Assembly (NCBI RefSeq): GCF_019903425.1
Contig: NZ_JACHUZ010000013.1
Coordinates: forward strand, 810,087 to 874,086
DNA length: 64,000 nt
Reading direction: 5' to 3'
Source of the DNA: Vreelandella halophila
GTDB taxonomy: Bacteria; Pseudomonadota; Gammaproteobacteria; Pseudomonadales; Oleiphilaceae
Below the pieces are notes generated by a model. That model did not search any database. It was not told where the DNA came from and saw only the letters and a program-made list of their open reading frames with translations. The position numbers and the translations under genes are program-made. This document shows positions 1 to 64,000 of this stretch, in pieces. Position 1 is the stretch's first letter; every line of letters begins with the position of its first letter.

Positions 1-1332
1 ACTGAGCCCTGGAACCCCGTGGCCGGCAGCAACTGGCTGTTCGACACCATGATCATGCGGGCCCTGAACGACCCGCCGCTGCTGCCGGACCCCTACACCG
101 GTCTCTACCGCCCCCAGAGCATCGAGGGCGCGGAGGTGACGGTTGCGGAGGACACCGTAACCCAGCGCACCCTGGACTGGGTGGAACTGGAGAAGACCGA
201 TCGCATCGAGGTGCCCGCGGAGACCTGGATTGGCTGGAACGCCGAGAAAAGCCGGTTCCGCACGGTGGCCGAGGCCCATCCGGAAGGCCTGACGGCGCGC
301 TCCCGCACCCGGATCCGCTATGAGGACGGCTACCTGGACGGCGAGTGGCACGATGGCACCGAGATGTCCCTCGCGGACTTGGTGCTGCCCTGGATCCTGA
401 ACTTTGCCCGTGCGAACGAGAACAGCCCCTTCTTCGACCCGGCGCACGTCCCGCGCTTCCAGGTGTTCGAGCAGTATTTCAAGGGCTGGCGCATCCTCCA
501 GCGGGACCCGCTGGTGATCGAGGCCTACAGCGACCAGGTCTTCCCGGATGCCGAGACCATCGTGGCCCAGCAGGCCATGTCGCCGCTGCCCTGGCACATG
601 CTGGCATTGGGCATGATGGGGGAACGCGCCGGGGACCTGGCGTTCTCCTCGCACAAGGCGGACGCCAATCGCGTGCCCTGGCTCAGCCTGGTCTCCGGCC
701 CCAGTCTCGAACACCTGGAACGCCATCTGGGCCGCGCCCGGGACCGGGGTTACCTGCCCTATGCCTCGGTGCTGGCGGATATGACGGAAGGCGAGGACCC
801 GGCGGCACGGCGTTATGAGGCCATTGGCGAGTGGTACCGGGAGCGGGGCCATTTCTGGGTCGGCAACGGGCCCTTCTACCTGCACTCGGTGCACCCGGTG
901 GAGAAGACCGTGGTGCTCCGGCGCAACAAGGACTTCCGCGATCCGGCGGACAAGTGGCTGGACTTCAGTGAGCCGGAGATTCCGGAGGTGACCCTGGACG
1001 GGCCCATGATGGTGACCCAGGGCCAGTCGGCGACCTTCACCGTGAAGGTGACCTTCGGGGGCGATCCCTATCCGGCCAGGGCCATCAGTAACCTGGAGTA
1101 CCTGCTGTTCGATACGGGGGGCGAACTCCAGGCGCAGAGCAAGGCGGAGTTCGTGGCCGACGGCCGCTGGCGCATCAGGCTGGATGCGGAGACGGTCTCC
1201 GAGCTCGGTGATGGCGCCAACAGCCTGGAAGTGGCGGTGACCTCCTCGCGTGTGGCCCTGCCCGCCTTCGCTTCCCATGCTTTTGCCACCGTGCCGGTGG
1301 GCACCCGCCTGATGGAGGTGGCCGATGAATAG
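1..1332 (+). CDS. Peptide-type ABC transporter substrate-binding protein, 5' end outside window
   Basis: The frame is open from base 1 and ends in TAG, so only the C-terminal part (about 443 residues) of a family 5 extracellular solute-binding protein is visible. It begins at a WNPVAGSNW segment typical of the second half of such proteins. The family captures peptides or related solutes in the periplasm and hands them to the permeases, which follow directly (the next start codon overlaps this stop). From about visible residue 329 (EIPEVTLDGPMMV onward) to the end, the protein runs into a beta-rich segment that looks like an added Ig-like domain, which ordinary DppA/OppA proteins lack. The substrate cannot be read from the sequence. 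The family call is good; the extra-domain call is inference. Confidence 0.82.
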   Translation, partial: TEPWNPVAGSNWLFDTMIMRALNDPPLLPDPYTGLYRPQSIEGAEVTVAEDTVTQRTLDWVELEKTDRIEVPAETWIGWNAEKSRFRTVAEAHPEGLTARSRTRIRYEDGYLDGEWHDGTEMSLADLVLPWILNFARANENSPFFDPAHVPRFQVFEQYFKGWRILQRDPLVIEAYSDQVFPDAETIVAQQAMSPLPWHMLALGMMGERAGDLAFSSHKADANRVPWLSLVSGPSLEHLERHLGRARDRGYLPYASVLADMTEGEDPAARRYEAIGEWYRERGHFWVGNGPFYLHSVHPVEKTVVLRRNKDFRDPADKWLDFSEPEIPEVTLDGPMMVTQGQSATFTVKVTFGGDPYPARAISNLEYLLFDTGGELQAQSKAEFVADGRWRIRLDAETVSELGDGANSLEVAVTSSRVALPAFASHAFATVPVGTRLMEVADE

Positions 1333-2410
1333 TCGCCTGCGGGATTTCCGCCGCCTCGGCTGGTTCACGCTGCGCCGTGTGCTGGCGCTGTTCGTGACGG
1401 TGCTGATCGGCGTCTACCTGACCATCCTGATCGCGAACATGGGCGGCAAGGTCGACGAGCTGCGCAAGATCCAGATCCGCGCGACGGTCTCCGAGTCGGT
1501 GCGGGCGGACCCGGCCTTCATGGAAATGAGCTCCGAGGAGCGTAACGAGCTGATCCAGAAGCAGGTCCAGCTGCGGATCGAGCAGCGCAACCTGGACGAG
1601 CCCTTCATCTGGCGCAGCTTCGATTACCTGGCCCAGGCCATCCAGCTGGACCTGGGCCGCGCCGAGGAGATGCACAGTGACACCGGCTCGCGCGCGGTCT
1701 ACGACATCATCGTGGAGCGCCTGCCGGCCACGCTGCTGCTGTTCGGCACCGCCAACCTGCTGGTGTTCTTCGTGTCCGTGTACGCGGCCCTGTACCTGTC
1801 GCGACGCTACGGCAGCCGGCTGGACCGGGCCGTCATTGGCCTGGCGCCGAGTTCCGCGGCGCCGGCCTGGTTCTACGGCATCTTCCTGATCCTGCTGTTC
1901 GCCTTTGTGGTGCCGGTGCTCCCGGCCGGCGGCATGGTCGACATTCCGCCGCCCGAGGATCCCTGGCTCTACGCCTGGAGTGTGCTGGAGCACCTGGTGC
2001 TGCCGGTCATCGCCATGTTCCTGTCCTCCATCTTCATCTCCATCTATTCCTGGCGGACCTTCTTCCTGATCCACTCCAGCGAGGACTACGTGGAGATGGC
2101 GCGCGCCAAGGGGCTGCCCTCCAGCCTCATCCAGAGCCGCTACATCCTGCGGCCGACACTGGCGCCCATCATCACCAACTTCCTGCTGATGCTGATCGGG
2201 CTCTGGAGCGGCGCCATCATCCTGGAACAGGTGTTCAACTGGCCCGGGCTGGGTACCCTGCTGTTCCAGGCCATCGGTTACCGGGACACGCCGGTGATCA
2301 TCGGGGGCGTGGTGATCTTCGCCTACCTGCTGGCGGTGACGGTGTTCATGCTGGACTTCCTCTACGCCATTCTCGACCCGCGCGTCCGGATTGAAGGAGG
2401 CGATCAATGA
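1325..2410 (+). CDS. Peptide-type ABC transporter permease, DppB/OppB class
   Basis: This 361-residue inner-membrane permease has a first membrane span near residues 19-38, then about 95 polar residues rich in charged helices before the second span near 137-156. A typical binding-protein-dependent transport core of five further spans follows. The cytoplasmic coupling (EAA) loop is visible around residues 255-280 (MARAKGLPSSLIQSRYILRP). The start codon overlaps the binding-protein stop by 8 bases and the stop overlaps the next gene as ATGA, so the genes are translationally coupled. It would form half of the membrane channel. The enlarged first periplasmic loop fits OppB/DppB relatives of the longer type. 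The substrate is unknown. Confidence 0.88.
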   Translation: MNSRLRDFRRLGWFTLRRVLALFVTVLIGVYLTILIANMGGKVDELRKIQIRATVSESVRADPAFMEMSSEERNELIQKQVQLRIEQRNLDEPFIWRSFDYLAQAIQLDLGRAEEMHSDTGSRAVYDIIVERLPATLLLFGTANLLVFFVSVYAALYLSRRYGSRLDRAVIGLAPSSAAPAWFYGIFLILLFAFVVPVLPAGGMVDIPPPEDPWLYAWSVLEHLVLPVIAMFLSSIFISIYSWRTFFLIHSSEDYVEMARAKGLPSSLIQSRYILRPTLAPIITNFLLMLIGLWSGAIILEQVFNWPGLGTLLFQAIGYRDTPVIIGGVVIFAYLLAVTVFMLDFLYAILDPRVRIEGGDQ

Positions 2411-3738
2411 ACCGCTGGATGCAGGGGCTGCGCGAACTGAAAGGCTACCCGTCCGCGGTCGGGGGCCTGGGTATCATCCTCTTCCTGGTGGCGCTGTCGG
2501 TCTACACTGTCATTACCATTCCCTATTCCGAGGCCCTGGACCGCTGGCGCGGTGGGGAGCACTGGCAGATGCACCCGGTCAACGCCGGGCCGGTCTGGGC
2601 GGATCGCCTGCTGGGCGGCAACCTACCGCAGACCCGGGTGGTGGAAAGTGAGAACGCCGAGGTCCGGGAGGCGCCGTTCGAGGGCGGCAAGCAGGTTCGG
2701 ATTCCGCTCACCTTCGAGTACGACAACGAGGGCTTCCCCAGCGAACTCAACCTCTTCCTCAACCAGAAGGGCACCCAGCAGGAGGCGTTTGTGCGCCTGA
2801 CCTGGCACACGCCGTCCGGGGAGGCCATCCCGCTGGGCGGCCAGCGGGTCTCGGAAGAGAGCCGCATCTCCATCTCCCAGAACCGGGCCCTGGAGGGGCG
2901 GCTGGGCATGGTGCCGCACGTGGGCCTGTTCGCCGGTGACAGTGATCCGGCCGACCCGGAGGCGGAGCGCGGTGAATACCGGCTGACCATCGATGCCATG
3001 CTCTTCGACCCCACCGCCGAACTGGAGGCGGACCTGGCGGTCTACGGTCGTGTTCACGGGCTGGCGGGCACGGACTACCAGCGCCGGGACCTGATGCTGG
3101 CGCTGATGTGGGGCACGCCGGTGGCGCTGGCCTTCGGGCTGCTGGCGGCGGTGGGCACCACCATTACAACCCTGGTGATCGCCGCCACCGGCGTCTGGTT
3201 CCGGGGCTGGGTGGATGCCCTCATCCAGCGCCTGACCGAGGTGAACATGATCCTGCCCATGCTGCCGATACTGGTGATGGTGGGCACGCTCTATTCCACC
3301 AGCATCTGGCTGATGCTGGGCGTGGTCATCGCCCTGGGCATCTTCAGCGCCGGCATCAAGACGTACCGGGCCATGCTGCTGCCCATCCGCGAGGCGCCCT
3401 ACATCGAGGCGGCCCGGGCCTACGGGGCCGGCAACGCGCGCATCATCCTGCGCTACATGATCCCGCGCATCCTGCCGGTGCTGATCCCGACCTTCGTGAC
3501 GCTGATCCCGACCTTCGTCTTCCTGGAGGCGTCGCTGGCGGTGCTGGGCCTGGGTGACCCGCAGCTGCCCACCTGGGGCAAGGTCCTCAATGACGCCCAG
3601 GAACAGAGTGCGCTCTACAACGGCTTCTACTACTGGGTGGTGGCGCCCGCCGTGCTGCTGATGCTCACCGGGCTGGGCTTCGCCATGTTCGGTTTCGCCC
3701 TGGACCGTGTCTTCAATCCGAGGCTGAGAACGCAATGA
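2407..3738 (+). CDS. Peptide-type ABC transporter permease, DppC/OppC class, with large periplasmic insert
   Basis: This is a 443-residue partner permease, well above the roughly 300 residues usual for DppC/OppC. The first membrane span lies near residues 19-38. It is followed by about 180 mostly polar residues (about 40-225) that should sit in the periplasm, and then by five spans of the transport core. The EAA loop is at YIEAARAYGAGNARIILRYM. It overlaps its neighbours by 4 bases on both sides and belongs to the five-gene operon. The insert contains repeated beta-like stretches and may contact the unusual binding protein. That is inference; no known domain was recognised in it. Confidence 0.88.
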   Translation: MNRWMQGLRELKGYPSAVGGLGIILFLVALSVYTVITIPYSEALDRWRGGEHWQMHPVNAGPVWADRLLGGNLPQTRVVESENAEVREAPFEGGKQVRIPLTFEYDNEGFPSELNLFLNQKGTQQEAFVRLTWHTPSGEAIPLGGQRVSEESRISISQNRALEGRLGMVPHVGLFAGDSDPADPEAERGEYRLTIDAMLFDPTAELEADLAVYGRVHGLAGTDYQRRDLMLALMWGTPVALAFGLLAAVGTTITTLVIAATGVWFRGWVDALIQRLTEVNMILPMLPILVMVGTLYSTSIWLMLGVVIALGIFSAGIKTYRAMLLPIREAPYIEAARAYGAGNARIILRYMIPRILPVLIPTFVTLIPTFVFLEASLAVLGLGDPQLPTWGKVLNDAQEQSALYNGFYYWVVAPAVLLMLTGLGFAMFGFALDRVFNPRLRTQ

Positions 3739-4721
3739 CGGACGCTCGCGAGCCACTGCTGCAGGTCCGCAACCTGCAACTGCATTACCGCACCCGCCGG
3801 GGCACCGCCCGCGCGGTGGACGGCGTCGACCTGGACGTGGGGCGCAACGAGGCCCTGGTGGTTCTGGGTGAGTCCGGTTCCGGCAAGAGTTCCCTGGCCA
3901 AGGCGCTGATGCGGCTGTTGCCGCGCAACCTGGCCCGGTTCAGCGGGGGCGTGACGCTGGGCGGTGACGACCTCATGGCCATGGACGACGAGCACTTCCG
4001 CCGCGAGGTCCAGTGGAACCGGGTCTCGATGGTCATGCAGGCGGCTATGAACGCCCTCAACCCCGTGGTCCGGGTCGGGGAGCAGGTGGCCGAACCGCTG
4101 CGGGTGCACCGGGGCTGGTCGAAGGACGCGGCGATGGAACGGGTGGTGGAGACCTTCGCCACCGTGGGGGTTTCCCGGGACTTCGTGACCCGCTACCCCT
4201 TCGAGCTCTCCGGTGGCATGCGCCAGCGTGTGGTGCTGGCCATGGCGCTGGTCACCGAACCGGACCTGGTGATCCTGGACGAACCCACCTCGGCATTGGA
4301 CGTGCTGACCCAGGCGAGCATCATGAATGTGCTCAAGCGCATCAAGCGCGAGCAGGGCACCAGCTTCATCCTCATCACCCATGACGTGGCCACCTCCAGC
4401 GAGCTGGCGGACCGTGTGGCGCTGATGTACGCGGGGCAGATCGTGGAACAGAGCGATGCCCGGGATTTCTTCCATGACCCGGCCCATCCCTATTCGAAGC
4501 TGCTGATGGACAGCGTGCCGCGCCTGCACCAGAGCGAGCCGCCCGGCTACATTCCCGGCGAGCCGCCGGACCTGATCGAGCCACCAACGGGCTGTCGCTT
4601 CGCGGACCGCTGCCCGTCACGTTTCGGGCGCTGCAGCGAGGACCCGCCCGCGTTCGAACTGGACGGCGACCGCCGCGTTCGCTGCTGGCTGCATGAGGAG
4701 GGCACCGACCATGACGGCTGA
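3735..4721 (+). CDS. Peptide-type ABC transporter ATP-binding protein, DppD/OppD class
   Basis: This 328-residue ATPase powers the importer from the cytoplasmic side. Walker A is GESGSGKSS at residues 45-53. The signature reads LSGGMRQR, Walker B is LVILDEPTSALD, and the switch histidine lies in ITHD. After residue about 250 it carries the C-terminal extension found in oligopeptide ATPases, with a Cys-rich stretch (CRFADRCPSRFGRC) of the kind that binds an iron-sulfur cluster in OppD/DppD. ATGA overlap with the upstream permease and an 11-base overlap with the next ATPase gene mark it as operonic. The substrate of the system is not evident. Confidence 0.9.
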   Translation: MTDAREPLLQVRNLQLHYRTRRGTARAVDGVDLDVGRNEALVVLGESGSGKSSLAKALMRLLPRNLARFSGGVTLGGDDLMAMDDEHFRREVQWNRVSMVMQAAMNALNPVVRVGEQVAEPLRVHRGWSKDAAMERVVETFATVGVSRDFVTRYPFELSGGMRQRVVLAMALVTEPDLVILDEPTSALDVLTQASIMNVLKRIKREQGTSFILITHDVATSSELADRVALMYAGQIVEQSDARDFFHDPAHPYSKLLMDSVPRLHQSEPPGYIPGEPPDLIEPPTGCRFADRCPSRFGRCSEDPPAFELDGDRRVRCWLHEEGTDHDG

Positions 4722-5706
4722 GGAACCACTGCTCCAGGCCACCAACCTGCACACCTGGTTCGAGCTGCGCCAGTGGGGTTTCCTGCGCGTGGGCTCGGTG
4801 CGCGCCGTGGATGGCGTGAACTTCGAGCTGGGCCGGGGCGAGTCCGTGGCCTTCGTGGGCGAGAGCGGCTGCGGCAAGAGTTCCCTGGCCCGAACCCTGC
4901 TCGGCCTGCACAAGCCCACCCATGGCGACGTGATCTTTGAGGGGGAGCACCTCAGTGAACTGAAGGGCGAGGCCCGCCGCCAGTACCTGGCGCGGGTCGG
5001 CTATGTACAGCAGGACCCCTTCGGCGCGCTGCCGCCCTTCATGGACGTGCGCCGGCTGCTATCGGAACCGCTGATCATCCATGGGGTGACGGACCGGGAC
5101 GAACGTGAACGCCGTATCCGCAAGGTGCTGGAGGAAGTGCGCCTGACCCAGGTGGACGAGATCCTGCCCAAGTTCCCGCATATGCTCAGCGGCGGCCAGC
5201 AGCAGCGGGTGGTGATTGCCCGGGCGCTGCTTCTGGAGCCGGCCATGCTGATCGCGGACGAGCCCGTTTCCATGCTGGACGCCTCGGTGCGGGTGGAGAT
5301 CCTCAACCTGCTGCGGCGCATCCAGCAGGAGCGCGAGCTGACGCTGGCGTTCATCACCCATGACCTTTCAACCGTGCGCCACTACGCGGACCGCATCTTC
5401 GTGATGTACGCCGGCCGGGTGGTGGAGCAAGCGCCCGTGGAGCGGCTCCTCGACAACCCCCAGCATCCCTACACCTGCGCCCTGCTGGCGGCGATCGCGG
5501 ATGTGGACGCGGACAACGCGCTCGAGGAGCGGGCGGTGCCGGACGGCGAACCCCCCAGCCTGCTGCACCCGCCGGAGGGCTGCCGCTTCCACCCAAGGTG
5601 CCCCCAGGCCATGGCCGGGCTCTGTGACCGGCAGGATCCGCCCCTGTTTGAGCCGGAGGCCGGGCACTATTCCGCCTGCTGGCTGCAGGACCCGGAGCGG
5701 GGCTAG
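4711..5706 (+). CDS. Peptide-type ABC transporter ATP-binding protein, DppF/OppF class
   Basis: This 331-residue ATPase is the partner of the preceding one, and the two should form the heterodimeric motor. Walker A is GESGCGKSS, the signature LSGGQQQR, and Walker B MLIADEPVSMLD. The C-terminal extension again holds a Cys cluster (CRFHPRCPQAMAGLC). The ATG at 4711 is chosen because a GAGGAG ribosome site sits about 10 bases before it; an in-frame ATG at 4693 lies upstream but has no such site. It overlaps the end of the upstream ATPase gene by 11 bases. The final GAGCGGGG bases may serve as ribosome site for the small downstream ORF. Confidence 0.9.
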   Translation: MTAEEPLLQATNLHTWFELRQWGFLRVGSVRAVDGVNFELGRGESVAFVGESGCGKSSLARTLLGLHKPTHGDVIFEGEHLSELKGEARRQYLARVGYVQQDPFGALPPFMDVRRLLSEPLIIHGVTDRDERERRIRKVLEEVRLTQVDEILPKFPHMLSGGQQQRVVIARALLLEPAMLIADEPVSMLDASVRVEILNLLRRIQQERELTLAFITHDLSTVRHYADRIFVMYAGRVVEQAPVERLLDNPQHPYTCALLAAIADVDADNALEERAVPDGEPPSLLHPPEGCRFHPRCPQAMAGLCDRQDPPLFEPEAGHYSACWLQDPERG

Positions 5707-5709
5707 GCC

Positions 5710-5871
5710 TTGCGGGCCCTCGGAATCCTGCTGATGCTGGCAGCCCTGGCACCGCTGCTGGCCATGGTCTCCGGCGGCCTGGCGCCGTCGGTGCTGCTTT
5801 CCCTAGTGGCCTACGGTGCCCTGTTCGCCGGCGTGTTCTGCTACACCGCCGGGGTTATCCGCCGCCGCTAG
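5710..5871 (+). CDS. Small two-span membrane protein at the end of the ABC operon
   Basis: A 53-codon frame starts with TTG three bases after the preceding stop and ends in TAG. The translation is almost entirely hydrophobic, with two likely membrane spans (about residues 3-24 and 27-46) and a positively charged tail (IRRR). A GGAGCGG ribosome-like site lies in the end of the ATPase gene. Placement and composition suggest a small accessory membrane protein co-transcribed with the importer. No family was recognised. The weak start codon and short length keep confidence moderate; a chance open frame in GC-rich DNA remains possible. Confidence 0.5.
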   Translation: MRALGILLMLAALAPLLAMVSGGLAPSVLLSLVAYGALFAGVFCYTAGVIRRR

Positions 5872-5902
5872 CCAGGAGCACCGTATCCGGCAAGGTCAAT
5901 GA

Positions 5903-7132
5903 TCAGGGTGTGCTGCTGCTTGGTGTGTCAGGCACCAGCAGGAGCATCAGGGAGGCGGCCACGGTGGCGCCGGCAAGGGTCAGGCCCAGGCCGGCTGGCG
6001 TCACGCCGGCGTCCAGGGCCAGTCCGGCCAGGACCGGGGAGGCGGAGGTGGACAGCACCATGGCCGCCTGGGCCAGGGAGCGGATGGCGCCGATGTGGGC
6101 CACGCCGTAGCGTTCCGGCCAGAGGGCGTTGCCGGCGGTGCCCGCGAAGCCCTGGCTCATGCCCGTAAGCGCCAGGTAGAGGAAGGGCGTCCAGACCGCG
6201 TGGGTCAGGGCCATCACCACCAGCCCCGCGACCATGGGGTAGAGCCCCATCGCCAGCGACCGCCGCGCCCCGATGCGGTCCACCAGCGGCCCGGCCACGA
6301 ACAGCATCAGGAAGTGGCCGAGGGCGTAGCCGGAGAAGGCCAGGGCGATGTGCTCCAGCGACCAGCCCCGGATCTCGGCAATGGCCGTCTGGTGGAAGAG
6401 GATGGCGGTCACCGTGAAGGGCACGGCCAGTACGCCCGGCAGGGCCATGTAGAGGCCGGGGTCCCGCAGCGCCTGGCGCCGGGTGAAGCCACTGGCGCTG
6501 GCGCCGTCACCGTCCTCGTGGGTGTGGGAACGGAACTCGCTCGGATGGCGGGCATCCCGGGCGAGCCAGCGCATCAGCGGCAGCGCCAGCAGGAACAGGA
6601 AGGCCGCGCCCAGCAGCCAGGGCGAGCGCCAGCCCCAGGCGGCCAGGATCAGGCCCCCGGCCGCCGGCAGCAGGGCCTCGGACAGCGGCAGGCCGGAGAC
6701 GGTCAGGGCCATGACCTTGCCCCGGTCGCGCTCGAAGTAGCGGCTGGCCGCGGTGAAGCCGATGTGCGTCATCATGCCCTGGCCGCCGAGCCGCCCCAGG
6801 AAGAAGCCGGGAATCAGCAGCAGCCAGTGGGCGGCGGTCCCCAGCATCAGGGCGCTGGCGCCCAGCAGGCCCAGTGCCAGGGTGATGGTGTTGGCCAGTG
6901 ACCAGCGGTCCACGATGGTCCCGAGCCGCACCAGCACGATGGCCGAGCACAGGGTCGCCAGGCTGTAGTAGGTGCCGTAGGTGGCGTTGCTCAGCTCGAA
7001 GGTGTCGCGCAGGCTGCTGCCGAAGATGGAAATGAAGAAGGTCTGCCCGAACCCGGACAGCGCCGTGGCCATGAGCGCGAACAGGGCCAGCGAGGGGTTG
7101 GTCTGTATGAAGCGCGGCAGGCGTGAGTTCAA
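5903..7132 (-). CDS. Major facilitator superfamily transporter
   Basis: This 409-residue protein has about twelve hydrophobic spans in two halves, and a loop between spans 2 and 3 (RLGTIVDRWS) resembling the MFS A-motif. A charged central loop (HPSEFRSHTHEDGDG) separates the halves. The overall pattern is that of the monocarboxylate/oxalate-formate-like or drug-efflux branch of MFS; the substrate is unknown. It starts with TTG, preceded by GGAG at a good distance, because an in-frame stop lies just upstream and no ATG is available. It is convergent with the small membrane ORF and is probably a single transcription unit. Confidence 0.8.
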   Translation of the reverse strand: MNSRLPRFIQTNPSLALFALMATALSGFGQTFFISIFGSSLRDTFELSNATYGTYYSLATLCSAIVLVRLGTIVDRWSLANTITLALGLLGASALMLGTAAHWLLLIPGFFLGRLGGQGMMTHIGFTAASRYFERDRGKVMALTVSGLPLSEALLPAAGGLILAAWGWRSPWLLGAAFLFLLALPLMRWLARDARHPSEFRSHTHEDGDGASASGFTRRQALRDPGLYMALPGVLAVPFTVTAILFHQTAIAEIRGWSLEHIALAFSGYALGHFLMLFVAGPLVDRIGARRSLAMGLYPMVAGLVVMALTHAVWTPFLYLALTGMSQGFAGTAGNALWPERYGVAHIGAIRSLAQAAMVLSTSASPVLAGLALDAGVTPAGLGLTLAGATVAASLMLLLVPDTPSSSTP

Positions 7133-7201
7133 GACGGACTCCGGTGATCATCGGGAGCGCCATGATAATGCGCCGGAGTCCGCCGTTACAGGGGCTCCGT
7201 A

Positions 7202-8860
7202 TCAGGAGTCTCCGAAAGCCGAGCTGCGCAGGCGGTTCAGAACGGCCATCACCTCATGCAGCCTGGGCATCGCCAGGTCGCCGTCCGGGCGGCGGCTGAG
7301 CGCCGTCAGCCCTGCCTCCAGCCGCTGCGCCAGTGCCTCCGGCGGCTGATCCAGCCGTGTGCCGGATTCCGCGACCCGCGCCAGGAGCTGGCCGATGGCC
7401 CGGACCTGGGAGGGATCCGCCACCTGTTCCACCGAGCGCAGGTCCACGTCATCGCGCCCGAAGATCAGCGTATCCGGCCCCCGGGCCTGGATCTTCACCT
7501 TGCCCGGCTTGGTTTCCGGGTCCAGCTGTTTGCCGACCAGGGGGCGCGGTTCCGGTCGATTCAGCGGGTCCAGGGCCTCAGTTTCGCGCCCGGTGGCAAA
7601 GCGTTCGGCCACCGCCCGGGCCTCGCTGGTGACGTCATGGGCGTGGTAGTCCTGGAGCTGGATGACCGTGTCCGCGCAGTCGAAGTAGTCCCCGGAACCG
7701 CCCATCACGAGGATGGTGGATACCGAGAGTTCATCGCGCAGCTGCCGGATGCGGTCCACGAAGGGCGTGATGGGCTCACTCTCCCGGGCGACCAGGGCCT
7801 GCATGCGGCGGTCGCGGATCATGAAGTTGGTGGCGGAAGTGTCCTCGTCCACCAGCAGGGTATGGGCACCGGCCTCCAGGGCTTCCTGCAGGGCCGCCGC
7901 CTGGCTGGTGGAGCCGGACGCCAGCTCGGTGGAGAAACGTTCCGTGGTCTTACCGTAGGGCAGGCGGTTGATGTACGGAGAGAGGTCCAGGGCATGTACG
8001 GCGCGCCCGTCCTCGGCCCGGATCTTGGTGGCGCCGGCATCGGTGACCACCTGTTCGCGTCCGTCCCCGGGCACATGGTCGTAGACGCTGAGCCCCACCG
8101 CCGAAAGCAGGGTGGATTTGCCGTGGAAGCCGCCGCCGACGATCAGGGTGATCCCATTGGGAATCCCCATGCCGGTGACGGGGCCGTTGTTGGGGGTCTC
8201 CAGCGTGACGGCAAGGGATGGCGGTGTCTCGAACGGGATGGCGTCCTGGAGTGGCCGGTCGTCGATTCCCGAGCGCCGGGGCAGGACGGAGCCATTGGCC
8301 ACAAAGGCGACGATGCCGTGCTCCGGCAACTGCGCGCGCAACGCCTGCTGGTCTTCCACTACGGCCATGTGCCGTTCCAGCGCCGCCAGGTCCAGACGCC
8401 GGGCGGTTGCCGCCGTCAGCACCGCCTCGGGCAGCTGCTCACAGATCAGCTTGCGGGCCTGGTGACCCATGATGCTGCGGCCCCGGGCGGGCAGGCTCAG
8501 GCTGAGGCGCAGTTCCACGCCGCCGTCGTCATCAATCAGGGTCGCTGTCCGGTCGAGCACCGTCTGGTTACCGGCGTCGATGCCCAGTGCCTTTTCCTTG
8601 CCCGTGGCCTGGCGGAAGGCGCGTGCGATGTAATCCCGTGCCGCGCACCGTCTTGCCTGGCTTTTGAATACCGTTGCTGGGAGCCCCGCCGTGGCCGCGT
8701 CCACCCGGGCCCGAACGCGCGAGGGCGCGGCGAACGGGTCGGCCTGCACGTGGTCGACGATCAGGGTCCAGCCCTCAAAGCGGTGTTCGCCGAGTAGATC
8801 CTTATAGGCCTTGTAGCCTTTGCCGTCGAGTCGTGTGAGTAATGCCGCGAGTTCTTTCAT
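7202..8860 (-). CDS. Predicted ATPase of the ABC class (PF09818-type)
   Basis: This 552-residue cytoplasmic protein has an atypical P-loop, GGGFHGKSTLL, near residue 248, followed by a DRLPYGK-like stretch and a Walker B-like segment LLVDEDTSATNFMIRD. A later motif ILVMGGSGDYFDCAD completes the nucleotide-binding fold. This set is diagnostic of the conserved but poorly studied ABC_ATPase family, which has no membrane partner. Its cellular role is unknown; relatives are widespread in bacteria, fungi and plants. It is monocistronic, divergent from the chemoreceptor gene. The start ATG at 8860 is preceded by GGAAGGATCC, which holds an AGGA ribosome site. Confidence 0.85.
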   Translation of the reverse strand: MKELAALLTRLDGKGYKAYKDLLGEHRFEGWTLIVDHVQADPFAAPSRVRARVDAATAGLPATVFKSQARRCAARDYIARAFRQATGKEKALGIDAGNQTVLDRTATLIDDDGGVELRLSLSLPARGRSIMGHQARKLICEQLPEAVLTAATARRLDLAALERHMAVVEDQQALRAQLPEHGIVAFVANGSVLPRRSGIDDRPLQDAIPFETPPSLAVTLETPNNGPVTGMGIPNGITLIVGGGFHGKSTLLSAVGLSVYDHVPGDGREQVVTDAGATKIRAEDGRAVHALDLSPYINRLPYGKTTERFSTELASGSTSQAAALQEALEAGAHTLLVDEDTSATNFMIRDRRMQALVARESEPITPFVDRIRQLRDELSVSTILVMGGSGDYFDCADTVIQLQDYHAHDVTSEARAVAERFATGRETEALDPLNRPEPRPLVGKQLDPETKPGKVKIQARGPDTLIFGRDDVDLRSVEQVADPSQVRAIGQLLARVAESGTRLDQPPEALAQRLEAGLTALSRRPDGDLAMPRLHEVMAVLNRLRSSAFGDS

Positions 8861-8997
8861 GGATCCTTCCGATTACATAAATGGGCATGCTAACAGCAGC
8901 TCGTTGAACAAGTGTTTCAATTCTGTCCGTGACGGATGTCGCACCCGCAACTATATTGCAAACCAGTTCGCCATTACGAAAATTCGGAGACCACATC

Positions 8998-10641
8998 ATG
9001 CTTGCCCTGATGCGCCGTTTTACCATCCGTCAGCGTTTGATGGGACTGGTGGGCGTTGCCTTCCTGCTCCTGCTCGGGATTGTGCTGATGGTTGCCAACG
9101 ATTTCGAGGAAGGTCTCTACAACAGCAGCAAGGAGCGCACCAAGAACCTGGTGCAGAGCACCATGACGATGGTGGAGCACTATTACGAACGCCAGCAGGA
9201 TGGTGAGCTCAGTGAATCGCAGGCCAAGCGCCGCGCCGCCGAAGCCGTGCGCAACCTGCGCTATGGCGACGATGACTATTTCTGGATCCACAATATGGAT
9301 ACGGTCATGGTCATGCACCCTTTCAGTGAGGATCTGGAGGGGAAAAAGCTGGGGGACTACGAGGATTCGAACGGCATCCACCTGTTCAAGAAAATGAACA
9401 GGACCATCCGCAACGAGGGTGGCTCCGGCTTTGTGCCCTATCACTGGCCCAAGCCCGGTTTTGACGAACCAGTACGCAAGATTTCCTATGTTCAGCGGTT
9501 TGAACCCTGGGACTGGGTGATCGGCACCGGCATCTACCTGGATGAACAGGAAGCCCAGTACGCTGCCGCCATGAGCGGCGTGGTAACGCTGGCGGTGATT
9601 GGGATTCTGGTGCTGATTGGCGTGAGCTTCCTGATTGTGCGCAGTGTGACCCAGCCCATGGGCGCGGCCGCTGCTGCCATGGAGAGCATCGCCACGGGCG
9701 AGGGGGATCTCACCCGGCGCCTGGATGACAGCGGTGGCGATGAGGTTGCCCGCGTTGCCAATGGTTTCAACAGTTTTGTGTCCCGGATCCAGGATATGGT
9801 GCGTGAACTTCGGGAGGTGGTCGGCACCAACAAGGAAGTGGCCGGCAGCGTCCGCAACTCGGTGACAGAGGCGGGGCAATCCTTTGACCAGCAGAAATCC
9901 GAGCTGGACACGGTCGCCTCCGCCATCGAGGAAATGACCCAGACCGTGGATGATGTGGCCAAGCGCATCAGCGAGGCGGCGGACGCCGCCAGCACCGCCA
10001 ATGACCGCGCCAGCGAGGGGGAGCACACCGCACAGGAGGCCCGTGACCGCATGGCGAACCTGGTTCAGGAGGTGCAGCAGTCCAGCGATGCCATTGGCAA
10101 ACTGGATGAGCATGCCCAGAACATTGGCCAGGTGCTGGATGTGATCCATGGTGTGGCGGATCAGACCAACCTGCTGGCGCTGAACGCGGCTATTGAGGCG
10201 GCCCGCGCCGGTGAGCACGGGCGCGGCTTCGCCGTGGTGGCGGATGAGGTGCGCAGCCTGGCCAGCCGTACCCAGCAGTCCACGGACGAGATCCGCGAAA
10301 TGATCAACCAGCTGCAGGAGGGTACCCGCCACGCGGTTGAGACCATGCAGCGCAGCAGTCAGCAGACCCAGAGCATGCAGACGAGCGTGGATTCAGCCCG
10401 GGAGGCGCTGGAAGCCATCGCCGGGTCGGTCAGCACCATCACCGACATGACCCAGCATGTGGCTACCTCGGCGGAGGAGCAGTCCCAGGCCTCCAACGAG
10501 ATCTCGGCCAGTCTGAACCATCTGACCACCCTGGCGGGGCAGGTCCGCGAGGAACTCAACAGCATCCAGGAGCAGTCCCAGTCCCTGGGCAGTGCCGCGG
10601 AATCGATCGAATCCATGGTGCGCCAGTTCCGGGTGGACTGA
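8998..10641 (+). CDS. Methyl-accepting chemotaxis protein with single Cache sensor domain
   Basis: This 547-residue transmembrane chemoreceptor has a first span near residues 15-35 and a periplasmic sensor (about 40-195) of the sCache_2 type, with the [10 protein letters not shown] and [11 protein letters not shown] hallmarks. A second span lies near 200-222, followed by HAMP and a long coiled-coil signalling domain with the conserved hairpin tip ([18 protein letters not shown]) that contacts CheA/CheW. No C-terminal CheR-binding pentapeptide is seen. ATG 8998 is chosen because the membrane span follows directly and CGGAGA lies upstream; the frame is open further 5'. The ligand is unknown, though sCache_2 domains often bind small organic acids. 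Confidence 0.9.
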
Positions 10642-10680
10642 GCCGGGCGCCACTGCGTCATCTGCCGGATGCCTTGATGT

Positions 10681-10727
10681 AACCCGGGGCAGGACGATCT
10701 GTATGGAACGGAATCCTGTGCCGGGTT
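10681..10727. terminator. Imperfect inverted repeat after the chemoreceptor gene
   Basis: Arms AACCCGGGGCAGG and CCTGTGCCGGGTT (11 of 13 positions complementary) are separated by 21 bases, 40 bases downstream of the chemoreceptor stop. There is no run of T after the second arm, so intrinsic terminator activity is doubtful. It may be an attenuating or mRNA-stabilising hairpin. Confidence 0.3.
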
Positions 10728-10757
10728 AAGGTTTGCGGCAACGTTGATCAGGGGGGG

Positions 10758-11303
10758 ATGGCGATGACGTCCATCTGTGTCTACTGCGGCTCCCGCTCAG
10801 GGCATGGTGATGAATACACGGACGCTGCGCGCCGGCTGGGAAGGGCCATGGCGGCGCAGGGCTTCGGGCTGGTCTATGGTGGCGCCTCCATCGGCATGAT
10901 GGGCGTGATCGCGGATGAGATGCTGGCGGCGGGCGCCGCTGTGACTGGGGTGATCCCGGAGTCCCTTCAGCAGAAGGAGGTGGCCCACGCAGGGCTCACG
11001 GAGCTGCTGATTACGGCTGACATGCACGAGCGCAAGCGTCTCATGGCCGAGCGTGCCGATGCCTTCATTGCCATGCCGGGTGGCCTCGGCACCCTGGAGG
11101 AACTGTTCGAGATTCTCACCTGGGGCCAACTGCGCTTTCACGCCAAGCCCATCGGGCTTCTGAACACCCGCGGCTATTACGACGACCTGATCCGCTTTCT
11201 GGATGGCACGGTTTCCGAGGGGTTTGTGCATCCCCGGCACCGGGCCATGCTGACCGTGTCACAGGCTCCGGAAGACTTGCTCAATGCCCTTAAACTATAT
11301 TAG
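10758..11303 (+). CDS. LOG family protein (Rossman fold nucleotide-binding, TIGR00730-type)
   Basis: This 181-residue cytoplasmic protein has the family motif PGGLGTLEELFE near residue 112, an N-terminal VYCGSRSG nucleotide-binding turn and VYGGASIGMMG. Family members hydrolyse nucleoside monophosphates (plant LOG releases active cytokinin from its riboside monophosphate; bacterial relatives act on AMP and similar nucleotides). The length matches the family. A GGGGGG stretch precedes the ATG at 10758; a second ATG two codons later is possible. It is followed after 30 bases by the methyltransferase gene and may be co-transcribed with it. A physiological role in bacteria is not settled. Confidence 0.85.
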   Translation: MAMTSICVYCGSRSGHGDEYTDAARRLGRAMAAQGFGLVYGGASIGMMGVIADEMLAAGAAVTGVIPESLQQKEVAHAGLTELLITADMHERKRLMAERADAFIAMPGGLGTLEELFEILTWGQLRFHAKPIGLLNTRGYYDDLIRFLDGTVSEGFVHPRHRAMLTVSQAPEDLLNALKLY

Positions 11304-11333
11304 TTTAATCTAAATAAAGGCCGGGAGCCCCTT

Positions 11334-11993
11334 ATGGAGCCGCAGTTCTGGTATGACATCTGGACCGAGCGCAAGATCGGCTTCCACCGCAGCGACATCC
11401 ACCCCATGCTCCGGAATCACTGGCACTCACTCGGGTGCGAGGGGCTTGATGTACTGGTGCCGCTGTCCGGGAAGACACTGGATATGCGGTGGCTCGCCAG
11501 TGAGGGCCACACCGTGACCGGCATTGAGCTGGATCAGCGTGCCGTGGATGAGTTCTTCCAGGAATGGCAGTGTCAGCCGGCGGTCCACTCACGTTCTGAC
11601 GGGCTGGCGGATCATCATTCCGGAAACATCCATCTGCTGGTGGGGGATTTTTTCGGGTTCCGTCCAGGCGGGCAATTTGAGGCGTTCTATGACCGGGCCG
11701 CGCTCATCGCCATGCCGGAGGCCATGCGCGCTGACTACCTCAGGAAGCTGGCGTCTCTGGTCGCGGAAGGTGGGGTGGGCCTGCTCATCACCTTTGAGTA
11801 CCCGGACAGCGAAATGCAGGGGCCGCCCTTTCCGGTGCGGCGCCCGGAGCTGGATGCCCAGAACTGGTTCCGGGTCAAACAGCTCGAGCGCCAGGAGGTG
11901 ATCGGCCATTATGCTCACCTCAGGGAGGCGGGGGTCACCTCCCTGGTGGAAACGGCCTACCGGCTCGAGCGGACCACCGAACCGGCTCGGTGA
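11334..11993 (+). CDS. tpm: Thiopurine S-methyltransferase
   Basis: This 219-residue SAM-dependent methyltransferase of the TPMT family shows FWYDIWTERKIGFHRSD at the N terminus, VPLSGKTLDMRWLASEGHTV as the cofactor loop, GIELDQRAVDEFF, and DRAALIAMPEAMR. Bacterial Tpm proteins methylate thiopurines and also selenium and tellurium oxyanions or their derivatives, giving volatile products, so metalloid detoxification is a plausible role. The length is standard. It lies 30 bases after the LOG gene and is convergent with tpx, with only 4 bases between the stops. A 6-bp hairpin (CACCGA/TCGGTG) spans its last codons. Confidence 0.92.
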   Translation: MEPQFWYDIWTERKIGFHRSDIHPMLRNHWHSLGCEGLDVLVPLSGKTLDMRWLASEGHTVTGIELDQRAVDEFFQEWQCQPAVHSRSDGLADHHSGNIHLLVGDFFGFRPGGQFEAFYDRAALIAMPEAMRADYLRKLASLVAEGGVGLLITFEYPDSEMQGPPFPVRRPELDAQNWFRVKQLERQEVIGHYAHLREAGVTSLVETAYRLERTTEPAR

Positions 11994-11997
11994 GGCG

Positions 11998-12498
11998 TTA
12001 CCCCAGCGCCTTCAGTGCCGCCTCGTAGTCCGGCTCCTCGCCGATCTCCGATACCAGCTGGCTGTGCAGCACCTTGCCGTTCTCGTCCAGAACCACCACG
12101 GCGCGGGCACAGAGGCCACGGAAGGGACCGGAGGTGAGGTTGACGCCGTAATCCTGCCGGAAACTGTCATTGCGGAAGCACGAAAGGGTGGTCACATCCT
12201 TAAGCCCTTCCGCGCCGCAGAAGCGCGCCGCCGCGAACGGCAGGTCCGCCGAGATGACCAGAACCGCGGTGTTGTCCAGGCCGCTGGCCTTTTCATTGAA
12301 GGTGCGGGTTGAGGCAGCGCAGACGCCGGTATCCACGCTGGGAATGATGTTCAGGATGCGGCGCTGACCCTGCCAGTCACCGAGGGATTTCTCCTCCATG
12401 TCCGGGTTGGTCAGGGTAAAATCGGGCGCTGTTTCGCCCGGCTGGGGAAGGTTGCCGCTGACCTCGACCGGATTGCCGCCAAGAGTGACCTGTGCCAT
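11998..12498 (-). CDS. tpx: Thiol peroxidase
   Basis: This 166-residue atypical 2-Cys peroxiredoxin reduces alkyl hydroperoxides and H2O2 using thioredoxin, in the periplasm or cytoplasm depending on species. The peroxidatic cysteine is C60 in [13 protein letters not shown] and the resolving cysteine C94 in AARFCGAEG, close to C61/C95 of E. coli Tpx. The N-terminal segment [12 protein letters not shown] is typical of the family, and no signal peptide is present. It is convergent with tpm. Its upstream region of about 240 bases faces the diguanylate cyclase gene. Confidence 0.95.
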
Positions 12499-12739
12499 TG
12501 CTGTTCTCCCTGTTTCGGTCCGTTTGTTGGAAGGTTCCGCAGATTACGCTGTCACCGTGACCACGGATGACCCAACAGTGCCACAACGCAGTACAGGAAC
12601 AAAGCCGATGGCCCATCAGCTGCCCAGTCTTTCTTGATTGACTTTTCGCTGTATTTTTTCAGATTTTATGTCGCCCTCTCTTGGCATCCGTCCCTCTTCG
12701 CAATGATACTTACTCCTTCTGAGGTATTGGAGTCCGCAT

Positions 12740-13678
12740 ATGCAGGATGGCGAGCCGGTGTTTTTCAGGGAGACCACTGTTGCCAACTTCCGCCAGACGG
12801 ACCCGCAGGCCCTGCTGACCATCCTCGACAATCTGGATGCGCTCATCTATGTGGCGGACATGGACACGCACGAGCTGCTGTTCATGAACGACTATGGCCG
12901 GCGTGTCTGGGGTGAGCCAGCGGGGCGCAAGTGCTGGGCGGTTCTCCAGGATCGGGACAGTCCATGCCCCTTCTGCACCAATTCCCGGCTTCTGGATGAG
13001 CATGGGAAGCCGGCCGAACCACTGGTCTGGGAGTTCCAGAACAGGGCCAACGGCCGCTGGTACCAGTGTCGCGATCAGGCCATTTATTGGCCGGACGGGC
13101 GTCTCGTACGGCTGGAGATCGCCACCGACATCACCGAGCGCCGGGAGATGGAGGAGGCGCTGAGGGCCGAGCGCGAGCGTGCGGATGCGCTGGCACGCGA
13201 AGACGAGCTGACGGGATTGAACAACCGGCGGGCCTTTTTCGAGGCGGCGGAGAAGCTGCTCGCAAGGGCCCGGCGCAGCGAGCGGCCTCTCTCACTGGTG
13301 CAGTTTGATCTGGACTGGTTCAAGCAGATCAATGACGAGCACGGCCACGAGGCCGGTGACCGGCTTCTGCGCCACATCGGCCGACTGATCGGCAACTGTG
13401 TGCGTGAGGGTGACGTTGCGGCCCGTGTTGGCGGCGAGGAGTTTGTGTTGCTGCTGCCGGATACGGAGCAGGGTGAAGCGCGAACCCTCGCCAACCGGCT
13501 GCGTCAGTCTCTCTCCGGTTCTGTCGTGGCCTGCCGTGATGCCACCGTCAGTGTCAGTGCCAGCTTCGGCGTGGCCTCCCTGCTCGCGGCCGACGACGGC
13601 ATTGATGATCTCATGGCTCGGGCGGACCGTGCGCTCTATCGGGCCAAGCAGGCGGGACGGGACTGCGTTTACGGCTGA
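12740..13678 (+). CDS. PAS-domain diguanylate cyclase
   Basis: This 312-residue soluble enzyme is expected to make cyclic-di-GMP. A PAS-like sensor fills about residues 20-130 and includes three cysteines (CWAVLQDRDSPCPFC), a pattern seen in PAS modules that may bind a metal or cluster. A short coiled linker leads to a GGDEF domain from about 153 (DELTGLNNRRAF). The active-site motif is GGEEF near residue 230, preceded at the correct spacing by RxxD (REGD), so product inhibition is likely. There are no membrane spans. Its last 10 bases overlap the end of the convergent FAD-protein gene. Confidence 0.9.
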   Translation: MQDGEPVFFRETTVANFRQTDPQALLTILDNLDALIYVADMDTHELLFMNDYGRRVWGEPAGRKCWAVLQDRDSPCPFCTNSRLLDEHGKPAEPLVWEFQNRANGRWYQCRDQAIYWPDGRLVRLEIATDITERREMEEALRAERERADALAREDELTGLNNRRAFFEAAEKLLARARRSERPLSLVQFDLDWFKQINDEHGHEAGDRLLRHIGRLIGNCVREGDVAARVGGEEFVLLLPDTEQGEARTLANRLRQSLSGSVVACRDATVSVSASFGVASLLAADDGIDDLMARADRALYRAKQAGRDCVYG

Positions 13679-14652
13679 CCGAGCCATGCGGCGGCCAGCG
13701 CGTCCGCACTCTCAAACGCGCCCTCAACACGCCCACCCGCCAGCCAGTCGCCACAGAGGCCGATGCTGTTGTCAGCCACGCTCAGGAAACCCGGTGTGGG
13801 CCCCGCAGCCGGGCGGGCATAAAGCCAGCGGTGGGCCAGGTGGTCGGTGACCGTCTGGGTTACGTCAAAACGCTGGCGGAACGCGGTGGTCATGGCTGCG
13901 GCAACCTCGCTGCTGTCAGCGCTCCGGTGTGTTTCTGACCAGGTGCTGTTGGCGTGCAGCACCCACCACTCCGGGTTCCCGCGTTCTGGTTTGCTGGAAT
14001 TCCGGGCCACCCAGCCCAGGGATTCATGGGCCAGCTGCATGCCGTCAAAACCCAGGTCGAGCGGTTCCCCGAAGCGCAGCGCCAGGCCCCAGCACGGCAG
14101 CATCCGGAAGTTTTGCAGCTCGAGGGAAGCGGTGACAGTTGCCGGCAACAGATCCCGGGCCTGTTCCGGGGGCGTGGTGATGATCACCCTGGAGAAAGGG
14201 CCATGCCGCCCCTGATCCGTTTCCAGCCACCAGCCGCCGGGTGTCCGGGTCAGTTCGGTTATCCGGGTTTCCGTCTGGATCGGCAGGCCATCGGCAAGGG
14301 ACCGGGTTATGGCGGTCATGCGGGGGATGCCGACATAGCGCAGGGCCTGGTGGAAGCTGGAGGCTTCCCCTTCCTTATTCTCGTGCCAGAGCGTGGCCTC
14401 CCATAACCCGAAAGCGGCGTCACCGTCATGGTCCGCCAGCAGTGCCCTGAAGCGCGGGTTGCGCACGGTGAAGAACTGGGCTCCCATATCCACGCTCGTA
14501 CCGTCCTGGGTACGCTTGCTGGCAAGGCGCCCGCCGGGGCCGCGGCTTTTCTCGAATACGGCGGGAGACAGGCCGGCTTCCCTGGCCCGAAGGGCGGCTG
14601 TGAGGCCGGCGATGCCGGCTCCGATAATCGCGATGTCCGGAGTCTGATTCAT
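13669..14652 (-). CDS. FAD-dependent amine-oxidase-like protein (renalase-type)
   Basis: This 327-residue protein has an N-terminal dinucleotide-binding motif IAIIGAGIAGLTAALRAREA, followed by FEKSRGPGGRLASKR, the usual FAD-contacting region, and a closing segment (GLCGDWLAGGRVEGAFESA) that completes the FAD site. This architecture matches bacterial renalase-like NAD(P)/FAD oxidoreductases, some of which oxidise aberrant dihydro forms of NAD(P)H. The true substrate is unproven. It starts 25 bases after the stop of the iron ABC ATPase gene on the same strand, so it may be the last gene of that operon, although its function is not obviously linked to iron uptake. Confidence 0.78.
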   Translation of the reverse strand: MNQTPDIAIIGAGIAGLTAALRAREAGLSPAVFEKSRGPGGRLASKRTQDGTSVDMGAQFFTVRNPRFRALLADHDGDAAFGLWEATLWHENKEGEASSFHQALRYVGIPRMTAITRSLADGLPIQTETRITELTRTPGGWWLETDQGRHGPFSRVIITTPPEQARDLLPATVTASLELQNFRMLPCWGLALRFGEPLDLGFDGMQLAHESLGWVARNSSKPERGNPEWWVLHANSTWSETHRSADSSEVAAAMTTAFRQRFDVTQTVTDHLAHRWLYARPAAGPTPGFLSVADNSIGLCGDWLAGGRVEGAFESADALAAAWLGQP

Positions 14653-14677
14653 ATTTCCTTATTCGTTCAGTGCCGTA

Positions 14678-15487
14678 TTACGGATCAGTGCTGCGCCGCA
14701 TATTGATCAGCAGCGGGCTGCCGGTGGCCGGGTCCTCCAGGAGATCACACTCCACACCGTAAAGATCCCGCACCAGCGCCCTGGTGACAACCTCGCCCGG
14801 CGTGCCGGCGCTGATGATGGCGCCTTCTTTCATGGCAATCAGGTGATCCGCATAGCGGCAGGCGCTGGGCAGGTCGTGGATGACCATGGCAATGGTCCTG
14901 CCGGTGGCGGCGAGCTGACGGATCAACTCGAACACCTCGATCTGGTGGCCCAGGTCCAGCGCCGTTGTGGGTTCGTCCAGAAGCAGTAATGGCGTGTGCT
15001 GGGCCATGCTCATGGCGATCCAGGCCCGCTGGCGCTGGCCGCCGGAGAGGGTATCCAGGGGGCGTTCGGCCAGTTCCTCCAGGCGTGCGGCTCCCAGGGC
15101 GCTGTCAACGGCCGCGCGATCTTCCGGGCTGGGTGGCCGGAACCAGTCCTGGTGCGGGTGGCGCCCGAACCCCACCAGATCCCGTACTGTCAGGCCCTGG
15201 GGCGCATCCTTGTCCTGGGGCAGGAGTGCCAGGCGGCGGGCGACCTCCCGTGACGGTTGGCGGTGGATATCGCCACCATCCAGCAGTACCGAGCCGCCTG
15301 CGGGGTGGTGTACCCGGGCCAGCCCATGGAGCAGTGTGGACTTGCCGCAGCCGTTGGGCCCGACAATGGCCGTAACCCTGCCGGGGCTGAGCGTCAGGCT
15401 CAGGTCTTCGATGACCGTATGGTGGTCATGGGCCATGCGCAGGTTGCGGGTGGCGAGGGTGGGGTTCGCGGAGTTCGCGTCTGTCAT
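14678..15487 (-). CDS. Iron(III)-siderophore ABC transporter ATP-binding protein, FecE/FepC class
   Basis: This 269-residue ATPase has Walker A GPNGCGKST, signature LSGGQRQR, Walker B LLLDEPTTALD and the switch histidine in VIHD. FecE/FepC-like ATPases drive siderophore or heme import across the inner membrane. The ATG at 15487 is chosen because it overlaps the upstream permease stop as ATGA. The frame remains open further upstream but then runs antisense-free through permease coding sequence in another frame, without family similarity. It is the fifth gene of the TonB receptor operon. Confidence 0.92.
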   Translation of the reverse strand: MTDANSANPTLATRNLRMAHDHHTVIEDLSLTLSPGRVTAIVGPNGCGKSTLLHGLARVHHPAGGSVLLDGGDIHRQPSREVARRLALLPQDKDAPQGLTVRDLVGFGRHPHQDWFRPPSPEDRAAVDSALGAARLEELAERPLDTLSGGQRQRAWIAMSMAQHTPLLLLDEPTTALDLGHQIEVFELIRQLAATGRTIAMVIHDLPSACRYADHLIAMKEGAIISAGTPGEVVTRALVRDLYGVECDLLEDPATGSPLLINMRRSTDP

Positions 15488-16485
15488 AGTGCACGTCCCG
15501 GCGTCTGCCGCAGGAGAATCCAGAGCAGCCAGGGGCTGCCGGCAATGGCGGTTACGATGCCCACCGGTACTTCCAGTGGGGCGAGGATCATGCGTCCGGC
15601 GAGGTCTGCCAACAGCATCAGGATGGCGCCGGCCAGGGCCGAGGCCGTCAGCGGTACGCGGGCGGGGTGGCTGACCGAGCGTGCCATCTCGGGCCCGAGC
15701 AGGGCCACGAAGCCCACGGGGCCGGCCACCGCCACGGCCAGGCCGGTCAGCAGTATGGCAATACCCAGACCGGCCAGCCGGAGCCGGCCCGGATGGGTGC
15801 CCAGCCCGGTTGCGACCGTTTCCGAAAGCCGCAGCACGTTCAGGTGGCGCCCGATGCCCAGCGCCGCCAGCCAGCACAGGGCCAGCCCCCCTGCAAGAAG
15901 GTGGGTGGCCATGGCTTCCCGGCTGTTGAGGCTGCCCACGGTCCAGGGGTAGGCGGCGTTGGCCGCATCAATGGCGACCCGGGTCAGCATCAGCTGGGTG
16001 ATGGCCCCGGCAATGGCGCCGATGCCAACGCCGGCCATGATAAAGGGGTAGCCTCTGGTGCCGGTGCGCCCCGCCAGCGCAAAGGCCAGCGCAGCTGCCG
16101 TGGCGGCACCCACCAGTGCCATGGCGGGCGGCGCCAGACCGATGCCCACCCCGGTAATTGAGGCGACGGCAAACGCGGTGGCGGCATTGTCGATGCCGAT
16201 GATGCCGGGGGTGGCCAGGCGGTTCCGGGCCAGTGTCTGCATCAGGCAGCCGGCCAGTGCAAAGGCGGCGCCAGTGAGAGCCCCGGCCATTACGCGGGGC
16301 AGGCGCAGCTCGAACAGGATCAGCGCCATCTGCTGGGAGGCCTCACCCGTGGTGAATGCTCTGAGAACCCCGACGGGGTGCAGGGGAATTGTGCCCAGAC
16401 TCAGTGCTGCCAGTGCGGCGACAGCCACCCCGAGCGCCAGGGCGGTATTCACGAGGACGGTACGGCGTTGCATCAGTTCCTTCAC
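15484..16485 (-). CDS. Iron-siderophore ABC transporter permease, FecCD family (second)
   Basis: This 333-residue permease of the FecCD/BtuC fold has about ten hydrophobic spans and the family landmarks LRLPRVMAGALTGAAFALAG near the N terminus, GPVGFVALLGPEMAR, and ILMLLADLAGR near the C terminus. With the adjacent FecCD protein it should form the heterodimeric inner-membrane channel for a ferric siderophore. It is coupled to both neighbours by 4-base overlaps. The substrate inside the siderophore class cannot be read, but the operon's receptor suggests a catechol-type siderophore. Confidence 0.92.
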   Translation of the reverse strand: MKELMQRRTVLVNTALALGVAVAALAALSLGTIPLHPVGVLRAFTTGEASQQMALILFELRLPRVMAGALTGAAFALAGCLMQTLARNRLATPGIIGIDNAATAFAVASITGVGIGLAPPAMALVGAATAAALAFALAGRTGTRGYPFIMAGVGIGAIAGAITQLMLTRVAIDAANAAYPWTVGSLNSREAMATHLLAGGLALCWLAALGIGRHLNVLRLSETVATGLGTHPGRLRLAGLGIAILLTGLAVAVAGPVGFVALLGPEMARSVSHPARVPLTASALAGAILMLLADLAGRMILAPLEVPVGIVTAIAGSPWLLWILLRQTPGRAL

Positions 16486-17462
16486 AATGTGGGCATCCTA
16501 TGGCGGCGTACGATCATCACCATAAGTGGCGCCCCGAGCAGGGCGGTGGTTACGCCCAGAGGCAGTTCGCTCGGTGCTACGAGGAGCCTGCAGAGGGTGT
16601 CCGCCAGCAGGAGTACCGTGGGCCCGACCGCCAGGCAGAGCAGCAGGGTGCGCCGGATATCCGGCCCGCCAATGGCGCGGGCGATGAACGGCACGGCCAG
16701 CCCCAGGAACATCAGGGGGCCTGCCAGTGCTGTGGCGGCACCCACGAACAGGGCGACGGTGGTGATCACCAGGAACTGGACCCGCCCCGGCCGGTAGCCC
16801 AGCCCCACGGCCACGTGCTCACCCAGTGCCATGGAGGCGAGAGGGCGCGCGACCAGTGCGGTTGTCAGGCCGGCCAGAGCCATTGAGGGCAGCGTGGCGA
16901 ACAGCTCTTCCCACTGGCGTCCGGAGATGCTGCCCGTCACCCAGAAGCGGATCTCGTTCGCCGTGCGCTGGTCCGCCATCATGATCAGTGAGGTCAGCGA
17001 CAACAGCAGCCCGGAGAGCGTGGCGCCGGCGAGGATCAGGCGAACGGGGTCGCGGCCTGGCCCCTGCATCCGCGCTACGGCGACCACCAGCCCGCAGCCG
17101 GCCAGGGCGCCGACCTGGGCCACGGGCGTGGTAATGGCCGCGCTGTCCGAGCCCATGAGGATCATGACGGTGACCGCCAGGGCGCTGCCGGCGCTCACGC
17201 CCAGAAGCCCGGGTTCGGCCAGCGGGTTGCGGGTCAGCGACTGCAGCAGGGCGCCGGAGATGCCCAGGGCCAGCCCGACCACGATACCGATGGCGGTGCG
17301 CGGGAATCTCAACTCCGTCATCACGAAGCGGGCCTCGTCACTGCCGTTGCCAGACAGCAGCGCCAGCACGTCGCCGGGGCCGACGGAACCCGACCCCAGC
17401 GACAGGCTTGCCAGCAGTGCGATCACGGGCAGTGCCCAGAGAAACAGGGAACGCAGGGTCAC
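16482..17462 (-). CDS. Iron-siderophore ABC transporter permease, FecCD family (first)
   Basis: This 326-residue FecCD-fold permease has ELRFPRTAIGIVVGLALGIS near the N terminus, LAEPGLLGVSAGSALAV, GPLMFLGLAVPFIAR and the ATPase-contact helix around VLLLADTLCR. It pairs with the next gene product to make the channel. The stop overlaps the next start as ATGA, and the start lies 14 bases after the binding-protein stop. Length and hydrophobic profile (about ten spans) match FepD/FecC-type proteins. Confidence 0.92.
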   Translation of the reverse strand: MTLRSLFLWALPVIALLASLSLGSGSVGPGDVLALLSGNGSDEARFVMTELRFPRTAIGIVVGLALGISGALLQSLTRNPLAEPGLLGVSAGSALAVTVMILMGSDSAAITTPVAQVGALAGCGLVVAVARMQGPGRDPVRLILAGATLSGLLLSLTSLIMMADQRTANEIRFWVTGSISGRQWEELFATLPSMALAGLTTALVARPLASMALGEHVAVGLGYRPGRVQFLVITTVALFVGAATALAGPLMFLGLAVPFIARAIGGPDIRRTLLLCLAVGPTVLLLADTLCRLLVAPSELPLGVTTALLGAPLMVMIVRRHRMPTL

Positions 17463-17476
17463 GGTCTTTACGCGGG

Positions 17477-18427
17477 CTACTGCCGGCGCGTTTTCATGGC
17501 GCTTTCGACCTGTTCAATCACGGTCAGGGCGGCGATGGGGCCGGAGGCGCTGCTCCAGAGCTGGCCGTCGACCGTAATGATGCGGTCATTGCGCGACGCC
17601 TCCAGGCGCTCGAAGGCGGGCGCTTCACGGGCTTTCTCCAGGGCCTGCTCACCGTCCTCGTTCAGTGTGGCGAGGAAAAGCCAGTCGCGGTCGATCAGGC
17701 CCAGGTTCTCCTGGCTCAGGATGTCGCTGTGTGGGCGGCCCTGCTGAACCAGGTCATCACCGGAGACGGAGAATCCAAGATCCTGGAGCAGTCCGGGGGA
17801 GAACAGGTTTGGCGCCATGAAAAGCGCCCCCTGGGGCATCCAGCGGACCACAGCGGCGGAAGGGGTATCTTCCGGCGTAACATCGGCCACCAGGGCAGAG
17901 ACTTCCTCGACTCGATCCTGCACCCGGGTAAGCATCTGCTTACCCGCTTCTCCGCGGTTCAGGGCCCTGCTGAAGATGCGGGTCTCGCGCTTCCAGTTGT
18001 CCCTTTCGATGCTGGTGGTGTCCGGCACTACGGTCGGCGCAATGCGCGACAGTGACTGATACTGTGCTTCGCTGGTGCGGGGTGAGGCCAGAATGATATC
18101 CGGCTCCAGTGCGATGATGGACTCCAGGTTGGTCTCGGCCACGGTGCCGACGATGGACGGATTGTCCGCCTTTGGTTCGATGTAGCGCGCCACCTGGCTG
18201 CCACCGCGTGAGGCAATCGCGCCCACCGGCTGAACACCAACGGCAATGGCCGTGTCCAGAGCGCCTTCGTAGGTGGTGACGACCCGCTCCGGCGTGCCCT
18301 CAAGGGCCACCTCGCCGAAGGCGGTTTCGACGGTACGGGTTTCGGTGGCCAGGCTCATGCCTGTGAAAGCCATAATCAGGATGGCGGCACAGATACCCCG
18401 TAGGTACTCGGTCTTCTGCTTTAACAT
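17477..18427 (-). CDS. Periplasmic iron-siderophore binding protein
   Basis: This 316-residue protein begins with a signal peptide (hydrophobic AAILIMAFTGMSLA, cleavage likely after ATE-like residues near 29). It continues with class III periplasmic binding-protein motifs ERVVTTYEGALDTAIAVGV and NLESIIALEPDIILASP. Such proteins carry ferric siderophores, heme or cobalamin from the outer-membrane receptor to FecCD-type permeases. No lipobox cysteine is seen, so it is probably soluble in the periplasm. It follows the TonB receptor gene by 15 bases and precedes the permease gene by 14. Confidence 0.88.
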   Translation of the reverse strand: MLKQKTEYLRGICAAILIMAFTGMSLATETRTVETAFGEVALEGTPERVVTTYEGALDTAIAVGVQPVGAIASRGGSQVARYIEPKADNPSIVGTVAETNLESIIALEPDIILASPRTSEAQYQSLSRIAPTVVPDTTSIERDNWKRETRIFSRALNRGEAGKQMLTRVQDRVEEVSALVADVTPEDTPSAAVVRWMPQGALFMAPNLFSPGLLQDLGFSVSGDDLVQQGRPHSDILSQENLGLIDRDWLFLATLNEDGEQALEKAREAPAFERLEASRNDRIITVDGQLWSSASGPIAALTVIEQVESAMKTRRQ

Positions 18428-18442
18428 CGTTATTTCCCCTGT

Positions 18443-20509
18443 TTAGAAGTTGACCGTAAGTCCGACATTCATCCGGCGGCCATCCAGTACAACGCCGTAA
18501 GTGTCATTGGTGACCTCCTTATCGCCGATGTTGTAGAGGCCGGCCTTGAAACGGGCGTCCTCGTTGATCTGGTAGGTCAGCCCTGCGTCGACGAAGCCAT
18601 ACCCCGGGGTGCCGCCAGACATACTGGTTCTGCCCAGGTAATCACTGGTTTCTCCGCGGATATTGGTGTCTGCCCAGATATTCAGGAGGGAAGTGGCCTG
18701 CCAGTCGATTCCGGCATTGAACATGTGCCTGGGAATCTTGTTGAGAGGCTCTCCTTCGAATTCGCCAGTTTGCTGTTCGGATTCGGTGTAGGTGTAACTG
18801 GAACTCAGAGTCAGGCCTTCGGTGAACCGGTAGTCCAGAGTCATCTCTACACCCTGCATGATGGCTTCGTCGATATTCTTGCGGGTGCTCAGGAACAGGT
18901 AATCATTACCCTCGTAGCTGCAGTTCCACTGATCGGGCTGTTCGCTGATTTCGTCGTACGGGCCTGAGACGCAGTAGCGGTCTTCCGCGATCTTGTCGTC
19001 GAATTCCGTTCTGAACAGCATTGTGCTGGCGTTCAGGCGACGGTCCGCGCTGTTGAAGACGAATCCAAGTTCATAGTTGGTGCTGGTTTCCGGGTCGAGG
19101 TTCTCGTTGCCGATGATCAGCGCACGGCTGTGGGGAGCGGGTGAGCCGGGACCGCCTGTAGGGCGCCCGAAACCTTCAGTGGCTGACGGGAGGCTGGGCT
19201 GTTTGTACCCGGTGGAAACGCCACCTTTCAGAGTCCATTGTGGCGTCAGCCTGTAGTTGGCGTAGGCACGGGGTGTCCAGTGCCCCCCAAAGAGCTCATC
19301 GTCGTTGTACCTGAGGCCGGTGGTTACGTTGAGATTCCTGGCAACCCGCCACTCGATTTCGGCGAACAGGGCTCCGATCCAGCGGCTCACATTGTCGGTG
19401 GCTGCTGGGACATTGGTATCGAGAAGACCATTGGTCTGGTCGGTCAGGTCCTCGTATTTGTACTGGCCCCCAAAGGTAATCAGGTGCTCGCCGGCCAGAT
19501 AGGTGGTTCTGTTGTTGAATGTAGTGATCTGTTCTCTCTTTTCCTCAAGCACGCGGGCCCGCTCGGAAACATCATGCTGGATATAGCTGTCGACGGTCAG
19601 ATCACCATAGGTGCCTTCATGGCCAGCCTGGTAGACGGTTTTGCGATAACTGTAGTTGGTGGTCTCGTTGGGGCCTCGTCTCCCCTGAAGCGGGATACTG
19701 ACCCCCGGTCTGTGCGTGTAGTTGAGTTCAGCCCTGGAATAGGAAAGGTCAAACGTGTTGGTGGAGTCCGGGGTAAGTGTCAGCTCAGCACTCCCCTGCT
19801 TGCGTGTGCTTTCGGGCGTACTTTCCGCGTTATCGGTGCCGCCAATAAAGGTGCTTTCCTCGGTATCCCGGATTGAGCCGTTCAGCTGTAGGCCAAGGAG
19901 ACCAGGAATGATCGCGCCACCCGCAGCGGCTGTTGTCTGGCGGCTGTCCTCATTGAGATCGGAGAATGACTTCGTGTATTCAGTAGCAAGCTCACCGGAC
20001 CATTCACCTGTGCTGTCTTTGGTGATGATATTGACGACACCCCCCATGGCGTCTGAGCCGTAAAGGGATGACATGGGGCCACGGATGACCTCCACCCGCT
20101 CGATCATGGAAGCTGGCGGAAGCACAATCTGTTTGCCGCCATCGTTGCCATTGGTATTGATATTGCGACCTGCGGATACACGGCGGCCGTCAATCAGATA
20201 AAGAGTATATTCCTCGCCCATACCCCTTATCGAAATGTCCTGGGAATTGCCGCCACCGGTCACAAAAACACCAGGCACGTTTTTCATGGCATCTGTGATG
20301 TTGGTGTAGCTTTTCTTCTGCAGCTCCTCACCGCTGACGCTGGAGATGCTGGCCGGAGCATCGGCGATATTCTGCTCATGACCCGATGCCGTCACCACAA
20401 GTTCCTCCATCTGGCCCGGCATCTGTGCCTGGGCGGAGGAGGCGAGCGCAACGGCAGCAGCCAGTGCTGTCGGGCGGATAACGGTGGATCCAGTGGATGG
20501 ACGGAACAT
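18443..20509 (-). CDS. TonB-dependent outer-membrane siderophore receptor (IrgA/CirA-like)
   Basis: This 688-residue outer-membrane receptor has a signal peptide ending at ALASSAQA, then a TonB box (EELVVTA). Its plug domain carries DAMKNVPGVFVTGGG, DGRRVSAGRN and GPMSSLYGSDAMGGVVNI, a set typical of the FepA/CirA/IrgA catecholate-siderophore group. The remainder is a 22-strand barrel ending in the aromatic residue of NVGLTVNF. The ATG at 20509 is chosen for its AAGGAG ribosome site 7 bases before it and for the signal peptide. It heads the iron-uptake operon; a Fur-like box sits 30-48 bases upstream, in the intergenic gap shared with a divergent LysR gene. Confidence 0.93.
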   Translation of the reverse strand: MFRPSTGSTVIRPTALAAAVALASSAQAQMPGQMEELVVTASGHEQNIADAPASISSVSGEELQKKSYTNITDAMKNVPGVFVTGGGNSQDISIRGMGEEYTLYLIDGRRVSAGRNINTNGNDGGKQIVLPPASMIERVEVIRGPMSSLYGSDAMGGVVNIITKDSTGEWSGELATEYTKSFSDLNEDSRQTTAAAGGAIIPGLLGLQLNGSIRDTEESTFIGGTDNAESTPESTRKQGSAELTLTPDSTNTFDLSYSRAELNYTHRPGVSIPLQGRRGPNETTNYSYRKTVYQAGHEGTYGDLTVDSYIQHDVSERARVLEEKREQITTFNNRTTYLAGEHLITFGGQYKYEDLTDQTNGLLDTNVPAATDNVSRWIGALFAEIEWRVARNLNVTTGLRYNDDELFGGHWTPRAYANYRLTPQWTLKGGVSTGYKQPSLPSATEGFGRPTGGPGSPAPHSRALIIGNENLDPETSTNYELGFVFNSADRRLNASTMLFRTEFDDKIAEDRYCVSGPYDEISEQPDQWNCSYEGNDYLFLSTRKNIDEAIMQGVEMTLDYRFTEGLTLSSSYTYTESEQQTGEFEGEPLNKIPRHMFNAGIDWQATSLLNIWADTNIRGETSDYLGRTSMSGGTPGYGFVDAGLTYQINEDARFKAGLYNIGDKEVTNDTYGVVLDGRRMNVGLTVNF

Positions 20510-20538
20510 GGATGGCTCCTTACACCTGAAAATGTGGT

Positions 20539-20557
20539 GGCAATGATAATCTTTCGC
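20539..20557. promoter_or_regulatory. Fur-box-like operator between the TonB receptor and LysR genes
   Basis: Nineteen bases, GGCAATGATAATCTTTCGC, match 14 positions of the canonical E. coli Fur box and contain the uninterrupted core AATGATAATC. It lies in the 109-base divergent intergenic region, nearer the receptor start. Iron-dependent repression of the receptor operon, and possibly of the LysR gene, is the natural inference. Confidence 0.72.
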
Positions 20558-20618
20558 ATTCTCCCGGCTAAGGTGATAAGGTGGGACACGTTGTTGCGGA
20601 AAACGGAACACCCAGGCG

Positions 20619-21623
20619 ATGTATGACCTGAAAGAGCTGGAGACTTTTGATGCGGTGGTGAGAGGAGGTGGGCTTGGCATCGCAGCGCGTGAGCTGAATC
20701 TTCCCAAATCCACCCTCAGCCGCCACATCCGCAAGCTGGAGGAGGGGGTGGGGCAGTCACTGCTCCGGCGCGAGGCCAATCATCTTGTTCCCAACGAGGC
20801 GGGGCAGCTGTTCCACCGTTACTGCCAGCAGATGCTGTCCCTGGCGCATGAGGGGCAGGAGGCGCTGCAGGAGATCCAGGGGCGGATTGCCGGGGAGCTG
20901 GTTCTGAGTGCCCATGAGGCGTTCATCCGTGGCTGGTTTTCCCAGGTTATCCAGGGGTTCATGGGGGATTATCCCGAGCTCCGCGTCACCCTGAGAACCC
21001 AGACCGAGCCGCCAGGAGCGGAGACGGATGGCATCTGCATCTGGCTCGGCAGCCCTGGTGAGACCCATCTGAGGCAAGAACCTCTGGGGGCACTGACGCA
21101 GGGGATCTATGGCCATCCGGATTATCTGGACGCCCGGGGGCGCCCCGCTTCGCCGGAAGAGCTCCTCGATCATACCTGGATTGACCTGTTGGGAACGGCC
21201 GGGGAACAGGAGGAACTGCAACTGGTCCACTGCGCTGGTGGCGTCCATTCCATGGCGCCACCGCAGTCGCGGCTTCGGGTTGATCAACTCGTGCTCCAAG
21301 GCGATGCGATTGTGCGCCGGGAAGGGCTGGGGCTGATGCCGCACTGGCTGACCAATCGTCGTCTGGAGGCCCATCCCGGAACGCTGGAGCTGTGCCTGCC
21401 GCAATGGCAGGGGCCCGCACTCCCGGTTTGGCTTCTGTATCCCCATGGAAGCCTGTCGCGCCGGGCACGGGCCTTTCTTCAGTATCTTCGGCGTTCGGTA
21501 CCCGCAGCCTGGGCACGGCATCAGCCGGTTTACCCAGGGATGGACGGCTCAGCTGAGACTCCGGGAGGCGCCTGCTGCCGCAGGGAGCGGGACAATCCTG
21601 CCCGCGATACGACAGAGGCATGA
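20619..21623 (+). CDS. LysR-family regulator divergent from the TonB receptor (IrgB-like position)
   Basis: This 334-residue protein has an N-terminal winged helix-turn-helix (LKELETFDAVVRGGGLGIAARELNL then STLSRHIRKLEE) and a degenerate effector domain up to about residue 290. A poorly conserved, low-complexity tail follows (GGACCRRERDNPARDTTEA). In Vibrio, irgB encodes a LysR activator transcribed divergently from the iron-repressed receptor irgA; the same gene order and shared Fur-like site are seen here. Regulation of the adjacent receptor operon is inferred from that arrangement. It converges on the porin gene with 8 bases between stops. Confidence 0.88.
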   Translation: MYDLKELETFDAVVRGGGLGIAARELNLPKSTLSRHIRKLEEGVGQSLLRREANHLVPNEAGQLFHRYCQQMLSLAHEGQEALQEIQGRIAGELVLSAHEAFIRGWFSQVIQGFMGDYPELRVTLRTQTEPPGAETDGICIWLGSPGETHLRQEPLGALTQGIYGHPDYLDARGRPASPEELLDHTWIDLLGTAGEQEELQLVHCAGGVHSMAPPQSRLRVDQLVLQGDAIVRREGLGLMPHWLTNRRLEAHPGTLELCLPQWQGPALPVWLLYPHGSLSRRARAFLQYLRRSVPAAWARHQPVYPGMDGSAETPGGACCRRERDNPARDTTEA

Positions 21624-21631
21624 CATCGCAG

Positions 21632-22888
21632 CTAGAACGAGGCCTGTACCCAGAGCCAGCCCTTATCCGTATCCCGGTTGAAGGCGGCGCTGCTGTCCTG
21701 GCTGAAGCCGTCGGCATCGTAGGTGGCGTACTTTGCGCCCAGAGTGTATGTCTCGTTGAGCCTGTACGTTGCCTGCAGCGCGGCTTCAGAGCCGTAATCA
21801 CCGCTGCCTTCGTCGCTGTCGAACTCATGGTAGACAGCCATCAGGGCTACGCCATTCAGAGTCCCGGATAGGCTGGTATAGCGGTCCACAAGTCCGGCGT
21901 CCGGGGTTGAAAGGAACCGATCCGTGAAGCCGTTGAACGCGTGCAGGGTAGCAAGGGGGGTCTGGAAGGCCGCAGCGCCGTCATCACTACCCAGCACCTC
22001 CTGGCCGAGTTTGAACTGAACGCCGGCATAATCGACTCCCGCCTCAAGCATATAGTAGTCCTGATCCAGGTCACGGGTATTGTCGTCGTAGTCGCTCTGG
22101 TGAGCGTATTCCAGTGTATACAGCGCGTTCAGGCTCCCGGTGAGGGGGGCGTTGCCCGTATACCGCAGCCCATAGGTCTGGGTTGATTCTTCGGGCCTGT
22201 TATCGAGGGCGACCAGGTAGCTGTAGGCCAAGAGTGAGCCGGAATCGAAACCGTCGTACTGACCATTCAGGATGCCGGTCTTCATGGCGAGGTCACCCTT
22301 GGGGCTGGCATCCGAGACAATACGGTTGGCGTTATGGAGATAGCCCGCCGTGATGGTGGTGTCCGGCAGCGAGGTGTTGATCAGGGTTGTACCGTCAAAG
22401 GTCTGCTCATTCTGACGCCAGCCGACATTGCCGATGAAACGGTCGTTGTCCAGCTTCAGGCGTTGGCGGCCAATCGTCAGCCTGGTGTCCGCCAGGCCAT
22501 TGTATGCCAGGTAAGCCTGGTTCAGTTCGGTTTCGGTCGGGTCGGCAACGATCGGGCGGCTGTCTCGCCCGTTGATCGTACTGTTGTAATTCTCAGGGCC
22601 GACCGAGGTGACATGTTCCATCTCGAGGTAGCCTTTGAGGTTGCCGACTTCCGCTGTTTCATAGCCCAGTCTGGCTCGGAGCGTTGATGCCCGTGCGTCA
22701 TCCGCAAAGGTGTCCTCGTCCACGGTTTCATAACGGTACCGGGTATCGAGTGACGGTGTGCCGTTGCTGATGGCATCCGTAATGGGGTCTGCACAGATAA
22801 CGCCGGAAAATGCTGCGACAGCAACCGCGAGGGAAACCTTGCCAGCAGGGGAGCGAAGGGGGGCGGTAAGGGTTGATTGGGTACTCAT
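21632..22888 (-). CDS. Outer-membrane porin of the alginate-export type
   Basis: This 418-residue outer-membrane protein has a signal peptide (VAVAAFSGVICA) and a beta-barrel sequence. The stretches RARLGYETAEVGNLKGYLEM, VADPTETELNQAYLAYNGL, GRQRLKLDNDRFIGNVGWRQ and a C-terminal aromatic residue (QASF) match proteins annotated as alginate-export-family porins. Members are probably general or substrate-specific porins rather than alginate exporters outside Pseudomonas. GATAAT-type Fur-like dyads lie 90-115 bases upstream, and the gene adjoins the iron-uptake locus, so an iron-responsive porin is possible. Transport specificity cannot be predicted. Confidence 0.82.
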   Translation of the reverse strand: MSTQSTLTAPLRSPAGKVSLAVAVAAFSGVICADPITDAISNGTPSLDTRYRYETVDEDTFADDARASTLRARLGYETAEVGNLKGYLEMEHVTSVGPENYNSTINGRDSRPIVADPTETELNQAYLAYNGLADTRLTIGRQRLKLDNDRFIGNVGWRQNEQTFDGTTLINTSLPDTTITAGYLHNANRIVSDASPKGDLAMKTGILNGQYDGFDSGSLLAYSYLVALDNRPEESTQTYGLRYTGNAPLTGSLNALYTLEYAHQSDYDDNTRDLDQDYYMLEAGVDYAGVQFKLGQEVLGSDDGAAAFQTPLATLHAFNGFTDRFLSTPDAGLVDRYTSLSGTLNGVALMAVYHEFDSDEGSGDYGSEAALQATYRLNETYTLGAKYATYDADGFSQDSSAAFNRDTDKGWLWVQASF

Positions 22889-22975
22889 GGGTTATGGCCT
22901 CCAGTGGCCGGCTGAGTATTTGATTCTCAGCTGAGTATCCTTTTTGGAAGAAATATATTAAATGATACTTATCAA

Positions 22976-23004
22976 GCTAATGATAATTTTACCCTTAATT
23001 ATCA
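22976..23004. promoter_or_regulatory. Fur-like GATAAT dyads upstream of the alginate-export-type porin
   Basis: The segment holds GCTAATGATAATTTTACCC (13 of 19 matches to the Fur consensus) merging into a perfect dyad TGATAATT - 8 bases - AATTATCA (22981-23004). A further partial match, AATGATACTTATC, lies just before it at 22961. The arrangement suggests overlapping Fur sites controlling the porin gene at 22888. Confidence 0.5.
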
Positions 23005-23073
23005 GTGGTATATATATTACGGGGTAGAGCTTTTAACCAATGAGGGGCTGTTGGGGAGATGTTTCGGGCGGAG

Positions 23074-23102
23074 GGAGACCCTCCCCGAAGGGGAGAATCT
23101 CC
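23074..23102. terminator. Strong stem-loop downstream of the old yellow enzyme gene
   Basis: A 12-bp stem, with two G-U pairs when read on the minus strand, closes a 5-base loop (arms GGAGACCCTCCC and GGGAGAATCTCC on the plus strand). It starts 19 bases after the minus-strand stop at 23122. No T-run follows on either strand, so it may be a factor-assisted terminator or an mRNA-protecting hairpin. Confidence 0.4.
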
Positions 23103-23121
23103 GTACTCAGCACGTGCTCGT

Positions 23122-24285
23122 TCAGGTAACGCCTTCCGGTTCCGGGGCGCTCTGCCGGGCTTGCTGCTCATACGTGGGATAGTCGGTGTAGCCTTGGGCA
23201 CTGCCGCCGTACATCGTGGCAGGGTCCACCCTGTTCCAGGGCAGGTTATGCCGGATGCGGTGGGGCAGGTCCGGGTTGGCGATAAAGGGCTTGCCGAATG
23301 CGAACAGGTCACCGTAGCCCGCTTCAAGCATGCGCAGGGCCTTCTCCGGGGTATAGCGACCGGCGAAAATCAGGGCGCCGCTGAAGGCTTCCCGCAGTTC
23401 GCGGCAGAAACTGTCCGGCAGTTCAGGTGCGTTGTCCCAGTCCGCCTCGGCGATCGAGATGTAGGCGATATCCTGGCTGTCCAGCATCCTGGCCGCCTCG
23501 ACATAGGTTTCATGGGGGTCCGACTCAACCAGACCGAGATAGACGCGCTCTTCCTCGGTGCTCTCAAACAGGGGCGAGAACCGGACACCGAGGCGGTTGG
23601 CGCCAACTTCCTGCGCAACCGCGTCGACGATCTCTTCAAGGAAGCGCAGCCGGTTGCGCAGGCTGCCGCCGTACTGGTCCGTGCGCTGATTGCTGTGCTC
23701 CGAGATGAACTGGTTGACCAGATAGCCGTTGGCACTGTGGATCTCCACCCCGTCAAAGCCGGCTTCCATAGCGTTGCGCGCCGCCCGGGCGTACAGCTCA
23801 ACCATCTCGCCAACTTCCTCGGTACTCAGTGCGCGGGGGTCGTCGGAATCAGTGATCATGCCTTCACCCGGCCCTGTCTCAACAAACACCTTGACAGTTT
23901 CGTTGCGGATGGCGGACGGGCCCACCGGCGCTGCCCTTTCGGGTTGCAGTGAACGGTGCGAGATCCGCCCCACGTGCCAGAGCTGGCAGAAGATGGTGCC
24001 GCCCTGGGCATGCACGGCCTCAGTGACCTTTTTCCAGCCCTCAACCTGCTCAGGGGTGGAAATGCCGGGCGTCCAGGCATAGCCCTGGCCCCGGGGTTCA
24101 ACCTGGGTGCCTTCCGAGACCATAAACCCGGCAGACGCCCGCTGGGCATAATAGGTCGCCATCATGTCGTTGGGGACGTTGCCTGGCTGAGTGCTTCTTG
24201 AGCGCGTCAGCGGTGGCAGCACAATGCGGTTTTTCAGTGTCAGATCGCCGAGACGGATGGATTCAAAAAGCGATTCCGTATTCAT
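23122..24285 (-). CDS. Old yellow enzyme family NADH:flavin oxidoreductase (alkene/xenobiotic reductase)
   Basis: This 387-residue FMN enzyme is of the NemA/OYE type. It has the N-terminal LKNRIVLPPLTRSRS, the HSANGYLVNQFISEHSNQRT segment with the His/Asn pair that holds the substrate carbonyl, TDQYGGSLRNR, and the C-terminal FMN phosphate-binding RYTPEKALRM and GYGDLFAFGKPFIANPDL. It should reduce activated alkenes, quinones or nitro compounds in the cytoplasm. ATG 24285 is chosen over an upstream TTG because AAAGG sits about 9 bases before it. It follows the aldehyde dehydrogenase gene by 78 bases; the pair is divergent from a LysR gene, suggesting an inducible detoxification operon. Confidence 0.9.
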   Translation of the reverse strand: MNTESLFESIRLGDLTLKNRIVLPPLTRSRSTQPGNVPNDMMATYYAQRASAGFMVSEGTQVEPRGQGYAWTPGISTPEQVEGWKKVTEAVHAQGGTIFCQLWHVGRISHRSLQPERAAPVGPSAIRNETVKVFVETGPGEGMITDSDDPRALSTEEVGEMVELYARAARNAMEAGFDGVEIHSANGYLVNQFISEHSNQRTDQYGGSLRNRLRFLEEIVDAVAQEVGANRLGVRFSPLFESTEEERVYLGLVESDPHETYVEAARMLDSQDIAYISIAEADWDNAPELPDSFCRELREAFSGALIFAGRYTPEKALRMLEAGYGDLFAFGKPFIANPDLPHRIRHNLPWNRVDPATMYGGSAQGYTDYPTYEQQARQSAPEPEGVT

Positions 24286-24363
24286 GGTTTTCAAACCTTT
24301 TCAGTGGAATGGAGTGTTGGAACCGGGCCTGAGCGCTGCGTCACAGGCCCAGTGGGGCTGGCT

Positions 24364-25866
24364 TCAGAAGAGACCCGTGGTGGACTCGTTCAGGCTGATG
24401 ATGACGCTCTTGGTCTCGGTGTAGTCGTGCAGCATCATCTTGTGGGTCTCACGCCCGATGCCGGACTTCTTGTAACCGCCGAAAGGCGCGTGGGCCGGCA
24501 GTTCATGGTAGGTATTGACCCACATCCGGCCTGTCCTGACAGCGCGTGCCACCCGCAGGGCGCGATTGATGTCCTGCGTCCAGACAGCGCCTGCGAGCCC
24601 GTACTCTGAGTCATTGGCCAGTTCAATCGCGTGGTCCTCGTCGTCGAAGGGCATGACCACCAGAACCGGGCCGAATATCTCCTCCTGGGAGACCCGCATG
24701 TCATTGTTGGCATCCACAATGATGGTTGGCTCGATGAAACAGCCATTGCTGTGGGCCTCATCCTCAAGGCGCTTGCCGCCCGTCAGGATGGTGGCCCCTT
24801 CGCGGGATGCGAGGTCGATGTAACCCAGGATCCGATCGGTCTGTTGCGGGCTCACCTGGCTGCCCATCTGGGTGGTGGGGTCCATGGGGTCGCCAACCTT
24901 GATGGTTTCGAAGCGGTTCTTCAGTGACTCCAGAAAATCATCAAGGATGGAGCGGTGCACCAGGAGGCGGGCACCGGATTCGCAGGCCTGGCCCTGGTTG
25001 AGGAGAATGGACAGAGCGGCGCCTTCCAGCGCTTTTTCCTGGTTGGCATCCGGGAAGACGATGTTCGCCGACTTGCCGCCCAGCTCCAGTGTGGTGGGCG
25101 CGAGTTTGTCGGCCGCGGATTTCGCCACGCGATAGCCCACGTCCGTGGAGCCGGTGAAGGCCAGCTTGTCGACGTCCGGATGATCAAGCAGCGCCTGGCC
25201 GGCCTCGGAGCCTTTACCGGTGATGATGTTGACGGTCCCTGCGGGCAGCACGTCGTTCAGGATTTCCCCCAGCGTCAGCAGCGTGATGGAGGTCATCTCC
25301 GCTGGCTTGATGACCACGGTGTTACCGGTCGCAATGGCCGGTGCCAGCTTCCAGGCGGCCATCAGCAGCGGGTAATTCCACGGGATGACCTGCCCAACGA
25401 CGCCCATGGGCTCACTCAGCACCAGGCTCAGTGTATTCTCGTCAAGCTGTGTTGCCTCGTCGCTGTGCGAGCGGATGACACCGGCGAAGTATCGGAAGTG
25501 GTCAATCGCCATCGGGATGTCCATCTGGCTTGATTCCCTGATGGGCTTACCGTTGTCCAGTGTCTCCAGGTGGAAAAACTCCTGGGCGCGGGCCTCCAGC
25601 CGGTCCGCGATCTGCAGCAGTGCCTGCTGGCGCTCCTGGGGCGACGTCCGGCGCCACGCCGGGAATGCCTCTCGCGCCGCTTTTACTGCCCGGTCAACAT
25701 CATCGGCATCCGCCAGGGGCAGGTGCGAGAGGGTCTCGCCGGTGGCTGGGTTGATCGTTGGGATGGTCCGGGAAGAGGCACTGCCAGTCCATTCTCCCCC
25801 GATCAGCATCTGATAGGCGGGCTGGATCAGCTTCTGGCATTGCTCTTTCGTCAGTATGTCGACCAT
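24364..25866 (-). CDS. NAD(P)-dependent aldehyde dehydrogenase (betaine-aldehyde-dehydrogenase-like)
   Basis: This 500-residue class-1-type ALDH has the catalytic glutamate in LELGGKSANIVF and the nucleophilic cysteine in NQGQACESGARL. Cofactor-site motifs are VIPWNYPLLMAAWKLAPAIA and FTGSTDVGYRVAKSA, and EEIFGPVLVV is near the C terminus. The protein resembles betaine aldehyde and broad-specificity aldehyde dehydrogenases; the exact aldehyde is unknown. ATG 25866 is chosen for AGGAG at 8 bases; the frame is open further upstream without similarity. It probably shares a transcript with the downstream old yellow enzyme and is under the divergent LysR regulator. Confidence 0.92.
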   Translation of the reverse strand: MVDILTKEQCQKLIQPAYQMLIGGEWTGSASSRTIPTINPATGETLSHLPLADADDVDRAVKAAREAFPAWRRTSPQERQQALLQIADRLEARAQEFFHLETLDNGKPIRESSQMDIPMAIDHFRYFAGVIRSHSDEATQLDENTLSLVLSEPMGVVGQVIPWNYPLLMAAWKLAPAIATGNTVVIKPAEMTSITLLTLGEILNDVLPAGTVNIITGKGSEAGQALLDHPDVDKLAFTGSTDVGYRVAKSAADKLAPTTLELGGKSANIVFPDANQEKALEGAALSILLNQGQACESGARLLVHRSILDDFLESLKNRFETIKVGDPMDPTTQMGSQVSPQQTDRILGYIDLASREGATILTGGKRLEDEAHSNGCFIEPTIIVDANNDMRVSQEEIFGPVLVVMPFDDEDHAIELANDSEYGLAGAVWTQDINRALRVARAVRTGRMWVNTYHELPAHAPFGGYKKSGIGRETHKMMLHDYTETKSVIISLNESTTGLF

Positions 25867-25942
25867 GTCGTACTCCTGTCTCGGTTCGAGCCTGGCGCGC
25901 GTCAGGCGGACTGGCGCGGGAAACCGCGTGTCCGTTGAATGA

Positions 25943-25954
25943 CTGTCATGACAG
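25943..25954. promoter_or_regulatory. Perfect 12-bp palindrome in the ALDH/LysR divergent gap
   Basis: CTGTCATGACAG is a perfect palindrome lying 77 bases from the ALDH start and 63 bases from the LysR start. LysR regulators bind dyads in such gaps, so it is a candidate operator, although it is not the standard T-N11-A pattern. Confidence 0.4.
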
Positions 25955-26016
25955 GAACAAGAGTAAGGATGTAATATCACAAACAGAAACAGTAATTTTT
26001 GGTGGGATATACAAAC

Positions 26017-26910
26017 GTGAGTGGTATCGACAACATCGACCTGAAGCAGCTGCGTGTGCTCAGGGAACTATTGAAAGAAAGAAGCCTGACGCGGGCCGCC
26101 AGTCAGATGGGAATGACGCAGCAGGCGGTTAGTGCGCAGTTGAACAAGTTGCGGGAGACCTTCCAGGATCGCCTTTTCCTGCGTTCACGTCAGGGCGTTG
26201 TACCAACGCCGCTGGCTCAGGAACTCGAGCCAAGAGTGAAGGCTGTCTTTGACAGTATTGAGCAGCTGATGCCTCCCGAACGGTTTGATCCGGCGAATGT
26301 GCAGGGCACCTATGTCATCTCCGCGACGGATTATGCGGTGGCGGTGGTTCTGCCTGAGCTGGTCGCCAGAATCAGACAGCAGGCGCCGGGCCTGAAGCTG
26401 ATCGTCCGGGATTTCGAGAGTGACCGTCTGCACGCCATGCTGGCCTCCGGCGAGTTGGACCTGGCCCTGACATTCCCTGCTTTTGCACCGGAAACCTGCC
26501 AGACCAAGCTGTTGTTCTCGGAATATCACATCTGCGTGGCGGGTAATGGCTCGTCACTGCATGAGCGCAGGCTGACCATCGGTGATGTCGCCGAATTGCC
26601 CCAACTCATCGTATCGCCAACGCGTGCCAATCTGATTGGTTCCGCTGATGATTGGTTTGCGAGTAAGGGGTATCGGCGCAATATCGTCATGTCCGTCCCC
26701 AGCTTCTCCGCGGCTCCGAGCTGTGTGGCATCCAGTGACTGTGTTGCCTTTCTGCCTTCAAGGATTCTTCCCCATCCACTGGTAACTCCCATCCATCTGG
26801 AAGAATCGCCTCCCTGTTTCGATGTTATTGCCGCCTGGCATCCACGTACCGATCAGGATCCACTGCAGCAGTGGGTACTGTCGCTTCTGGATGAGGCGTT
26901 TTCGGCTTAG
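26017..26910 (+). CDS. LysR-family transcriptional regulator
   Basis: This 297-residue regulator has a helix-turn-helix at the N terminus (LKQLRVLRELLKERSLTRAA then MTQQAVSAQLNKLRETF) and a periplasmic-binding-like effector domain from about residue 85 (GTYVISATDYAVAVVLPEL). It belongs to the NodD/SyrM-like LysR branch by the layout of the first 120 residues. Candidate starts are TTG 25999, GTG 26002 and GTG 26017. The last is chosen because GGTGGG precedes it by about 10 bases and it sits at the usual distance from the HTH. It is divergent from the aldehyde dehydrogenase/old yellow enzyme pair, its likely target. Confidence 0.85.
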   Translation: MSGIDNIDLKQLRVLRELLKERSLTRAASQMGMTQQAVSAQLNKLRETFQDRLFLRSRQGVVPTPLAQELEPRVKAVFDSIEQLMPPERFDPANVQGTYVISATDYAVAVVLPELVARIRQQAPGLKLIVRDFESDRLHAMLASGELDLALTFPAFAPETCQTKLLFSEYHICVAGNGSSLHERRLTIGDVAELPQLIVSPTRANLIGSADDWFASKGYRRNIVMSVPSFSAAPSCVASSDCVAFLPSRILPHPLVTPIHLEESPPCFDVIAAWHPRTDQDPLQQWVLSLLDEAFSA

Positions 26911-26937
26911 ACAGTTCCGCTTTCAGTCTGGTTCGAA

Positions 26938-27102
26938 TTAGACACAGAGCGCGCTGGGATCGTCCACTGGTAACACCCGATCGTCGAGTCGACAAATGCC
27001 TTCATCCGTCTTCTGTCTGTTGGCCATTGCGTATTCCAGACCAAGGTTGCCGGATTCCACGGCAAAACTGTCACCCTGGCAGGCCGTTTGAGTCACCCCC
27101 AT
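26938..27102 (-). CDS. Small unrecognised protein, 54 residues
   Basis: An ATG frame, preceded by AGAGG at 7 bases and by an in-frame stop nine codons further up, encodes 54 residues with three cysteines. It is rich in acidic residues (ending RLDDRVLPVDDPSALCV). There is no signal peptide or membrane span. Codon choice looks like that of genuine genes in the window. It lies between the LysR gene and the IS21 remnant, converging on the LysR gene. It may be an intact small gene or the tail of a larger gene lost when the mobile elements arrived. No family was recognised. Confidence 0.35.
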   Translation of the reverse strand: MGVTQTACQGDSFAVESGNLGLEYAMANRQKTDEGICRLDDRVLPVDDPSALCV

Positions 27103-27165
27103 TAAAAGCCTCTGGCGCGGGATAACTTAACGGTACTCTGACCCTTTTCATCCGGAGAGGGCTAG

Positions 27166-27665
27166 ATGCCAGTGAAGAGGTTATCCATGCGTAAGATCAA
27201 AGAAGTCCTTCGCCTCAAGTGGGAGAGCGGACTGAGTAACCGACAGATTGCGAAGGCCTGTGGTATCGTCCGTCCCACGGTGAGCGAGTATCTTTGGCGT
27301 ATGGCTGAAGCGGGTCTGAGCTGGCTATTGCCACAGGATCTGGACAACGCTCGCCTGGAGGAGCTATTTTCCCGCCCCCACCAGTGGAGCTGCCGGCTCG
27401 GGTGGCACCATATCCACCAGGAACTCAGGCACAGGCATATTGGGGGTTCCAGACAATCTGAAATCAGGGGTCAACAAGGCCCACCGCTACGAGCCTGATC
27501 TCAACCCTACTTATCAGGACATGGCCGGCCATTATGGCGTGGGTTTTGTGCCCAAGCGGGCCCGCAAGCCCCGTGAAAAGGCCAATGTGGAAGGGGGCGT
27601 GCTGATCGTCGAGCGCTGGATCCTGGCGGCGTTGCGCCACCGTCCGCTTTTCTCGCTCGGCTCAG
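27166..27665 (+). pseudogene. istA: Decayed IS21-family transposase (istA) remnant
   Basis: The N-terminal DNA-binding part is clear: MRKIKEVLRLKWESGLSNRQ, then IAKACGIVRPTVSEYLW, as in IstA. After about residue 95 the frame shifts and roughly 130 residues of the catalytic core are missing. A second piece (27440-27660, one frame over) resumes with [20 protein letters not shown], then [21 protein letters not shown] and [12 protein letters not shown]. The downstream third is absent, replaced by a short palindrome. An istB remnant in the same orientation lies 7.6 kb away at 35273, beyond the Rhs locus. The element cannot be functional. Confidence 0.85.
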
Positions 27666-27717
27666 GAACCTATTAATAACCGGGAATTGGCGTTTAAGCC
27701 CGGTTATTTATAGGTTC
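27666..27717. repeat. 52-bp palindrome resembling two fused IS5-type ends
   Basis: Arms GAACCTATTAATAACCGGG and CCCGGTTATTTATAGGTTC (18 of 19 complementary) flank a 14-base loop. The right part (27681-27717) also resembles, in inverted orientation, the left end of the IS5 element at 32473, including GGGAATTGGCGTT and GGTTATT..AGGTTC. It is probably an internally deleted relative of that IS, that is a MITE-like scar, sitting at the break of the istA remnant. Confidence 0.6.
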
Positions 27718-28043
27718 TTTAACACAAACATTGTATTGACTTAATAAAGACACCTTTGGAAGAATTTAGCCTGGGTTGCGTTCAACCCGAAGCGTAACAA
27801 GACGCCGCATAATCGGCGTCAACACGGTCCTTTTATGCCATAGGGCGGTTAACCTGGATGTTAAGTGGACGCTGCTAACAGGGCCCTAGGGAGAAACAGG
27901 GAACGTCACGAGCCCGCCCCTCCCGCCGCTCGCTCGCGCACAAGCCACTTAGTCTCTCACCGTTGAACGCTCGCCATTCACGTGGCCGTACTGCATCTGA
28001 CCTTTATAAACGGATTTTTAACCCGATCAGGGGGATTGTCTTG
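27718..28043 (+). promoter_or_regulatory. Rhs upstream region with candidate promoter and leader hairpin
   Basis: This 326-base stretch has no gene. A sigma-70-like promoter may be TTGACT (27736-27741), an 18-base spacer and AAGAAT (27760-27765). A perfect hairpin GACGCCG-CATAAT-CGGCGTC (27801-27820) lies in the presumed leader, and AGGGGG at 28028 is the likely ribosome site for the rhs ATG at 28044. Base composition is mixed and more AT-rich in its first half. The hairpin has no T-run, so control rather than termination is suspected. Confidence 0.4.
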
Positions 28044-31000
28044 ATGAATTACGCTGGAAACCGTCGGCTTGGCCGGGTCAAATACCTCATTCTTGTCATG
28101 ATCGCGTCCATTCTGACGGCTTATGCCGGTTGGGTGTCTGCCGCCGTCCCGTTCTGTGATAACAGTTATACGCCGGCCGGATATGACCCGGTCATGACGC
28201 CAGGGGAAGAGCCCGACCACTCTTATGACATGTTCGATGAACGGCGCTGGCGCTGCGTAGCGCATCCCTCCGATGTGTTCGATGCGCCGATCGAGAGTTT
28301 TGATCGAGCGGCCGGCAAGTGCGACGCCCAGGCAAAATCCTCTTTTGAGCCAAAAGGCCAGGCATATGACCTTAATATGGCACTGGTGGAAACCAACGTC
28401 GGGATGATGGAGGCCGCGGGCACACTGGACGAACACAAAGAAAAGGAATACGTGTGCACAACGGGAGTGCAAAGCGCCTATTTCAACTCAGATAATCCTT
28501 ACACAGGGCGTTTTTCCATCGCCATGCACCCCAACGCCCGGGTCTACTATTCCGGCACCATTGAGGGCGAGGAAATCGAGGAGGCGAAGCTTGTGCCGTG
28601 GAACACAGAGAGTTGGGGGGTGTCACTGGAGTACATCCCCGAGCTTCAGACCTCCCAATGCTCGGATCCCCTCTGTGAGTCCGGAGCCACCGGCGAAGCC
28701 CAATACCGTCACTCCCCCGTCGAGCCCGGCTTGGGGACGGTGGATACTGCCGTGCCCCTCTTCTCCGACGAGTTTCCCGGCTTGCTGCCTATTTCCATGC
28801 ATTACTCCTCATGGATGACGGTTAGTAAGGGCCTGGGAAGAAGCCTGGACCAGCTCAGCAGAGCGAAGGCCTCGAAGGAAGAGAGCGCCGGAGGGAGTTA
28901 CTGGCAAAAAGCGTGGCACCACTCCTACGACAAACGCCTTGTTCCCGCCGATTTTACGGAAGAAATGGATCCCAGACGCATTTATGTGTATCTGCCCAGC
29001 GAGAACATACTGGTTTTCGAAAAGGGGGCCAATGGCTGGCAGTGCGTCTCCCACCCGGGTGTTACGAGCCGTATCCACAAAATCAACGATTCGACTTACG
29101 AGGTAGTGCGCGAGGACGGTTACAGAGAGGTTTACAAGCAGTCGGAGCTGTCCCGGATCGAGTATCCGGACGGGGGCGTCATCACCCTGGAAAAAGGGAT
29201 GGTCGACAACAGCCTGGCGACCACCATCACAGACAACCGCTCATCCGCGGGCGTGGTTGTGAAAGAAAGTTTTACTGGTCAGATCAAACAGATCCACTCA
29301 CTCAACGACCCCGACTACGCGTTTGATTTCGAGTACACGGATATTGGCCGTCCCCTGAAAAAGATGCTGACCGGTATCCGGCGCCCTGACGGCTCCCGGA
29401 TTGCCATCAACCAGACCCCGATTGAAACCAGCTCGCCCACCCACGGGTTGTTCTTGCTCAATGACATTTCCCTGGCCGGCCAGAATCTTCTCAGTATCGA
29501 CTATGACACCCAGGGCCGCGCAACGTCGCTTGAGTACGCTTCCGGCGAAACCTACCAGATCTCCTATAGCGGCCGTTCGACCACCCGGGTTGACGCATCG
29601 ACCGGCCCCGATGTGACGCTCACGAGCTCGCGCGTGGCCACGACCAACAGCAACTTCCATGGCGATATTGAAACCACGCGGGTAACCAGCGCCCAGTGCA
29701 CGGACTGCGACTTCCATGAAACCTACACCTATACCGCCGACGGCGTGCTTCAAAGCGAGCAGCGCGGTGGCTCCCGGAGCTACAGTGCCAGCTATGGCAC
29801 CCACGCACTGCTGGACCGGATCGACAATGACGGTGCCGACGACTACGAATTTGACTGGGACTACGGCCGCCGACAGCTGCAGCACATCTCGGGAGGCCAA
29901 GTGCTGCCCACCAGCCTCAGCCACAACAAAAACAACCGCGTTGACGGCGCGACCTCATCCGGCGCCAGCGAGTCCCGCAAGATCAGCATGACCCGCGCCG
30001 ACGGCCGGGTAACCGAGCTGGAGACCCCGCACAACAACCGGATTTCCGTCGATTACACCGCCGAAGGCTATATCAGCCAAATTCAAAACAGCCTCGGCCA
30101 TGACTACCAGTTTCGCGATCACAATCATCTCGGCCAGCCACAAACCGTCGTTGACCCCAATGGCGTCGAGACAGCGCTCGACTACGACAAGATGGGACGG
30201 CTGACCAGCTCGACCCACAATGGCGAGCCACTACTCGACTTTCAGTACAACCAGCTGGGCCAACCGACCGAGGCTTCGCTCCGGGGGCGCTCGCTCAAGT
30301 TGCATTACGATACACGCAACCGGCTCTCCAGGGTCGAAAACGAATGCGGCCAGGGCACCCGTTTCGACTACAACCCCAACGGCCGCCTTGCCCGTATCAG
30401 CGATACCGGTAGCACAACCGAAACCGCCATCCGTTATCGCTACGACGCGGAAGGCTACCAGACCGGGGTCTCGGGGCAGTTCGGGGAGTACGCTTACGAG
30501 GCGGTCTTCGATGACCGTGGTCGGATCACGCGTGAAACGCACGGGGACAACCACACCGCCTATAGCTACGATGAGCAGGGCGTGATGGTGGGCAGCACCA
30601 CCAACGAGGGCCCGGCCGCAGTGTTCGCGCCCGGCGAACTCGGCCGGATTGAAGGCGTGAGCTCGCCCGGGACCCGCCAGACGACCCTGTCCTACACCGA
30701 ACTGGGCCAGCTCCGGAGCCAGCAAAACAGCAACTGGGGCACCCGTGAATACGACTACGCAAGCGCCTCCGGGCTATTGAACGAACGCACCACCGAGCGC
30801 TCGCGCTCCGTCTACGACTACGATGCCGGCGACCGGCTCACCGCCATCACCCATACCGACCAGAAGAATGAGCGGACGCCGGTCAGCGTCACGTACCAGT
30901 ATGATGAAACAAAGCGGCCAAATGGCGAACGAAACTACGGCGTCGGCCGCCTGACGGGGCTGGCCAGCAACGCCGCGCGCTATGACTTCAGCTATGACGC

Positions 31001-32483
31001 CAGTGGCACCCTCACGCACCAGAAGGTCGCCTTTGAGGAAGGTGGCCAGCATCTCAGCGGGACCGTCCAATACCACCACAACGACCACGGCGAACGGGTG
31101 ACGACCGAATATCCTGGTGGTGACAAGCTAACCTATGAGCGCGACCGCTGCTCGGGCGAGGTGACGGCCATCCACTGGAACGGCCAGAAGCTGGCGGATC
31201 TGGAGCCCGACCGCAGACTGCCGACCTACACAGGGGCCAACCTGAGCAATGGACTGAGCGTCGACCGGGCGTTCGACGGGCGCGGCCGTCTGACCGAGCT
31301 GAATGTGGACGCCAGCGACGTGCTGGAACAGGTCTACGAGTACGACGGGGCCGGCAACCTGGCCGGTGTGCGCTCCCACAGCGCCATCGACGCCCTGGAT
31401 GGCACCTGGGACTTCGACTACGACAACCTTAACCGGCTGACCCGGGCCGACACCCCCCGCAAGGTCATGGCGTACGAGTACGATCAGCAGGGCCGGCGCG
31501 CCAGCCGCACCGACGCCGGCGAGTCGGTCGACTACGACTACGGCGAGGACAATGACCGGTTACGCCAGCGCCTCGACCAGTCGGGACAGCCGCTGGCCCA
31601 CTACGACTATGATGCCGACGGCAACCGCGTCCGTGCCGATGAATGGGAATACCAGTACAACGCGGCCGGGCGGCTGACGGAGGTCTACAAGGCAGGCCAA
31701 TGGGTGGCCAGCTACCGTTACGATGCCAAGGGCAAGCGCATCAGCAAGGAAACCGCCGACGGCACCCTGTATTTCTATCACAACGACGACGGACGGCTGC
31801 TGCAGGAACGCCGCGCCGACGGCACCGTCGTCCGCCAGTACCTGTACACGCCCCAGGGCGAGCTGTTCGCCATGGTGGATGCCAACGACGAGCTGTACTT
31901 TGTGCACCTGGACCACCTCGGTGCCCCGGTTATGCTCACCGACGAGGCCGGCGACGTAGCCTGGTCCGCCCGGCGCACGCCCTTTGGCGAAACAGAGGTA
32001 ATCCAGTCCGAGGTGACCTTCCCGGTCCGGCTGCCAGGCCAGTACCACGACCCCGAAACCGGCCTGCACTACAACCAGCAACGCTACTACGACCCAGCCA
32101 CGGGCACCTACCTGCGCCCGGACCCGCTGGGCCTGGCTGGCGGCTACCACGCCTACGCCTACACCAATCACAACCCGACGAGCTACGTCGACCCGGAAGG
32201 CGAGATCCTGTTTCCCGCCGCTCTTCAAGTGCTGTCCACCGGTGGTGCGGCCATGAATCTAGCGAAGGCCGCTGATCATATTGTAGACGGGGTGGCCGGT
32301 AGCAAGCCTGGCTTCGAGGATCTGGCCGCTGGATTCGCGAAGGCGCAAGCGCGTCGTCTCGCATCGCAGGCAACACCGGGGCTTGATCGTACCCAGGATA
32401 TGTTGAGCGCTGCAGGGTTAGTGCCAGGGGCCGGCATAGCACCTGATGCCGCCAATACGGTTATTTCGTTAGGGAACCTCTGA
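28044..32483 (+). CDS. Sec-exported Rhs-repeat polymorphic toxin, tip truncated by IS5-type insertion
   Basis: The 1479-residue product starts with a signal peptide (hydrophobic YLILVMIASILTAYAGWVSA), so export is by Sec, not through a PAAR/T6SS N terminus. A DUF6531-like region sits near residue 236 (PLFSDEFPGLLPISMHYSSW). RHS/YD repeats run from about 490 to 1280 and the Rhs core from about 1288 to 1386, with the tip-release motif YLRPDPLGLAGG and NPTSYVDPEGE. About 90 pretoxin residues follow, and then the frame ends in NL-stop inside the left end of an IS element. Removing the IS and one TTAG copy restores an open frame of 1607 residues ending at 34034. The start at 28044 is chosen for AGGGGG and the signal peptide. 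Confidence 0.9.
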   Translation: MNYAGNRRLGRVKYLILVMIASILTAYAGWVSAAVPFCDNSYTPAGYDPVMTPGEEPDHSYDMFDERRWRCVAHPSDVFDAPIESFDRAAGKCDAQAKSSFEPKGQAYDLNMALVETNVGMMEAAGTLDEHKEKEYVCTTGVQSAYFNSDNPYTGRFSIAMHPNARVYYSGTIEGEEIEEAKLVPWNTESWGVSLEYIPELQTSQCSDPLCESGATGEAQYRHSPVEPGLGTVDTAVPLFSDEFPGLLPISMHYSSWMTVSKGLGRSLDQLSRAKASKEESAGGSYWQKAWHHSYDKRLVPADFTEEMDPRRIYVYLPSENILVFEKGANGWQCVSHPGVTSRIHKINDSTYEVVREDGYREVYKQSELSRIEYPDGGVITLEKGMVDNSLATTITDNRSSAGVVVKESFTGQIKQIHSLNDPDYAFDFEYTDIGRPLKKMLTGIRRPDGSRIAINQTPIETSSPTHGLFLLNDISLAGQNLLSIDYDTQGRATSLEYASGETYQISYSGRSTTRVDASTGPDVTLTSSRVATTNSNFHGDIETTRVTSAQCTDCDFHETYTYTADGVLQSEQRGGSRSYSASYGTHALLDRIDNDGADDYEFDWDYGRRQLQHISGGQVLPTSLSHNKNNRVDGATSSGASESRKISMTRADGRVTELETPHNNRISVDYTAEGYISQIQNSLGHDYQFRDHNHLGQPQTVVDPNGVETALDYDKMGRLTSSTHNGEPLLDFQYNQLGQPTEASLRGRSLKLHYDTRNRLSRVENECGQGTRFDYNPNGRLARISDTGSTTETAIRYRYDAEGYQTGVSGQFGEYAYEAVFDDRGRITRETHGDNHTAYSYDEQGVMVGSTTNEGPAAVFAPGELGRIEGVSSPGTRQTTLSYTELGQLRSQQNSNWGTREYDYASASGLLNERTTERSRSVYDYDAGDRLTAITHTDQKNERTPVSVTYQYDETKRPNGERNYGVGRLTGLASNAARYDFSYDASGTLTHQKVAFEEGGQHLSGTVQYHHNDHGERVTTEYPGGDKLTYERDRCSGEVTAIHWNGQKLADLEPDRRLPTYTGANLSNGLSVDRAFDGRGRLTELNVDASDVLEQVYEYDGAGNLAGVRSHSAIDALDGTWDFDYDNLNRLTRADTPRKVMAYEYDQQGRRASRTDAGESVDYDYGEDNDRLRQRLDQSGQPLAHYDYDADGNRVRADEWEYQYNAAGRLTEVYKAGQWVASYRYDAKGKRISKETADGTLYFYHNDDGRLLQERRADGTVVRQYLYTPQGELFAMVDANDELYFVHLDHLGAPVMLTDEAGDVAWSARRTPFGETEVIQSEVTFPVRLPGQYHDPETGLHYNQQRYYDPATGTYLRPDPLGLAGGYHAYAYTNHNPTSYVDPEGEILFPAALQVLSTGGAAMNLAKAADHIVDGVAGSKPGFEDLAAGFAKAQARRLASQATPGLDRTQDMLSAAGLVPGAGIAPDAANTVISLGNL
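31614..32472 (+). repeat. Rhs 3' segment, first copy of a large direct duplication
   Basis: This 859-base part of the rhs gene is repeated almost identically at 35429-36287 (constant offset 3815). Only about five substitutions were noticed (for example GTGCC/GCACC, CGCGG/CGCCG, GTAATCC/GTAGTCC, GTCGAC/GTCGCC). The duplicated part covers the last repeats, the Rhs core and the pretoxin segment. Confidence 0.93.
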
Positions 32484-33635
32484 ATAACCAGTTTTGAACG
32501 CCAATTCCCGATTTCGATCCGGAGATGAACCGATTTCGGCGATAAATGCCCGGTCTATTTGTTCATCTTTTGTCCGGTTAACGCCTTTTTGGCGGCCACC
32601 GGACACACTTCCCCTACGCGGGGAGGTATCGTTCACCGACAAGCATGTTGCTGAACGCTGCCAACAGGTAAAGCCGATTGGCGTTCTTCGCCAGGCCGCG
32701 GTAGCGGACCTTAGCGTAACCAAACTGACGCTTGATGGTACGAAACGGATGCTCGACCTTCGCCCGAACACTGGCCTTGATCTTTTCCGCCCTGGCAAGG
32801 TTGCTGCCTTCCGCCAGCTGTCGGGTAACACCAGGGCGCCGGGCGATGAACCAGTCGACGTTCCGGTGCCGGTGCTCTTTGCGCTTCTCAATGCCCCGGT
32901 AACCGGAATCGCCAAAAACCCGTGTTTCATCGCCGTGGAGCAACGCGCCAGCCGCATTGAGATCGTGCTCATTGGCAGCAGTCACTTCCAGCGAATGGAT
33001 CATCCCAAAACCGTCATCCACACCAGTGTGCATCTTCATTCCGAAATACCACTGGTTGCCCTTGCGGGTCTGGTGCATTTCCGGATCCCTCTCGCCGCTT
33101 TTGTTCTTGGTCGAGCTGGGCGCGGAGATGATGCTGGCATCCACGATGCTGCCTTCGCGCAGCATCAGGCCCTGGCGCTCCAGGTGCTTGTTCACTTCCT
33201 TGAACATCGCCTTGCCCAGGTTGTGCTGCTCCAGAAAATGGCGGAAGTTGAGAATGGTGGTTTCGTCCGGAATCGAATCGGCCAGGGTCAGGCCGGCAAA
33301 GCGGCGCATGGACTCGATCTCGTAGAGTTCGTCTTCCATCGCTGGATCGGAAAGGTTGTAGAACAGCTGCATGCAGTGGATGCGAAGCATCACCTGCAAT
33401 GGATACGGCCGGCGGCCGTTCTCGCCCTTGGGATAGTAGCGGGCAACCTTGTTCTCCAGCTTCTTCCAGGGGATCAGCTGATCCATGCGCTCCAGGAACT
33501 TCTCGCGGCGGGTCTTGCGCTTTTTGTTCTGGTATTCGGCTTCGGCAAAGCTGATCTGGCTCATGGCGTGAAGACCTTCCCGATTGGTGGCTCTGGCGCT
33601 ATTGTCGCAAATCCGGGGGCTTTTTCAGAGGTTCC
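32473..33635 (-). mobile_element. Complete IS5-family insertion sequence with 4-bp target duplication
   Basis: This 1163-bp element is bounded by inverted ends GGAACCTCTGAA (left) and TTCAGAGGTTCC (right) and flanked by TTAG on both sides (32469-32472 and 33636-33639). That 4-bp YTAR target is characteristic of the IS5 group. The single transposase gene is on the minus strand. The insertion cuts the rhs gene three codons before the frame ends. Confidence 0.95.
32614..33564 (-). CDS. IS5-family transposase
   Basis: This 316-residue DDE transposase has an N-terminal LERMDQLIPWKKLENKVARY and the DUF772-type PYPLQVMLRIHCMQLFYNLS. The first catalytic aspartate is in GSIVDASIISAP, the second in VFGDSGYRGIEK, and the glutamate is in VEHPFRTIKRQFGYAKVRYRG, the classic Y-(2)-R-(3)-E-(6)-K-type signature. 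The full-length gene is uninterrupted, so the element may be active. It lies inside the complete IS at 32473-33635, transcribed opposite to rhs. Confidence 0.96.
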   Translation of the reverse strand: MSQISFAEAEYQNKKRKTRREKFLERMDQLIPWKKLENKVARYYPKGENGRRPYPLQVMLRIHCMQLFYNLSDPAMEDELYEIESMRRFAGLTLADSIPDETTILNFRHFLEQHNLGKAMFKEVNKHLERQGLMLREGSIVDASIISAPSSTKNKSGERDPEMHQTRKGNQWYFGMKMHTGVDDGFGMIHSLEVTAANEHDLNAAGALLHGDETRVFGDSGYRGIEKRKEHRHRNVDWFIARRPGVTRQLAEGSNLARAEKIKASVRAKVEHPFRTIKRQFGYAKVRYRGLAKNANRLYLLAAFSNMLVGERYLPA

Positions 33636-33638
33636 TTA

Positions 33639-34034
33639 GGCAGAGGGAATTACGGGGATGCCAGCGTCAATGCAATGGCTATGATCCCTGCGTTTGGACA
33701 AGTGGCTACAGGTGGGAAACTTGTTACAAACAAAGCAGATGACGTTATCAAAGAGACGTTAACTGCTAACAAGAAGAACATTACTAGCCAGCACACGTTG
33801 ACCGCCGATGATGCATTGAACGCTGGCCAAAAATTCCTTGGTGACAATTACAAGGAAATTGGAAAGCCAGGTAGTGGGGTATTTAGAAGTGCTGATGGTA
33901 CACGTCAGTTTAGGATGGATAACGGCTCTCTATCTGGTAGTCATGCACCAAACAAACCGCACGTGCATCTTGAAACTTATAAGCCAGGCTCCAATAAGCC
34001 TACTGTAAATAATCATATACCTTTTGTGGACTGA
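33639..34034 (+). pseudogene. Severed C-terminal toxin tip of the Rhs protein
   Basis: This frame directly continues the rhs reading frame once the IS is removed: GRGNYGDASVNAMAMIPAFG is the expected end of the pretoxin linker. It then runs as an independent-looking domain of about 105 residues (FLGDNYKEIGKPGSGVFRSA, then FRMDNGSLSGSHAPNKPHVH) to TGA. The histidine-rich PHVHLE motif suggests a metal-dependent nuclease-type tip, but the family was not identified with certainty. An internal ATG at 33675 (MIPAFGQ) could allow some translation without the export carrier. DNA here becomes markedly AT-rich, as is usual for exchangeable Rhs tips. Confidence 0.85.
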
Positions 34035-34041
34035 TAAACCT

Positions 34042-34263
34042 ATGGATACGATTAAGCTAAATACTGTAGGGAAAATACTAGAGGGGGATGATGCCGGTTC
34101 ATTCGTGAAAGTGCTAGATGATCCTGAGAATACGGGTGGCTATTTGGTGGTCACCTCTGAAAAAGAATCATTTGAAGATGGTTATGATGACTGGGTAGAA
34201 AACATGGATTCGCTCAAGGGATATTTCGAAGAATCACAGTGGGTGATTGATTGGAAGGAGTAA
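34042..34263 (+). CDS. Likely immunity protein for the severed Rhs tip
   Basis: This 73-residue, strongly acidic protein (many D/E in the [18 protein letters not shown] stretch) begins 7 bases after the toxin-tip stop. That is the canonical position of a cognate immunity gene, and small acidic proteins are common among immunities that mask basic nuclease tips. There is no signal peptide or membrane span, so it acts in the cytoplasm. The ribosome site is weak, implying coupling to toxin translation. An in-frame TTG at 34024 overlaps the toxin end but ATG 34042 is preferred. Function is inferred from position only. Confidence 0.65.
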
Positions 34264-34286
34264 GCGTCCTAAAAAATTTTGGCTAA

Positions 34287-34577
34287 GCACCAAATTTCAA
34301 TGTTACAAAAGGTACAATGCTGGGTGCTAACGGCACTAAAACAGCTAGTAAAACTTTGTGGAAAGGTAGAGGCAAAGAAAGAATCGATGTAGAGAACCCT
34401 AATCCAGGACAAAGACCTGGACAAGTTCATTATCAGGACAACAATAACAACAAGTACCTCTATGATCCAAAAACGAACTCTTTCCCAGATGCACCTAAAT
34501 CTGTAAATAAAATGCTGAAAGACAAAAAATTTAAGGCCGCGATTGATAAAGCAATAACCAAATACCTTGGAGAGTAA
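34287..34577 (+). pseudogene. Orphan second Rhs toxin tip
   Basis: The coding-like frame opens after a TAA at 34284 and has its first ATG at 34317. Tip-like sequence (NFNVTKGT before MLGANGTKTASKTLWKGRGK) begins upstream of that ATG, so this is a displaced C-terminal module lacking its Rhs carrier. The conserved part continues IDVENPNPGQRPGQVHYQDN, then KYLYDPKTNSFPDAP and KFKAAIDKAITKYLGE. This resembles a recurrent Rhs/CDI tip family whose activity I cannot name. It is AT-rich, follows the first immunity gene and is followed 3 bases later by its own immunity-like gene. Translation from 34317 (86 residues) is possible. Confidence 0.75.
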
Positions 34578-34580
34578 AAT

Positions 34581-35039
34581 ATGATCACGATGAACTCAAA
34601 AATGATAAAAGCTTACAGCAACTTATCAAAACACAGTATTGAATTAGATCGTGGTCTCAGAGAGATTGCCGAGTCTGGCTTTAGCAGCAAGAATGGTTGC
34701 TTCCTTATAAGAAAATGCGCAGAAATTGATACAAACGCAAAAATCAACGACTTTCCTGACAAAACAGGCTATGAATGCTTTATTAATTCAGTAAACATAG
34801 ATGATTATATTGAAAGCTTCTACTTAGAGCAGGGGATACGTTTTGTACGTAGTGTGTTTAATCACTGGAACGAATCTAATGGGAATCGGAAGTTGATTGC
34901 GATATTATTGATGGACGAGTTAACTTTCAAAGTTAAATTTCACGTGCAGCGGTCTGGCGAGCGTTGGCTGGCGGATGACTTGGAGGATTACGAGGAATCT
35001 TTAATGATGGTAGATTCCTCTGAACCTGAGTTCAGATAA
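34581..35039 (+). CDS. Likely immunity protein for the orphan toxin tip
   Basis: This 152-residue cytoplasmic protein has no recognised family, and it lies 3 bases after the orphan tip with GGAGAG placed correctly before its ATG. Its C-terminal half is acidic (ADDLEDYEESLMMVDSSEPE). Position and composition fit an immunity gene kept after its toxin lost the carrier. Base composition is as AT-rich as the toxin tips and unlike the rest of the window, indicating acquisition with the tip as one cassette. A second in-frame ATG at 34587 is an alternative start. Confidence 0.65.
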   Translation: MITMNSKMIKAYSNLSKHSIELDRGLREIAESGFSSKNGCFLIRKCAEIDTNAKINDFPDKTGYECFINSVNIDDYIESFYLEQGIRFVRSVFNHWNESNGNRKLIAILLMDELTFKVKFHVQRSGERWLADDLEDYEESLMMVDSSEPEFR

Positions 35040-35272
35040 TAACCACAGCACTTTGGTGTAGCCGGCCGCACATTTACGAATGGCTGACGGCCTATCGCGA
35101 AGGCCGGACATGTCAACCTGATTTGGACAGCTCTTTAAAAATTAATACTTCTGCCGGGCATGAGGAAGTGCCGGCATGTTGACCGAGCGCAATCGATCCA
35201 CGAACGACGCGGCAATCGCCCCTCCTGACGCCAGGGCAGCAGCCGGTCTGATCGCCCCGCTGATTCTTCCGG
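35040..35272. other. Gene-free junction segment with possible transposase scraps
   Basis: No intact gene is seen. A short frame near 35066-35105 reads HIYEWLTAYREGR, reminiscent of the helix-turn-helix of IS630-type transposases, but is too short to be sure. Composition shifts from AT-rich back to GC-rich across this segment. Confidence 0.35.
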
Positions 35273-35420
35273 TTGATCAACCGCCGTTACAAGAAGGCCT
35301 CGATGATCCTGGCCTCCAACAAGTCCTTCGCCGACTCGGGGCAAGATCTTCAGTGAGCAGGTCAACACCAAAGGTGAGAGCTACCGGCTTAAGAAGAAAC
35401 GCCGTGCCGGCATGCTCAAG
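35273..35420 (+). pseudogene. istB: IS21 helper ATPase (istB) C-terminal remnant
   Basis: The translation LINRRYKKASMILASNKSFA, then after a frame shift GKIFSEQVNTKGESYRLKKK and RRAGMLK, corresponds to the end of IstB, with about 15 residues deleted between the parts. It has the same orientation as the istA remnant at 27166 and ends 8 bases before the duplicated rhs segment starts. It is not functional. It suggests that the Rhs array lies within or between former IS21 copies. Confidence 0.8.
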
Positions 35421-35428
35421 AGCACCCC

Positions 35429-36301
35429 GCCGACGGCAACCGCGTCCGCACCGATGAATGGGAATACCAGTACAACGCCGCCGGGCGGCTGACGGAGGTC
35501 TACAAGGCAGGCCAATGGGTGGCCAGCTACCGTTACGATGCCAAGGGCAAGCGCATCAGCAAGGAAACCGCCGACGGCACCCTGTATTTCTATCACAACG
35601 ACGACGGACGGCTGCTGCAGGAACGCCGCGCCGACGGCACCGTCGTCCGCCAGTACCTGTACACGCCCCAGGGCGAGCTGTTCGCCATGGTGGATGCCAA
35701 CGACGAGCTGTACTTTGTGCACCTGGACCACCTCGGTGCCCCGGTTATGCTCACCGACGAGGCCGGCGACGTAGCCTGGTCCGCCCGGCGCACGCCCTTT
35801 GGCGAAACAGAGGTAGTCCAGTCCGAGGTGACCTTCCCGGTCCGGCTGCCAGGCCAGTACCACGACCCCGAAACCGGCCTGCACTACAACCAGCAACGCT
35901 ACTACGACCCAGCCACGGGCACCTACCTGCGCCCGGACCCGCTGGGCCTGGCTGGCGGCTACCACGCCTACGCCTACACCAATCACAACCCGACGAGCTA
36001 CGTCGCCCCGGAAGGCGAGATCCTGTTTCCCGCCGCTCTTCAAGTGCTGTCCACCGGTGGTGCGGCCATGAATCTAGCGAAGGCCGCTGATCATATTGTA
36101 GACGGGGTGGCCGGTAGCAAGCCTGGCTTCGAGGATCTGGCCGCTGGATTCGCGAAGGCGCAAGCGCGTCGTCTCGCATCGCAGGCAACACCGGGGCTTG
36201 ATCGTACCCAGGATATGTTGAGCGCTGCAGGGTTAGTGCCAGGGGCCGGCATAGCACCTGATGCCGCCAATACGGTTATTTCGTTAGGCAGAGGTAATTA
36301 G
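35429..36301 (+). pseudogene. Duplicated rhs 3' fragment without start and without toxin tip
   Basis: This segment copies 31614-32472 plus the first bases beyond the IS5 site (GGCAGAGG-AATTA). It encodes the last YD repeats, the Rhs core with DPLGLAGG and the pretoxin linker through VISLGRGN, then TAG. The copy therefore derives from, or preserves, the state before the IS at 32473 arrived. Its own tip is lost because a second IS5-type element begins at 36301, 13 bases further along the same sequence. No start or export signal is present; an internal GTG at 35519 gives a 260-residue frame of doubtful meaning. Confidence 0.9.
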
Positions 36302-36376
36302 TCGCCCCTGCAAAACCCAATTTGATAGGAAAAACAGGACCCTGGGCGCGTTTTCCGGTATAATTTCTCCCCGGAA

Positions 36377-37786
36377 ATGCACCCACAGACCCAAAACCGT
36401 GTAGTTTTCATCGCCATGATTCCCACCGACGACCGCCAGCAGCCCCAGAAAGGGCTCTTTGAGCTCTATCTCGAAGACATGATCAACCTGCGTCATCCAC
36501 TGGTGCGCATGGCCGAACGCATCGACTGGCAACAGTGCGAAGAACAGTTCGGTCCCTATTGGTGTCCGGATAACGGTCGCCCAGGCCATCCCATCCGGCT
36601 TCACGTTGGGCTGCAGATGCTCAAGCACATGCAGGGGCTGTCCGACCACGAGCTGCTCGATCAGTGGGTGGAGAACCCGTACTGGCAGTATTTCTGCGGC
36701 GAGTCGGTGTTCAAGCATGAGCCGCCGATGGACGAGTCCACCATGGGCCGGTTCCGTCGTCGTATTGGCGAAGATGGCGCGCGAGCGCTTTTGAAGATGA
36801 CGGTGGAGTTGGGTGAAGGCACGGGCACGGTTGCTCCCGAGAGTTTCCGAGTGGCGGTGGCCGATACAACCGTGATGCCCAAGGCCATCGAGCACCCCAG
36901 CGAAGCGCGGCTGATGGTGCGCGCGCACCGGCGCCTGGTGAGCCGGGCCAAAGCGGACGGTGTGAAGTTCCGCCAGACCTACGAGCGCTCGCTCGATGGG
37001 CTGGTCATCCAGATCGGGCGCTACGCCCACGCCCGCCAGTTCCGGCGCATGCACAAACGGCTTCGCAAGCTCCATGGTTATCTGGGCCGTGTGTGCAATG
37101 ACGTTCGCCGCCAGCAACCTCATGGCCAGCGCAGCCAGGGACTGGATGAGGCGCTTTACCAGGCACTGTACCTGTGGCGCCAGTACGCCGAGCCTCAACA
37201 CCGGCCCAAGCTCTACAGCCTGCACGAGCCGGAGGTGGCCTGCATCGCCAAGGGCAAGGCCCGCACCCCCTATGAGTTCGGCAGCAAGGTCAGTGTGATC
37301 ACCACCGCCAGGGAGGGCTTTGTGCTCGACTGCCAGGCCCTGCGCGGCAATGCCTACGATGGCCACACGCTGCACCAGGGGCTGGAACGGGTGCATAAAC
37401 ACTGCGGCCAGCTGCCGGTGAACACCCTGGTCGACCGGGGCTATCGCGGCAGCGAGAGCACACCGCTGACCAACGTGCACATCACCGGCAAGAAGAAAGG
37501 CAACGGCACCGCCCACGCCCGCTACCAGCACCGGCGCAACAGCGTTGAGCCGATCATCGGCCACATGAAACACGAAGGCCTGCTGGATCGCTGCCACCTG
37601 CGCGGGCGCGAAGGCGATCGGGTCCACGCGGTGCTGTGCGCGGTCGGGTTCAACCTGAGGAAGGTGCTGCGCCGGCTGGCGCAGCTTTTTGGGCTTCAAT
37701 TGCTCCGGGCACTGCTGGCCGCAATCCATCAATCCGGGGTGGGTGTTGCCCGATCACAGCAACAGCTCACACCGGGAGCTGCCTGA
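36377..37786 (+). CDS. IS5-superfamily (DUF772-type) transposase
   Basis: This 469-residue DDE transposase is longer than that of the first IS and unrelated in detail. The N-terminal DUF772-type region reads GRPGHPIRLHVGLQMLKHMQ then LSDHELLDQWVENPYWQYF. Catalytic segments are VAVADTTVMPKAIEHP, NTLVDRGYRGSES, and RRNSVEPIIGHMKHEGLLDR. The frame is intact to a stop inside the terminal repeat. ATG 36377 is used; ATG 36416 (MIPTDDRQQPQKG) is an alternative and may be the true start. Transposition activity is plausible. Confidence 0.92.
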   Translation: MHPQTQNRVVFIAMIPTDDRQQPQKGLFELYLEDMINLRHPLVRMAERIDWQQCEEQFGPYWCPDNGRPGHPIRLHVGLQMLKHMQGLSDHELLDQWVENPYWQYFCGESVFKHEPPMDESTMGRFRRRIGEDGARALLKMTVELGEGTGTVAPESFRVAVADTTVMPKAIEHPSEARLMVRAHRRLVSRAKADGVKFRQTYERSLDGLVIQIGRYAHARQFRRMHKRLRKLHGYLGRVCNDVRRQQPHGQRSQGLDEALYQALYLWRQYAEPQHRPKLYSLHEPEVACIAKGKARTPYEFGSKVSVITTAREGFVLDCQALRGNAYDGHTLHQGLERVHKHCGQLPVNTLVDRGYRGSESTPLTNVHITGKKKGNGTAHARYQHRRNSVEPIIGHMKHEGLLDRCHLRGREGDRVHAVLCAVGFNLRKVLRRLAQLFGLQLLRALLAAIHQSGVGVARSQQQLTPGAA

Positions 37787-37809
37787 AAGGCGGGTTTCGC
37801 AAGGGCGAC
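37783..37809. repeat. 27-bp direct repeat, first copy (IS right end)
   Basis: The first copy contains AAAGGCGGGTTTCGCAAGG and the second, at 38112-38138, AAAGGCGGGGTTCGCAAGG; 25 of 27 positions agree. They bracket the IS66 remnant. The repeat is the right terminus of the second IS, so the second copy is a solo end from another copy of that IS. Confidence 0.8.
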
Positions 37810-38091
37810 GTTTGAACGCCTGCTGCTGGCGGTACAGCGGCAGCGCATCCACGTATTTGGCCACCAGGCAGTAGGCCAGCAGGTTGGCGCTGGCATTGGA
37901 TTTGGGCAGCGGCTGCGCCGGAGCCGGCGCGATGGCGACACCGTCCTCGCACTGGCGGCAGGCGTATTTCGGGCGGATGTGTCGGATCACCTGAACGCGG
38001 GCGGGGATCACATCCAGCTGTTCGGTGACTTCCTCGCCGATGCGAACGCGCTGGGCGCCATCATTGGGACACTGCTGCTCCGCTTCTAAGA
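37806..38091 (-). pseudogene. tnpC: IS66-family transposase (tnpC) internal fragment
   Basis: The minus-strand frame reads EQQCPNDGAQRVRIGEEVTE, QLDVIPARVQVIRHIRPKYA, CRQCEDGVAIAPAPAQPLPK and LLAYCLVAKYVDALPLYRQQ. This is the zinc-finger and following region of IS66 TnpC. Both the N-terminal part and the DDE core are missing. The piece is framed by the 27-bp IS ends at 37783 and 38112, so it is a relic of nested insertions and deletions. Confidence 0.85.
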
Positions 38092-38111
38092 TGGGGTTCG
38101 TGGACCGCTTA

Positions 38112-38138
38112 CTGAAAGGCGGGGTTCGCAAGGACGAC
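38112..38138. repeat. 27-bp direct repeat, second copy (solo IS end)
   Basis: This near-identical copy of 37783-37809 is followed by TAATGA. It also mirrors, in inverted orientation, the left end of the IS at 36301 (including TTAGTCG). The stretch from here to the tRNA at 38262 (about 120 bases) contains no recognisable gene. Confidence 0.75.
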
Positions 38139-38261
38139 TAATGACCGCGTGGCTGGTAAGCAGCGAGATAAAGGTCGCTATCGCATACCGCTTGGGTCGT
38201 CCCTGAAGCTAGGCTGGTTGTCCCAAAACTGTCCCAAACAGGACGTGGATGCGGGGGAAAA

Positions 38262-38338
<77 letters not shown>

Positions 38339-38528
38339 AGAATGACACCGGAATGGATGGCTCCGGTGTCGGTCCGGCGGCCGATGCCTTGTGAGCAACA
38401 CCACCGAAACAGGGGCGGTATGATAAGGGCCGTTGGCCTGCACGTCCATCCCCCGCTGACATTTCGGCAATTAAAGACCGCTGATTATTGTGCCAATTTT
38501 CAATGAGAACATTTTTTACGCAAAACGC

Positions 38529-38564
38529 TTGCATTCTTTTGAGGAAATAAGAATAATTAGCATT
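38529..38564 (+). promoter_or_regulatory. Promoter with overlapping Fur-like box upstream of bfd
   Basis: TTGCAT (38529-38534), a 17-base spacer and AATAAT (38552-38557) form a sigma-70-type promoter. AATAAGAATAATTAGCATT (38546-38564) covers the -10 region with 12 of 19 matches to the Fur box. Iron repression of bfd fits its role in mobilising stored iron under starvation. Confidence 0.62.
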
Positions 38565-38597
38565 AAGGTGCTCGTTAGCTGCCATGCAGGAGTTATC

Positions 38598-38804
38598 ATG
38601 TACGTGTGTCTCTGTAATCAAATCACTGATCACGAAATCCGCCGGGCGGTAGAGGATGGCTGCTCCAGCATGCGTCAGCTCAGGAACGAGCTCGGTGTGG
38701 CTACCCAGTGTGGCCGCTGTGGAACCATGGCCCGGGAAATCCTGGATGAGCACCATAACAGCGTGGATCTGGATCTGATCAATGCGCTGGCGCGCCCCGC
38801 CTGA
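38598..38804 (+). CDS. bfd: Bacterioferritin-associated ferredoxin
   Basis: This 68-residue [2Fe-2S] protein has cysteines at C4, C6, C38 and C41, the BFD-type CxC-x31-CxxC arrangement (MYVCLCNQIT ... ATQCGRCGTM). Bfd docks on bacterioferritin and donates electrons to release stored iron as Fe(II). AGGAG lies 5 bases before the ATG. The bacterioferritin gene follows 95 bases downstream in the same direction, and a Fur-like site overlaps the promoter. Length and motif are standard. Confidence 0.96.
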   Translation: MYVCLCNQITDHEIRRAVEDGCSSMRQLRNELGVATQCGRCGTMAREILDEHHNSVDLDLINALARPA

Positions 38805-38899
38805 CGGCTTTTCCCCCTGTCACTGACTGGCCGCCCCTGATCCGTGTGTGGTAGTTTTGCGTAATTAAAACACAGACACCGGATCAGGAGAGCATTCCC

Positions 38900-39391
38900 A
38901 TGAAGGGCGATAAACAGGTCATTCAGTATCTGAATCAGGCGCTGGCCGCAGAGCTGACCGCCATCAACCAGTACTTTCTCCACGCGCGCATGCTCAAGGA
39001 CTGGGGCATCGATAAGCTGGGCAAGATCGAATACGACGAATCGATCGACGAGATGAAGCACGCCGATCAGCTGATCGAGCGCATCCTGTTTCTCGGCGGG
39101 CTGCCGAACCTTCAGGATCTGAACAAACTGCTGATCGGCGAAAACGTCAAGGAAATCCTTGAGTGTGACCTCAAGGCCGAGCACGACGGTATCGCCATCT
39201 ATCGGGCCGGAATCAAGCACGCCGAATCCGTCCAGGACTACGGCACGCGCGACCTGCTCGCGACTCTGCTGGCGGACGAGGAAGGGCATGTGGACTTCCT
39301 TGAGACACAGCTCGACATGATCGACCGCATGGGTCTCGAGAACTACTGCCAGCTGCAGTCCAGTGGCACTGCCGAGGAAGGCGGCGAATAA
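38900..39391 (+). CDS. bfr: Bacterioferritin (heme-binding iron-storage subunit)
   Basis: This 163-residue subunit of the 24-mer ferritin shell has all ferroxidase ligands at canonical positions: E18, E51, H54, E94, E127 and H130. The heme-ligating methionine is M52 ([11 protein letters not shown]). It oxidises Fe(II) and stores it as ferric mineral in the cytoplasm. A GGAGAG ribosome site precedes the ATG. It follows bfd, giving the common bfd-bfr pair for storage and release. Confidence 0.97.
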
Positions 39392-39457
39392 CGCAGGCTC
39401 GTATCATCGGCCGGGAGCGGGTACAATACGTCCGCTTCTGACGACTGAGGTGTGGTA

Positions 39458-39871
39458 ATGAACAAGCTGACCCGAATTTTCGCAAGTCTCGCTCTCGTTT
39501 TGGCGCTGGGCGGTTCCGCGCTCACACTGGCGGCCGTCGAGGACCAGATCAGGGAGCGCATCAAGCCCACCGGCAATGTGAATATTGCGGGTGAAGAAGG
39601 CCAGCAGCGCCAGCAGCAGTCCACTGGACCGCGCGGTGGTGAAGAGGTCTATGCCGACGCCTGTTCCGCATGTCACGACTCCGGTGCTGCTGGCGCCCCC
39701 AAGCTCGGTGATAGTGGCGCCTGGTCGGATCGTATCAGCAAGGGCGACGAAACCCTCTATGACCATGCGATCAATGGTTTCAACGCCATGCCTGCCAAGG
39801 GCGGCTGCAGTGGCTGTTCCGATGAGGAAATACAGAATGCGGTCGACTACATGACCGCGGAGAGCGAGTAA
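39458..39871 (+). CDS. Cytochrome c5-type monoheme cytochrome
   Basis: This 137-residue periplasmic cytochrome has a signal peptide (IFASLALVLALGGSALTLAA). The heme-binding site is CSACH at residues 69-73, the methionine ligand lies in NAMPAKGGC, and two further cysteines (CSGC) fit the class I cytochrome c5 family. It probably carries electrons between membrane complexes and periplasmic or terminal oxidases. ATG 39458 follows GAGGTG; a GTG two codons earlier is possible. It is upstream of nsrR in the same direction. Confidence 0.92.
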   Translation: MNKLTRIFASLALVLALGGSALTLAAVEDQIRERIKPTGNVNIAGEEGQQRQQQSTGPRGGEEVYADACSACHDSGAAGAPKLGDSGAWSDRISKGDETLYDHAINGFNAMPAKGGCSGCSDEEIQNAVDYMTAESE

Positions 39872-39939
39872 ACCACGCTGCTCAACCCGGGAGGGACTCG
39901 GGGTGCCGCGCGCGTTGTCTCAGACAGTGAGAGCGGTCA

Positions 39940-40401
39940 ATGCGAATTACTGGCTATACAGACTATTCCCTCCGGGTTCTGATCTACCTGTCACTTCAGG
40001 GTGACCGGTTGGCGACGATTCAGGAGGTCGCCGACCGATATGGGATCTCCAAGAACCATCTCATGAAAGTGGTCCATCAGCTGACCCGCAAGGGTTACCT
40101 GGACAGTGTCCGGGGCAAGAAGGGCGGTATCCGTCTCCGTCTCAGCCCATCAGAGATCAACCTTGGTGTGCTGGTGCGTGAGATGGAGCCGGACCTGAAC
40201 CTGGTGGAGTGCTTCGGCCCGGACAACACCTGTGTGATCTCACCGGTATGCTCCCTCAAGGGCGTTCTGGGCGAGGCGCTGAATGCCTTCCTGGCGACCC
40301 TTGACCGCTATACCCTGGCCGATATCGTTCCCGGAAAGGATGTTCCCCAGCTGATCCGTCTTCTCAATATCCCCGATGAAGAGCCTGCTACTGCCGGGTG
40401 A
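39940..40401 (+). CDS. nsrR: Rrf2-family NO-sensing repressor, NsrR-like
   Basis: This 153-residue winged-helix regulator has an N-terminal MRITGYTDYSLRVLIYLS, the DNA-contacting ISKNHLMKVVHQL and the wing GKKGGIRL. Cysteines C91, C98 and C104 (ECFGPDNTCVISPVC) match the cluster-binding trio of NsrR, which loses repression on reaction with nitric oxide. A nitrate-reducing cell needs such a sensor, and the gene lies just before moaA and the nar cluster, in convergent orientation to moaA. Assignment to NsrR rather than IscR or RirA rests on the cysteine spacing and the N-terminal residues. Confidence 0.88.
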   Translation: MRITGYTDYSLRVLIYLSLQGDRLATIQEVADRYGISKNHLMKVVHQLTRKGYLDSVRGKKGGIRLRLSPSEINLGVLVREMEPDLNLVECFGPDNTCVISPVCSLKGVLGEALNAFLATLDRYTLADIVPGKDVPQLIRLLNIPDEEPATAG

Positions 40402-40409
40402 CCTGCCCC

Positions 40410-40433
40410 GTAGGAGCGACCCCCGGTCGCGAT
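40410..40433. repeat. REP-like palindromic element between nsrR and moaA
   Basis: GTAGGAGCGACCCCCGGTCG with the following CGATT contains the stem GCGACC/GGTCGC and the 5' head GTAGGAGCG typical of REP elements in Pseudomonas and related bacteria. It lies between convergent stops, a usual REP position. Only this one copy was noticed in the window. Confidence 0.5.
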
Positions 40434-40464
40434 TGGGCAAGCTCTGGAGTCACCCGGCTCAGCG

Positions 40465-41463
40465 TCAGCCCCCGGTCATATTCATGAACCGCAGGATCTG
40501 CACATCACCGTCAGTGGTGAAGTGGTGCTCCTTCGGCTTCAGGTCCATGGCGCTGATGATGGCCTCGCGGATGGGCTCATCGTCTTCGGGGTAACGCCGC
40601 ATAAGGCCCTTCAGATCCTTGGAATGCTCATTACCGAGGCACAGCAGCAGGCGGCCTTCGACGGTCAGGCGTACGCGGTTGCAGTCGCCACAGAAGTTGT
40701 GGGTGTGCGGGGAGATGAAGCCGACCTTGCTCGGTGAGTCCGGCATCTGGAAATAACGTGAGGGGCCGCCGGTATCCGCCGTGCTGGGGATAAGGTCGTA
40801 GCGCTGTTCGATGATCTCCCGGACCTCGTCGCTGGAGCAGAAGGTCTCGTCCCGGGTATGGTCGGAGATCTCGCCCAGGGGCATTTCCTCGATGAAGCTG
40901 ATATCAATGCCGCGTGACCGTGCGAATTCGACCAGATCCAGTACCTCATGGTCGTTGCTGTTCTTCATGATGACGCTGTTGAGCTTGATGCCCTTGAAGC
41001 CGGCCTCTACGGCGGTATCAATGCCCCTGATCACCTTGTTGAGGTCACCGGTGCGGGTGATGCTGCGGAACTTTTCCGCGTCCAGTGAATCCAGGCTGAT
41101 GTTGAGCCGATCCATGCCGGCGGCCCTGAGGTCGTGGGCCATGTGCGGCAGCTGGCTGCCGTTGGTGGTCATGGCCAGGTCGTTCAGGCCGAGACCGCCA
41201 ATGTCTTCCACCAGCTTCACGATGCCCTTGCGCACCAGGGGTTCACCCCCGGTCAGGCGGATTTTCTCAACACCAAGCTCGCGGAAGATGCGGGCAATGC
41301 GTGCGATCTCCTCCAGGCTGAGCACCTGCTGGCGCGGCAGGAATTCCATGTCCTCGCTCATGCAGTAGACACAGCGGAAGTCGCAGCGGTCGGTGACGGA
41401 GATGCGCACGTAGGTGATGGTGCGCCCGAACTGGTCGACCAGTGCCTTTTGCGGTTCGGACAT
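40465..41463 (-). CDS. moaA: GTP 3',8-cyclase MoaA (molybdenum cofactor biosynthesis)
   Basis: This 332-residue radical-SAM enzyme carries out the first step of molybdopterin synthesis. The N-terminal [4Fe-4S] cysteines are C27, C31 and C34 (RCDFRCVYC) and the C-terminal cluster is in [19 protein letters not shown]. The chain ends in the conserved GG. It is the only cofactor gene in the window and is placed downstream of the nar genes on the same strand, consistent with supplying NarG. A 10-base gap separates it from the hypothetical gene upstream, so the two are likely co-transcribed. Its AGGAGA ribosome site is clear. Confidence 0.97.
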
Positions 41464-41473
41464 CGTGTTCTCC

Positions 41474-41920
41474 TTACTGCTCGCTCATGACCTGGAGCTG
41501 CACCGGTTCGCCGTCGCGCGTGAAGATGGCGAACTGGTCCAGGTTTTCACCGGTGGTGAGGGTCTGGGCCATGCGCGTGAGGTGTTGTTCGGTCTCGTCC
41601 TCGGCTGCGGGCTCGCCGTTGCGCCCGGGGAGGATGGCGGTCATCAGGAATTCCCAGTTGGTGCTGACCTGGTCCGCTTCTTCGACAATGTCCTTGAGGC
41701 GGGTCTGGGGTGTCAAGGGGAAGTCGCGGACCATGAGGGGCATGAGGGTGCCCTGGTCGTCCATTTCGGCGTGTTCGCCGCTGGCGGTTTTTTCCTGAAG
41801 GCGCTGGACGTGGATGAGGACGACCAGGAGTTTGGTGCCGGGGCCATCCATTTCGGACATTCGGGCGAGGTCGTCGAAGGTGGTGATTCTTGGTTCCGGG
41901 GTGAAGGTTTCTACCGTCAT
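41474..41920 (-). CDS. Hypothetical protein in the nar/moaA cluster
   Basis: This 148-residue cytoplasmic protein is strongly acidic, has no cysteine and no membrane span, and contains [20 protein letters not shown], a helical centre and a C terminus [19 protein letters not shown] 41920 is chosen for the GGAAGAG ribosome-like site; the frame is open 20 codons further. No family was recognised. Its place 10 bases before moaA and downstream of narI and the PPIase gene suggests a role in nitrate reductase maturation or expression, which is inference from context only. Confidence 0.7.
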
Positions 41921-41985
41921 GATCTGGGCTCTTCCGGTTGTTTGGCGTCTGTCACCAGACTGTAGTGTTGCTGCCGGCATTGCTA

Positions 41986-42078
41986 CAGGGGACCCCTTTC
42001 AGGGACCGCTGTGAACCCATCCATGGGCGCTGGCGCGATGACATCCTGTCATCGAGCCTCCCTGAAAGGGGTCCCCTG
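41986..42078. repeat. Structured intergenic repeat, copy 1 (93 bp)
   Basis: Perfect 20-bp arms CAGGGGACCCCTTTCAGGGA and TCCCTGAAAGGGGTCCCCTG enclose two further hairpins, CCCAT-CC-ATGGG and CGATGACA-TCC-TGTCATCG, so the whole folds as a three-way junction. The skeleton (CCGCT, then a CATCC loop, GCGCT, then an ATCC loop, then the closing arm) is shared with the element at 42980-43089. It sits between the hypothetical and PPIase genes, which are both on the minus strand. Confidence 0.85.
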
Positions 42079-42138
42079 CATCAATGCTCTAAACCCCGAA
42101 GGAGTCGCTGATTCCACCAATCGCAACATGTTCACCAT

Positions 42139-42951
42139 TTATTGCACCAGAGGGTTGTCAGCGCTGCTGAGGTCAATGCCCTCGATTCTGGAGCGGCCGG
42201 CAAGGATCTGGAGGTACTGGCTGACGGAGCGGCGCCAGACGGATTCCTTAAGATAGGTGGCGATCTTTTCTGTCACGGCCTCGTAGGGCAGCTGTTCGCC
42301 GCGCTGGCGTTCGTGCAGCCAGACCACGTGGAAGCCGTAGCGGGTTTCCAGTGGATGGGCGGAGAGTTCGCCTTCGGGGAGGCGGTCGAGGGCCTTTTCG
42401 AAGTCGTGTGAGGTGTCGCCTGGGCCGACGGTGCCCATGTCGCCGCCGGCTTCGGCGGAGGGGCATTTGGAGTGCTTGAACGCCAGCCGTGTGAAGCGCC
42501 CCGGGTCGGCCTGGCAGACGCGGATGATGCGGCGGCAGCGTTCGCGGGCGCTGACGCGGGCGTCGGCGTCGTCGGCCGGGGCCGGACGGAAGATGTGGGA
42601 GACGTGGTACCGGCTGGGTGAACGGAAGCGTTCGCGGTTGCTTTCGTAGTACTGGCGGCAGGCGGCTTCGTCCGGTTCCGGGTTGTCCAGTTCCTGGTCG
42701 AGGAGCTGGCGGATCTGGGCTTCTTCCTGGGTTTCCGCGGTCTGGCGGTCTTCACCGGTGATGCCCTGGCGTTCGGCCTCTGTGATCAGCATCGTGCGGA
42801 TGGACAGGGCCTTGGCGGCTTCTTTTCGGGCTTCTTCCAGGGACGGGGCCGGGTGGTATTGAATCTCCTGGTTGATCGCTTCTTCGGTAATGGTTCGACC
42901 GTTGATCAGGATTTCGCCGCCGGCGACCTGTTGGATGGGGATGGCTTGCAT
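42139..42951 (-). CDS. Parvulin-type peptidyl-prolyl isomerase (PpiC/NifM-like)
   Basis: This 270-residue protein has a helical chaperone-like N-terminal half (EEAINQEIQYHPAPSLEEAR) and a rotamase domain from about residue 128 (YHVSHIFRP, FTRLAFKHSKCPSAEAGGDM, TRYGFHVVWLHER). No signal peptide is seen, so it is probably cytoplasmic, as for NifM-like proteins associated with metalloenzyme maturation. It lies between narI and moaA on the same strand, which suggests it assists folding of nitrate reductase. ATG 42951 is chosen for AGAGGTA at 8 bases. Repeat elements flank it on both sides. Confidence 0.88.
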   Translation of the reverse strand: MQAIPIQQVAGGEILINGRTITEEAINQEIQYHPAPSLEEARKEAAKALSIRTMLITEAERQGITGEDRQTAETQEEAQIRQLLDQELDNPEPDEAACRQYYESNRERFRSPSRYHVSHIFRPAPADDADARVSARERCRRIIRVCQADPGRFTRLAFKHSKCPSAEAGGDMGTVGPGDTSHDFEKALDRLPEGELSAHPLETRYGFHVVWLHERQRGEQLPYEAVTEKIATYLKESVWRRSVSQYLQILAGRSRIEGIDLSSADNPLVQ

Positions 42952-42979
42952 GCTGCTACCTCTGTGTCTGCTGCAGGTC

Positions 42980-43089
42980 GGCCGCTGCCGGGGATGCTCT
43001 CCGGGAACCGCTACGAGCACATCCCTGTGCGCTACGCGGTGACCATCCATGGTCACCGAGTTTCCCTCCGAGCATCCCCGGCATCGGCC
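42980..43089. repeat. Structured intergenic repeat, copy 2 (110 bp)
   Basis: Outer arms containing TGCCGGGGATGCTC and GAGCATCCCCGGCA pair imperfectly over about 28 bases. Inside are GCACA-TCCC-TGTGC and the perfect GGTGACCAT-CC-ATGGTCACC. The order and spacing of hairpins match copy 1 while many stem bases differ in paired fashion. It lies between narI and the PPIase gene. Confidence 0.85.
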
Positions 43090-43107
43090 GCCCTATGATG
43101 TCGGGCT

Positions 43108-43791
43108 CTACTGCGGCCTTACGATCTGGTACCGCCGGGCCACGTATTCCACCGGCCAGCTCCAGATGTGCACCAGCCGGCTGAACGGGAAGGCGGTGAA
43201 CATGAGTAACCCGAGGAAGATGTGGGTCTTGTAGATCCAGTGCACGTCCACGATGTACTGCCATGCGCCGGCCTGGAAGGTGACGATGCCCTGGGCCCAG
43301 TGGGCGAGTTCGAGCATGACGGCGCCGTCCAGGTGGTCCATGGAGACGAACAGGGTGCACAGACCGGTGATCAGCTGCAGGTAGATCAGACAGATGATGA
43401 AGGTGTCCATGGGGCTGCTGTTGGCACGCACACGGGCGTTGAACAGCCGCCGGTACACCAGGTAGCTGAGGCCGGCGAAGCACAGCAGGCCGAACAGGCC
43501 GCCGGCGACCATGGCCATGATCTGCTTGGCGCCGGGAGTCATGCCCAGTGAGGTGTAGACCACCGTGGGCGTGAGCAGGCCGAACAGGTGGCCGAAGAAC
43601 AGAAGGAGGATGCCCACATGGAAGGCGATGCTCGCCCAGCGGAACGCCGGCGGGTTGCTCAGTGTCTGGCTGGACATGGCCCGCCAGGTGTACTGGCCGC
43701 GCTCGTAGCGCAGGAAGCTGCCCAGCAGGAAGATGGTGCCGGCCAGGTAGGGGCCGACGCCGAAGATCAGTTGGTTGATGTAGGTTTCCAT
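43108..43791 (-). CDS. narI: Respiratory nitrate reductase gamma subunit (cytochrome b)
   Basis: This 227-residue membrane protein has five spans and carries the two b hemes of nitrate reductase A. It begins YINQLIFGVGPYLAGTIFLL, and histidines in HVGILLLFFGHLFGLL and in the C-terminal HIFLGLLMFTAFPFSRLVHI supply heme ligands. NarI takes electrons from quinol and passes them to NarH. It follows narJ by 17 bases in the narGHJI operon. The length is normal. Confidence 0.97.
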   Translation of the reverse strand: METYINQLIFGVGPYLAGTIFLLGSFLRYERGQYTWRAMSSQTLSNPPAFRWASIAFHVGILLLFFGHLFGLLTPTVVYTSLGMTPGAKQIMAMVAGGLFGLLCFAGLSYLVYRRLFNARVRANSSPMDTFIICLIYLQLITGLCTLFVSMDHLDGAVMLELAHWAQGIVTFQAGAWQYIVDVHWIYKTHIFLGLLMFTAFPFSRLVHIWSWPVEYVARRYQIVRPQ

Positions 43792-43808
43792 GGTGTCTCT
43801 CCCCTGAA

Positions 43809-44540
43809 TCAGCGTTGGCCGGCGGCCTGGGCGCCGGGGTTGTCCACCCAGCGCACAGGAATCTCGTCCGTGGGTGTGGTGGCGGGGCCGGGGCTGGTGT
43901 TGCCACAGCCGCCGCCGGCCGGGTCGTTATTGCCGAGGAAGGTGACCTGTTCCTCCTCCCAGATCTCGTCCATCCTGGTGATGGATTCATCCGGGCCCTC
44001 GTTGGCGGCCAGCTCCCGCATGTCGCGGGCCTGTTCGCAGCTGCCGCCAATGGCTTCCAGCGCGTGGAAGAGAGCGGCATAGGGGGATCCCTTTTCCTCC
44101 AGGCGGGCGCCGAGCAGCACCATGACGGGCATGGCGTCACCGAGCATGTCGGTGATCTCGGTTTCGTCCTGGGTGGAGAGAAATTCCAGGAACAGCGGGA
44201 TGTAGTCCGGCAGTTCCCGGGCATCCAGCTCGTAGCCGTGCAGGCGGTAGTGCTCCATCAGGTCGACCATGGCCTGGCCGCGGTCCCGGGACTCGCCGTG
44301 CACGTGCTCGAACAGGTGCAGTGAGAGGTGCCGGCCGCGATCGAACAGGCTGACGTAATTCTCCTGGATCTCACCCAGCGGGCGGGCCGCCAGGTCGTCG
44401 ATCAGGGCCAGGAGTCCGTCACGGGCCTGGCCCGTGAGGCGTGACTCCCCGCGGATGACTTCGGCCAGCTCCGGCAGGGCTTCCTGCATGGGCCCTGTTG
44501 GATAGGCCATGAGATGGGCGATAGCGCGCAGTGTTTTCAT
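43809..44540 (-). CDS. narJ: Nitrate reductase molybdenum cofactor assembly chaperone
   Basis: This 243-residue cytoplasmic chaperone of the NarJ/TorD family needed for cofactor insertion into NarG. It has KTLRAIAHLMAYPTGPMQEA, NYVSLFDRGRHLSLHLFEHV with the family-typical DRGRHLSLHLFEH, and YELDARELPDYIPLFLEFLS. The C terminus (about the last 35 residues, Gly/Pro-rich) is variable. GAGGAG precedes two adjacent ATGs (44543 and 44540); the second has the better spacing. It sits between narH and narI, as is standard. Confidence 0.95.
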   Translation of the reverse strand: MKTLRAIAHLMAYPTGPMQEALPELAEVIRGESRLTGQARDGLLALIDDLAARPLGEIQENYVSLFDRGRHLSLHLFEHVHGESRDRGQAMVDLMEHYRLHGYELDARELPDYIPLFLEFLSTQDETEITDMLGDAMPVMVLLGARLEEKGSPYAALFHALEAIGGSCEQARDMRELAANEGPDESITRMDEIWEEEQVTFLGNNDPAGGGCGNTSPGPATTPTDEIPVRWVDNPGAQAAGQR

Positions 44541-44550
44541 CATGATCTCC

Positions 44551-46104
44551 TCAGTTGCCCATCTTCTCAACGCGAACGGAGAAGAACTGGCGCTTGTTGT
44601 TGGGCTTGCCGCCGAAGACATCGGCGTCCTCGCCACCCCCGGCGTTGCAGCCACTGCCGAAGCTGAAGCCGCAGCCGCCGCGCTCGGTCTGGCCGTCGTA
44701 CATGGAATGGGCGTACTCGCGCTTGTTGGTCGGGATCACGAAGCGGTCCTCGTAGTCGGCGATGGCCATGTAGCGGAACATCTCCTCGACGGTGTGCACG
44801 TCCAGGCCAACCCGCTCCAGCACCTCGGTGTCCTCAACGCCATCCACGTTGCGCCCGCGCATGAAGGCCCGCATGGCCAGCATCCGTTCAAGGGCGTGGG
44901 TGATGGGCTCTTCCTCACCGGCGGTCAGCATGTTGGCCAGGTAACGGACCGGGATGCGCAGCTGGTCCACGTCCGGGATCGCGCCGTTGTAGCCGATGCG
45001 GCCGGACTCGGCAGCGGACTGGATGGGCGACAGCGGCGGGGCGTACCACACCATGGGCAGCGTCCGGTATTCCGGGTGCAGCGGGAAGGCGACCTTCCAC
45101 TCCATGGCCATCTTGTAGACCGGGGAGTTCTTGGCGGCTTCCAGCCAGTCGTCCGGAATGCCCTGGCGGCGTGCCTCGGCCTCGATCTCCGGATCATGGG
45201 GGTTGAGGAAGACGTCCATCTGGGCTTCGTACAGATCCTGCTCGTTGGGCGTGCTGGCCGCTTCCTCAATGCGGTCGGCGTCGTAGAGCATCACGCCCAG
45301 GTAGCGGATCCGGCCCACGCAGGTCTCGGAGCACACGGTCGGCTGGCCCACTTCGATGCGCGGGTAGCAGAAGGTGCACTTCTCGGACTTGCCGGACTTC
45401 CAGTTGTAGTAGATCTTCTTGTACGGGCAGCCGGAGACGCACATGCGCCAGCCACGGCACTTGTCCTGGTCGATCAGTACGATGCCGTCCTCTTCCCGCT
45501 TGTAGATGGCGCCGCTGGGGCAGGAGGCCACGCAGGTCGGGTTAAGGCAGTGCTCGCACAGCCGGGGCAGGTACATCATGAAGGTGTTCTCGAACTGGCC
45601 GTAGATCTCCTTCTGCACGCCCTCGAAGTTGTAGTCCTTCGAGCGGTGCTTGAATTCCGTGCCGAGGATCTCCTCCCAGTTCGGGCCCCACTCGATCTTT
45701 TCCATGCGCTTGCCGGTCAGCAGCGAGCGAGGCCGGGCCGTGGGCATGGTCTTCGAATCGCCGGCCTTCTGCAGGTGGGCGTAGTCAAAGTCGAACGGCT
45801 CGTAATAGTCGTCGATCGCCGGCATGTCCGGGTTGGCGAAGATGTTCGCCAGGACCCGCCAGCGCCCGCCGATGCGCGGCTGGATGGTGCCGTCGTCGAG
45901 GCGTTTCCAGCCGCCCTTCCAGCGCTCCTGGTTTTCCCATTCCTTGGGGTAGCCGACGCCGGGCTTGGTCTCAACGTTGTTGAACCAGGCGTATTCCATG
46001 CCCTCGCGGGAGGTCCAGACGTTCTTGCAGGTCACCGAGCAGGTGTGGCACCCGATGCACTTGTCCAGGTTCAGCACCTTGCCGATCTGTGCGCGTATCC
46101 TCAT
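44551..46104 (-). CDS. narH: Respiratory nitrate reductase beta subunit (iron-sulfur)
   Basis: This 517-residue electron-transfer subunit has four cluster-binding groups: CIGCHTCSVTCKNVW, CEHCLNPTCVASCP, CRGWRMCVSGCPYKK (the tryptophan replaces a cysteine, giving the [3Fe-4S] site) and CTFCYPRIE...CSETC. It passes electrons from NarI to NarG on the cytoplasmic face. ATG 46104 is chosen because it matches the family start MRIRAQIGKVLNLDKCIGCH. Two bases separate it from the narG stop region, so translation is coupled. Confidence 0.97.
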   Translation of the reverse strand: MRIRAQIGKVLNLDKCIGCHTCSVTCKNVWTSREGMEYAWFNNVETKPGVGYPKEWENQERWKGGWKRLDDGTIQPRIGGRWRVLANIFANPDMPAIDDYYEPFDFDYAHLQKAGDSKTMPTARPRSLLTGKRMEKIEWGPNWEEILGTEFKHRSKDYNFEGVQKEIYGQFENTFMMYLPRLCEHCLNPTCVASCPSGAIYKREEDGIVLIDQDKCRGWRMCVSGCPYKKIYYNWKSGKSEKCTFCYPRIEVGQPTVCSETCVGRIRYLGVMLYDADRIEEAASTPNEQDLYEAQMDVFLNPHDPEIEAEARRQGIPDDWLEAAKNSPVYKMAMEWKVAFPLHPEYRTLPMVWYAPPLSPIQSAAESGRIGYNGAIPDVDQLRIPVRYLANMLTAGEEEPITHALERMLAMRAFMRGRNVDGVEDTEVLERVGLDVHTVEEMFRYMAIADYEDRFVIPTNKREYAHSMYDGQTERGGCGFSFGSGCNAGGGEDADVFGGKPNNKRQFFSVRVEKMGN

Positions 46105-46105
46105 G

Positions 46106-49100
46106 TCATGCCCCCTCTGTCCGCATGGCATCGCCCGATTCCTCGTCCATCCAGTCGATGTTGCTCATCTTCCGGATGACGATGAACTCGTCGCGGTTGG
46201 AACCCACGGTTCCGTGATAATTGAAGAAGTAACTCTGCTGGGCGTAGCCGCCGATCATGTGCGTCGGCTTGAGCACGGCCCGGGTCACGGAGTTGTGAAT
46301 GCCGCCCCGGTTGCCGGTGATCTCGGATCCGGGGGTGTTCACGATCTTCTCCTGGGCGTGGTACATCATCGACATGCCCTCGGGCACCCGCTGGCTGACC
46401 ACCGCACGGGCCGTGATGGCGCCGTTGACGTTGAAGGCCTCGATCCAATCGTTGTCCTCGATCCCGGCCTTGGCCGCGTCGGTCTCGCTCATCCACACGA
46501 TCGGGCCGCCGCGCGACAGGGTCAGCATCAGCAGGTTGTCCGTGTAGGTGCTGTGGATGCCCCACTTCTGGTGTGGCGTGATGAAGTTGAGCACGATCTC
46601 GGTGTTGCCATTGCCCTTCTTGTTCATGATCGGGTCGATGGTCTTCATGTCGATCGGCGGCTTGTACACGCACAGGGTCTCGCCGAAGGCGCGCATCCAG
46701 AGGTGATCCTGGTAGAACTGCTGGCGCCCGGTGAGGGTCCGCCAGGGGATCAGCTCGTTGATGTTGGTCCAGCCCGCGTTGTAGCTCACCTTGTCGGACT
46801 CGATGCCGGACCAGGTGGGCGAGGAGATGATCTTGCGCGGCTGGGCCACGATGTCGTTGAAGCGGATGGTCTCGCCCTCGTGGTGGCGGGCAAGATGCGC
46901 ATGCTCGCGACCGGTCTGTTCGCTCATCGCATCCCAGGCGCGCACCGCCACATGGCCGTTGGTCTCCGGCGCCAGACTCAGGATGGTCTCGCAGGCGTTG
47001 ATGGCGGTGCGGATCTTCGGACGCCCCTTGGTGCTGACGTCCTCGGTCACGCGGCCGTTGAGATCGCCCAGGAATTCCACCTCGTCGTTGGTCTTCCAGG
47101 TGATGCCCTTGCCGCCGTTGCCCACGTTGTCCATCAGCGGACCGAGGGCGGTGAAGCGGTTATAGGTCTCGGGGTAGTTGCGCTCCACCGTCACCATGTT
47201 GGGCATGGTCTTGCCGGGGATGGGCTCGCACTCGCCTTTCTTCCAGTCCTTCACGTCCTTGGGCTGGGCCATTTCCGCCGGGGTGTCGTGGATGTGCGGC
47301 AGGGTGGTCACGTCGGTTTCCTCGCCGAGATGGCCCTGGCACAGCTCGGAGAACTTCTTCGCGATGCCCCGGTAGATGTCCCAGTCCGAGCGCGACTCCC
47401 AGGCCGGGTCCACGGCCGCGGTCAGCGGGTGGATGAAGGGGTGCATGTCGGAGGTGTTCATGTCGTGCTTCTCGTACCAGGTCGCGGTCGGCAGCACGAT
47501 GTCCGAGTACATGCAGGTGGTGGACATGCGGAAGTCCAGGGTGGTCAGCAGGTCCAGCTTGCCGGTGGCCGCGTCGCGCCACTGCACTTCCTCCGGCTTC
47601 TCCGCGTTGGGGATGCTGTCCAGGTCCTTGCCCTGGAGGCCGTTCTCGGTGCCGAGCAGGTACTTGAGGAAGTACTCGTGGCCCTTGCCCGAGGAGCCCA
47701 GGATGTTGGAGCGCCAGACGAACATGTTGCGCGGGAAGTTGGCCGGGTTGTCCGGATCCTCGCTGGCGAACTGCAGGCTGCCGTCACGCAGGGACTGCAC
47801 GATGTAGTCCTTGATCTCCATGCCCGCTTCCTTCGCCTCGCGCGCCACCTGCAGCGGGTTGCGCGAGAGCTGGGGCGCGGAGGGCAGCCAGCCCATGCGC
47901 TCGGCGCGCACGTTGTAGTCGATCATGGAGCCGTTCCAGTCGTCCGCGTTGACCAGCGGGGACAGGATTTCATCCATCTTCACCGTCTCGTGGCGCCACT
48001 GGCTGGTGTGGGCATAGAAGAAGGAGGTGGAGTTCATGTGCCGCGGCGGACGGTGCCAGTCCATCGCGAACGCCACCGGCGCCCAGCCGGTCTGCGGGCG
48101 CAGCTTCTCCTGGCCCACGTAGTGCGCCCAGCCGCCGCCGGAGACGCCCACGCAGCCGCACATCATCAGCATCTTGATGACGGCCCGGTAGTTCATGTCC
48201 ATGTGGTACCAGTGGTTCATGGCGGCACCGATGATGATCATGGACTTGCCCTGGGTCTTGTGGGCGTTCTCCGCGAACTGCCGCGCCACGGTGATGACTT
48301 TTTCGCGCGGTACGCCGGTGATGGTCTCCTGCCAGGCCGGGGTGTAGGGCACGTCGTCATCGTAGGAGCTGGCCACGTGGTCACCGCCCAGGCCCCGGTC
48401 GATGCCGTAGTTGGCCACCATCAGGTCGAACACGCTGGCGACTCGCGCGGTGCTGCCGTCGGCCAGGGTGATGGTGCGGATGGGCACGCGGCGCTTCTGC
48501 ACCGGGTCATGGCTGGTGTGGGAGAAATGCGGGTTGCCGCCACCGCCGAAGTAGGGGAAGGCCACGTCGGTCACGTCGTCCGAGCTTTCGATATGGCTCA
48601 GGCGCAGGTGGATGTCCTTCCCGTCGCCGGTCTTCTGTTCCAGGTTCCACTTGCCCTTGCTCTCGGTCCAGCGGAAGCCGATGGAGCCGGTGGGCGCGAC
48701 CATGCTCTCGCTGTTCTCATCCCAGGCGATGGTCTTCCAGTCGGCGTTCTCGTCCTCGCCCAGGTTCCCCGCCAGGTCCGACGCGCGCAGGAAGCGGCCG
48801 GGGACGGTATTGCCGTTCTCCTGGTCCAGCATCACCAGGTAGGGGAGATCCGTGTAGCGGCGCACGTAGTCGTCGAAATAGTCACTCCGGCCCTCGACGT
48901 GCCACTCCTTGAGGATGACGTGGCCCAGGGCCATACCCAGCGCCGAGTCGGTGCCCTGCTTGGGGTTGAGCCAGATGTCGCCGAACTTGGAGGCCTCGGA
49001 GTAGTCCGGGGTCACGGTGACGGTCTTGGTGCCCCGGTAGCGGGCCTCGGTCATGTAGTGGGCGTCCGGGGTCCGCGTCTGCGGCACGTTGGAGCCCCAC

Positions 49101-49855
49101 ATCATCAGGAAGGTGGAGTTGAACCAGTCCGCGGATTCCGGCACGTCCGTCTGCTCGCCCCAGGTCTGCGGGGACGCCGGCGGCAGGTCGCAGTACCAGT
49201 CGTAGAAGCTCATGCAGACGCCACCGATCAGCGACAGGTAACGGGTGCCGGCGGCGTAGGAGACCATGGACATGGCCGGGATCGGGGAGAAGCCGATGAT
49301 CCGGTCCGGGCCGTAGTCGCGCGCGGTATAGACGTTGGCGGCCGCGATGATCTCCTGAACCTCGGTCCAGTCGGCACGTACGAAACCGCCCAGGCCGCGG
49401 CGGGACTTGTAGGCGTGGGCCTTCTGCGGATCCTGGACGATGGAGGCCCAGGCTTCCACCGGGTCACTGTGCTGCTTCTTCGCATCCCGCCAGAGCTCCA
49501 CCAGATGACGGCGCACCATGGGGTACTTCAGGCGGTTGGCGGAGTAGATGTACCAGGAGAAACTGGCGCCCCGGGCGCACCCGCGCGGCTCGTGGTTGGG
49601 CAGGCCCGGGCGTGTGCGCGGGTAGTCGGTCTGCTGGGTCTCCCAGGTGACCAGGCCGTTCTTCACGTAGATCTTCCAGGAGCACGACCCCGTGCAGTTC
49701 ACACCGTGGGTGGAACGCACCACCTTGTCGTGCTGCCAGCGGGAACGGTAGCCGTCCTCCCAGCGCCGGTCCTCGTCTACGCTCACGCCGTGGCCGTCGG
49801 CAAAGGGTTCCCTCTGGCGCTTGAAGAACGTCAGTCGGTCCAGAAAGTTACTCAT
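46106..49855 (-). CDS. narG: Respiratory nitrate reductase alpha subunit (molybdopterin catalytic)
   Basis: This 1249-residue catalytic subunit reduces nitrate to nitrite. The N-terminal cluster site is HGVNCTGSCSWKIYVKNG followed by CARGASFSW. The molybdenum-ligating aspartate lies in YDWYCDLPPASPQTWGEQ, and molybdopterin-binding motifs occur throughout, for example WGSNVPQTRTPDAHYM. There is no twin-arginine signal peptide, as expected for the cytoplasm-facing NarG class. GAGGAG precedes the ATG. It heads narGHJI; a 32-bp palindrome with an FNR-like core lies 33-64 bases upstream. Confidence 0.98.
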   Translation of the reverse strand: MSNFLDRLTFFKRQREPFADGHGVSVDEDRRWEDGYRSRWQHDKVVRSTHGVNCTGSCSWKIYVKNGLVTWETQQTDYPRTRPGLPNHEPRGCARGASFSWYIYSANRLKYPMVRRHLVELWRDAKKQHSDPVEAWASIVQDPQKAHAYKSRRGLGGFVRADWTEVQEIIAAANVYTARDYGPDRIIGFSPIPAMSMVSYAAGTRYLSLIGGVCMSFYDWYCDLPPASPQTWGEQTDVPESADWFNSTFLMMWGSNVPQTRTPDAHYMTEARYRGTKTVTVTPDYSEASKFGDIWLNPKQGTDSALGMALGHVILKEWHVEGRSDYFDDYVRRYTDLPYLVMLDQENGNTVPGRFLRASDLAGNLGEDENADWKTIAWDENSESMVAPTGSIGFRWTESKGKWNLEQKTGDGKDIHLRLSHIESSDDVTDVAFPYFGGGGNPHFSHTSHDPVQKRRVPIRTITLADGSTARVASVFDLMVANYGIDRGLGGDHVASSYDDDVPYTPAWQETITGVPREKVITVARQFAENAHKTQGKSMIIIGAAMNHWYHMDMNYRAVIKMLMMCGCVGVSGGGWAHYVGQEKLRPQTGWAPVAFAMDWHRPPRHMNSTSFFYAHTSQWRHETVKMDEILSPLVNADDWNGSMIDYNVRAERMGWLPSAPQLSRNPLQVAREAKEAGMEIKDYIVQSLRDGSLQFASEDPDNPANFPRNMFVWRSNILGSSGKGHEYFLKYLLGTENGLQGKDLDSIPNAEKPEEVQWRDAATGKLDLLTTLDFRMSTTCMYSDIVLPTATWYEKHDMNTSDMHPFIHPLTAAVDPAWESRSDWDIYRGIAKKFSELCQGHLGEETDVTTLPHIHDTPAEMAQPKDVKDWKKGECEPIPGKTMPNMVTVERNYPETYNRFTALGPLMDNVGNGGKGITWKTNDEVEFLGDLNGRVTEDVSTKGRPKIRTAINACETILSLAPETNGHVAVRAWDAMSEQTGREHAHLARHHEGETIRFNDIVAQPRKIISSPTWSGIESDKVSYNAGWTNINELIPWRTLTGRQQFYQDHLWMRAFGETLCVYKPPIDMKTIDPIMNKKGNGNTEIVLNFITPHQKWGIHSTYTDNLLMLTLSRGGPIVWMSETDAAKAGIEDNDWIEAFNVNGAITARAVVSQRVPEGMSMMYHAQEKIVNTPGSEITGNRGGIHNSVTRAVLKPTHMIGGYAQQSYFFNYHGTVGSNRDEFIVIRKMSNIDWMDEESGDAMRTEGA

Positions 49856-49887
49856 CGTGATCTCCTCAGGGTTGCCCTGTCCGCGCT

Positions 49888-49919
49888 GCCTGAATGTTGA
49901 GCTTTCTCAATGCTCAGGC
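49888..49919. promoter_or_regulatory. Palindrome with FNR-like core upstream of narG
   Basis: GCCTGA and TCAGGC enclose TTGAG-CTTT-CTCAA; the core differs from the FNR consensus (TTGAT-N4-ATCAA) by one symmetric base per half. The centre is about 49 bases from the narG ATG, close for an activating site, so it may act as an operator, as a hairpin in the leader, or both. Confidence 0.45.
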
Positions 49920-50010
49920 TGATAGGTCCCATTCTGGGCAAAAAGAAGTATAAGGTCTGCATGGATACCACGAGATAATCGGGGTCTACCCCCCAAGGGA
50001 TAGGAACGGA

Positions 50011-50592
50011 TTACACGCTGGATTCAGTGGGTTCACCAAGGGTGGCGAGGAGGATGGCGGCAATTAGGATAAGGCCGATGCTCATCAGGGGCGTGAAGCG
50101 CCAGCCGAAGGCATCAGTGATCAGGGGGGTGGACACATAGGCGAAGGCGGCTCCCAGAGCGCACAGAACCAGCAGTACGGCTGTCAGCGCTGGGCAGGGG
50201 ATACGGGTAAGCCGGTGCAGGTAGACCACGCCCGAGGCGAAGCAGCCCGGAACCACGCCGAGCCCCGCGCCCACCAGCAGCAGGTGGCTGAAGTGGGCTG
50301 CCAGAGCCAGACCGGCGAGGGCCGGGATCAGCGCCAGGAAGACCACCAGCAGCACGGTACCAGGGCTGGTGGCATGGGCAGCCCAGCGGTACAGCGGCCA
50401 CAGCAGCGGGATACCGACGGCTGCCGGGGCCAGCAGGATGAGGCTGAACTGGGAGCCGGTGAGTCCGAAAGTCTGGGCTACCAGGGTCACGAGTGCCCCG
50501 AAAACGCCCCAGCTGCCTGCCGCCAGCGCCAGTACCAGTGTGGCCAGTGGCAGGGAACTGGAGAGGTTCCAGTTCTTGTCTGCGGGCTGCAT
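50011..50592 (-). CDS. Half-size MFS-like membrane protein beside narG (NarK-like)
   Basis: This 193-residue protein has six hydrophobic spans, half of the twelve expected for a NarK-type nitrate/nitrite transporter. Its N-terminal region resembles the first spans of NarK1-like proteins (GVFGALVTLVAQTFGLTGSQ then LLAPAAVGIPLLWPLYRW). It lies 155 bases upstream of narG on the same strand, the usual place for narK. It ends in a short polar tail (LGEPTESSV) at a proper stop, so it could be a genuine six-span protein or a truncated transporter. ATG 50592 is preferred (GAGG upstream); ATG 50613 is an alternative. Confidence 0.6.
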   Translation of the reverse strand: MQPADKNWNLSSSLPLATLVLALAAGSWGVFGALVTLVAQTFGLTGSQFSLILLAPAAVGIPLLWPLYRWAAHATSPGTVLLVVFLALIPALAGLALAAHFSHLLLVGAGLGVVPGCFASGVVYLHRLTRIPCPALTAVLLVLCALGAAFAYVSTPLITDAFGWRFTPLMSIGLILIAAILLATLGEPTESSV

Positions 50593-50763
50593 TGGATGCG
50601 GGACCTCATGCATGATGGATGAGCATCGTGATTTCAGTGGCTTGAGTGTCCGCCCAACCGCCATGCCGGTCAAAAGGTCATTAGGGGTAGCCGTTATTGA
50701 ATTGGTGTAACATGTCTATTACTTTCGATATACGCCCAGTCCGACACGCTTGCTGAGAACCAG

Positions 50764-52596
50764 ATGCGCCTTTTCAGGGATTCGTTGATTGCCCGTATCG
50801 GTATGGCCCTGGCCGCCGTTGTGATACTGGCACTGATCAATATTGCGGTTTCGCTGGCCATTTCCGCCAGTGCCCGCGGCGATGCCGCCGCCATCAACCA
50901 TTCGGGACTGGTGCGCATGGAGCTGCAGCGGCTGGTGACCCTGGGGGAGGCGGAGGCCGCCCCAGAGCGCATCCAGGAGCAGATGCAGCAGATCACCGCC
51001 CGCCTTGAAAGCCCTCTTCTCAACAGTGCCATGCCGGGGCTGGCTCATCCGGTGACGGAGCAGTACCAGCATGTGCGGCTGACCTGGCTGGCCCTGATCC
51101 GACCGGTCTACTCGGAAGCACTCGGGGGAACCGCCACGCTGCTGCCACTGCGCGGGACCACTACCTTTATTGAGGAGGTGGATGCGCTGGTGGCAGCGCT
51201 GGAAGCACGTGCCGAGTCGCGTATTGCGCTTCTTGGCATGGTCCAGGTGCTCTCCCTGATCCTGACCCTGGCGGTGGTGGTCGTACTGTTCCTGGACGTG
51301 CGCCGGCGTGTGGTGGAGCCCCTGAACCGGCTTCTGGCCATGGCGAGGGCGGCGGCACGCCAGGATTTCAGCCAGCGCACCGGCTTCCGCGGGCAGGATG
51401 AGCTGGCTGTGCTGGGCCGGACCTTCGACCAGATGAGTGAATCCCTTTCCCGGCGCTACGCGGACCTGGAATCACAGGCGGCGGCGCGCACCGATGAGCT
51501 TGAGCGCAGTCACCGCGCACTCCAGCTTCTGCACAGCGCCAGCCGCTCGCTCTATGGTTCCTCGGACCTGTGCGAGGGGTCGGTGCCGTTGCTGCAGCAG
51601 CTGGAAGGGCTACTGGAAATCGGCCCGGTCAGCCTCTATCTGCACGAGCAGGAGAACGAGTCCTCGTTTGAGGCGGTGACCACCTTCGCCCAGGCACGCC
51701 CGGAGCACTGCCGTTCCTTTAACTGCGATGCCTGCCTGACTGGCTGCCATACGTTTGAGGACCAGCCCGAGGAACACCGCAAGCGGCTGCTTCTGCCGGT
51801 GCGCACCGGTGATGACCTGGTGGGAACCCTGGAGGTCTGGTACGAGCGTGACCGGACCCTTGAGCATCACGAACGCCAGCTTCTGGAGACCCTGGCGGAC
51901 CAGCTCGGTACCGCCGTTTACCTGAACCGCCGGATGACGGAGCAGCAGCGGCTGACCCTGATGGAGGAACGAACCGTGATCGCCCGTGAGCTGCATGATT
52001 CACTGGCGCAGTCGCTGTCCTATCTCAAAATGCAGGTGGCGCGTCTGCAGAAGTTGCAGCAGGAATCCGGCCGTGACGTCGACGCCCGTGAGGAGGAGGT
52101 GATCCAGGAACTGCGCAACGGGTTGAACAACGGCTACCGCCAGCTGCGCGAACTGCTGACCACCTTCCGCCTGCAGTTTGATTCCCCGGGCCTGGAAGAG
52201 GCCCTCCACCGCACTGTCCGTGAGTTCAGTGACCGGCTGGGCTACCCGGTATCCCTGGAGTACGACATGCCACCGCGCATGTTCTCTCCGAATGAGGAAA
52301 TCCATGTGCTCCAGATCGTGCGCGAGGCGCTGGCCAATGTGCTCAAACACGCTCAGGCTACCGAGGCCTCGGTGCGCGTTTACCAGCGTAATGGTTCGTT
52401 GCGGGTGGTGGTGCGGGACAACGGCGTGGGCCTGCCCGACGGTGGGGTGCCGCCGAGCCATTACGGCATCGTGATCATGCGCGATCGCAGCCAGACACTT
52501 GGCGGTGAACTCAGTATGCGCAACAGGGAGGAGGGTGGTGCCGAGGTGCGCCTGATGATTCCCCAGAACAACTCCGGCCTGATTCAGGCTTCCTGA
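50764..52596 (+). CDS. narX: Nitrate/nitrite sensor histidine kinase, NarX-like
   Basis: This 610-residue membrane kinase has a first span at about residues 10-34, then a periplasmic sensor with a P-box-like segment (INHSGLVRMELQRL) that binds nitrate in NarX. A second span lies near 155-178, followed by HAMP and a cysteine-rich central module (CRSFNCDACLTGCH). The HisKA_3 domain has the phospho-accepting histidine in ARELHDSLAQSLSYLKMQ, and the ATPase domain has DNGVGLPDG. It is divergent from the NarK-like gene and followed by the response regulator after 35 bases. Confidence 0.94.
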   Translation: MRLFRDSLIARIGMALAAVVILALINIAVSLAISASARGDAAAINHSGLVRMELQRLVTLGEAEAAPERIQEQMQQITARLESPLLNSAMPGLAHPVTEQYQHVRLTWLALIRPVYSEALGGTATLLPLRGTTTFIEEVDALVAALEARAESRIALLGMVQVLSLILTLAVVVVLFLDVRRRVVEPLNRLLAMARAAARQDFSQRTGFRGQDELAVLGRTFDQMSESLSRRYADLESQAAARTDELERSHRALQLLHSASRSLYGSSDLCEGSVPLLQQLEGLLEIGPVSLYLHEQENESSFEAVTTFAQARPEHCRSFNCDACLTGCHTFEDQPEEHRKRLLLPVRTGDDLVGTLEVWYERDRTLEHHERQLLETLADQLGTAVYLNRRMTEQQRLTLMEERTVIARELHDSLAQSLSYLKMQVARLQKLQQESGRDVDAREEEVIQELRNGLNNGYRQLRELLTTFRLQFDSPGLEEALHRTVREFSDRLGYPVSLEYDMPPRMFSPNEEIHVLQIVREALANVLKHAQATEASVRVYQRNGSLRVVVRDNGVGLPDGGVPPSHYGIVIMRDRSQTLGGELSMRNREEGGAEVRLMIPQNNSGLIQAS

Positions 52597-52631
52597 TCCC
52601 CTTGGTGAGCGAATAGTAACGGAATGATGCT

Positions 52632-53306
52632 ATGACCCAGACAGACGAAAAAACGCCGGCGCGGATTCTGCTGATTGACGACCACCCCCTGCTGCGGCGG
52701 GGCATTACCCAGCTGCTGGACATGGAGGACAGCATGACCCTGGCGGGGGAAGCCAGCAATGCCCAGGAGGGTATCCGCCTTGCCGGGGAGCTGGATCCGG
52801 ACCTGATTCTGCTGGATCTGAACATGCCGGGAACGGATGGGCATGAGACGCTGCGTAAGCTGCGGGAGGACGGTTTCCCTGGCCGGATTGTGATTTTTAC
52901 TGTCTCGGATGCCGAGGATGACGTGGTTGCGGCGTTGCGCGCGGGTGCTGATGGTTACCTGCTCAAGGACATGGAGCCCGAGGACCTGATGAGCCGGCTG
53001 CATCAGGCCGCCGTGGGCAAGCTGGTGATCAGCGACCGGCTCACGACCCTGCTTGCCGATGCCCTGCGCCATCAGCACACCCCGGAGGCGGAGGGGCCGG
53101 ACTACGCCAGTCTGACCCCGCGTGAGAAGGACATCCTGCGCCACATCGCGGAAGGGCTCTCCAACAAGATGGTGGCCCGGCGGCTGGACATCAGCGAGGG
53201 CACCGTCAAGGTGCATGTGAAGCACCTGCTCAAGAAACTCGGGCTGCGCTCCCGGGTGGAAGCCGCGGTCTGGGCGGTGCATGAGGGCTACGCCGAAAGC
53301 TCATGA
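52632..53306 (+). CDS. narL: Nitrate/nitrite response regulator, NarL-like
   Basis: This 224-residue regulator has a receiver domain (acidic pocket D16/D17, phospho-accepting D62 in [13 protein letters not shown], conserved lysine in GYLLKDMEP) and a LuxR-type DNA-binding domain ([20 protein letters not shown] then [20 protein letters not shown]). It partners with the adjacent NarX-like kinase and should activate narGHJI in response to nitrate. Its last 6 bases overlap the end of the convergent rep gene. Confidence 0.95.
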
Positions 53307-55316
53307 GAGGTCGTCCATGAGGGCGGACAGGGTGGCGCGGCCCCGGCGCTGGTTGGCCTCGGGGTCCCTGTCCGAGTCGCCCTCGCGCTCCACGTGCTCA
53401 TCCGGCATCTCATCCAGGAAACGGCTGGGGATGGGCTCGATGACCTCGCCGTACTGCTTGCGCTGACCGGCGTAGGTCAGGGTCAGGCAGCGCTGGGCAC
53501 GGGTGATGCCCACGTACATCAGCCGCCGCTCCTCTTCGATGGTTTCCGACTCGATGCTGCTGCGGTGCGGCAGCAGCTCCTCCTCCAGACCCATGATGAA
53601 GACGTTCGGGAACTCCAGCCCCTTGGAGGCGTGCAGGGTCATCAGCTGGACCCGGTCGCTGTCGTCCTCTTCCTCCTGGCGGTCCAGGATGTCGCGCAGC
53701 ACCAGCCGGCTGACGGCTTCCTCCAGCGTCTGCTCCGTGTCGCCGTCGTCCTCGTTCGGTTCCATCTGCTCGATGGAGTCCAGCAGGTACCAGACGTTCT
53801 CCATGCGCTTCTGCGCCTGCTTGGCGCTGGAGGCGTTCTGGTGCAGCCACTCCTCGTATTCCACGTCCGTGAACATCCGGCGGATCACGCCCAGGGTGTC
53901 GTCGCCGTTTTCGAGCTGTCGGCGGATGTCGTGCAGGAAGTGGGTGAAGCGCCGCAGCTTCTCCAGCGCACGGCCCTGGATGTGGCTTTCGGCGCCGACC
54001 TCGTCCAGGGCGCGGACCAGGCTCATCTGTCGTTGGCGGGCGTAGCCGGTAAGCTGCTCAAGGGTGCGTGGGCCGATCTCGCGGCGGGGCACGTTGACCA
54101 CGCGCAGGAAGGCGACGTCGTCATCCGGGTTGGTGAGCAGGCGCAGGTATGCCATGGCGTCCTTGATCTCGTTGCGGGCGAAGAAGGACGTGCCTCCGGA
54201 GATCTTATAGGGAACCTGGTAGGCCTGGAGCTTGATCTCCAGCAGTTTCGACTGGTGGTTGCCCCGATACAGAACGGCGAAATCCCGGTATTCCGACCGG
54301 CTCCGCAGGCGCTGGTCGAGGATCTCGGAGGCGATGCGTTCGGCTTCTCCCTCCTCATTGCGACAGCGCAGCACGCGGATGGGATCGCCCACGCCCAGTT
54401 CGCTCCACAGCGCCTTGTCGAAGACGTGCGGGTTGTTGGCGATCACGGTGTTGGCGGTGCTCAGTATGCGGCGCATGGAGCGGTAGTTCTGCTCCAGCTT
54501 GACGATCTTCAGCGAGGGGAAGTCCTCCTTGAGCTGGGCCAGGTTCTCCGGCCGCGCGCCGCGCCAGGCGTAGATGGACTGGTCGTCATCGCCCACCACC
54601 GTCAGGCCCTGGCGGTGGCCCACCAGCAGGCGCACCAGTTCGTACTGGCTCAGGTTGGTGTCCTGGTACTCGTCCACCAGCAGGTAGCGGATGCGGCGCT
54701 GCCATTTCTGGAGCACCTCTTCGTGGTTGCGGAACAGCAGCACCGGCAGCAGGATCAGGTCATCGAAATCCAGGGCGTTATAGGCCTTCAGGTAGTCCGC
54801 GTAGTGCTGGTAGATGACGGCGAAGCGTTCCTCGCGGGCGTCGTTGGCCCGGCTCAACGCCTGGTCCGGCAGCAGCATGGCGTTCTTCCAGTTCGAGATC
54901 GTCGCCTGCAGGTCACCGACTTCAAGTCCGGTGTCCGGGGCGTGCTCGGCCAGCAGGTCGCGCAGCAGGTTACGGGCGTCCTCGGCATCGAAGATGGAGA
55001 AACCGGGGTGATAACCCACGGCATCGTGCTCCTCGCGCAGGATGGTCAGCCCCAGATTGTGAAAGGTGGCCACGGTCAGACCGCGCGCCGCGCGCCGGTC
55101 CACCAGTTTGCTGACGCGCTCCTTCATCTCCCGCGCCGCCTTGTTGGTGAAGGTCACGGCGGCGATGTGGCGCCCGGGGTAGCCCGCGTACTCGATCAGG
55201 TGGGCGATCTTGCGCGTGATCACGCTGGTCTTGCCGCTGCCGGCGCCGGCGAGCACCAGCAGCGGGCCGTCCAGGTACTTCACGGCTTCGCGTTGGCGAG
55301 GGTTGAGATCGGCCAC
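53301..55316 (-). CDS. rep: ATP-dependent DNA helicase Rep
   Basis: This 671-residue superfamily 1A 3'-5' helicase has Walker [13 protein letters not shown] (motif I), [15 protein letters not shown] (Ia), [15 protein letters not shown] (II), [15 protein letters not shown] (III), LEQNYRS (IV) and [16 protein letters not shown] (V), followed by [14 protein letters not shown] (VI). Length and the N-terminal sequence [20 protein letters not shown] match Rep rather than UvrD. GTG 55316 is used because AGGAGG stands at the right distance and the family start agrees. It clears protein-DNA blocks ahead of the replisome. Confidence 0.96.
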
Positions 55317-55500
55317 GGGCTGTCCTCCTGAATGGAAGCGTAGTGTAGCATTGAGAGGCCGTTGCTTGATTGGCGTGGGCAGCAGTGATTTAATCCGACT
55401 GTCTGCGCCCGCAGGCACACAGGGAATGCGTTGCAACCGGCATCGGCAACGCAGGATTCAGGAACGGAACAGAAACGGAAACAGGAACAGGGAGACGTTC

Positions 55501-55788
55501 ATGGGCAAACCAGCCGCTACCCTCGGCGATTTTCACACCTGTCCCCAGTTTGATGGCCCCAAGCCCCATGTGGGCGGTCCTGCCGTGCAGGGTTCACCGG
55601 ATGTGCTGATCGGTGGTCGACCGGCCGTGCGTCAGGGGGATAAGGCCGTCTGTGTGGGACCGCCGGATACGGTCAGCGAGGGCTCACCGACCGTCTTCAT
55701 CAACGGCAGGCCCGCCGCCACCCTGGGCTGTGCCACCGCCCACGGCGGCAAGCTGGTGGTCGGCAACCCGACCGTGCTGATCGGCTGA
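55501..55788 (+). CDS. Solitary PAAR-domain protein
   Basis: This 95-residue protein is almost entirely a PAAR repeat fold: GKPAATLGDFHTCPQFDGPK, then VLIGGRPAVRQGDKAVCVGP, then SPTVFINGRPAATLGCATAH. Histidine and cysteine residues form the zinc site at the tip. PAAR proteins cap the VgrG spike of type VI secretion or similar contractile systems and can recruit effectors. No VgrG, Hcp or effector gene is adjacent, so this is an orphan cap or a relic. GGAGA precedes its ATG. It is convergent with pstB. Confidence 0.93.
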   Translation: MGKPAATLGDFHTCPQFDGPKPHVGGPAVQGSPDVLIGGRPAVRQGDKAVCVGPPDTVSEGSPTVFINGRPAATLGCATAHGGKLVVGNPTVLIG

Positions 55789-55810
55789 GGCTGGTACCGC
55801 CAGCTTCAGC
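55784..55810. terminator. Hairpin between convergent PAAR and pstB genes
   Basis: Arms GCTGAGGCTGG and CCAGCTTCAGC (10 of 11 complementary) with a TACCG loop overlap both stop codons. The hairpin could serve as a two-way terminator, although neither strand shows a T-run after it. Confidence 0.45.
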
Positions 55811-56672
55811 CGTACCGACCGGTGATGTAGTCCTCGGTCTTCTGCTCACGCGGGTTGGTGAACAGGGTATCCGTGTCGTTGAACTCCACGATCTCGCCCA
55901 TGTGGAAGAAAGCCGTGTAGCCGGCCACCCGGGCCGCCTGCTGGAGGTTGTGGGTGACGATGGCGATGGTGTAGCGGTCCTTCAGTTCGTCGATCAGCTC
56001 CTCGATGGTCGCCGTGGCCAGCGGGTCCAGTGAGGAGGCCGGCTCGTCCATCAGGATGACCTCGGGGTTAACGGCAATGGCGCGGGCGATGCACAGGCGC
56101 TGTTGCTGGCCGCCAGAAAGGGCCGTGCCCGGCGTTTGCAGCCGGTCCGAGACCTCCCGCCACAGCCCAGCGCGCTTGAGCGAGTGCTCCACCAGTTCGT
56201 CCAGATCCCGGCGGCCGTTCACGATGCCGTGCAGTCGCGGGGCGTAGGCGATGTTCTCGTAGATGCTCTTGGGGAAGGGGTTAGGCTTCTGGAAGACCAT
56301 GCCCACGTTGCTGCGCAGCTGCACCACGTCCACGTCCGGGTGGTAGATGTCCTCGCCGTCCAGCGTGATCTGGCCCTGGATCCGGACGCTCGGGATCAGG
56401 TCGTTCATGCGGTTGAGGCAGCGCAGGAACGAGCTCTTGCCGCAGCCGGACGGGCCGATCAGAGCCGTCACCTCGTTTTCGTAGATATTGAGGTCCAGAT
56501 CGTGCAACGCCTGGGTCTTGTCATACCACAGGTTCACGTTCTCGGCTTTTACCTTGACGTTCTTATCGGCGGTGCCGGCCGTCTGGGCCGGGGCACTGGT
56601 CTCGGGTTGCCCGGTCATAGGGGTTACTGATTCCGTGGTTTCTGGGGGTTCGGTTGTGGCTTCAGAGTACAT
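55806..56672 (-). CDS. pstB: Phosphate ABC transporter ATP-binding protein
   Basis: This 288-residue ATPase of the high-affinity phosphate importer has Walker [10 protein letters not shown], family-specific [10 protein letters not shown], signature [14 protein letters not shown] and Walker [13 protein letters not shown]. The first 35 residues are an acidic, Thr/Pro-rich extension not needed for the fold. ATG 56672 is chosen for GAGGTG; a GTG two codons earlier is possible. It is the last pst gene. No phoU follows; the PAAR gene faces it instead. Confidence 0.96.
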
Positions 56673-56689
56673 ACGCACCTCGTATAGCG

Positions 56690-57904
56690 CTACCAGCGGC
56701 GCTCGAATTTGCGCCGCAGAAAGACGGCCGTGGCATTAAGCGTCAGAAGCACTGCCAGAAGCACCATGATGCCGGCGGCCGTTTTCTCCACGTAGGCCTG
56801 CTCGGGCTCGGAAGCCCAGGTGAAGACCTGTGCCGGAAGCACGGTGGCGGCTTCAAAGACGCCGGAGGGGGCCTCCGGAATGTAGGCGATCATGCCGACG
56901 ATGATCAGCGGCGCCGTCTCGCCCATGGCCTGTGCCAGGCCGATGATGGTCCCGGTCAGTATGCCCGGCAGCGATGACGGAAGCACATGGTCGCGCACCA
57001 CCTGCCAGCGGGAGCAGCCCATGGCGAAGGCGCCCTGGCGGATGGGGTCCGGAACGGCGCGCAGGGCCGCACGGGTGCTGATGATGATGATGGGCAGTGT
57101 CATCAGTCCCAGGGTCAGGCCCCCGGCGAGTGCCGAGGATCGGGGCACGCCGAAGAAGTTGATGAACAGGGCCAGACCCAGCAGGCCGAAGATGATCGAC
57201 GGCACCGCCGCCAGATTGTTGATGTTGACCTCGATGGTCTGGGTCAGCTTGTTGTCCGGGGCGAACTCCTCCAGGTAGATCGCGGACATGACGCCGATGG
57301 GAAAGGCGCAAAGCAGGGTGATACCCAGCACATAGAGCGTACCCACGGCGGCCGAGAATATACCGGCCAGTTCGGGCAGCTTGGAGTCGCCAGTGGTGAA
57401 GAAACGCGTATTGAAGGCGCTCTCGATGCGGCCCTCGTCAATCAGAGCATCCACCTTCTTGCGTAGCTTGTCGGGGAGCTCGGGAGCTGCTGCCACTTCC
57501 TCGTGCTTTGCCTCGAGGATGTCCCGTCCGTGTTTCAGGTACTGGTCGATCTCGGCTTTTACCGGAACCCATCGTTCCTCGGTGGTCCCGAGGAGGTCCG
57601 GATTGCGGTCAATGGCCCGCGGAATCGAGCGGGTTGCTCCCCGGGAGGCGACCTCACGCATGTCGCGGTCCAGGGCGAACTGGCCCAGGCGTTCGGCGCG
57701 GTCATTGTAATCAATGGTGACCTGAACCTGATACTGCCAGAAGGCGGTGTAGCCCTGGCTGATGATGTCCGTGAAGAACGCGATGATGATGGCGAAGGCG
57801 ATGGATACCGCGCCAATACAGTAAGCCTTGAAACGCTTCTCGGCGCGGTAGCGCCGTCGAATCTGTGGGTTGTTGGCGGAGCCGGTCAGTTTGCGCGTGC
57901 TCAT
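56690..57904 (-). CDS. pstA: Phosphate ABC transporter permease PstA, long form
   Basis: This 404-residue permease is about 100 residues longer than E. coli PstA. The N-terminal third ([20 protein letters not shown] onward to about residue 170) is the DUF3333-type extension with one span and a large periplasmic part. The transport core follows ([60 protein letters not shown]). It forms the phosphate channel with PstC. It is spaced 10 bases from pstC and 17 from pstB. Confidence 0.95.
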
Positions 57905-57914
57905 GTCGGTTCGC

Positions 57915-59165
57915 TCAGTCGTATTGTTGCTTGAAACGCCGCACCATCACCGTGGAGATGACGTTCAGCGTCAGGGTCACAATGAACAGCACCAGCCCCA
58001 GGGCGAAAGCTGAGAGCGTCTGCGGGCTGTCGAAGGACTGGTCCCCGGTCAGCGAGTAGACGATGTTGACGGTGACCGTTGTCATGTCCTCGAGCGGGTT
58101 CCAGGTCAGGTTCGGACGTACGCCCGCGGCCATCACCACGATCATGGTTTCGCCCAGTGCCCGTGAGACGCCCAGCAGGAACGCCGAGATCACCCCAGGC
58201 AGCGCCGCCGGGACCACCACGCTCCGGATGGTTTCGGAGCGGGTGGTGCCCAGAGCGAAAGCACCTTCGCGCAGGCTCTGCGGGATGCTGTTGATGACGT
58301 CATCCGACAGCGAGGATATGAAGGGAATGATCATGATGCCCATGACAATGCCGGGCGAGAGAATGTTGCTGTAGGAGGCATCCAAACCGAAGAAACCGGC
58401 AATATCCACAATGATCGGGGTGACGGTGACAGCGGCGAAGAAGCCGTACACAACCGTGGGAATGCCGGCCAGGATCTCAATCAGGGGTTTGACGATGCCG
58501 CGAATGCGTTGTGAGGCGTATTCGGACATGAAAATGGCCGACAGCAGCCCGATCGGCAGTGATACCGCCATGGCGATGGCAGTGACCATGAAGGTACCCG
58601 CGAACAGCGGTACGGAGCCGAATACACCGCCGCCGCCTTCACCCACTTCATCGCCACGGCCGGCGGCCTCGAGGAAGGAATCCCCGGGAGACCAGGTGGT
58701 TCCGGTTATGAACTCCCAGACACTGACTTCGCGGAAGAAGCGCATGGCCTCGAAAATGACCGACAGTACGATCGCGACCGTGGTCATGATGGAAATCAGG
58801 GCCGCGCCCAGCAGCAGCCAGCGCATAAGGTTATCGAGCTTGATGCGGGCGCGGAGGCTGGGCTGGATCGCCCGGAGGCCGAAGCCGAAACCGGCTGCCG
58901 CGGTGACCAGTGTCATGATGAGCACCAGCTCCGACGGCAAGGCAATCCAGCCGAGAAGATTGAGCAGGGAGGCAATAAAGGCTACAGCCATGGCGGGCAC
59001 CGCCATGGAAACCACGGAATACCAGCCGTATTGCTGGGGTCTTGAGTGAAGCCGGATTCCTTCGGCCTGGGTGTTCAGTGCCTTGCGGCGCCCCAGGAAG
59101 AATCCGGCGTAGCCCAGCGGGATCAGTCCCGCGAGCAGTAACAGCGTGGTCTGACCTACGCTCAC
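57915..59165 (-). CDS. pstC: Phosphate ABC transporter permease PstC, long form
   Basis: This 416-residue inner-membrane permease has two extra spans at the N terminus (VGQTTLLLLAGLIPLGYAGF; VSMAVPAMAVAFIASLLNLL). The PstC core (ITGTTWSPGDSFLE, GSVPLFAGTFMVTAIAMAVS, AGIPTVVYGFFAAV, AFALGTTRSETIRSVVVPAA) comes after them. It pairs with PstA, which also carries an extension, so this Pst system is of the long-permease type seen in many marine and soil proteobacteria. GTG 59165 is preceded by GGGGAGG. Confidence 0.95.
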   Translation of the reverse strand: MSVGQTTLLLLAGLIPLGYAGFFLGRRKALNTQAEGIRLHSRPQQYGWYSVVSMAVPAMAVAFIASLLNLLGWIALPSELVLIMTLVTAAAGFGFGLRAIQPSLRARIKLDNLMRWLLLGAALISIMTTVAIVLSVIFEAMRFFREVSVWEFITGTTWSPGDSFLEAAGRGDEVGEGGGGVFGSVPLFAGTFMVTAIAMAVSLPIGLLSAIFMSEYASQRIRGIVKPLIEILAGIPTVVYGFFAAVTVTPIIVDIAGFFGLDASYSNILSPGIVMGIMIIPFISSLSDDVINSIPQSLREGAFALGTTRSETIRSVVVPAALPGVISAFLLGVSRALGETMIVVMAAGVRPNLTWNPLEDMTTVTVNIVYSLTGDQSFDSPQTLSAFALGLVLFIVTLTLNVISTVMVRRFKQQYD

Positions 59166-59238
59166 TGTTGCCTCCCCCTCTAATACAAAAATCCCGACTG
59201 TCCGCAGCGAGCGGAATCAGCCGGGAAACTATCAGACA

Positions 59239-60255
59239 TTACTCAAGATCGCTACGCTTCAGCTCAATCCGGTCGGCGACGTGTTCCTGCCACTTTTTGC
59301 GACTTTCGTCGTCCAGCGGGATCAGGCCTTCTTCAACGAGCAGACCCTTCGGGCCGATCATCAGATCGTCCATGAACAGGCTGACGTAGCCGTCGATGCC
59401 CGGTGCTACGGTGCCTTCGTGAGCCTTCTTGATGTAGAACCAGAGGCTGCGGGCGATCGGGTAGTCTTCGCTGGAAATATTCGAGGTGGTTGGTTCAACC
59501 CCGTCAACAGCGATCGCCTTGATCTTGCCGCGGTTTTCTTCCAGGAAGCTGTAGCCGAAGATACCGATGGCAGCTTCGTTTTCCTGGATACGCTGCACGA
59601 TCAGGTTGTCGTTCTCACCGGAGTCGACGTAGGCGCCATCGGAACGGATATCCGTGTACTCTCCCGGATAGCCGGCTTCTTCACTGACCGCGCCCATTGC
59701 CAGTTCCTCAAAGGCATCACGGGTACCCGACGTAGTCGGAGGGCCGAGCACCTCGATTTCCCGGTCCGGCAGATCAGAATCGATGTCGCTCCAGTTGTCG
59801 TAAGGGTTTTCGACCAACTCACCGTCCTGCGGGACCTTTGCAGCCACGGCCAGCAGGATCTGCTCGCGGCTCAGTGTGAGGTCATCATTATCGCCGTTCT
59901 GGGCGAGTACGATGCCGTCGGAGCCGATCATCGCTTCCGTGATCTTTTCAACGCCGTTCTCCTGGCAACGCTCGAACTCGCTGACCTTCATGCGGCGCGA
60001 AGCATTGGTGATGTCCGGCGTGCCAGCGCCAACCCCTTCACAGAACAGCCGGATGCCGCCGCCGGAGCCGGTGGACTCGATGGTCGGGGTGGGATATTCC
60101 GTGGTGGCGCCGAACTCTTCCGTGACATAGCTGGCAAACGGGTAGACCGTGCTTGAACCAACAATCCGGATCTGGTCGCGCTCCTGGGCGACAGAAGCTG
60201 TGCTTGCGCTTACCAGCGCGGCCAATGCGATGGAGGATTTTTTCCAGGTCTGCAT
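59239..60255 (-). CDS. pstS: Periplasmic phosphate-binding protein PstS
   Basis: This 338-residue binding protein has a signal peptide (SSIALAALVSASTASVA, cleavage before QERDQIRIVG). The phosphate-binding loops are IVGSSTVYPFASYVTEEFG, ESTGSGGGIRLFCEGVG and GTRDAFEEL. ATG 60255 is chosen for AAGGAG at 8 bases; an in-frame ATG 12 codons upstream lacks such a site. It heads pstSCAB under a clear Pho box 47-75 bases upstream, so expression should rise on phosphate starvation through PhoB. Confidence 0.95.
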   Translation of the reverse strand: MQTWKKSSIALAALVSASTASVAQERDQIRIVGSSTVYPFASYVTEEFGATTEYPTPTIESTGSGGGIRLFCEGVGAGTPDITNASRRMKVSEFERCQENGVEKITEAMIGSDGIVLAQNGDNDDLTLSREQILLAVAAKVPQDGELVENPYDNWSDIDSDLPDREIEVLGPPTTSGTRDAFEELAMGAVSEEAGYPGEYTDIRSDGAYVDSGENDNLIVQRIQENEAAIGIFGYSFLEENRGKIKAIAVDGVEPTTSNISSEDYPIARSLWFYIKKAHEGTVAPGIDGYVSLFMDDLMIGPKGLLVEEGLIPLDDESRKKWQEHVADRIELKRSDLE

Positions 60256-60301
60256 CAGGCGACTCCTTGGTTGCCCCATTGATTGAATCAAGTGTCACTT
60301 T

Positions 60302-60330
60302 ATGAGAATTATATGACAGTTATGTGACAG
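60302..60330 (-). promoter_or_regulatory. Pho box upstream of pstS
   Basis: Read on the minus strand, the site is CTGTCAC-ATAA-CTGTCAT-ATAA-TTCTCAT: three 7-base units with 4-base AT-rich spacers, the first two matching the PhoB repeat CTGTCAT almost perfectly. Its distance from the pstS start fits activation of the pst operon. Confidence 0.88.
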
Positions 60331-60352
60331 TGGAGAGAGGCAGGGGATGGCT

Positions 60353-60372
60353 GCCAGGGGCTTGCCCCTGGC
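60353..60372. terminator. Perfect hairpin after the porin gene
   Basis: GCCAGGGGC-TT-GCCCCTGGC is a perfect 9-bp stem that lies 24 bases past the porin stop (minus strand) and upstream of the pstS Pho box. It is a likely boundary between the two units, though no T-run follows. Confidence 0.45.
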
Positions 60373-60395
60373 CACCGTGGGGCTGAGGCTGAGAC

Positions 60396-61478
60396 TCAGA
60401 AGCTGAAGATGGCACCGACCATGACGTGGTCGCCCTCATCCTCAACGCGGTCGTACTGACCGGCTTCCGCCCAGATGCTCAGCGGCTCGTAGAGCTGGTG
60501 TGAAACACCCAGGGTGATCTCATCGCGTTCGTTTACGGTTGTCTCGTCATCCGGCGAGACACGCTGGACAGCGCCGTAGTACTCGGTGCGGCCCTGGCTG
60601 AAGGTACCGCGCAGGGCGGTAAAGGTGGTTTCGTCGCCGGCGGGATCACCGTCCAGGTTATCCTGGATCGAGTACTTGGCGCCGAATTCGAGCTGTCCGA
60701 TGCCGTAGATGCCGGATACGCCGTAGGTATTTTCACCGACGTAACTTTTCAGGGGGTCGCCATTGTCAGTGGTGATGGGGTTGCCATTGTTATCAACGTA
60801 CAGTTGATCACCGTTGGCATTGTAAACTTCATCCGTCGTGTCGGCTGCACGGTCATCATAGCCGGCATATAGCCCCCAGTTATCCCCGGTGTAGCCGCCG
60901 GCGATCGAGAGCCCCACCTCGTTGCTGTCCTCACTGCTCGGGCCCTCATCACGCCCCTGAACGCGCGCCTGGGTGCGGAAGCTGAAGCCGTTCCAGTCCG
61001 GGCTGTAGTAGGCGATCTGGTTGTCCTCGCCAGCGAAGGCTTCATCCGAGATTTCGGCATCCTCGGCGACTTCAGTGGCATCAATGATCAGATCCTCGTA
61101 GACGCTGTCGAAGTTGCCGGCCTGGATCTTGCCGAAGTCGCCCTTTACACCCAGGAAGGCGCTGTCCTGGTTGTCGAGCCCGCTGCTGTTGTCGTCACTG
61201 CTGTATTCCAGCTCGACCTGACCAAAGGCGGTCACAGCGTTGCTGACCCGGGTCTCGAAAGCAAAGCCGAGGGTGGAGTCCTCATCATCCAGCTCTGTGG
61301 AAGCATCCCCAGCTCCGTTCTTTTCGGAGATCACCTTGGGCTCAACGGTGCCGTAAAGATTAAAGGTGGTGTTCTCCGCCAGGCTGAGGCCTTCCTGAGC
61401 GGTAAATTCAATAGCCTGGGCACTGGGGGCGGTCAGCGTTGCGGCAATGGTCGCGGCGAGAAGGTGCTTGCGTGTCAT
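60396..61478 (-). CDS. Gram-negative general porin (Porin_4 type)
   Basis: This 360-residue outer-membrane porin has a signal peptide (LLAATIAATLTAPSAQA). The mature N terminus begins IEFTAQEG, then NLYGTVEPKVI, and internal strands include FGQVELEYSSDDNS, LGVKGDFGKIQAGNFDSVYE and WNGFSFRTQARVQGRD. The C-terminal strand is VMVGAIFSF, ending in phenylalanine as trimeric porins do. It is very acidic, as in porins of salt-adapted bacteria. ATG 61478 is used; an upstream in-frame ATG at 61508 would spoil the signal peptide. It shares an upstream neighbourhood with pst but shows only a weak PhoB-like match (ATGTCAC). Confidence 0.9.
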   Translation of the reverse strand: MTRKHLLAATIAATLTAPSAQAIEFTAQEGLSLAENTTFNLYGTVEPKVISEKNGAGDASTELDDEDSTLGFAFETRVSNAVTAFGQVELEYSSDDNSSGLDNQDSAFLGVKGDFGKIQAGNFDSVYEDLIIDATEVAEDAEISDEAFAGEDNQIAYYSPDWNGFSFRTQARVQGRDEGPSSEDSNEVGLSIAGGYTGDNWGLYAGYDDRAADTTDEVYNANGDQLYVDNNGNPITTDNGDPLKSYVGENTYGVSGIYGIGQLEFGAKYSIQDNLDGDPAGDETTFTALRGTFSQGRTEYYGAVQRVSPDDETTVNERDEITLGVSHQLYEPLSIWAEAGQYDRVEDEGDHVMVGAIFSF

Positions 61479-61655
61479 GGTTTGGTCTCTGATGAATGGG
61501 TTAATCAAAAGGTTGTTGTAAGGCTATGCCTGCTGTGCTCGCTTACGCCGCTTCCAGCGGAATAGCGATGAACACAGAGCATCCTGAGTTGCAAAACTGT
61601 GACATTTTTTTTACGGGCTAGGAAGTGACGGGAAGAGAGTGATGCGCACTGAGGC

Positions 61656-61684
61656 CTGTACCTGTCCGGCCGCACCGCTATAAT
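61656..61684 (+). promoter_or_regulatory. Promoter upstream of tex
   Basis: A consensus -10 box TATAAT (61679-61684) stands 17 bases after a weak -35 (CTGTAC, 61656-61661) and 38 bases before the tex ATG. It suggests constitutive sigma-70 transcription. Confidence 0.6.
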
Positions 61685-61721
61685 GTCGCCCGGACTTCAA
61701 ACCCACCGGAAACGGTTCCCC

Positions 61722-64000
61722 ATGAGCTCAATCAATCAGGCCATTGCCAATGAACTGGGCATCAGCCAGCGCCAGGTGGATGCCACCGTTGCCCTGCTGG
61801 ACGAAGGCGCCACGGTTCCCTTCATCGCCCGTTACCGCAAGGAAGTCACCGGCTCGCTGGATGACAGCCAGCTGCGCCAGCTCGATGAGCGGCTGCGTTA
61901 CCGCCGGGAGATGGAGGACAGGCGCGCCACCATCATTGAAACCATCCGGGAGCAGGGCCAGCTGACCGACGAACTGCTGGCCAGCCTCAATACGGCGGAC
62001 ACCAAGGGCCGGTTGGAGGATCTCTACCTGCCCTACAAGCCCAAGCGCCGCACCAAGGGCCAGATCGCCCGGGAGGCGGGGCTGGAACCGCTGGCGGATG
62101 CGCTTTTCGATGACCCGAACCAGGATCCGGAAGTGCTGGCCGGCGACTACCTCAACAGCGAAGCGGGCATCGGGGATGTGAAGTCGGCACTGGATGGCGC
62201 CCGTTACATCCTGATGGAGCGATTCGCCGAGGACGCGGACCTGCTGGCGCGGCTGCGTGACTTCCTGTGGCGGGACGGCCAGCTCCGGGTGCAGGTGGTC
62301 AGTGGCAAGGAAGAGGAAGGTGCACGCTTCCGGGATTACTTCGACCACCGGGAACCGCTGAAGAAGGTGCCCTCACACCGCGCCCTGGCCATCTTCCGGG
62401 GCCGCAACGAGGGCGTTCTGCAGTACAGCATCGAGGTGGGTGACCCGGAGGCGGACAGCCGCGCACCGCACCCGGGCGAGGGCATGATCGCCTCGCACTG
62501 GGGCATCCAGAACAGGGAGCGCCCGGCAGACCGCTGGCTGGGCGAGGTGGTGCGCTGGACCTGGCGGGTCAAGCTGAGCACCCACCTGGAGACGGATCTT
62601 ATGGGCAGCCTGCGCGAACGCGCCGAATCCGAGGCCATCCAGGTCTTTGCCAGCAACCTTAAGGATCTGCTCATGGCTGCGCCCGCCGGCAAGACGGCGA
62701 CCATCGGCCTGGATCCGGGCTTGCGGACCGGGGTGAAGGTGGCGATCGTGGACGGCACCGGCCGATTTCTCGATCAGGGGAGCATTCACCCGCACGCGCC
62801 CCGGAACCAGTGGGACCAGTCCATTGAGCAGCTCGCCGGCTGGTGCCGCCAGCACGGTGTGGGGCTGATCGCCATCGGAAACGGCACCGCTTCACGGGAG
62901 ACGGACCGGCTGGTCGGAGATCTCATCAAACGCTATCCGGAGCTGGGCGTGACCCGGGTCATGGTCAACGAAGCCGGAGCCTCGGTCTACTCGGCATCCG
63001 AGTACGCCTCCCGGGAGCTGCCGGACCTGGACGTGACCATCCGGGGCGCGGTCTCCATTGCCCGGCGCCTGCAGGATCCTCTTGCAGAGCTGGTCAAGAT
63101 TGAGCCCAAGTCCATTGGCGTGGGCCAGTACCAGCACGATGTCTCCCAGGTACAGCTGGCGCGCACCCTGGACGCGGTGATCGAGGACTGTGTGAACGCC
63201 GTGGGTGTGGACCTCAACACCGCGTCCGTGCCGCTGCTGACCCGGGTGGCGGGGCTGAACACGGGCATTGCGGAGAATATCATCCGCCACCGCGAACAGA
63301 AGGGCATGTTCCGCAGCCGCCGGGAGCTGATGGAGGTCAGCCGGCTGGGGGAAAAGACCTTCGAACAGGCTGCCGGTTTCCTGCGCATCATGGATGGAGA
63401 AAACCCTCTGGACGCCTCGGCGGTGCACCCGGAGGCCTACGGCTTCGTTGAGGCCCTGGCGAAGAAGGAGGGCCGTTCCCTGGGCGCGATTATCGGTGAT
63501 CACGCATTCACCCGGGCTCAGGACCCTGCCAGAATCGCGGACGAGCGCTTCGGTGAACCCACGGTCCGCGACATCCTGAACGAGCTGGAGAAGCCCGGCC
63601 GGGATCCGCGCCCGGAATTCGAATACGCGCAGTTCCGCGAGGGCGTGGAAACACTGGCGGACCTGGAGCCGGGCATGAAGCTTGAGGGCAACGTCACCAA
63701 CGTCACCCACTTCGGCGCCTTCGTGGACATTGGCGTCCACCAGGATGGGCTGGTGCACATCTCCGCGCTGTCCAATGAGTTCGTGAAGGACCCGCGGGAT
63801 GTGGTCCGTGCCGGGGACGTGGTGACCGTAAAGGTGCTGTCCGTGGACCAGGATCGCAAGCGCATTGAGCTGACCATGCGCATGGGTGATGAGCCCGGGC
63901 AGGCCACTCAGGGCAGCGCAAAGCCGAAAAACAGCGGCAAGGGTGAACCCGCCGGTAAGGAGCGGCGTAACAGCTCCGGCGGTCGCGGGTCGAAACCGAA
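61722..64000 (+). CDS. tex: Tex-family RNA-binding transcription accessory protein, 3' end outside window
   Basis: The frame runs from ATG 61722 to the window edge without a stop (759 codons visible), nearly the full length of Tex. It begins [20 protein letters not shown] and [20 protein letters not shown] YqgF-like nuclease fold is at about residues 325-450 ([19 protein letters not shown]), helix-hairpin-helix motifs follow, and an S1 RNA-binding domain lies at about 649-722 ([20 protein letters not shown]). The visible tail is low-complexity and basic ([20 protein letters not shown]). Tex is a conserved nucleic-acid-binding protein linked to transcription and toxin-gene expression in several pathogens. 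Confidence 0.96.

Follow-up and report, generated by a model that had tools for sequence, protein, structure and literature searches.

Palindromic MITE-like elements such as ERIC and YPAL are intergenic, 100–200 bp long and form long hairpins, and MITEs keep common terminal repeats. REPs are described, in the accessible part of Di Nocera et al. 2013 (PMC3733652), as hairpins of 20–40 bp that carry an unpaired GTAG tag and often have RAYT partners; the stem of CGTC-tagged REPs is 8–9 bp long and starts with A-T pairs, most of them end in a CCA tail, and TIRs flank Y1 genes.

Most Gammaproteobacteria use CsrA as a global regulator, and the way in which its regulon changes between species is an open question. 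According to the accessible text of PMC7652899, the SELEX consensus of CsrA is RUACARGGAUGU, RsmE complexes contain ANGGAN loops, and CsrB carries CAGGA(U/A/C)G and a total of 22 GGA. The same text states that a CsrA dimer bridges two sites 10–63 nt apart, with an optimum above 18 nt, and that most SELEX hairpins had four or fewer contiguous pairs.

The two elements analysed here, E1 and E2, lie in a nar cluster within the window, by which we mean the whole 64,000-nucleotide stretch of DNA under analysis. By sequence comparison they belong to an intergenic repeat family that is dispersed in Gammaproteobacteria and is gained and lost. We consider it probable that this repeat encodes, where transcribed, an RNA module with two sites that CsrA would bind.

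Results

Two T-shaped repeats flank an isomerase gene

A preliminary description had reported two copies of one three-way-junction repeat around the isomerase gene, each with a long outer stem and two hairpins capped by ATCC-type loops, and both folds confirm this architecture (Table 1). The loop sequences CATCC/ATCC given there are those of the plus strand, but it is the minus-strand sequence, GGAUG, that is informative. The predicted folds, a long stem bearing two hairpins, are very stable. In E1, the innermost 20 arm pairs are perfect and two mismatches lie further out, and the arms of E2 pair throughout except for one 3x3 internal loop and one single mismatch. A broad covariance model (R2, see below) matches E1 at 41979–42085 (7.5e-15) and E2 at 42980–43089 (7.3e-15).

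All features of the locus lie on the minus strand in the order narI, E2, PPIC-type isomerase, E1 and a small gene upstream of a moaA-like gene, and the minus strand, the direction of the nar and isomerase genes, is the sense strand of both elements. The ATG at 41920 of the gene downstream of E1 is kept in three aligned relatives, which places the end of E1 about 57 nt upstream of this ATG. Elsewhere in the window, a long ORF on the plus strand (36377–37786) resembles an IS transposase by eye.

Table 1 Features of the E1–E2 locus (positions in the window)
Feature	Position	Strand	Basis
E1, complete T-shaped repeat (28-nt arm + 53-nt core + 28-nt arm)	41978..42086	-	fold, arm pairing, R2 match
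E1 arm on the side of the downstream gene; partner 42059-42086	41978..42005	-	fold
E1 arm on the PPIase side	42059..42086	-	fold
E1 hairpin II GGA (ACAGGAUGU), predicted CsrA site	42044..42046	-	fold
E1 hairpin I GGA (CAUGGAUG), predicted CsrA site, 21 nt from hairpin II GGA	42020..42022	-	fold
E2, complete T-shaped repeat (28-nt arm + 56-nt core + 28-nt arm)	42979..43090	-	fold, R2 match
E2 arm; partner 43063-43090	42979..43006	-	fold
E2 arm on the narI side	43063..43090	-	fold
E2 hairpin II GGA (CAUGGAUG), predicted CsrA site	43046..43048	-	fold
E2 hairpin I GGA (ACAGGGAUGU), predicted CsrA site, 21 nt from hairpin II GGA	43022..43024	-	fold
Segment around E1 without match in relatives G002 and G004	41921..42136		alignment to relatives
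PPIC-type peptidyl-prolyl isomerase gene, between E1 and E2	42139..42951	-	Pfam Rotamase
Nitrate reductase gamma subunit (narI-type) gene, upstream (sense) of E2	43108..43791	-	Pfam Nitrate_red_gam
Gene downstream of E1, without Pfam match	41474..41920	-	ORF, alignment to relatives

A dispersed family in Gammaproteobacteria

A blastn search with E1 found 12 distinct places in its own genome (G000), E1 itself included. From 12 copies we built a covariance model, R1, which includes only 20 arm pairs. It gave 52 matches in the same genome, corresponding to 44 full-length places (E1 and E2 among them), one partial place, which is a copy with extra hairpins, and seven reverse-strand duplicates. In the 12-copy alignment, 18 of 36 pairs show two-sided changes, and the 56 two-sided cells compare with 15.2 +- 3.0 in shuffled alignments, none of 500 reaching 56; sliding the partner columns by 1–3 lowers the paired cells from 93.7% to 38–50%. 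With further copies in the genome and covariation above chance, the original observation clearly stands.

The family extends well beyond this genome. R1 matched 21 of 58 genomes, the own one included, with up to 72 matches per genome under strict filters; fuller filters gave 37, 109 and 31 matches in three members of the genus (G002, G003 and G004). The broader model R2, built from 33 copies of many genera, matched 153 of 390 genomes of the order and 69 of 143 genera, copy numbers in this survey being lower bounds since at most nine candidates were scored per genome. A search of named genomes with the core pattern returned at least 119 stretches. The 80 matches listed come from Gammaproteobacteria as far as their titles tell, one title saying only Proteobacteria, and hosts among them are Marinobacter, Microbulbifer, Rheinheimera, Halomonas, Saccharospirillum, Stenotrophomonas, Luteimonas, Methylotuvimicrobium, Sedimenticola, Pectobacterium and Yersinia similis. 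Long arms (mean 28.5 bp) were read in 63 of 78 pattern matches; the script read the other 15 as having shorter or no arms.

A scan of the window gave no Rfam match for the repeat. With one query from a relative, phages and E. coli gave no match and plasmids one weak match (52% of the query, a Halomonas record); an origin from any of these was therefore rejected. No description of the family was found in open PMC papers, where core strings were searched as exact strings, and the accessible portions of PMC4666352, PMC12306157 and PMC12889724 hold nothing on it.

In a sample of 30 own copies, judged with a heuristic gene caller, the repeat lies between genes, as had been proposed, and the neighbours occur in every arrangement rather than being only co-directional. 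Outside the stem, on one side and about 36 nt before the R1 match, lies a conserved motif, tgTctC.aG.cT, with an EM score of 114 versus 38 in shuffled flanks; by eye, it falls near 41946–41961 in E1 and is often followed by TTGCAGG. Some variant copies hold approximately 80–100 extra nucleotides inside hairpin I together with further hairpins (G000 C13:1352579-1352766, loci L011/L015; the 121146 site on C14 of G004, locus L178). One of these hairpins carries a ACAGGAAGU loop on the sense strand, so that variants hold more GGA sites.

Gain, loss and inverted doublets

Most of the analyses below use 169 copies from four genomes, comprising all 44 full-length places of G000, 32 of the 37 matches in G002, 68 of the 109 in G003 and 25 of the 31 in G004. 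E1 is missing from G002 and G004: within surroundings that are 91–94% identical, 222 bp correspond to 18 bp in the former and 216 bp to 12 bp in the latter. The more distant G003 carries E1 at this position. Three copies of G003 (C5:113962, C5:117160 and C2:166255) face gaps in all three other genomes, and a fourth (C5:118754) appears likewise to face gaps in a partial alignment. In G004, E2 is reduced to a core-less palindrome, and a similar-looking core-less remnant occurs in G000 at the 121146 site; judged from the sequence, both read as imprecise central deletions.

These comparisons bear on two suggestions made for the locus. The first, a signal specific to the nar operon such as an RNA processing signal in the nar transcript, draws on the two sense copies that flank the isomerase gene inside the cluster. 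The 44 full-length places spread over the genome, only two of them here, refute it as a general explanation and make the nar position incidental, and two relatives lack E1, one of them also keeping only the core-less remnant of E2, although the genes around it align; we regard this explanation as scarcely credible. The second, a mobile structured repeat, gains support from the many copies, the empty sites in relatives and the variety of gene arrangements. Junctions of the empty sites are not exactly readable and no parent element was seen. Capture of the arms from the target is unsupported at the clearest empty site (117160), where the gap is only approximately 16 bp.

Close copies are mostly inverted, with their sense strands pointing apart. 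Among the 169 copies, pairs within 700 bp are inverted as (+,-) in 18 cases versus (-,+) in 2 and direct in none, orthologous doublets being counted repeatedly. Examples in G000 are 1431624/1431958, 401368/401840 and 1355386/1355647. Ten named loci also have copies within 350 bp of each other (L203, L208, L222, L237, L240, L241, L242, L250, L251 and L260, the partner copy in L240 being a weak match), and direct tandems are rare (L192 with four copies, L201 and L255).

Such doublets resemble those of REP-type elements, and the repeat might be a mobile palindrome acting at the DNA level, REP- or MITE-like, whose loops are read on single-stranded DNA by a transposase or recombinase, the likeness to CsrA sites being coincidental. 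Gain and loss at defined sites, the occurrence in every gene arrangement, the lack of a promoter signal and the greater likeness of cores within genomes (see below) fit this explanation as well. Against it, genes with the Y1/RAYT domain (PF01797) are absent from four of five genus genomes, namely the own genome and G001–G003 (G001 being only 68% complete), including those with 44 places and with 37 and 109 matches; G004 has two. In element-bearing relatives, the repeat was absent from each of 20 stretches of 6–12 kb surrounding Y1 genes. The presence of Y1 genes in relatives does not track copy number either, and a RAYT/REP origin is thus unsupported. Taking into account the conserved loops described next, we consider a DNA-level palindrome unlikely, though a serious candidate. 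A separate, classical REP-like hairpin (CTGTAGGAGC...GCTCCTACAG), recognised partly by eye, is present in the own genome although no Y1/RAYT gene was found there; it occurs at L011 1602-1663 and in the flanks of several copies.

CsrA-type loops on the sense strand

In the 33-copy alignment of many genera, the invariant columns include C.TCC.TG on the plus strand, the reverse complement of CANGGANG. On the sense strand, the invariant loop positions are thus CANGGANG, the recognition element of CsrA/RsmE. Two CA(N)GGANG motifs occur in the sense-strand core of 167 of the 169 copies and one in the remaining two, and 94.8% of shuffled cores have none and 5.2% one, the fraction with two rounding to 0.000. 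The spacing from GGA to GGA in the 167 two-site copies is 21 nt in 138, 20 nt in 27 and 13 and 22 nt once each, so that 165 copies, E1 and E2 included, fall at 20–21 nt. In the predicted folds, 142 of 169 copies place two or more nucleotides of each motif GGA in hairpin loops, and 97 place both GGAs there entirely; in 11 copies neither GGA is in a loop, and in 27 at least one is outside. The exact SELEX consensus is found in 35 of 169.

Among named copies, 99 of 116 matches were scored, giving two sites in 82 and one site in 17; of 26 named copies missed by the motif-based pattern, 21 still have two. These loop counts, like those for the inner 20 arm pairs, carry some circularity, since the covariance models that retrieved the copies already include the loops and inner arms. 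No such circularity affects the agreement between the family and the CsrA motif as to which positions are fixed and which are free: the invariant positions of hairpin I equal CANGGANG including its two free positions, and the motif recurs in hairpin II, which weighs further against a coincidental likeness in a DNA-level palindrome.

Mismatches in the arms point to the same strand. On the plus strand, outside arm positions 4–6, we counted 82 A.C, 47 C.T and 28 C.C mismatches versus 13 G.T, 3 A.G and 6 G.G, where random single changes would give equal numbers. The bias recurs at arm positions 20–27, outside R1 (130 versus 16), and in named copies (156 versus 36). On the sense strand the favoured mismatches become G.U, G.A and G.G, the tolerable kinds; loop motif and tolerated mismatches thus both indicate the minus strand as sense. 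RNA appears the natural reading of this bias, and single-stranded DNA structure or strand-specific damage to C would also fit. The preliminary description had offered a protein-binding cruciform as well. The conserved part does resemble a site for protein binding. Judged by the loop motif and by the strand bias of the mismatches, however, the binding form would be a single strand, most naturally RNA bound by CsrA, rather than double-stranded cruciform DNA.

The own genome holds one csrA gene, canonical over 53 Pfam positions. Co-occurrence is uninformative as a test because 372 of the 390 genomes of the order have a CsrA gene. Two of the 153 repeat-bearing genomes in the order survey (G218, 88% complete, and G260, one contig and 99% complete) lack a detected CsrA gene and would count against a CsrA-binding module, unless the gene was missed. 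Against it counts also that the stems of hairpin II are often long, unlike those of most SELEX hairpins reported in the accessible text of PMC7652899.

Transcription signals and orientation to genes

Around the 169 copies we found no promoter-like (-10-like) enrichment and no T-run signal after the stem, TTTT occurring within 25 nt in 5 of 169 copies and on the other side in 7 of 169. A hidden promoter or terminator in the repeat thus gained no support. For 104 non-orthologous copies, taken in the sense frame with neighbours called heuristically, both neighbours are in sense in 36, only the upstream one in 26, only the downstream one in 20 and neither in 22, at best a weak bias. Transcription of the copies is therefore an assumption.

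The same counts weigh on a third explanation, in which the repeat is a structural mRNA element independent of CsrA and its stem insulates or stabilises transcripts as a terminator, a block to 3' exonucleases or an RNase III site. The very stable folds and the sense orientation of both E1 and E2 in the nar cluster agree with such a role. The scarcity of T-runs and the near-random placement and orientation relative to genes do not, and a structural role would account for the stem but not for the invariant loops, making this explanation improbable.

Private arms and shared cores

In the 169 copies, Watson-Crick pairing of the arms is 0.80–1.00 at positions 0–27, 0.52 at position 28 and 0.24–0.37 beyond, where inner pairs are favoured because the models used to find the copies contain the inner arms. 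The register was chosen by script on the first 24 positions and R1 covers 20 arm pairs; positions 24–27, free of both, pair at 0.92, 0.89, 0.93 and 0.83. In G000 alone the lowest value inside the arm is 0.73, and in G003 pairing falls more slowly (0.62 at position 28 and 0.38–0.49 up to position 34). Positions 4–6 form an internal loop in one subfamily. In E2 and other copies of the subfamily this recurrent 3x3 loop reads TCC/TCC on the plus and GGA/GGA on the sense strand, possibly tandem G.A pairs.

Comparison of orthologous copies reveals how the arms change. Across 60 two-sided orthologous pairs, we counted 238 arm pairs within 28 bp in which both bases had changed and Watson-Crick pairing was preserved, versus 70 one-sided changes; over the whole stem of 50 orthologous pairs with arms at least 70% identical, the numbers are 144 versus 85. 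The two G at arm positions 15–16 show no two-sided change in any of the 60 pairs. The two-sided changes comprise 154 of transversion type and 93 of transition type (flanks: 237 transversions and 252 transitions), and this lack of a transition excess is unlike what a route through G.U would give.

The divergence of the arms is similar to that of the adjacent DNA. Among G000, G002 and G004, arm divergence is 0.124–0.162 versus 0.176–0.182 in the adjoining 45 nt, and between G000 and G003 it is 0.266 versus 0.278; small groups deviate (G002–G003, three pairs, 0.464 versus 0.271; G003–G004, one pair, 0.125 versus 0.230). Hypermutation of arms, suggested by one pair with flanks 98.5% and arms 73.5% identical, was rejected since adjoining DNA diverges equally in the larger groups. 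As most changes are nevertheless paired, the arms may be corrected in part by templating one on the other, for example by template switching. The two-sided changes would fit such copying at the DNA level and selection on RNA equally well.

Cores behave differently. In 120 comparisons the core resembles a paralog more in 76, the ortholog more in 28 and both equally in 16, whereas the arms are closer to the ortholog in 84, to a paralog in 30 and tied in 6; the best of many paralogs has an edge over a single ortholog, a handicap equal for arms and cores. In the 28 comparisons with G003, the core is never closer to the ortholog (24 paralog, 4 ties), and the arms divide into 12 ortholog, 15 paralog and 1 tie. 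At some loci the arms were kept and the cores swapped, as in G000 C13:3843 and G004 C4:9692 with identical arms and cores 50% alike.

Within one genome, the arms of different copies are nearly unrelated, the closest pairs being no closer than shuffles reach; copying of arms from paralogs was rejected for this reason among the fetched copies. The mean nearest-neighbour similarity of arms is slightly above shuffles in G000 and G003 (0 of 300 shuffles each) and G002 (12 of 300), not in G004 (209 of 300). On this sequence comparison, cores tend to follow the genome and arms the locus, which reads as concerted evolution of cores alongside locus-bound arms.

Discussion

The sequences directly support (i) a repeat family, its gain and loss between relatives, its predicted structure, conserved loops and the strand preference of mismatches, and (ii) arms that are specific to each copy and show compensated changes, cores that resemble each other more within a genome than across genomes, and a canonical csrA gene in the own genome. 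From these we infer that copies are transcribed, that CsrA binds them and that this binding matters. In the mechanism that we propose, the sense strand would fold as a three-way junction. A closing stem of approximately 28 bp, with a sequence of its own at each locus, would carry two hairpins, and their loops would display CA(N)GGANG, the recognition element of CsrA/RsmA/RsmE, at a distance of approximately 21 nt. A transcribed copy would most likely offer a single CsrA dimer two points of attachment. In cis, a copy would tie its host transcript to CsrA, here that of narI, the isomerase and the downstream gene; in trans, CsrA would be divided among tens of copies and in part titrated by them. 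Arm complementarity would be restored partly by copying one arm onto the other, presumably through template switching.

Repeats that come and go and carry CsrA-like loops may rewire the CsrA network. We more tentatively suggest that a mobile family has spread CsrA modules as a distributed sponge, changing the set of CsrA targets with each gain or loss, the stems being copied at the DNA level, the cores exchanged and the parts evolving in concert; this wider scenario is possible, if somewhat doubtful. If true, a two-site CsrA module that is gained and lost would offer a direct route for regulon change. The family is also a natural experiment on palindrome evolution, with locus-private stems that change like adjoining DNA and mostly still pair.

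The repeat shares features with several described systems. It is intergenic and forms hairpins like the MITE-like elements ERIC and YPAL, but its copies have the core in common and not the terminal arms, which vary from locus to locus; instead of shared terminal inverted repeats, we find that even the closest arms within a genome are no more alike than shuffles can be. An intrinsic terminator, with its T-run after the stem, is likewise not what the copies resemble. Like REP/BIME/REPIN elements, the copies are dispersed intergenic palindromes, often inverted doublets, with a wide host range. REPs, in the accessible description (PMC3733652), are short tagged hairpins, whereas the repeat is a three-way junction of approximately 110 nt with private arms, and where GTAG occurs in some copies it lies inside the stem of hairpin I, not unpaired at the foot (by inspection). 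As in CGTC-tagged REPs and TIRtrons, copies are self-complementary and often paired, and by eye a CGTC is frequently seen next to hairpin II when the sense strand is read; inspection of the hairpins against the accessible text of PMC3733652 found no 8–9 bp stem with an A-T start, CCA tail or Y1-flanking position. GTAG- and CGTC-REPs and TIRtrons, as described there, thus differ from the repeat in size, tags and partners. Kinship with a TIR family of S. maltophilia may exist, TIRtrons being set apart here by their description in the text.

The closest likeness in the loops is to CsrB/CsrC, RsmX/Y/Z and Alteromonas Aln1a-c (PMC5864184, accessible part), structured non-coding RNAs with GGA-loop hairpins of the same consensus, predicted to hold CsrA/RsmE. 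Nearly all copies of the repeat share two GGA sites, both largely looped in most. CsrB-type RNAs carry many sites each, whereas the repeat has two as a rule and more in a few variants; unlike them, it has private stems, gain and loss between species and no Rfam match. CsrB-type RNAs have a promoter of their own, Gac/BarA-UvrY control and a terminator; around the copies no promoter was recognisable, -10-like and T-run signals being unenriched. CsrB, RsmX–Z and Aln1a-c are, as far as these sources describe them, few dedicated genes with many sites, and the repeat provides tens of dispersed two-site copies per genome, which, if CsrA binds them, would make the family a distributed counterpart of CsrB-type sponges.
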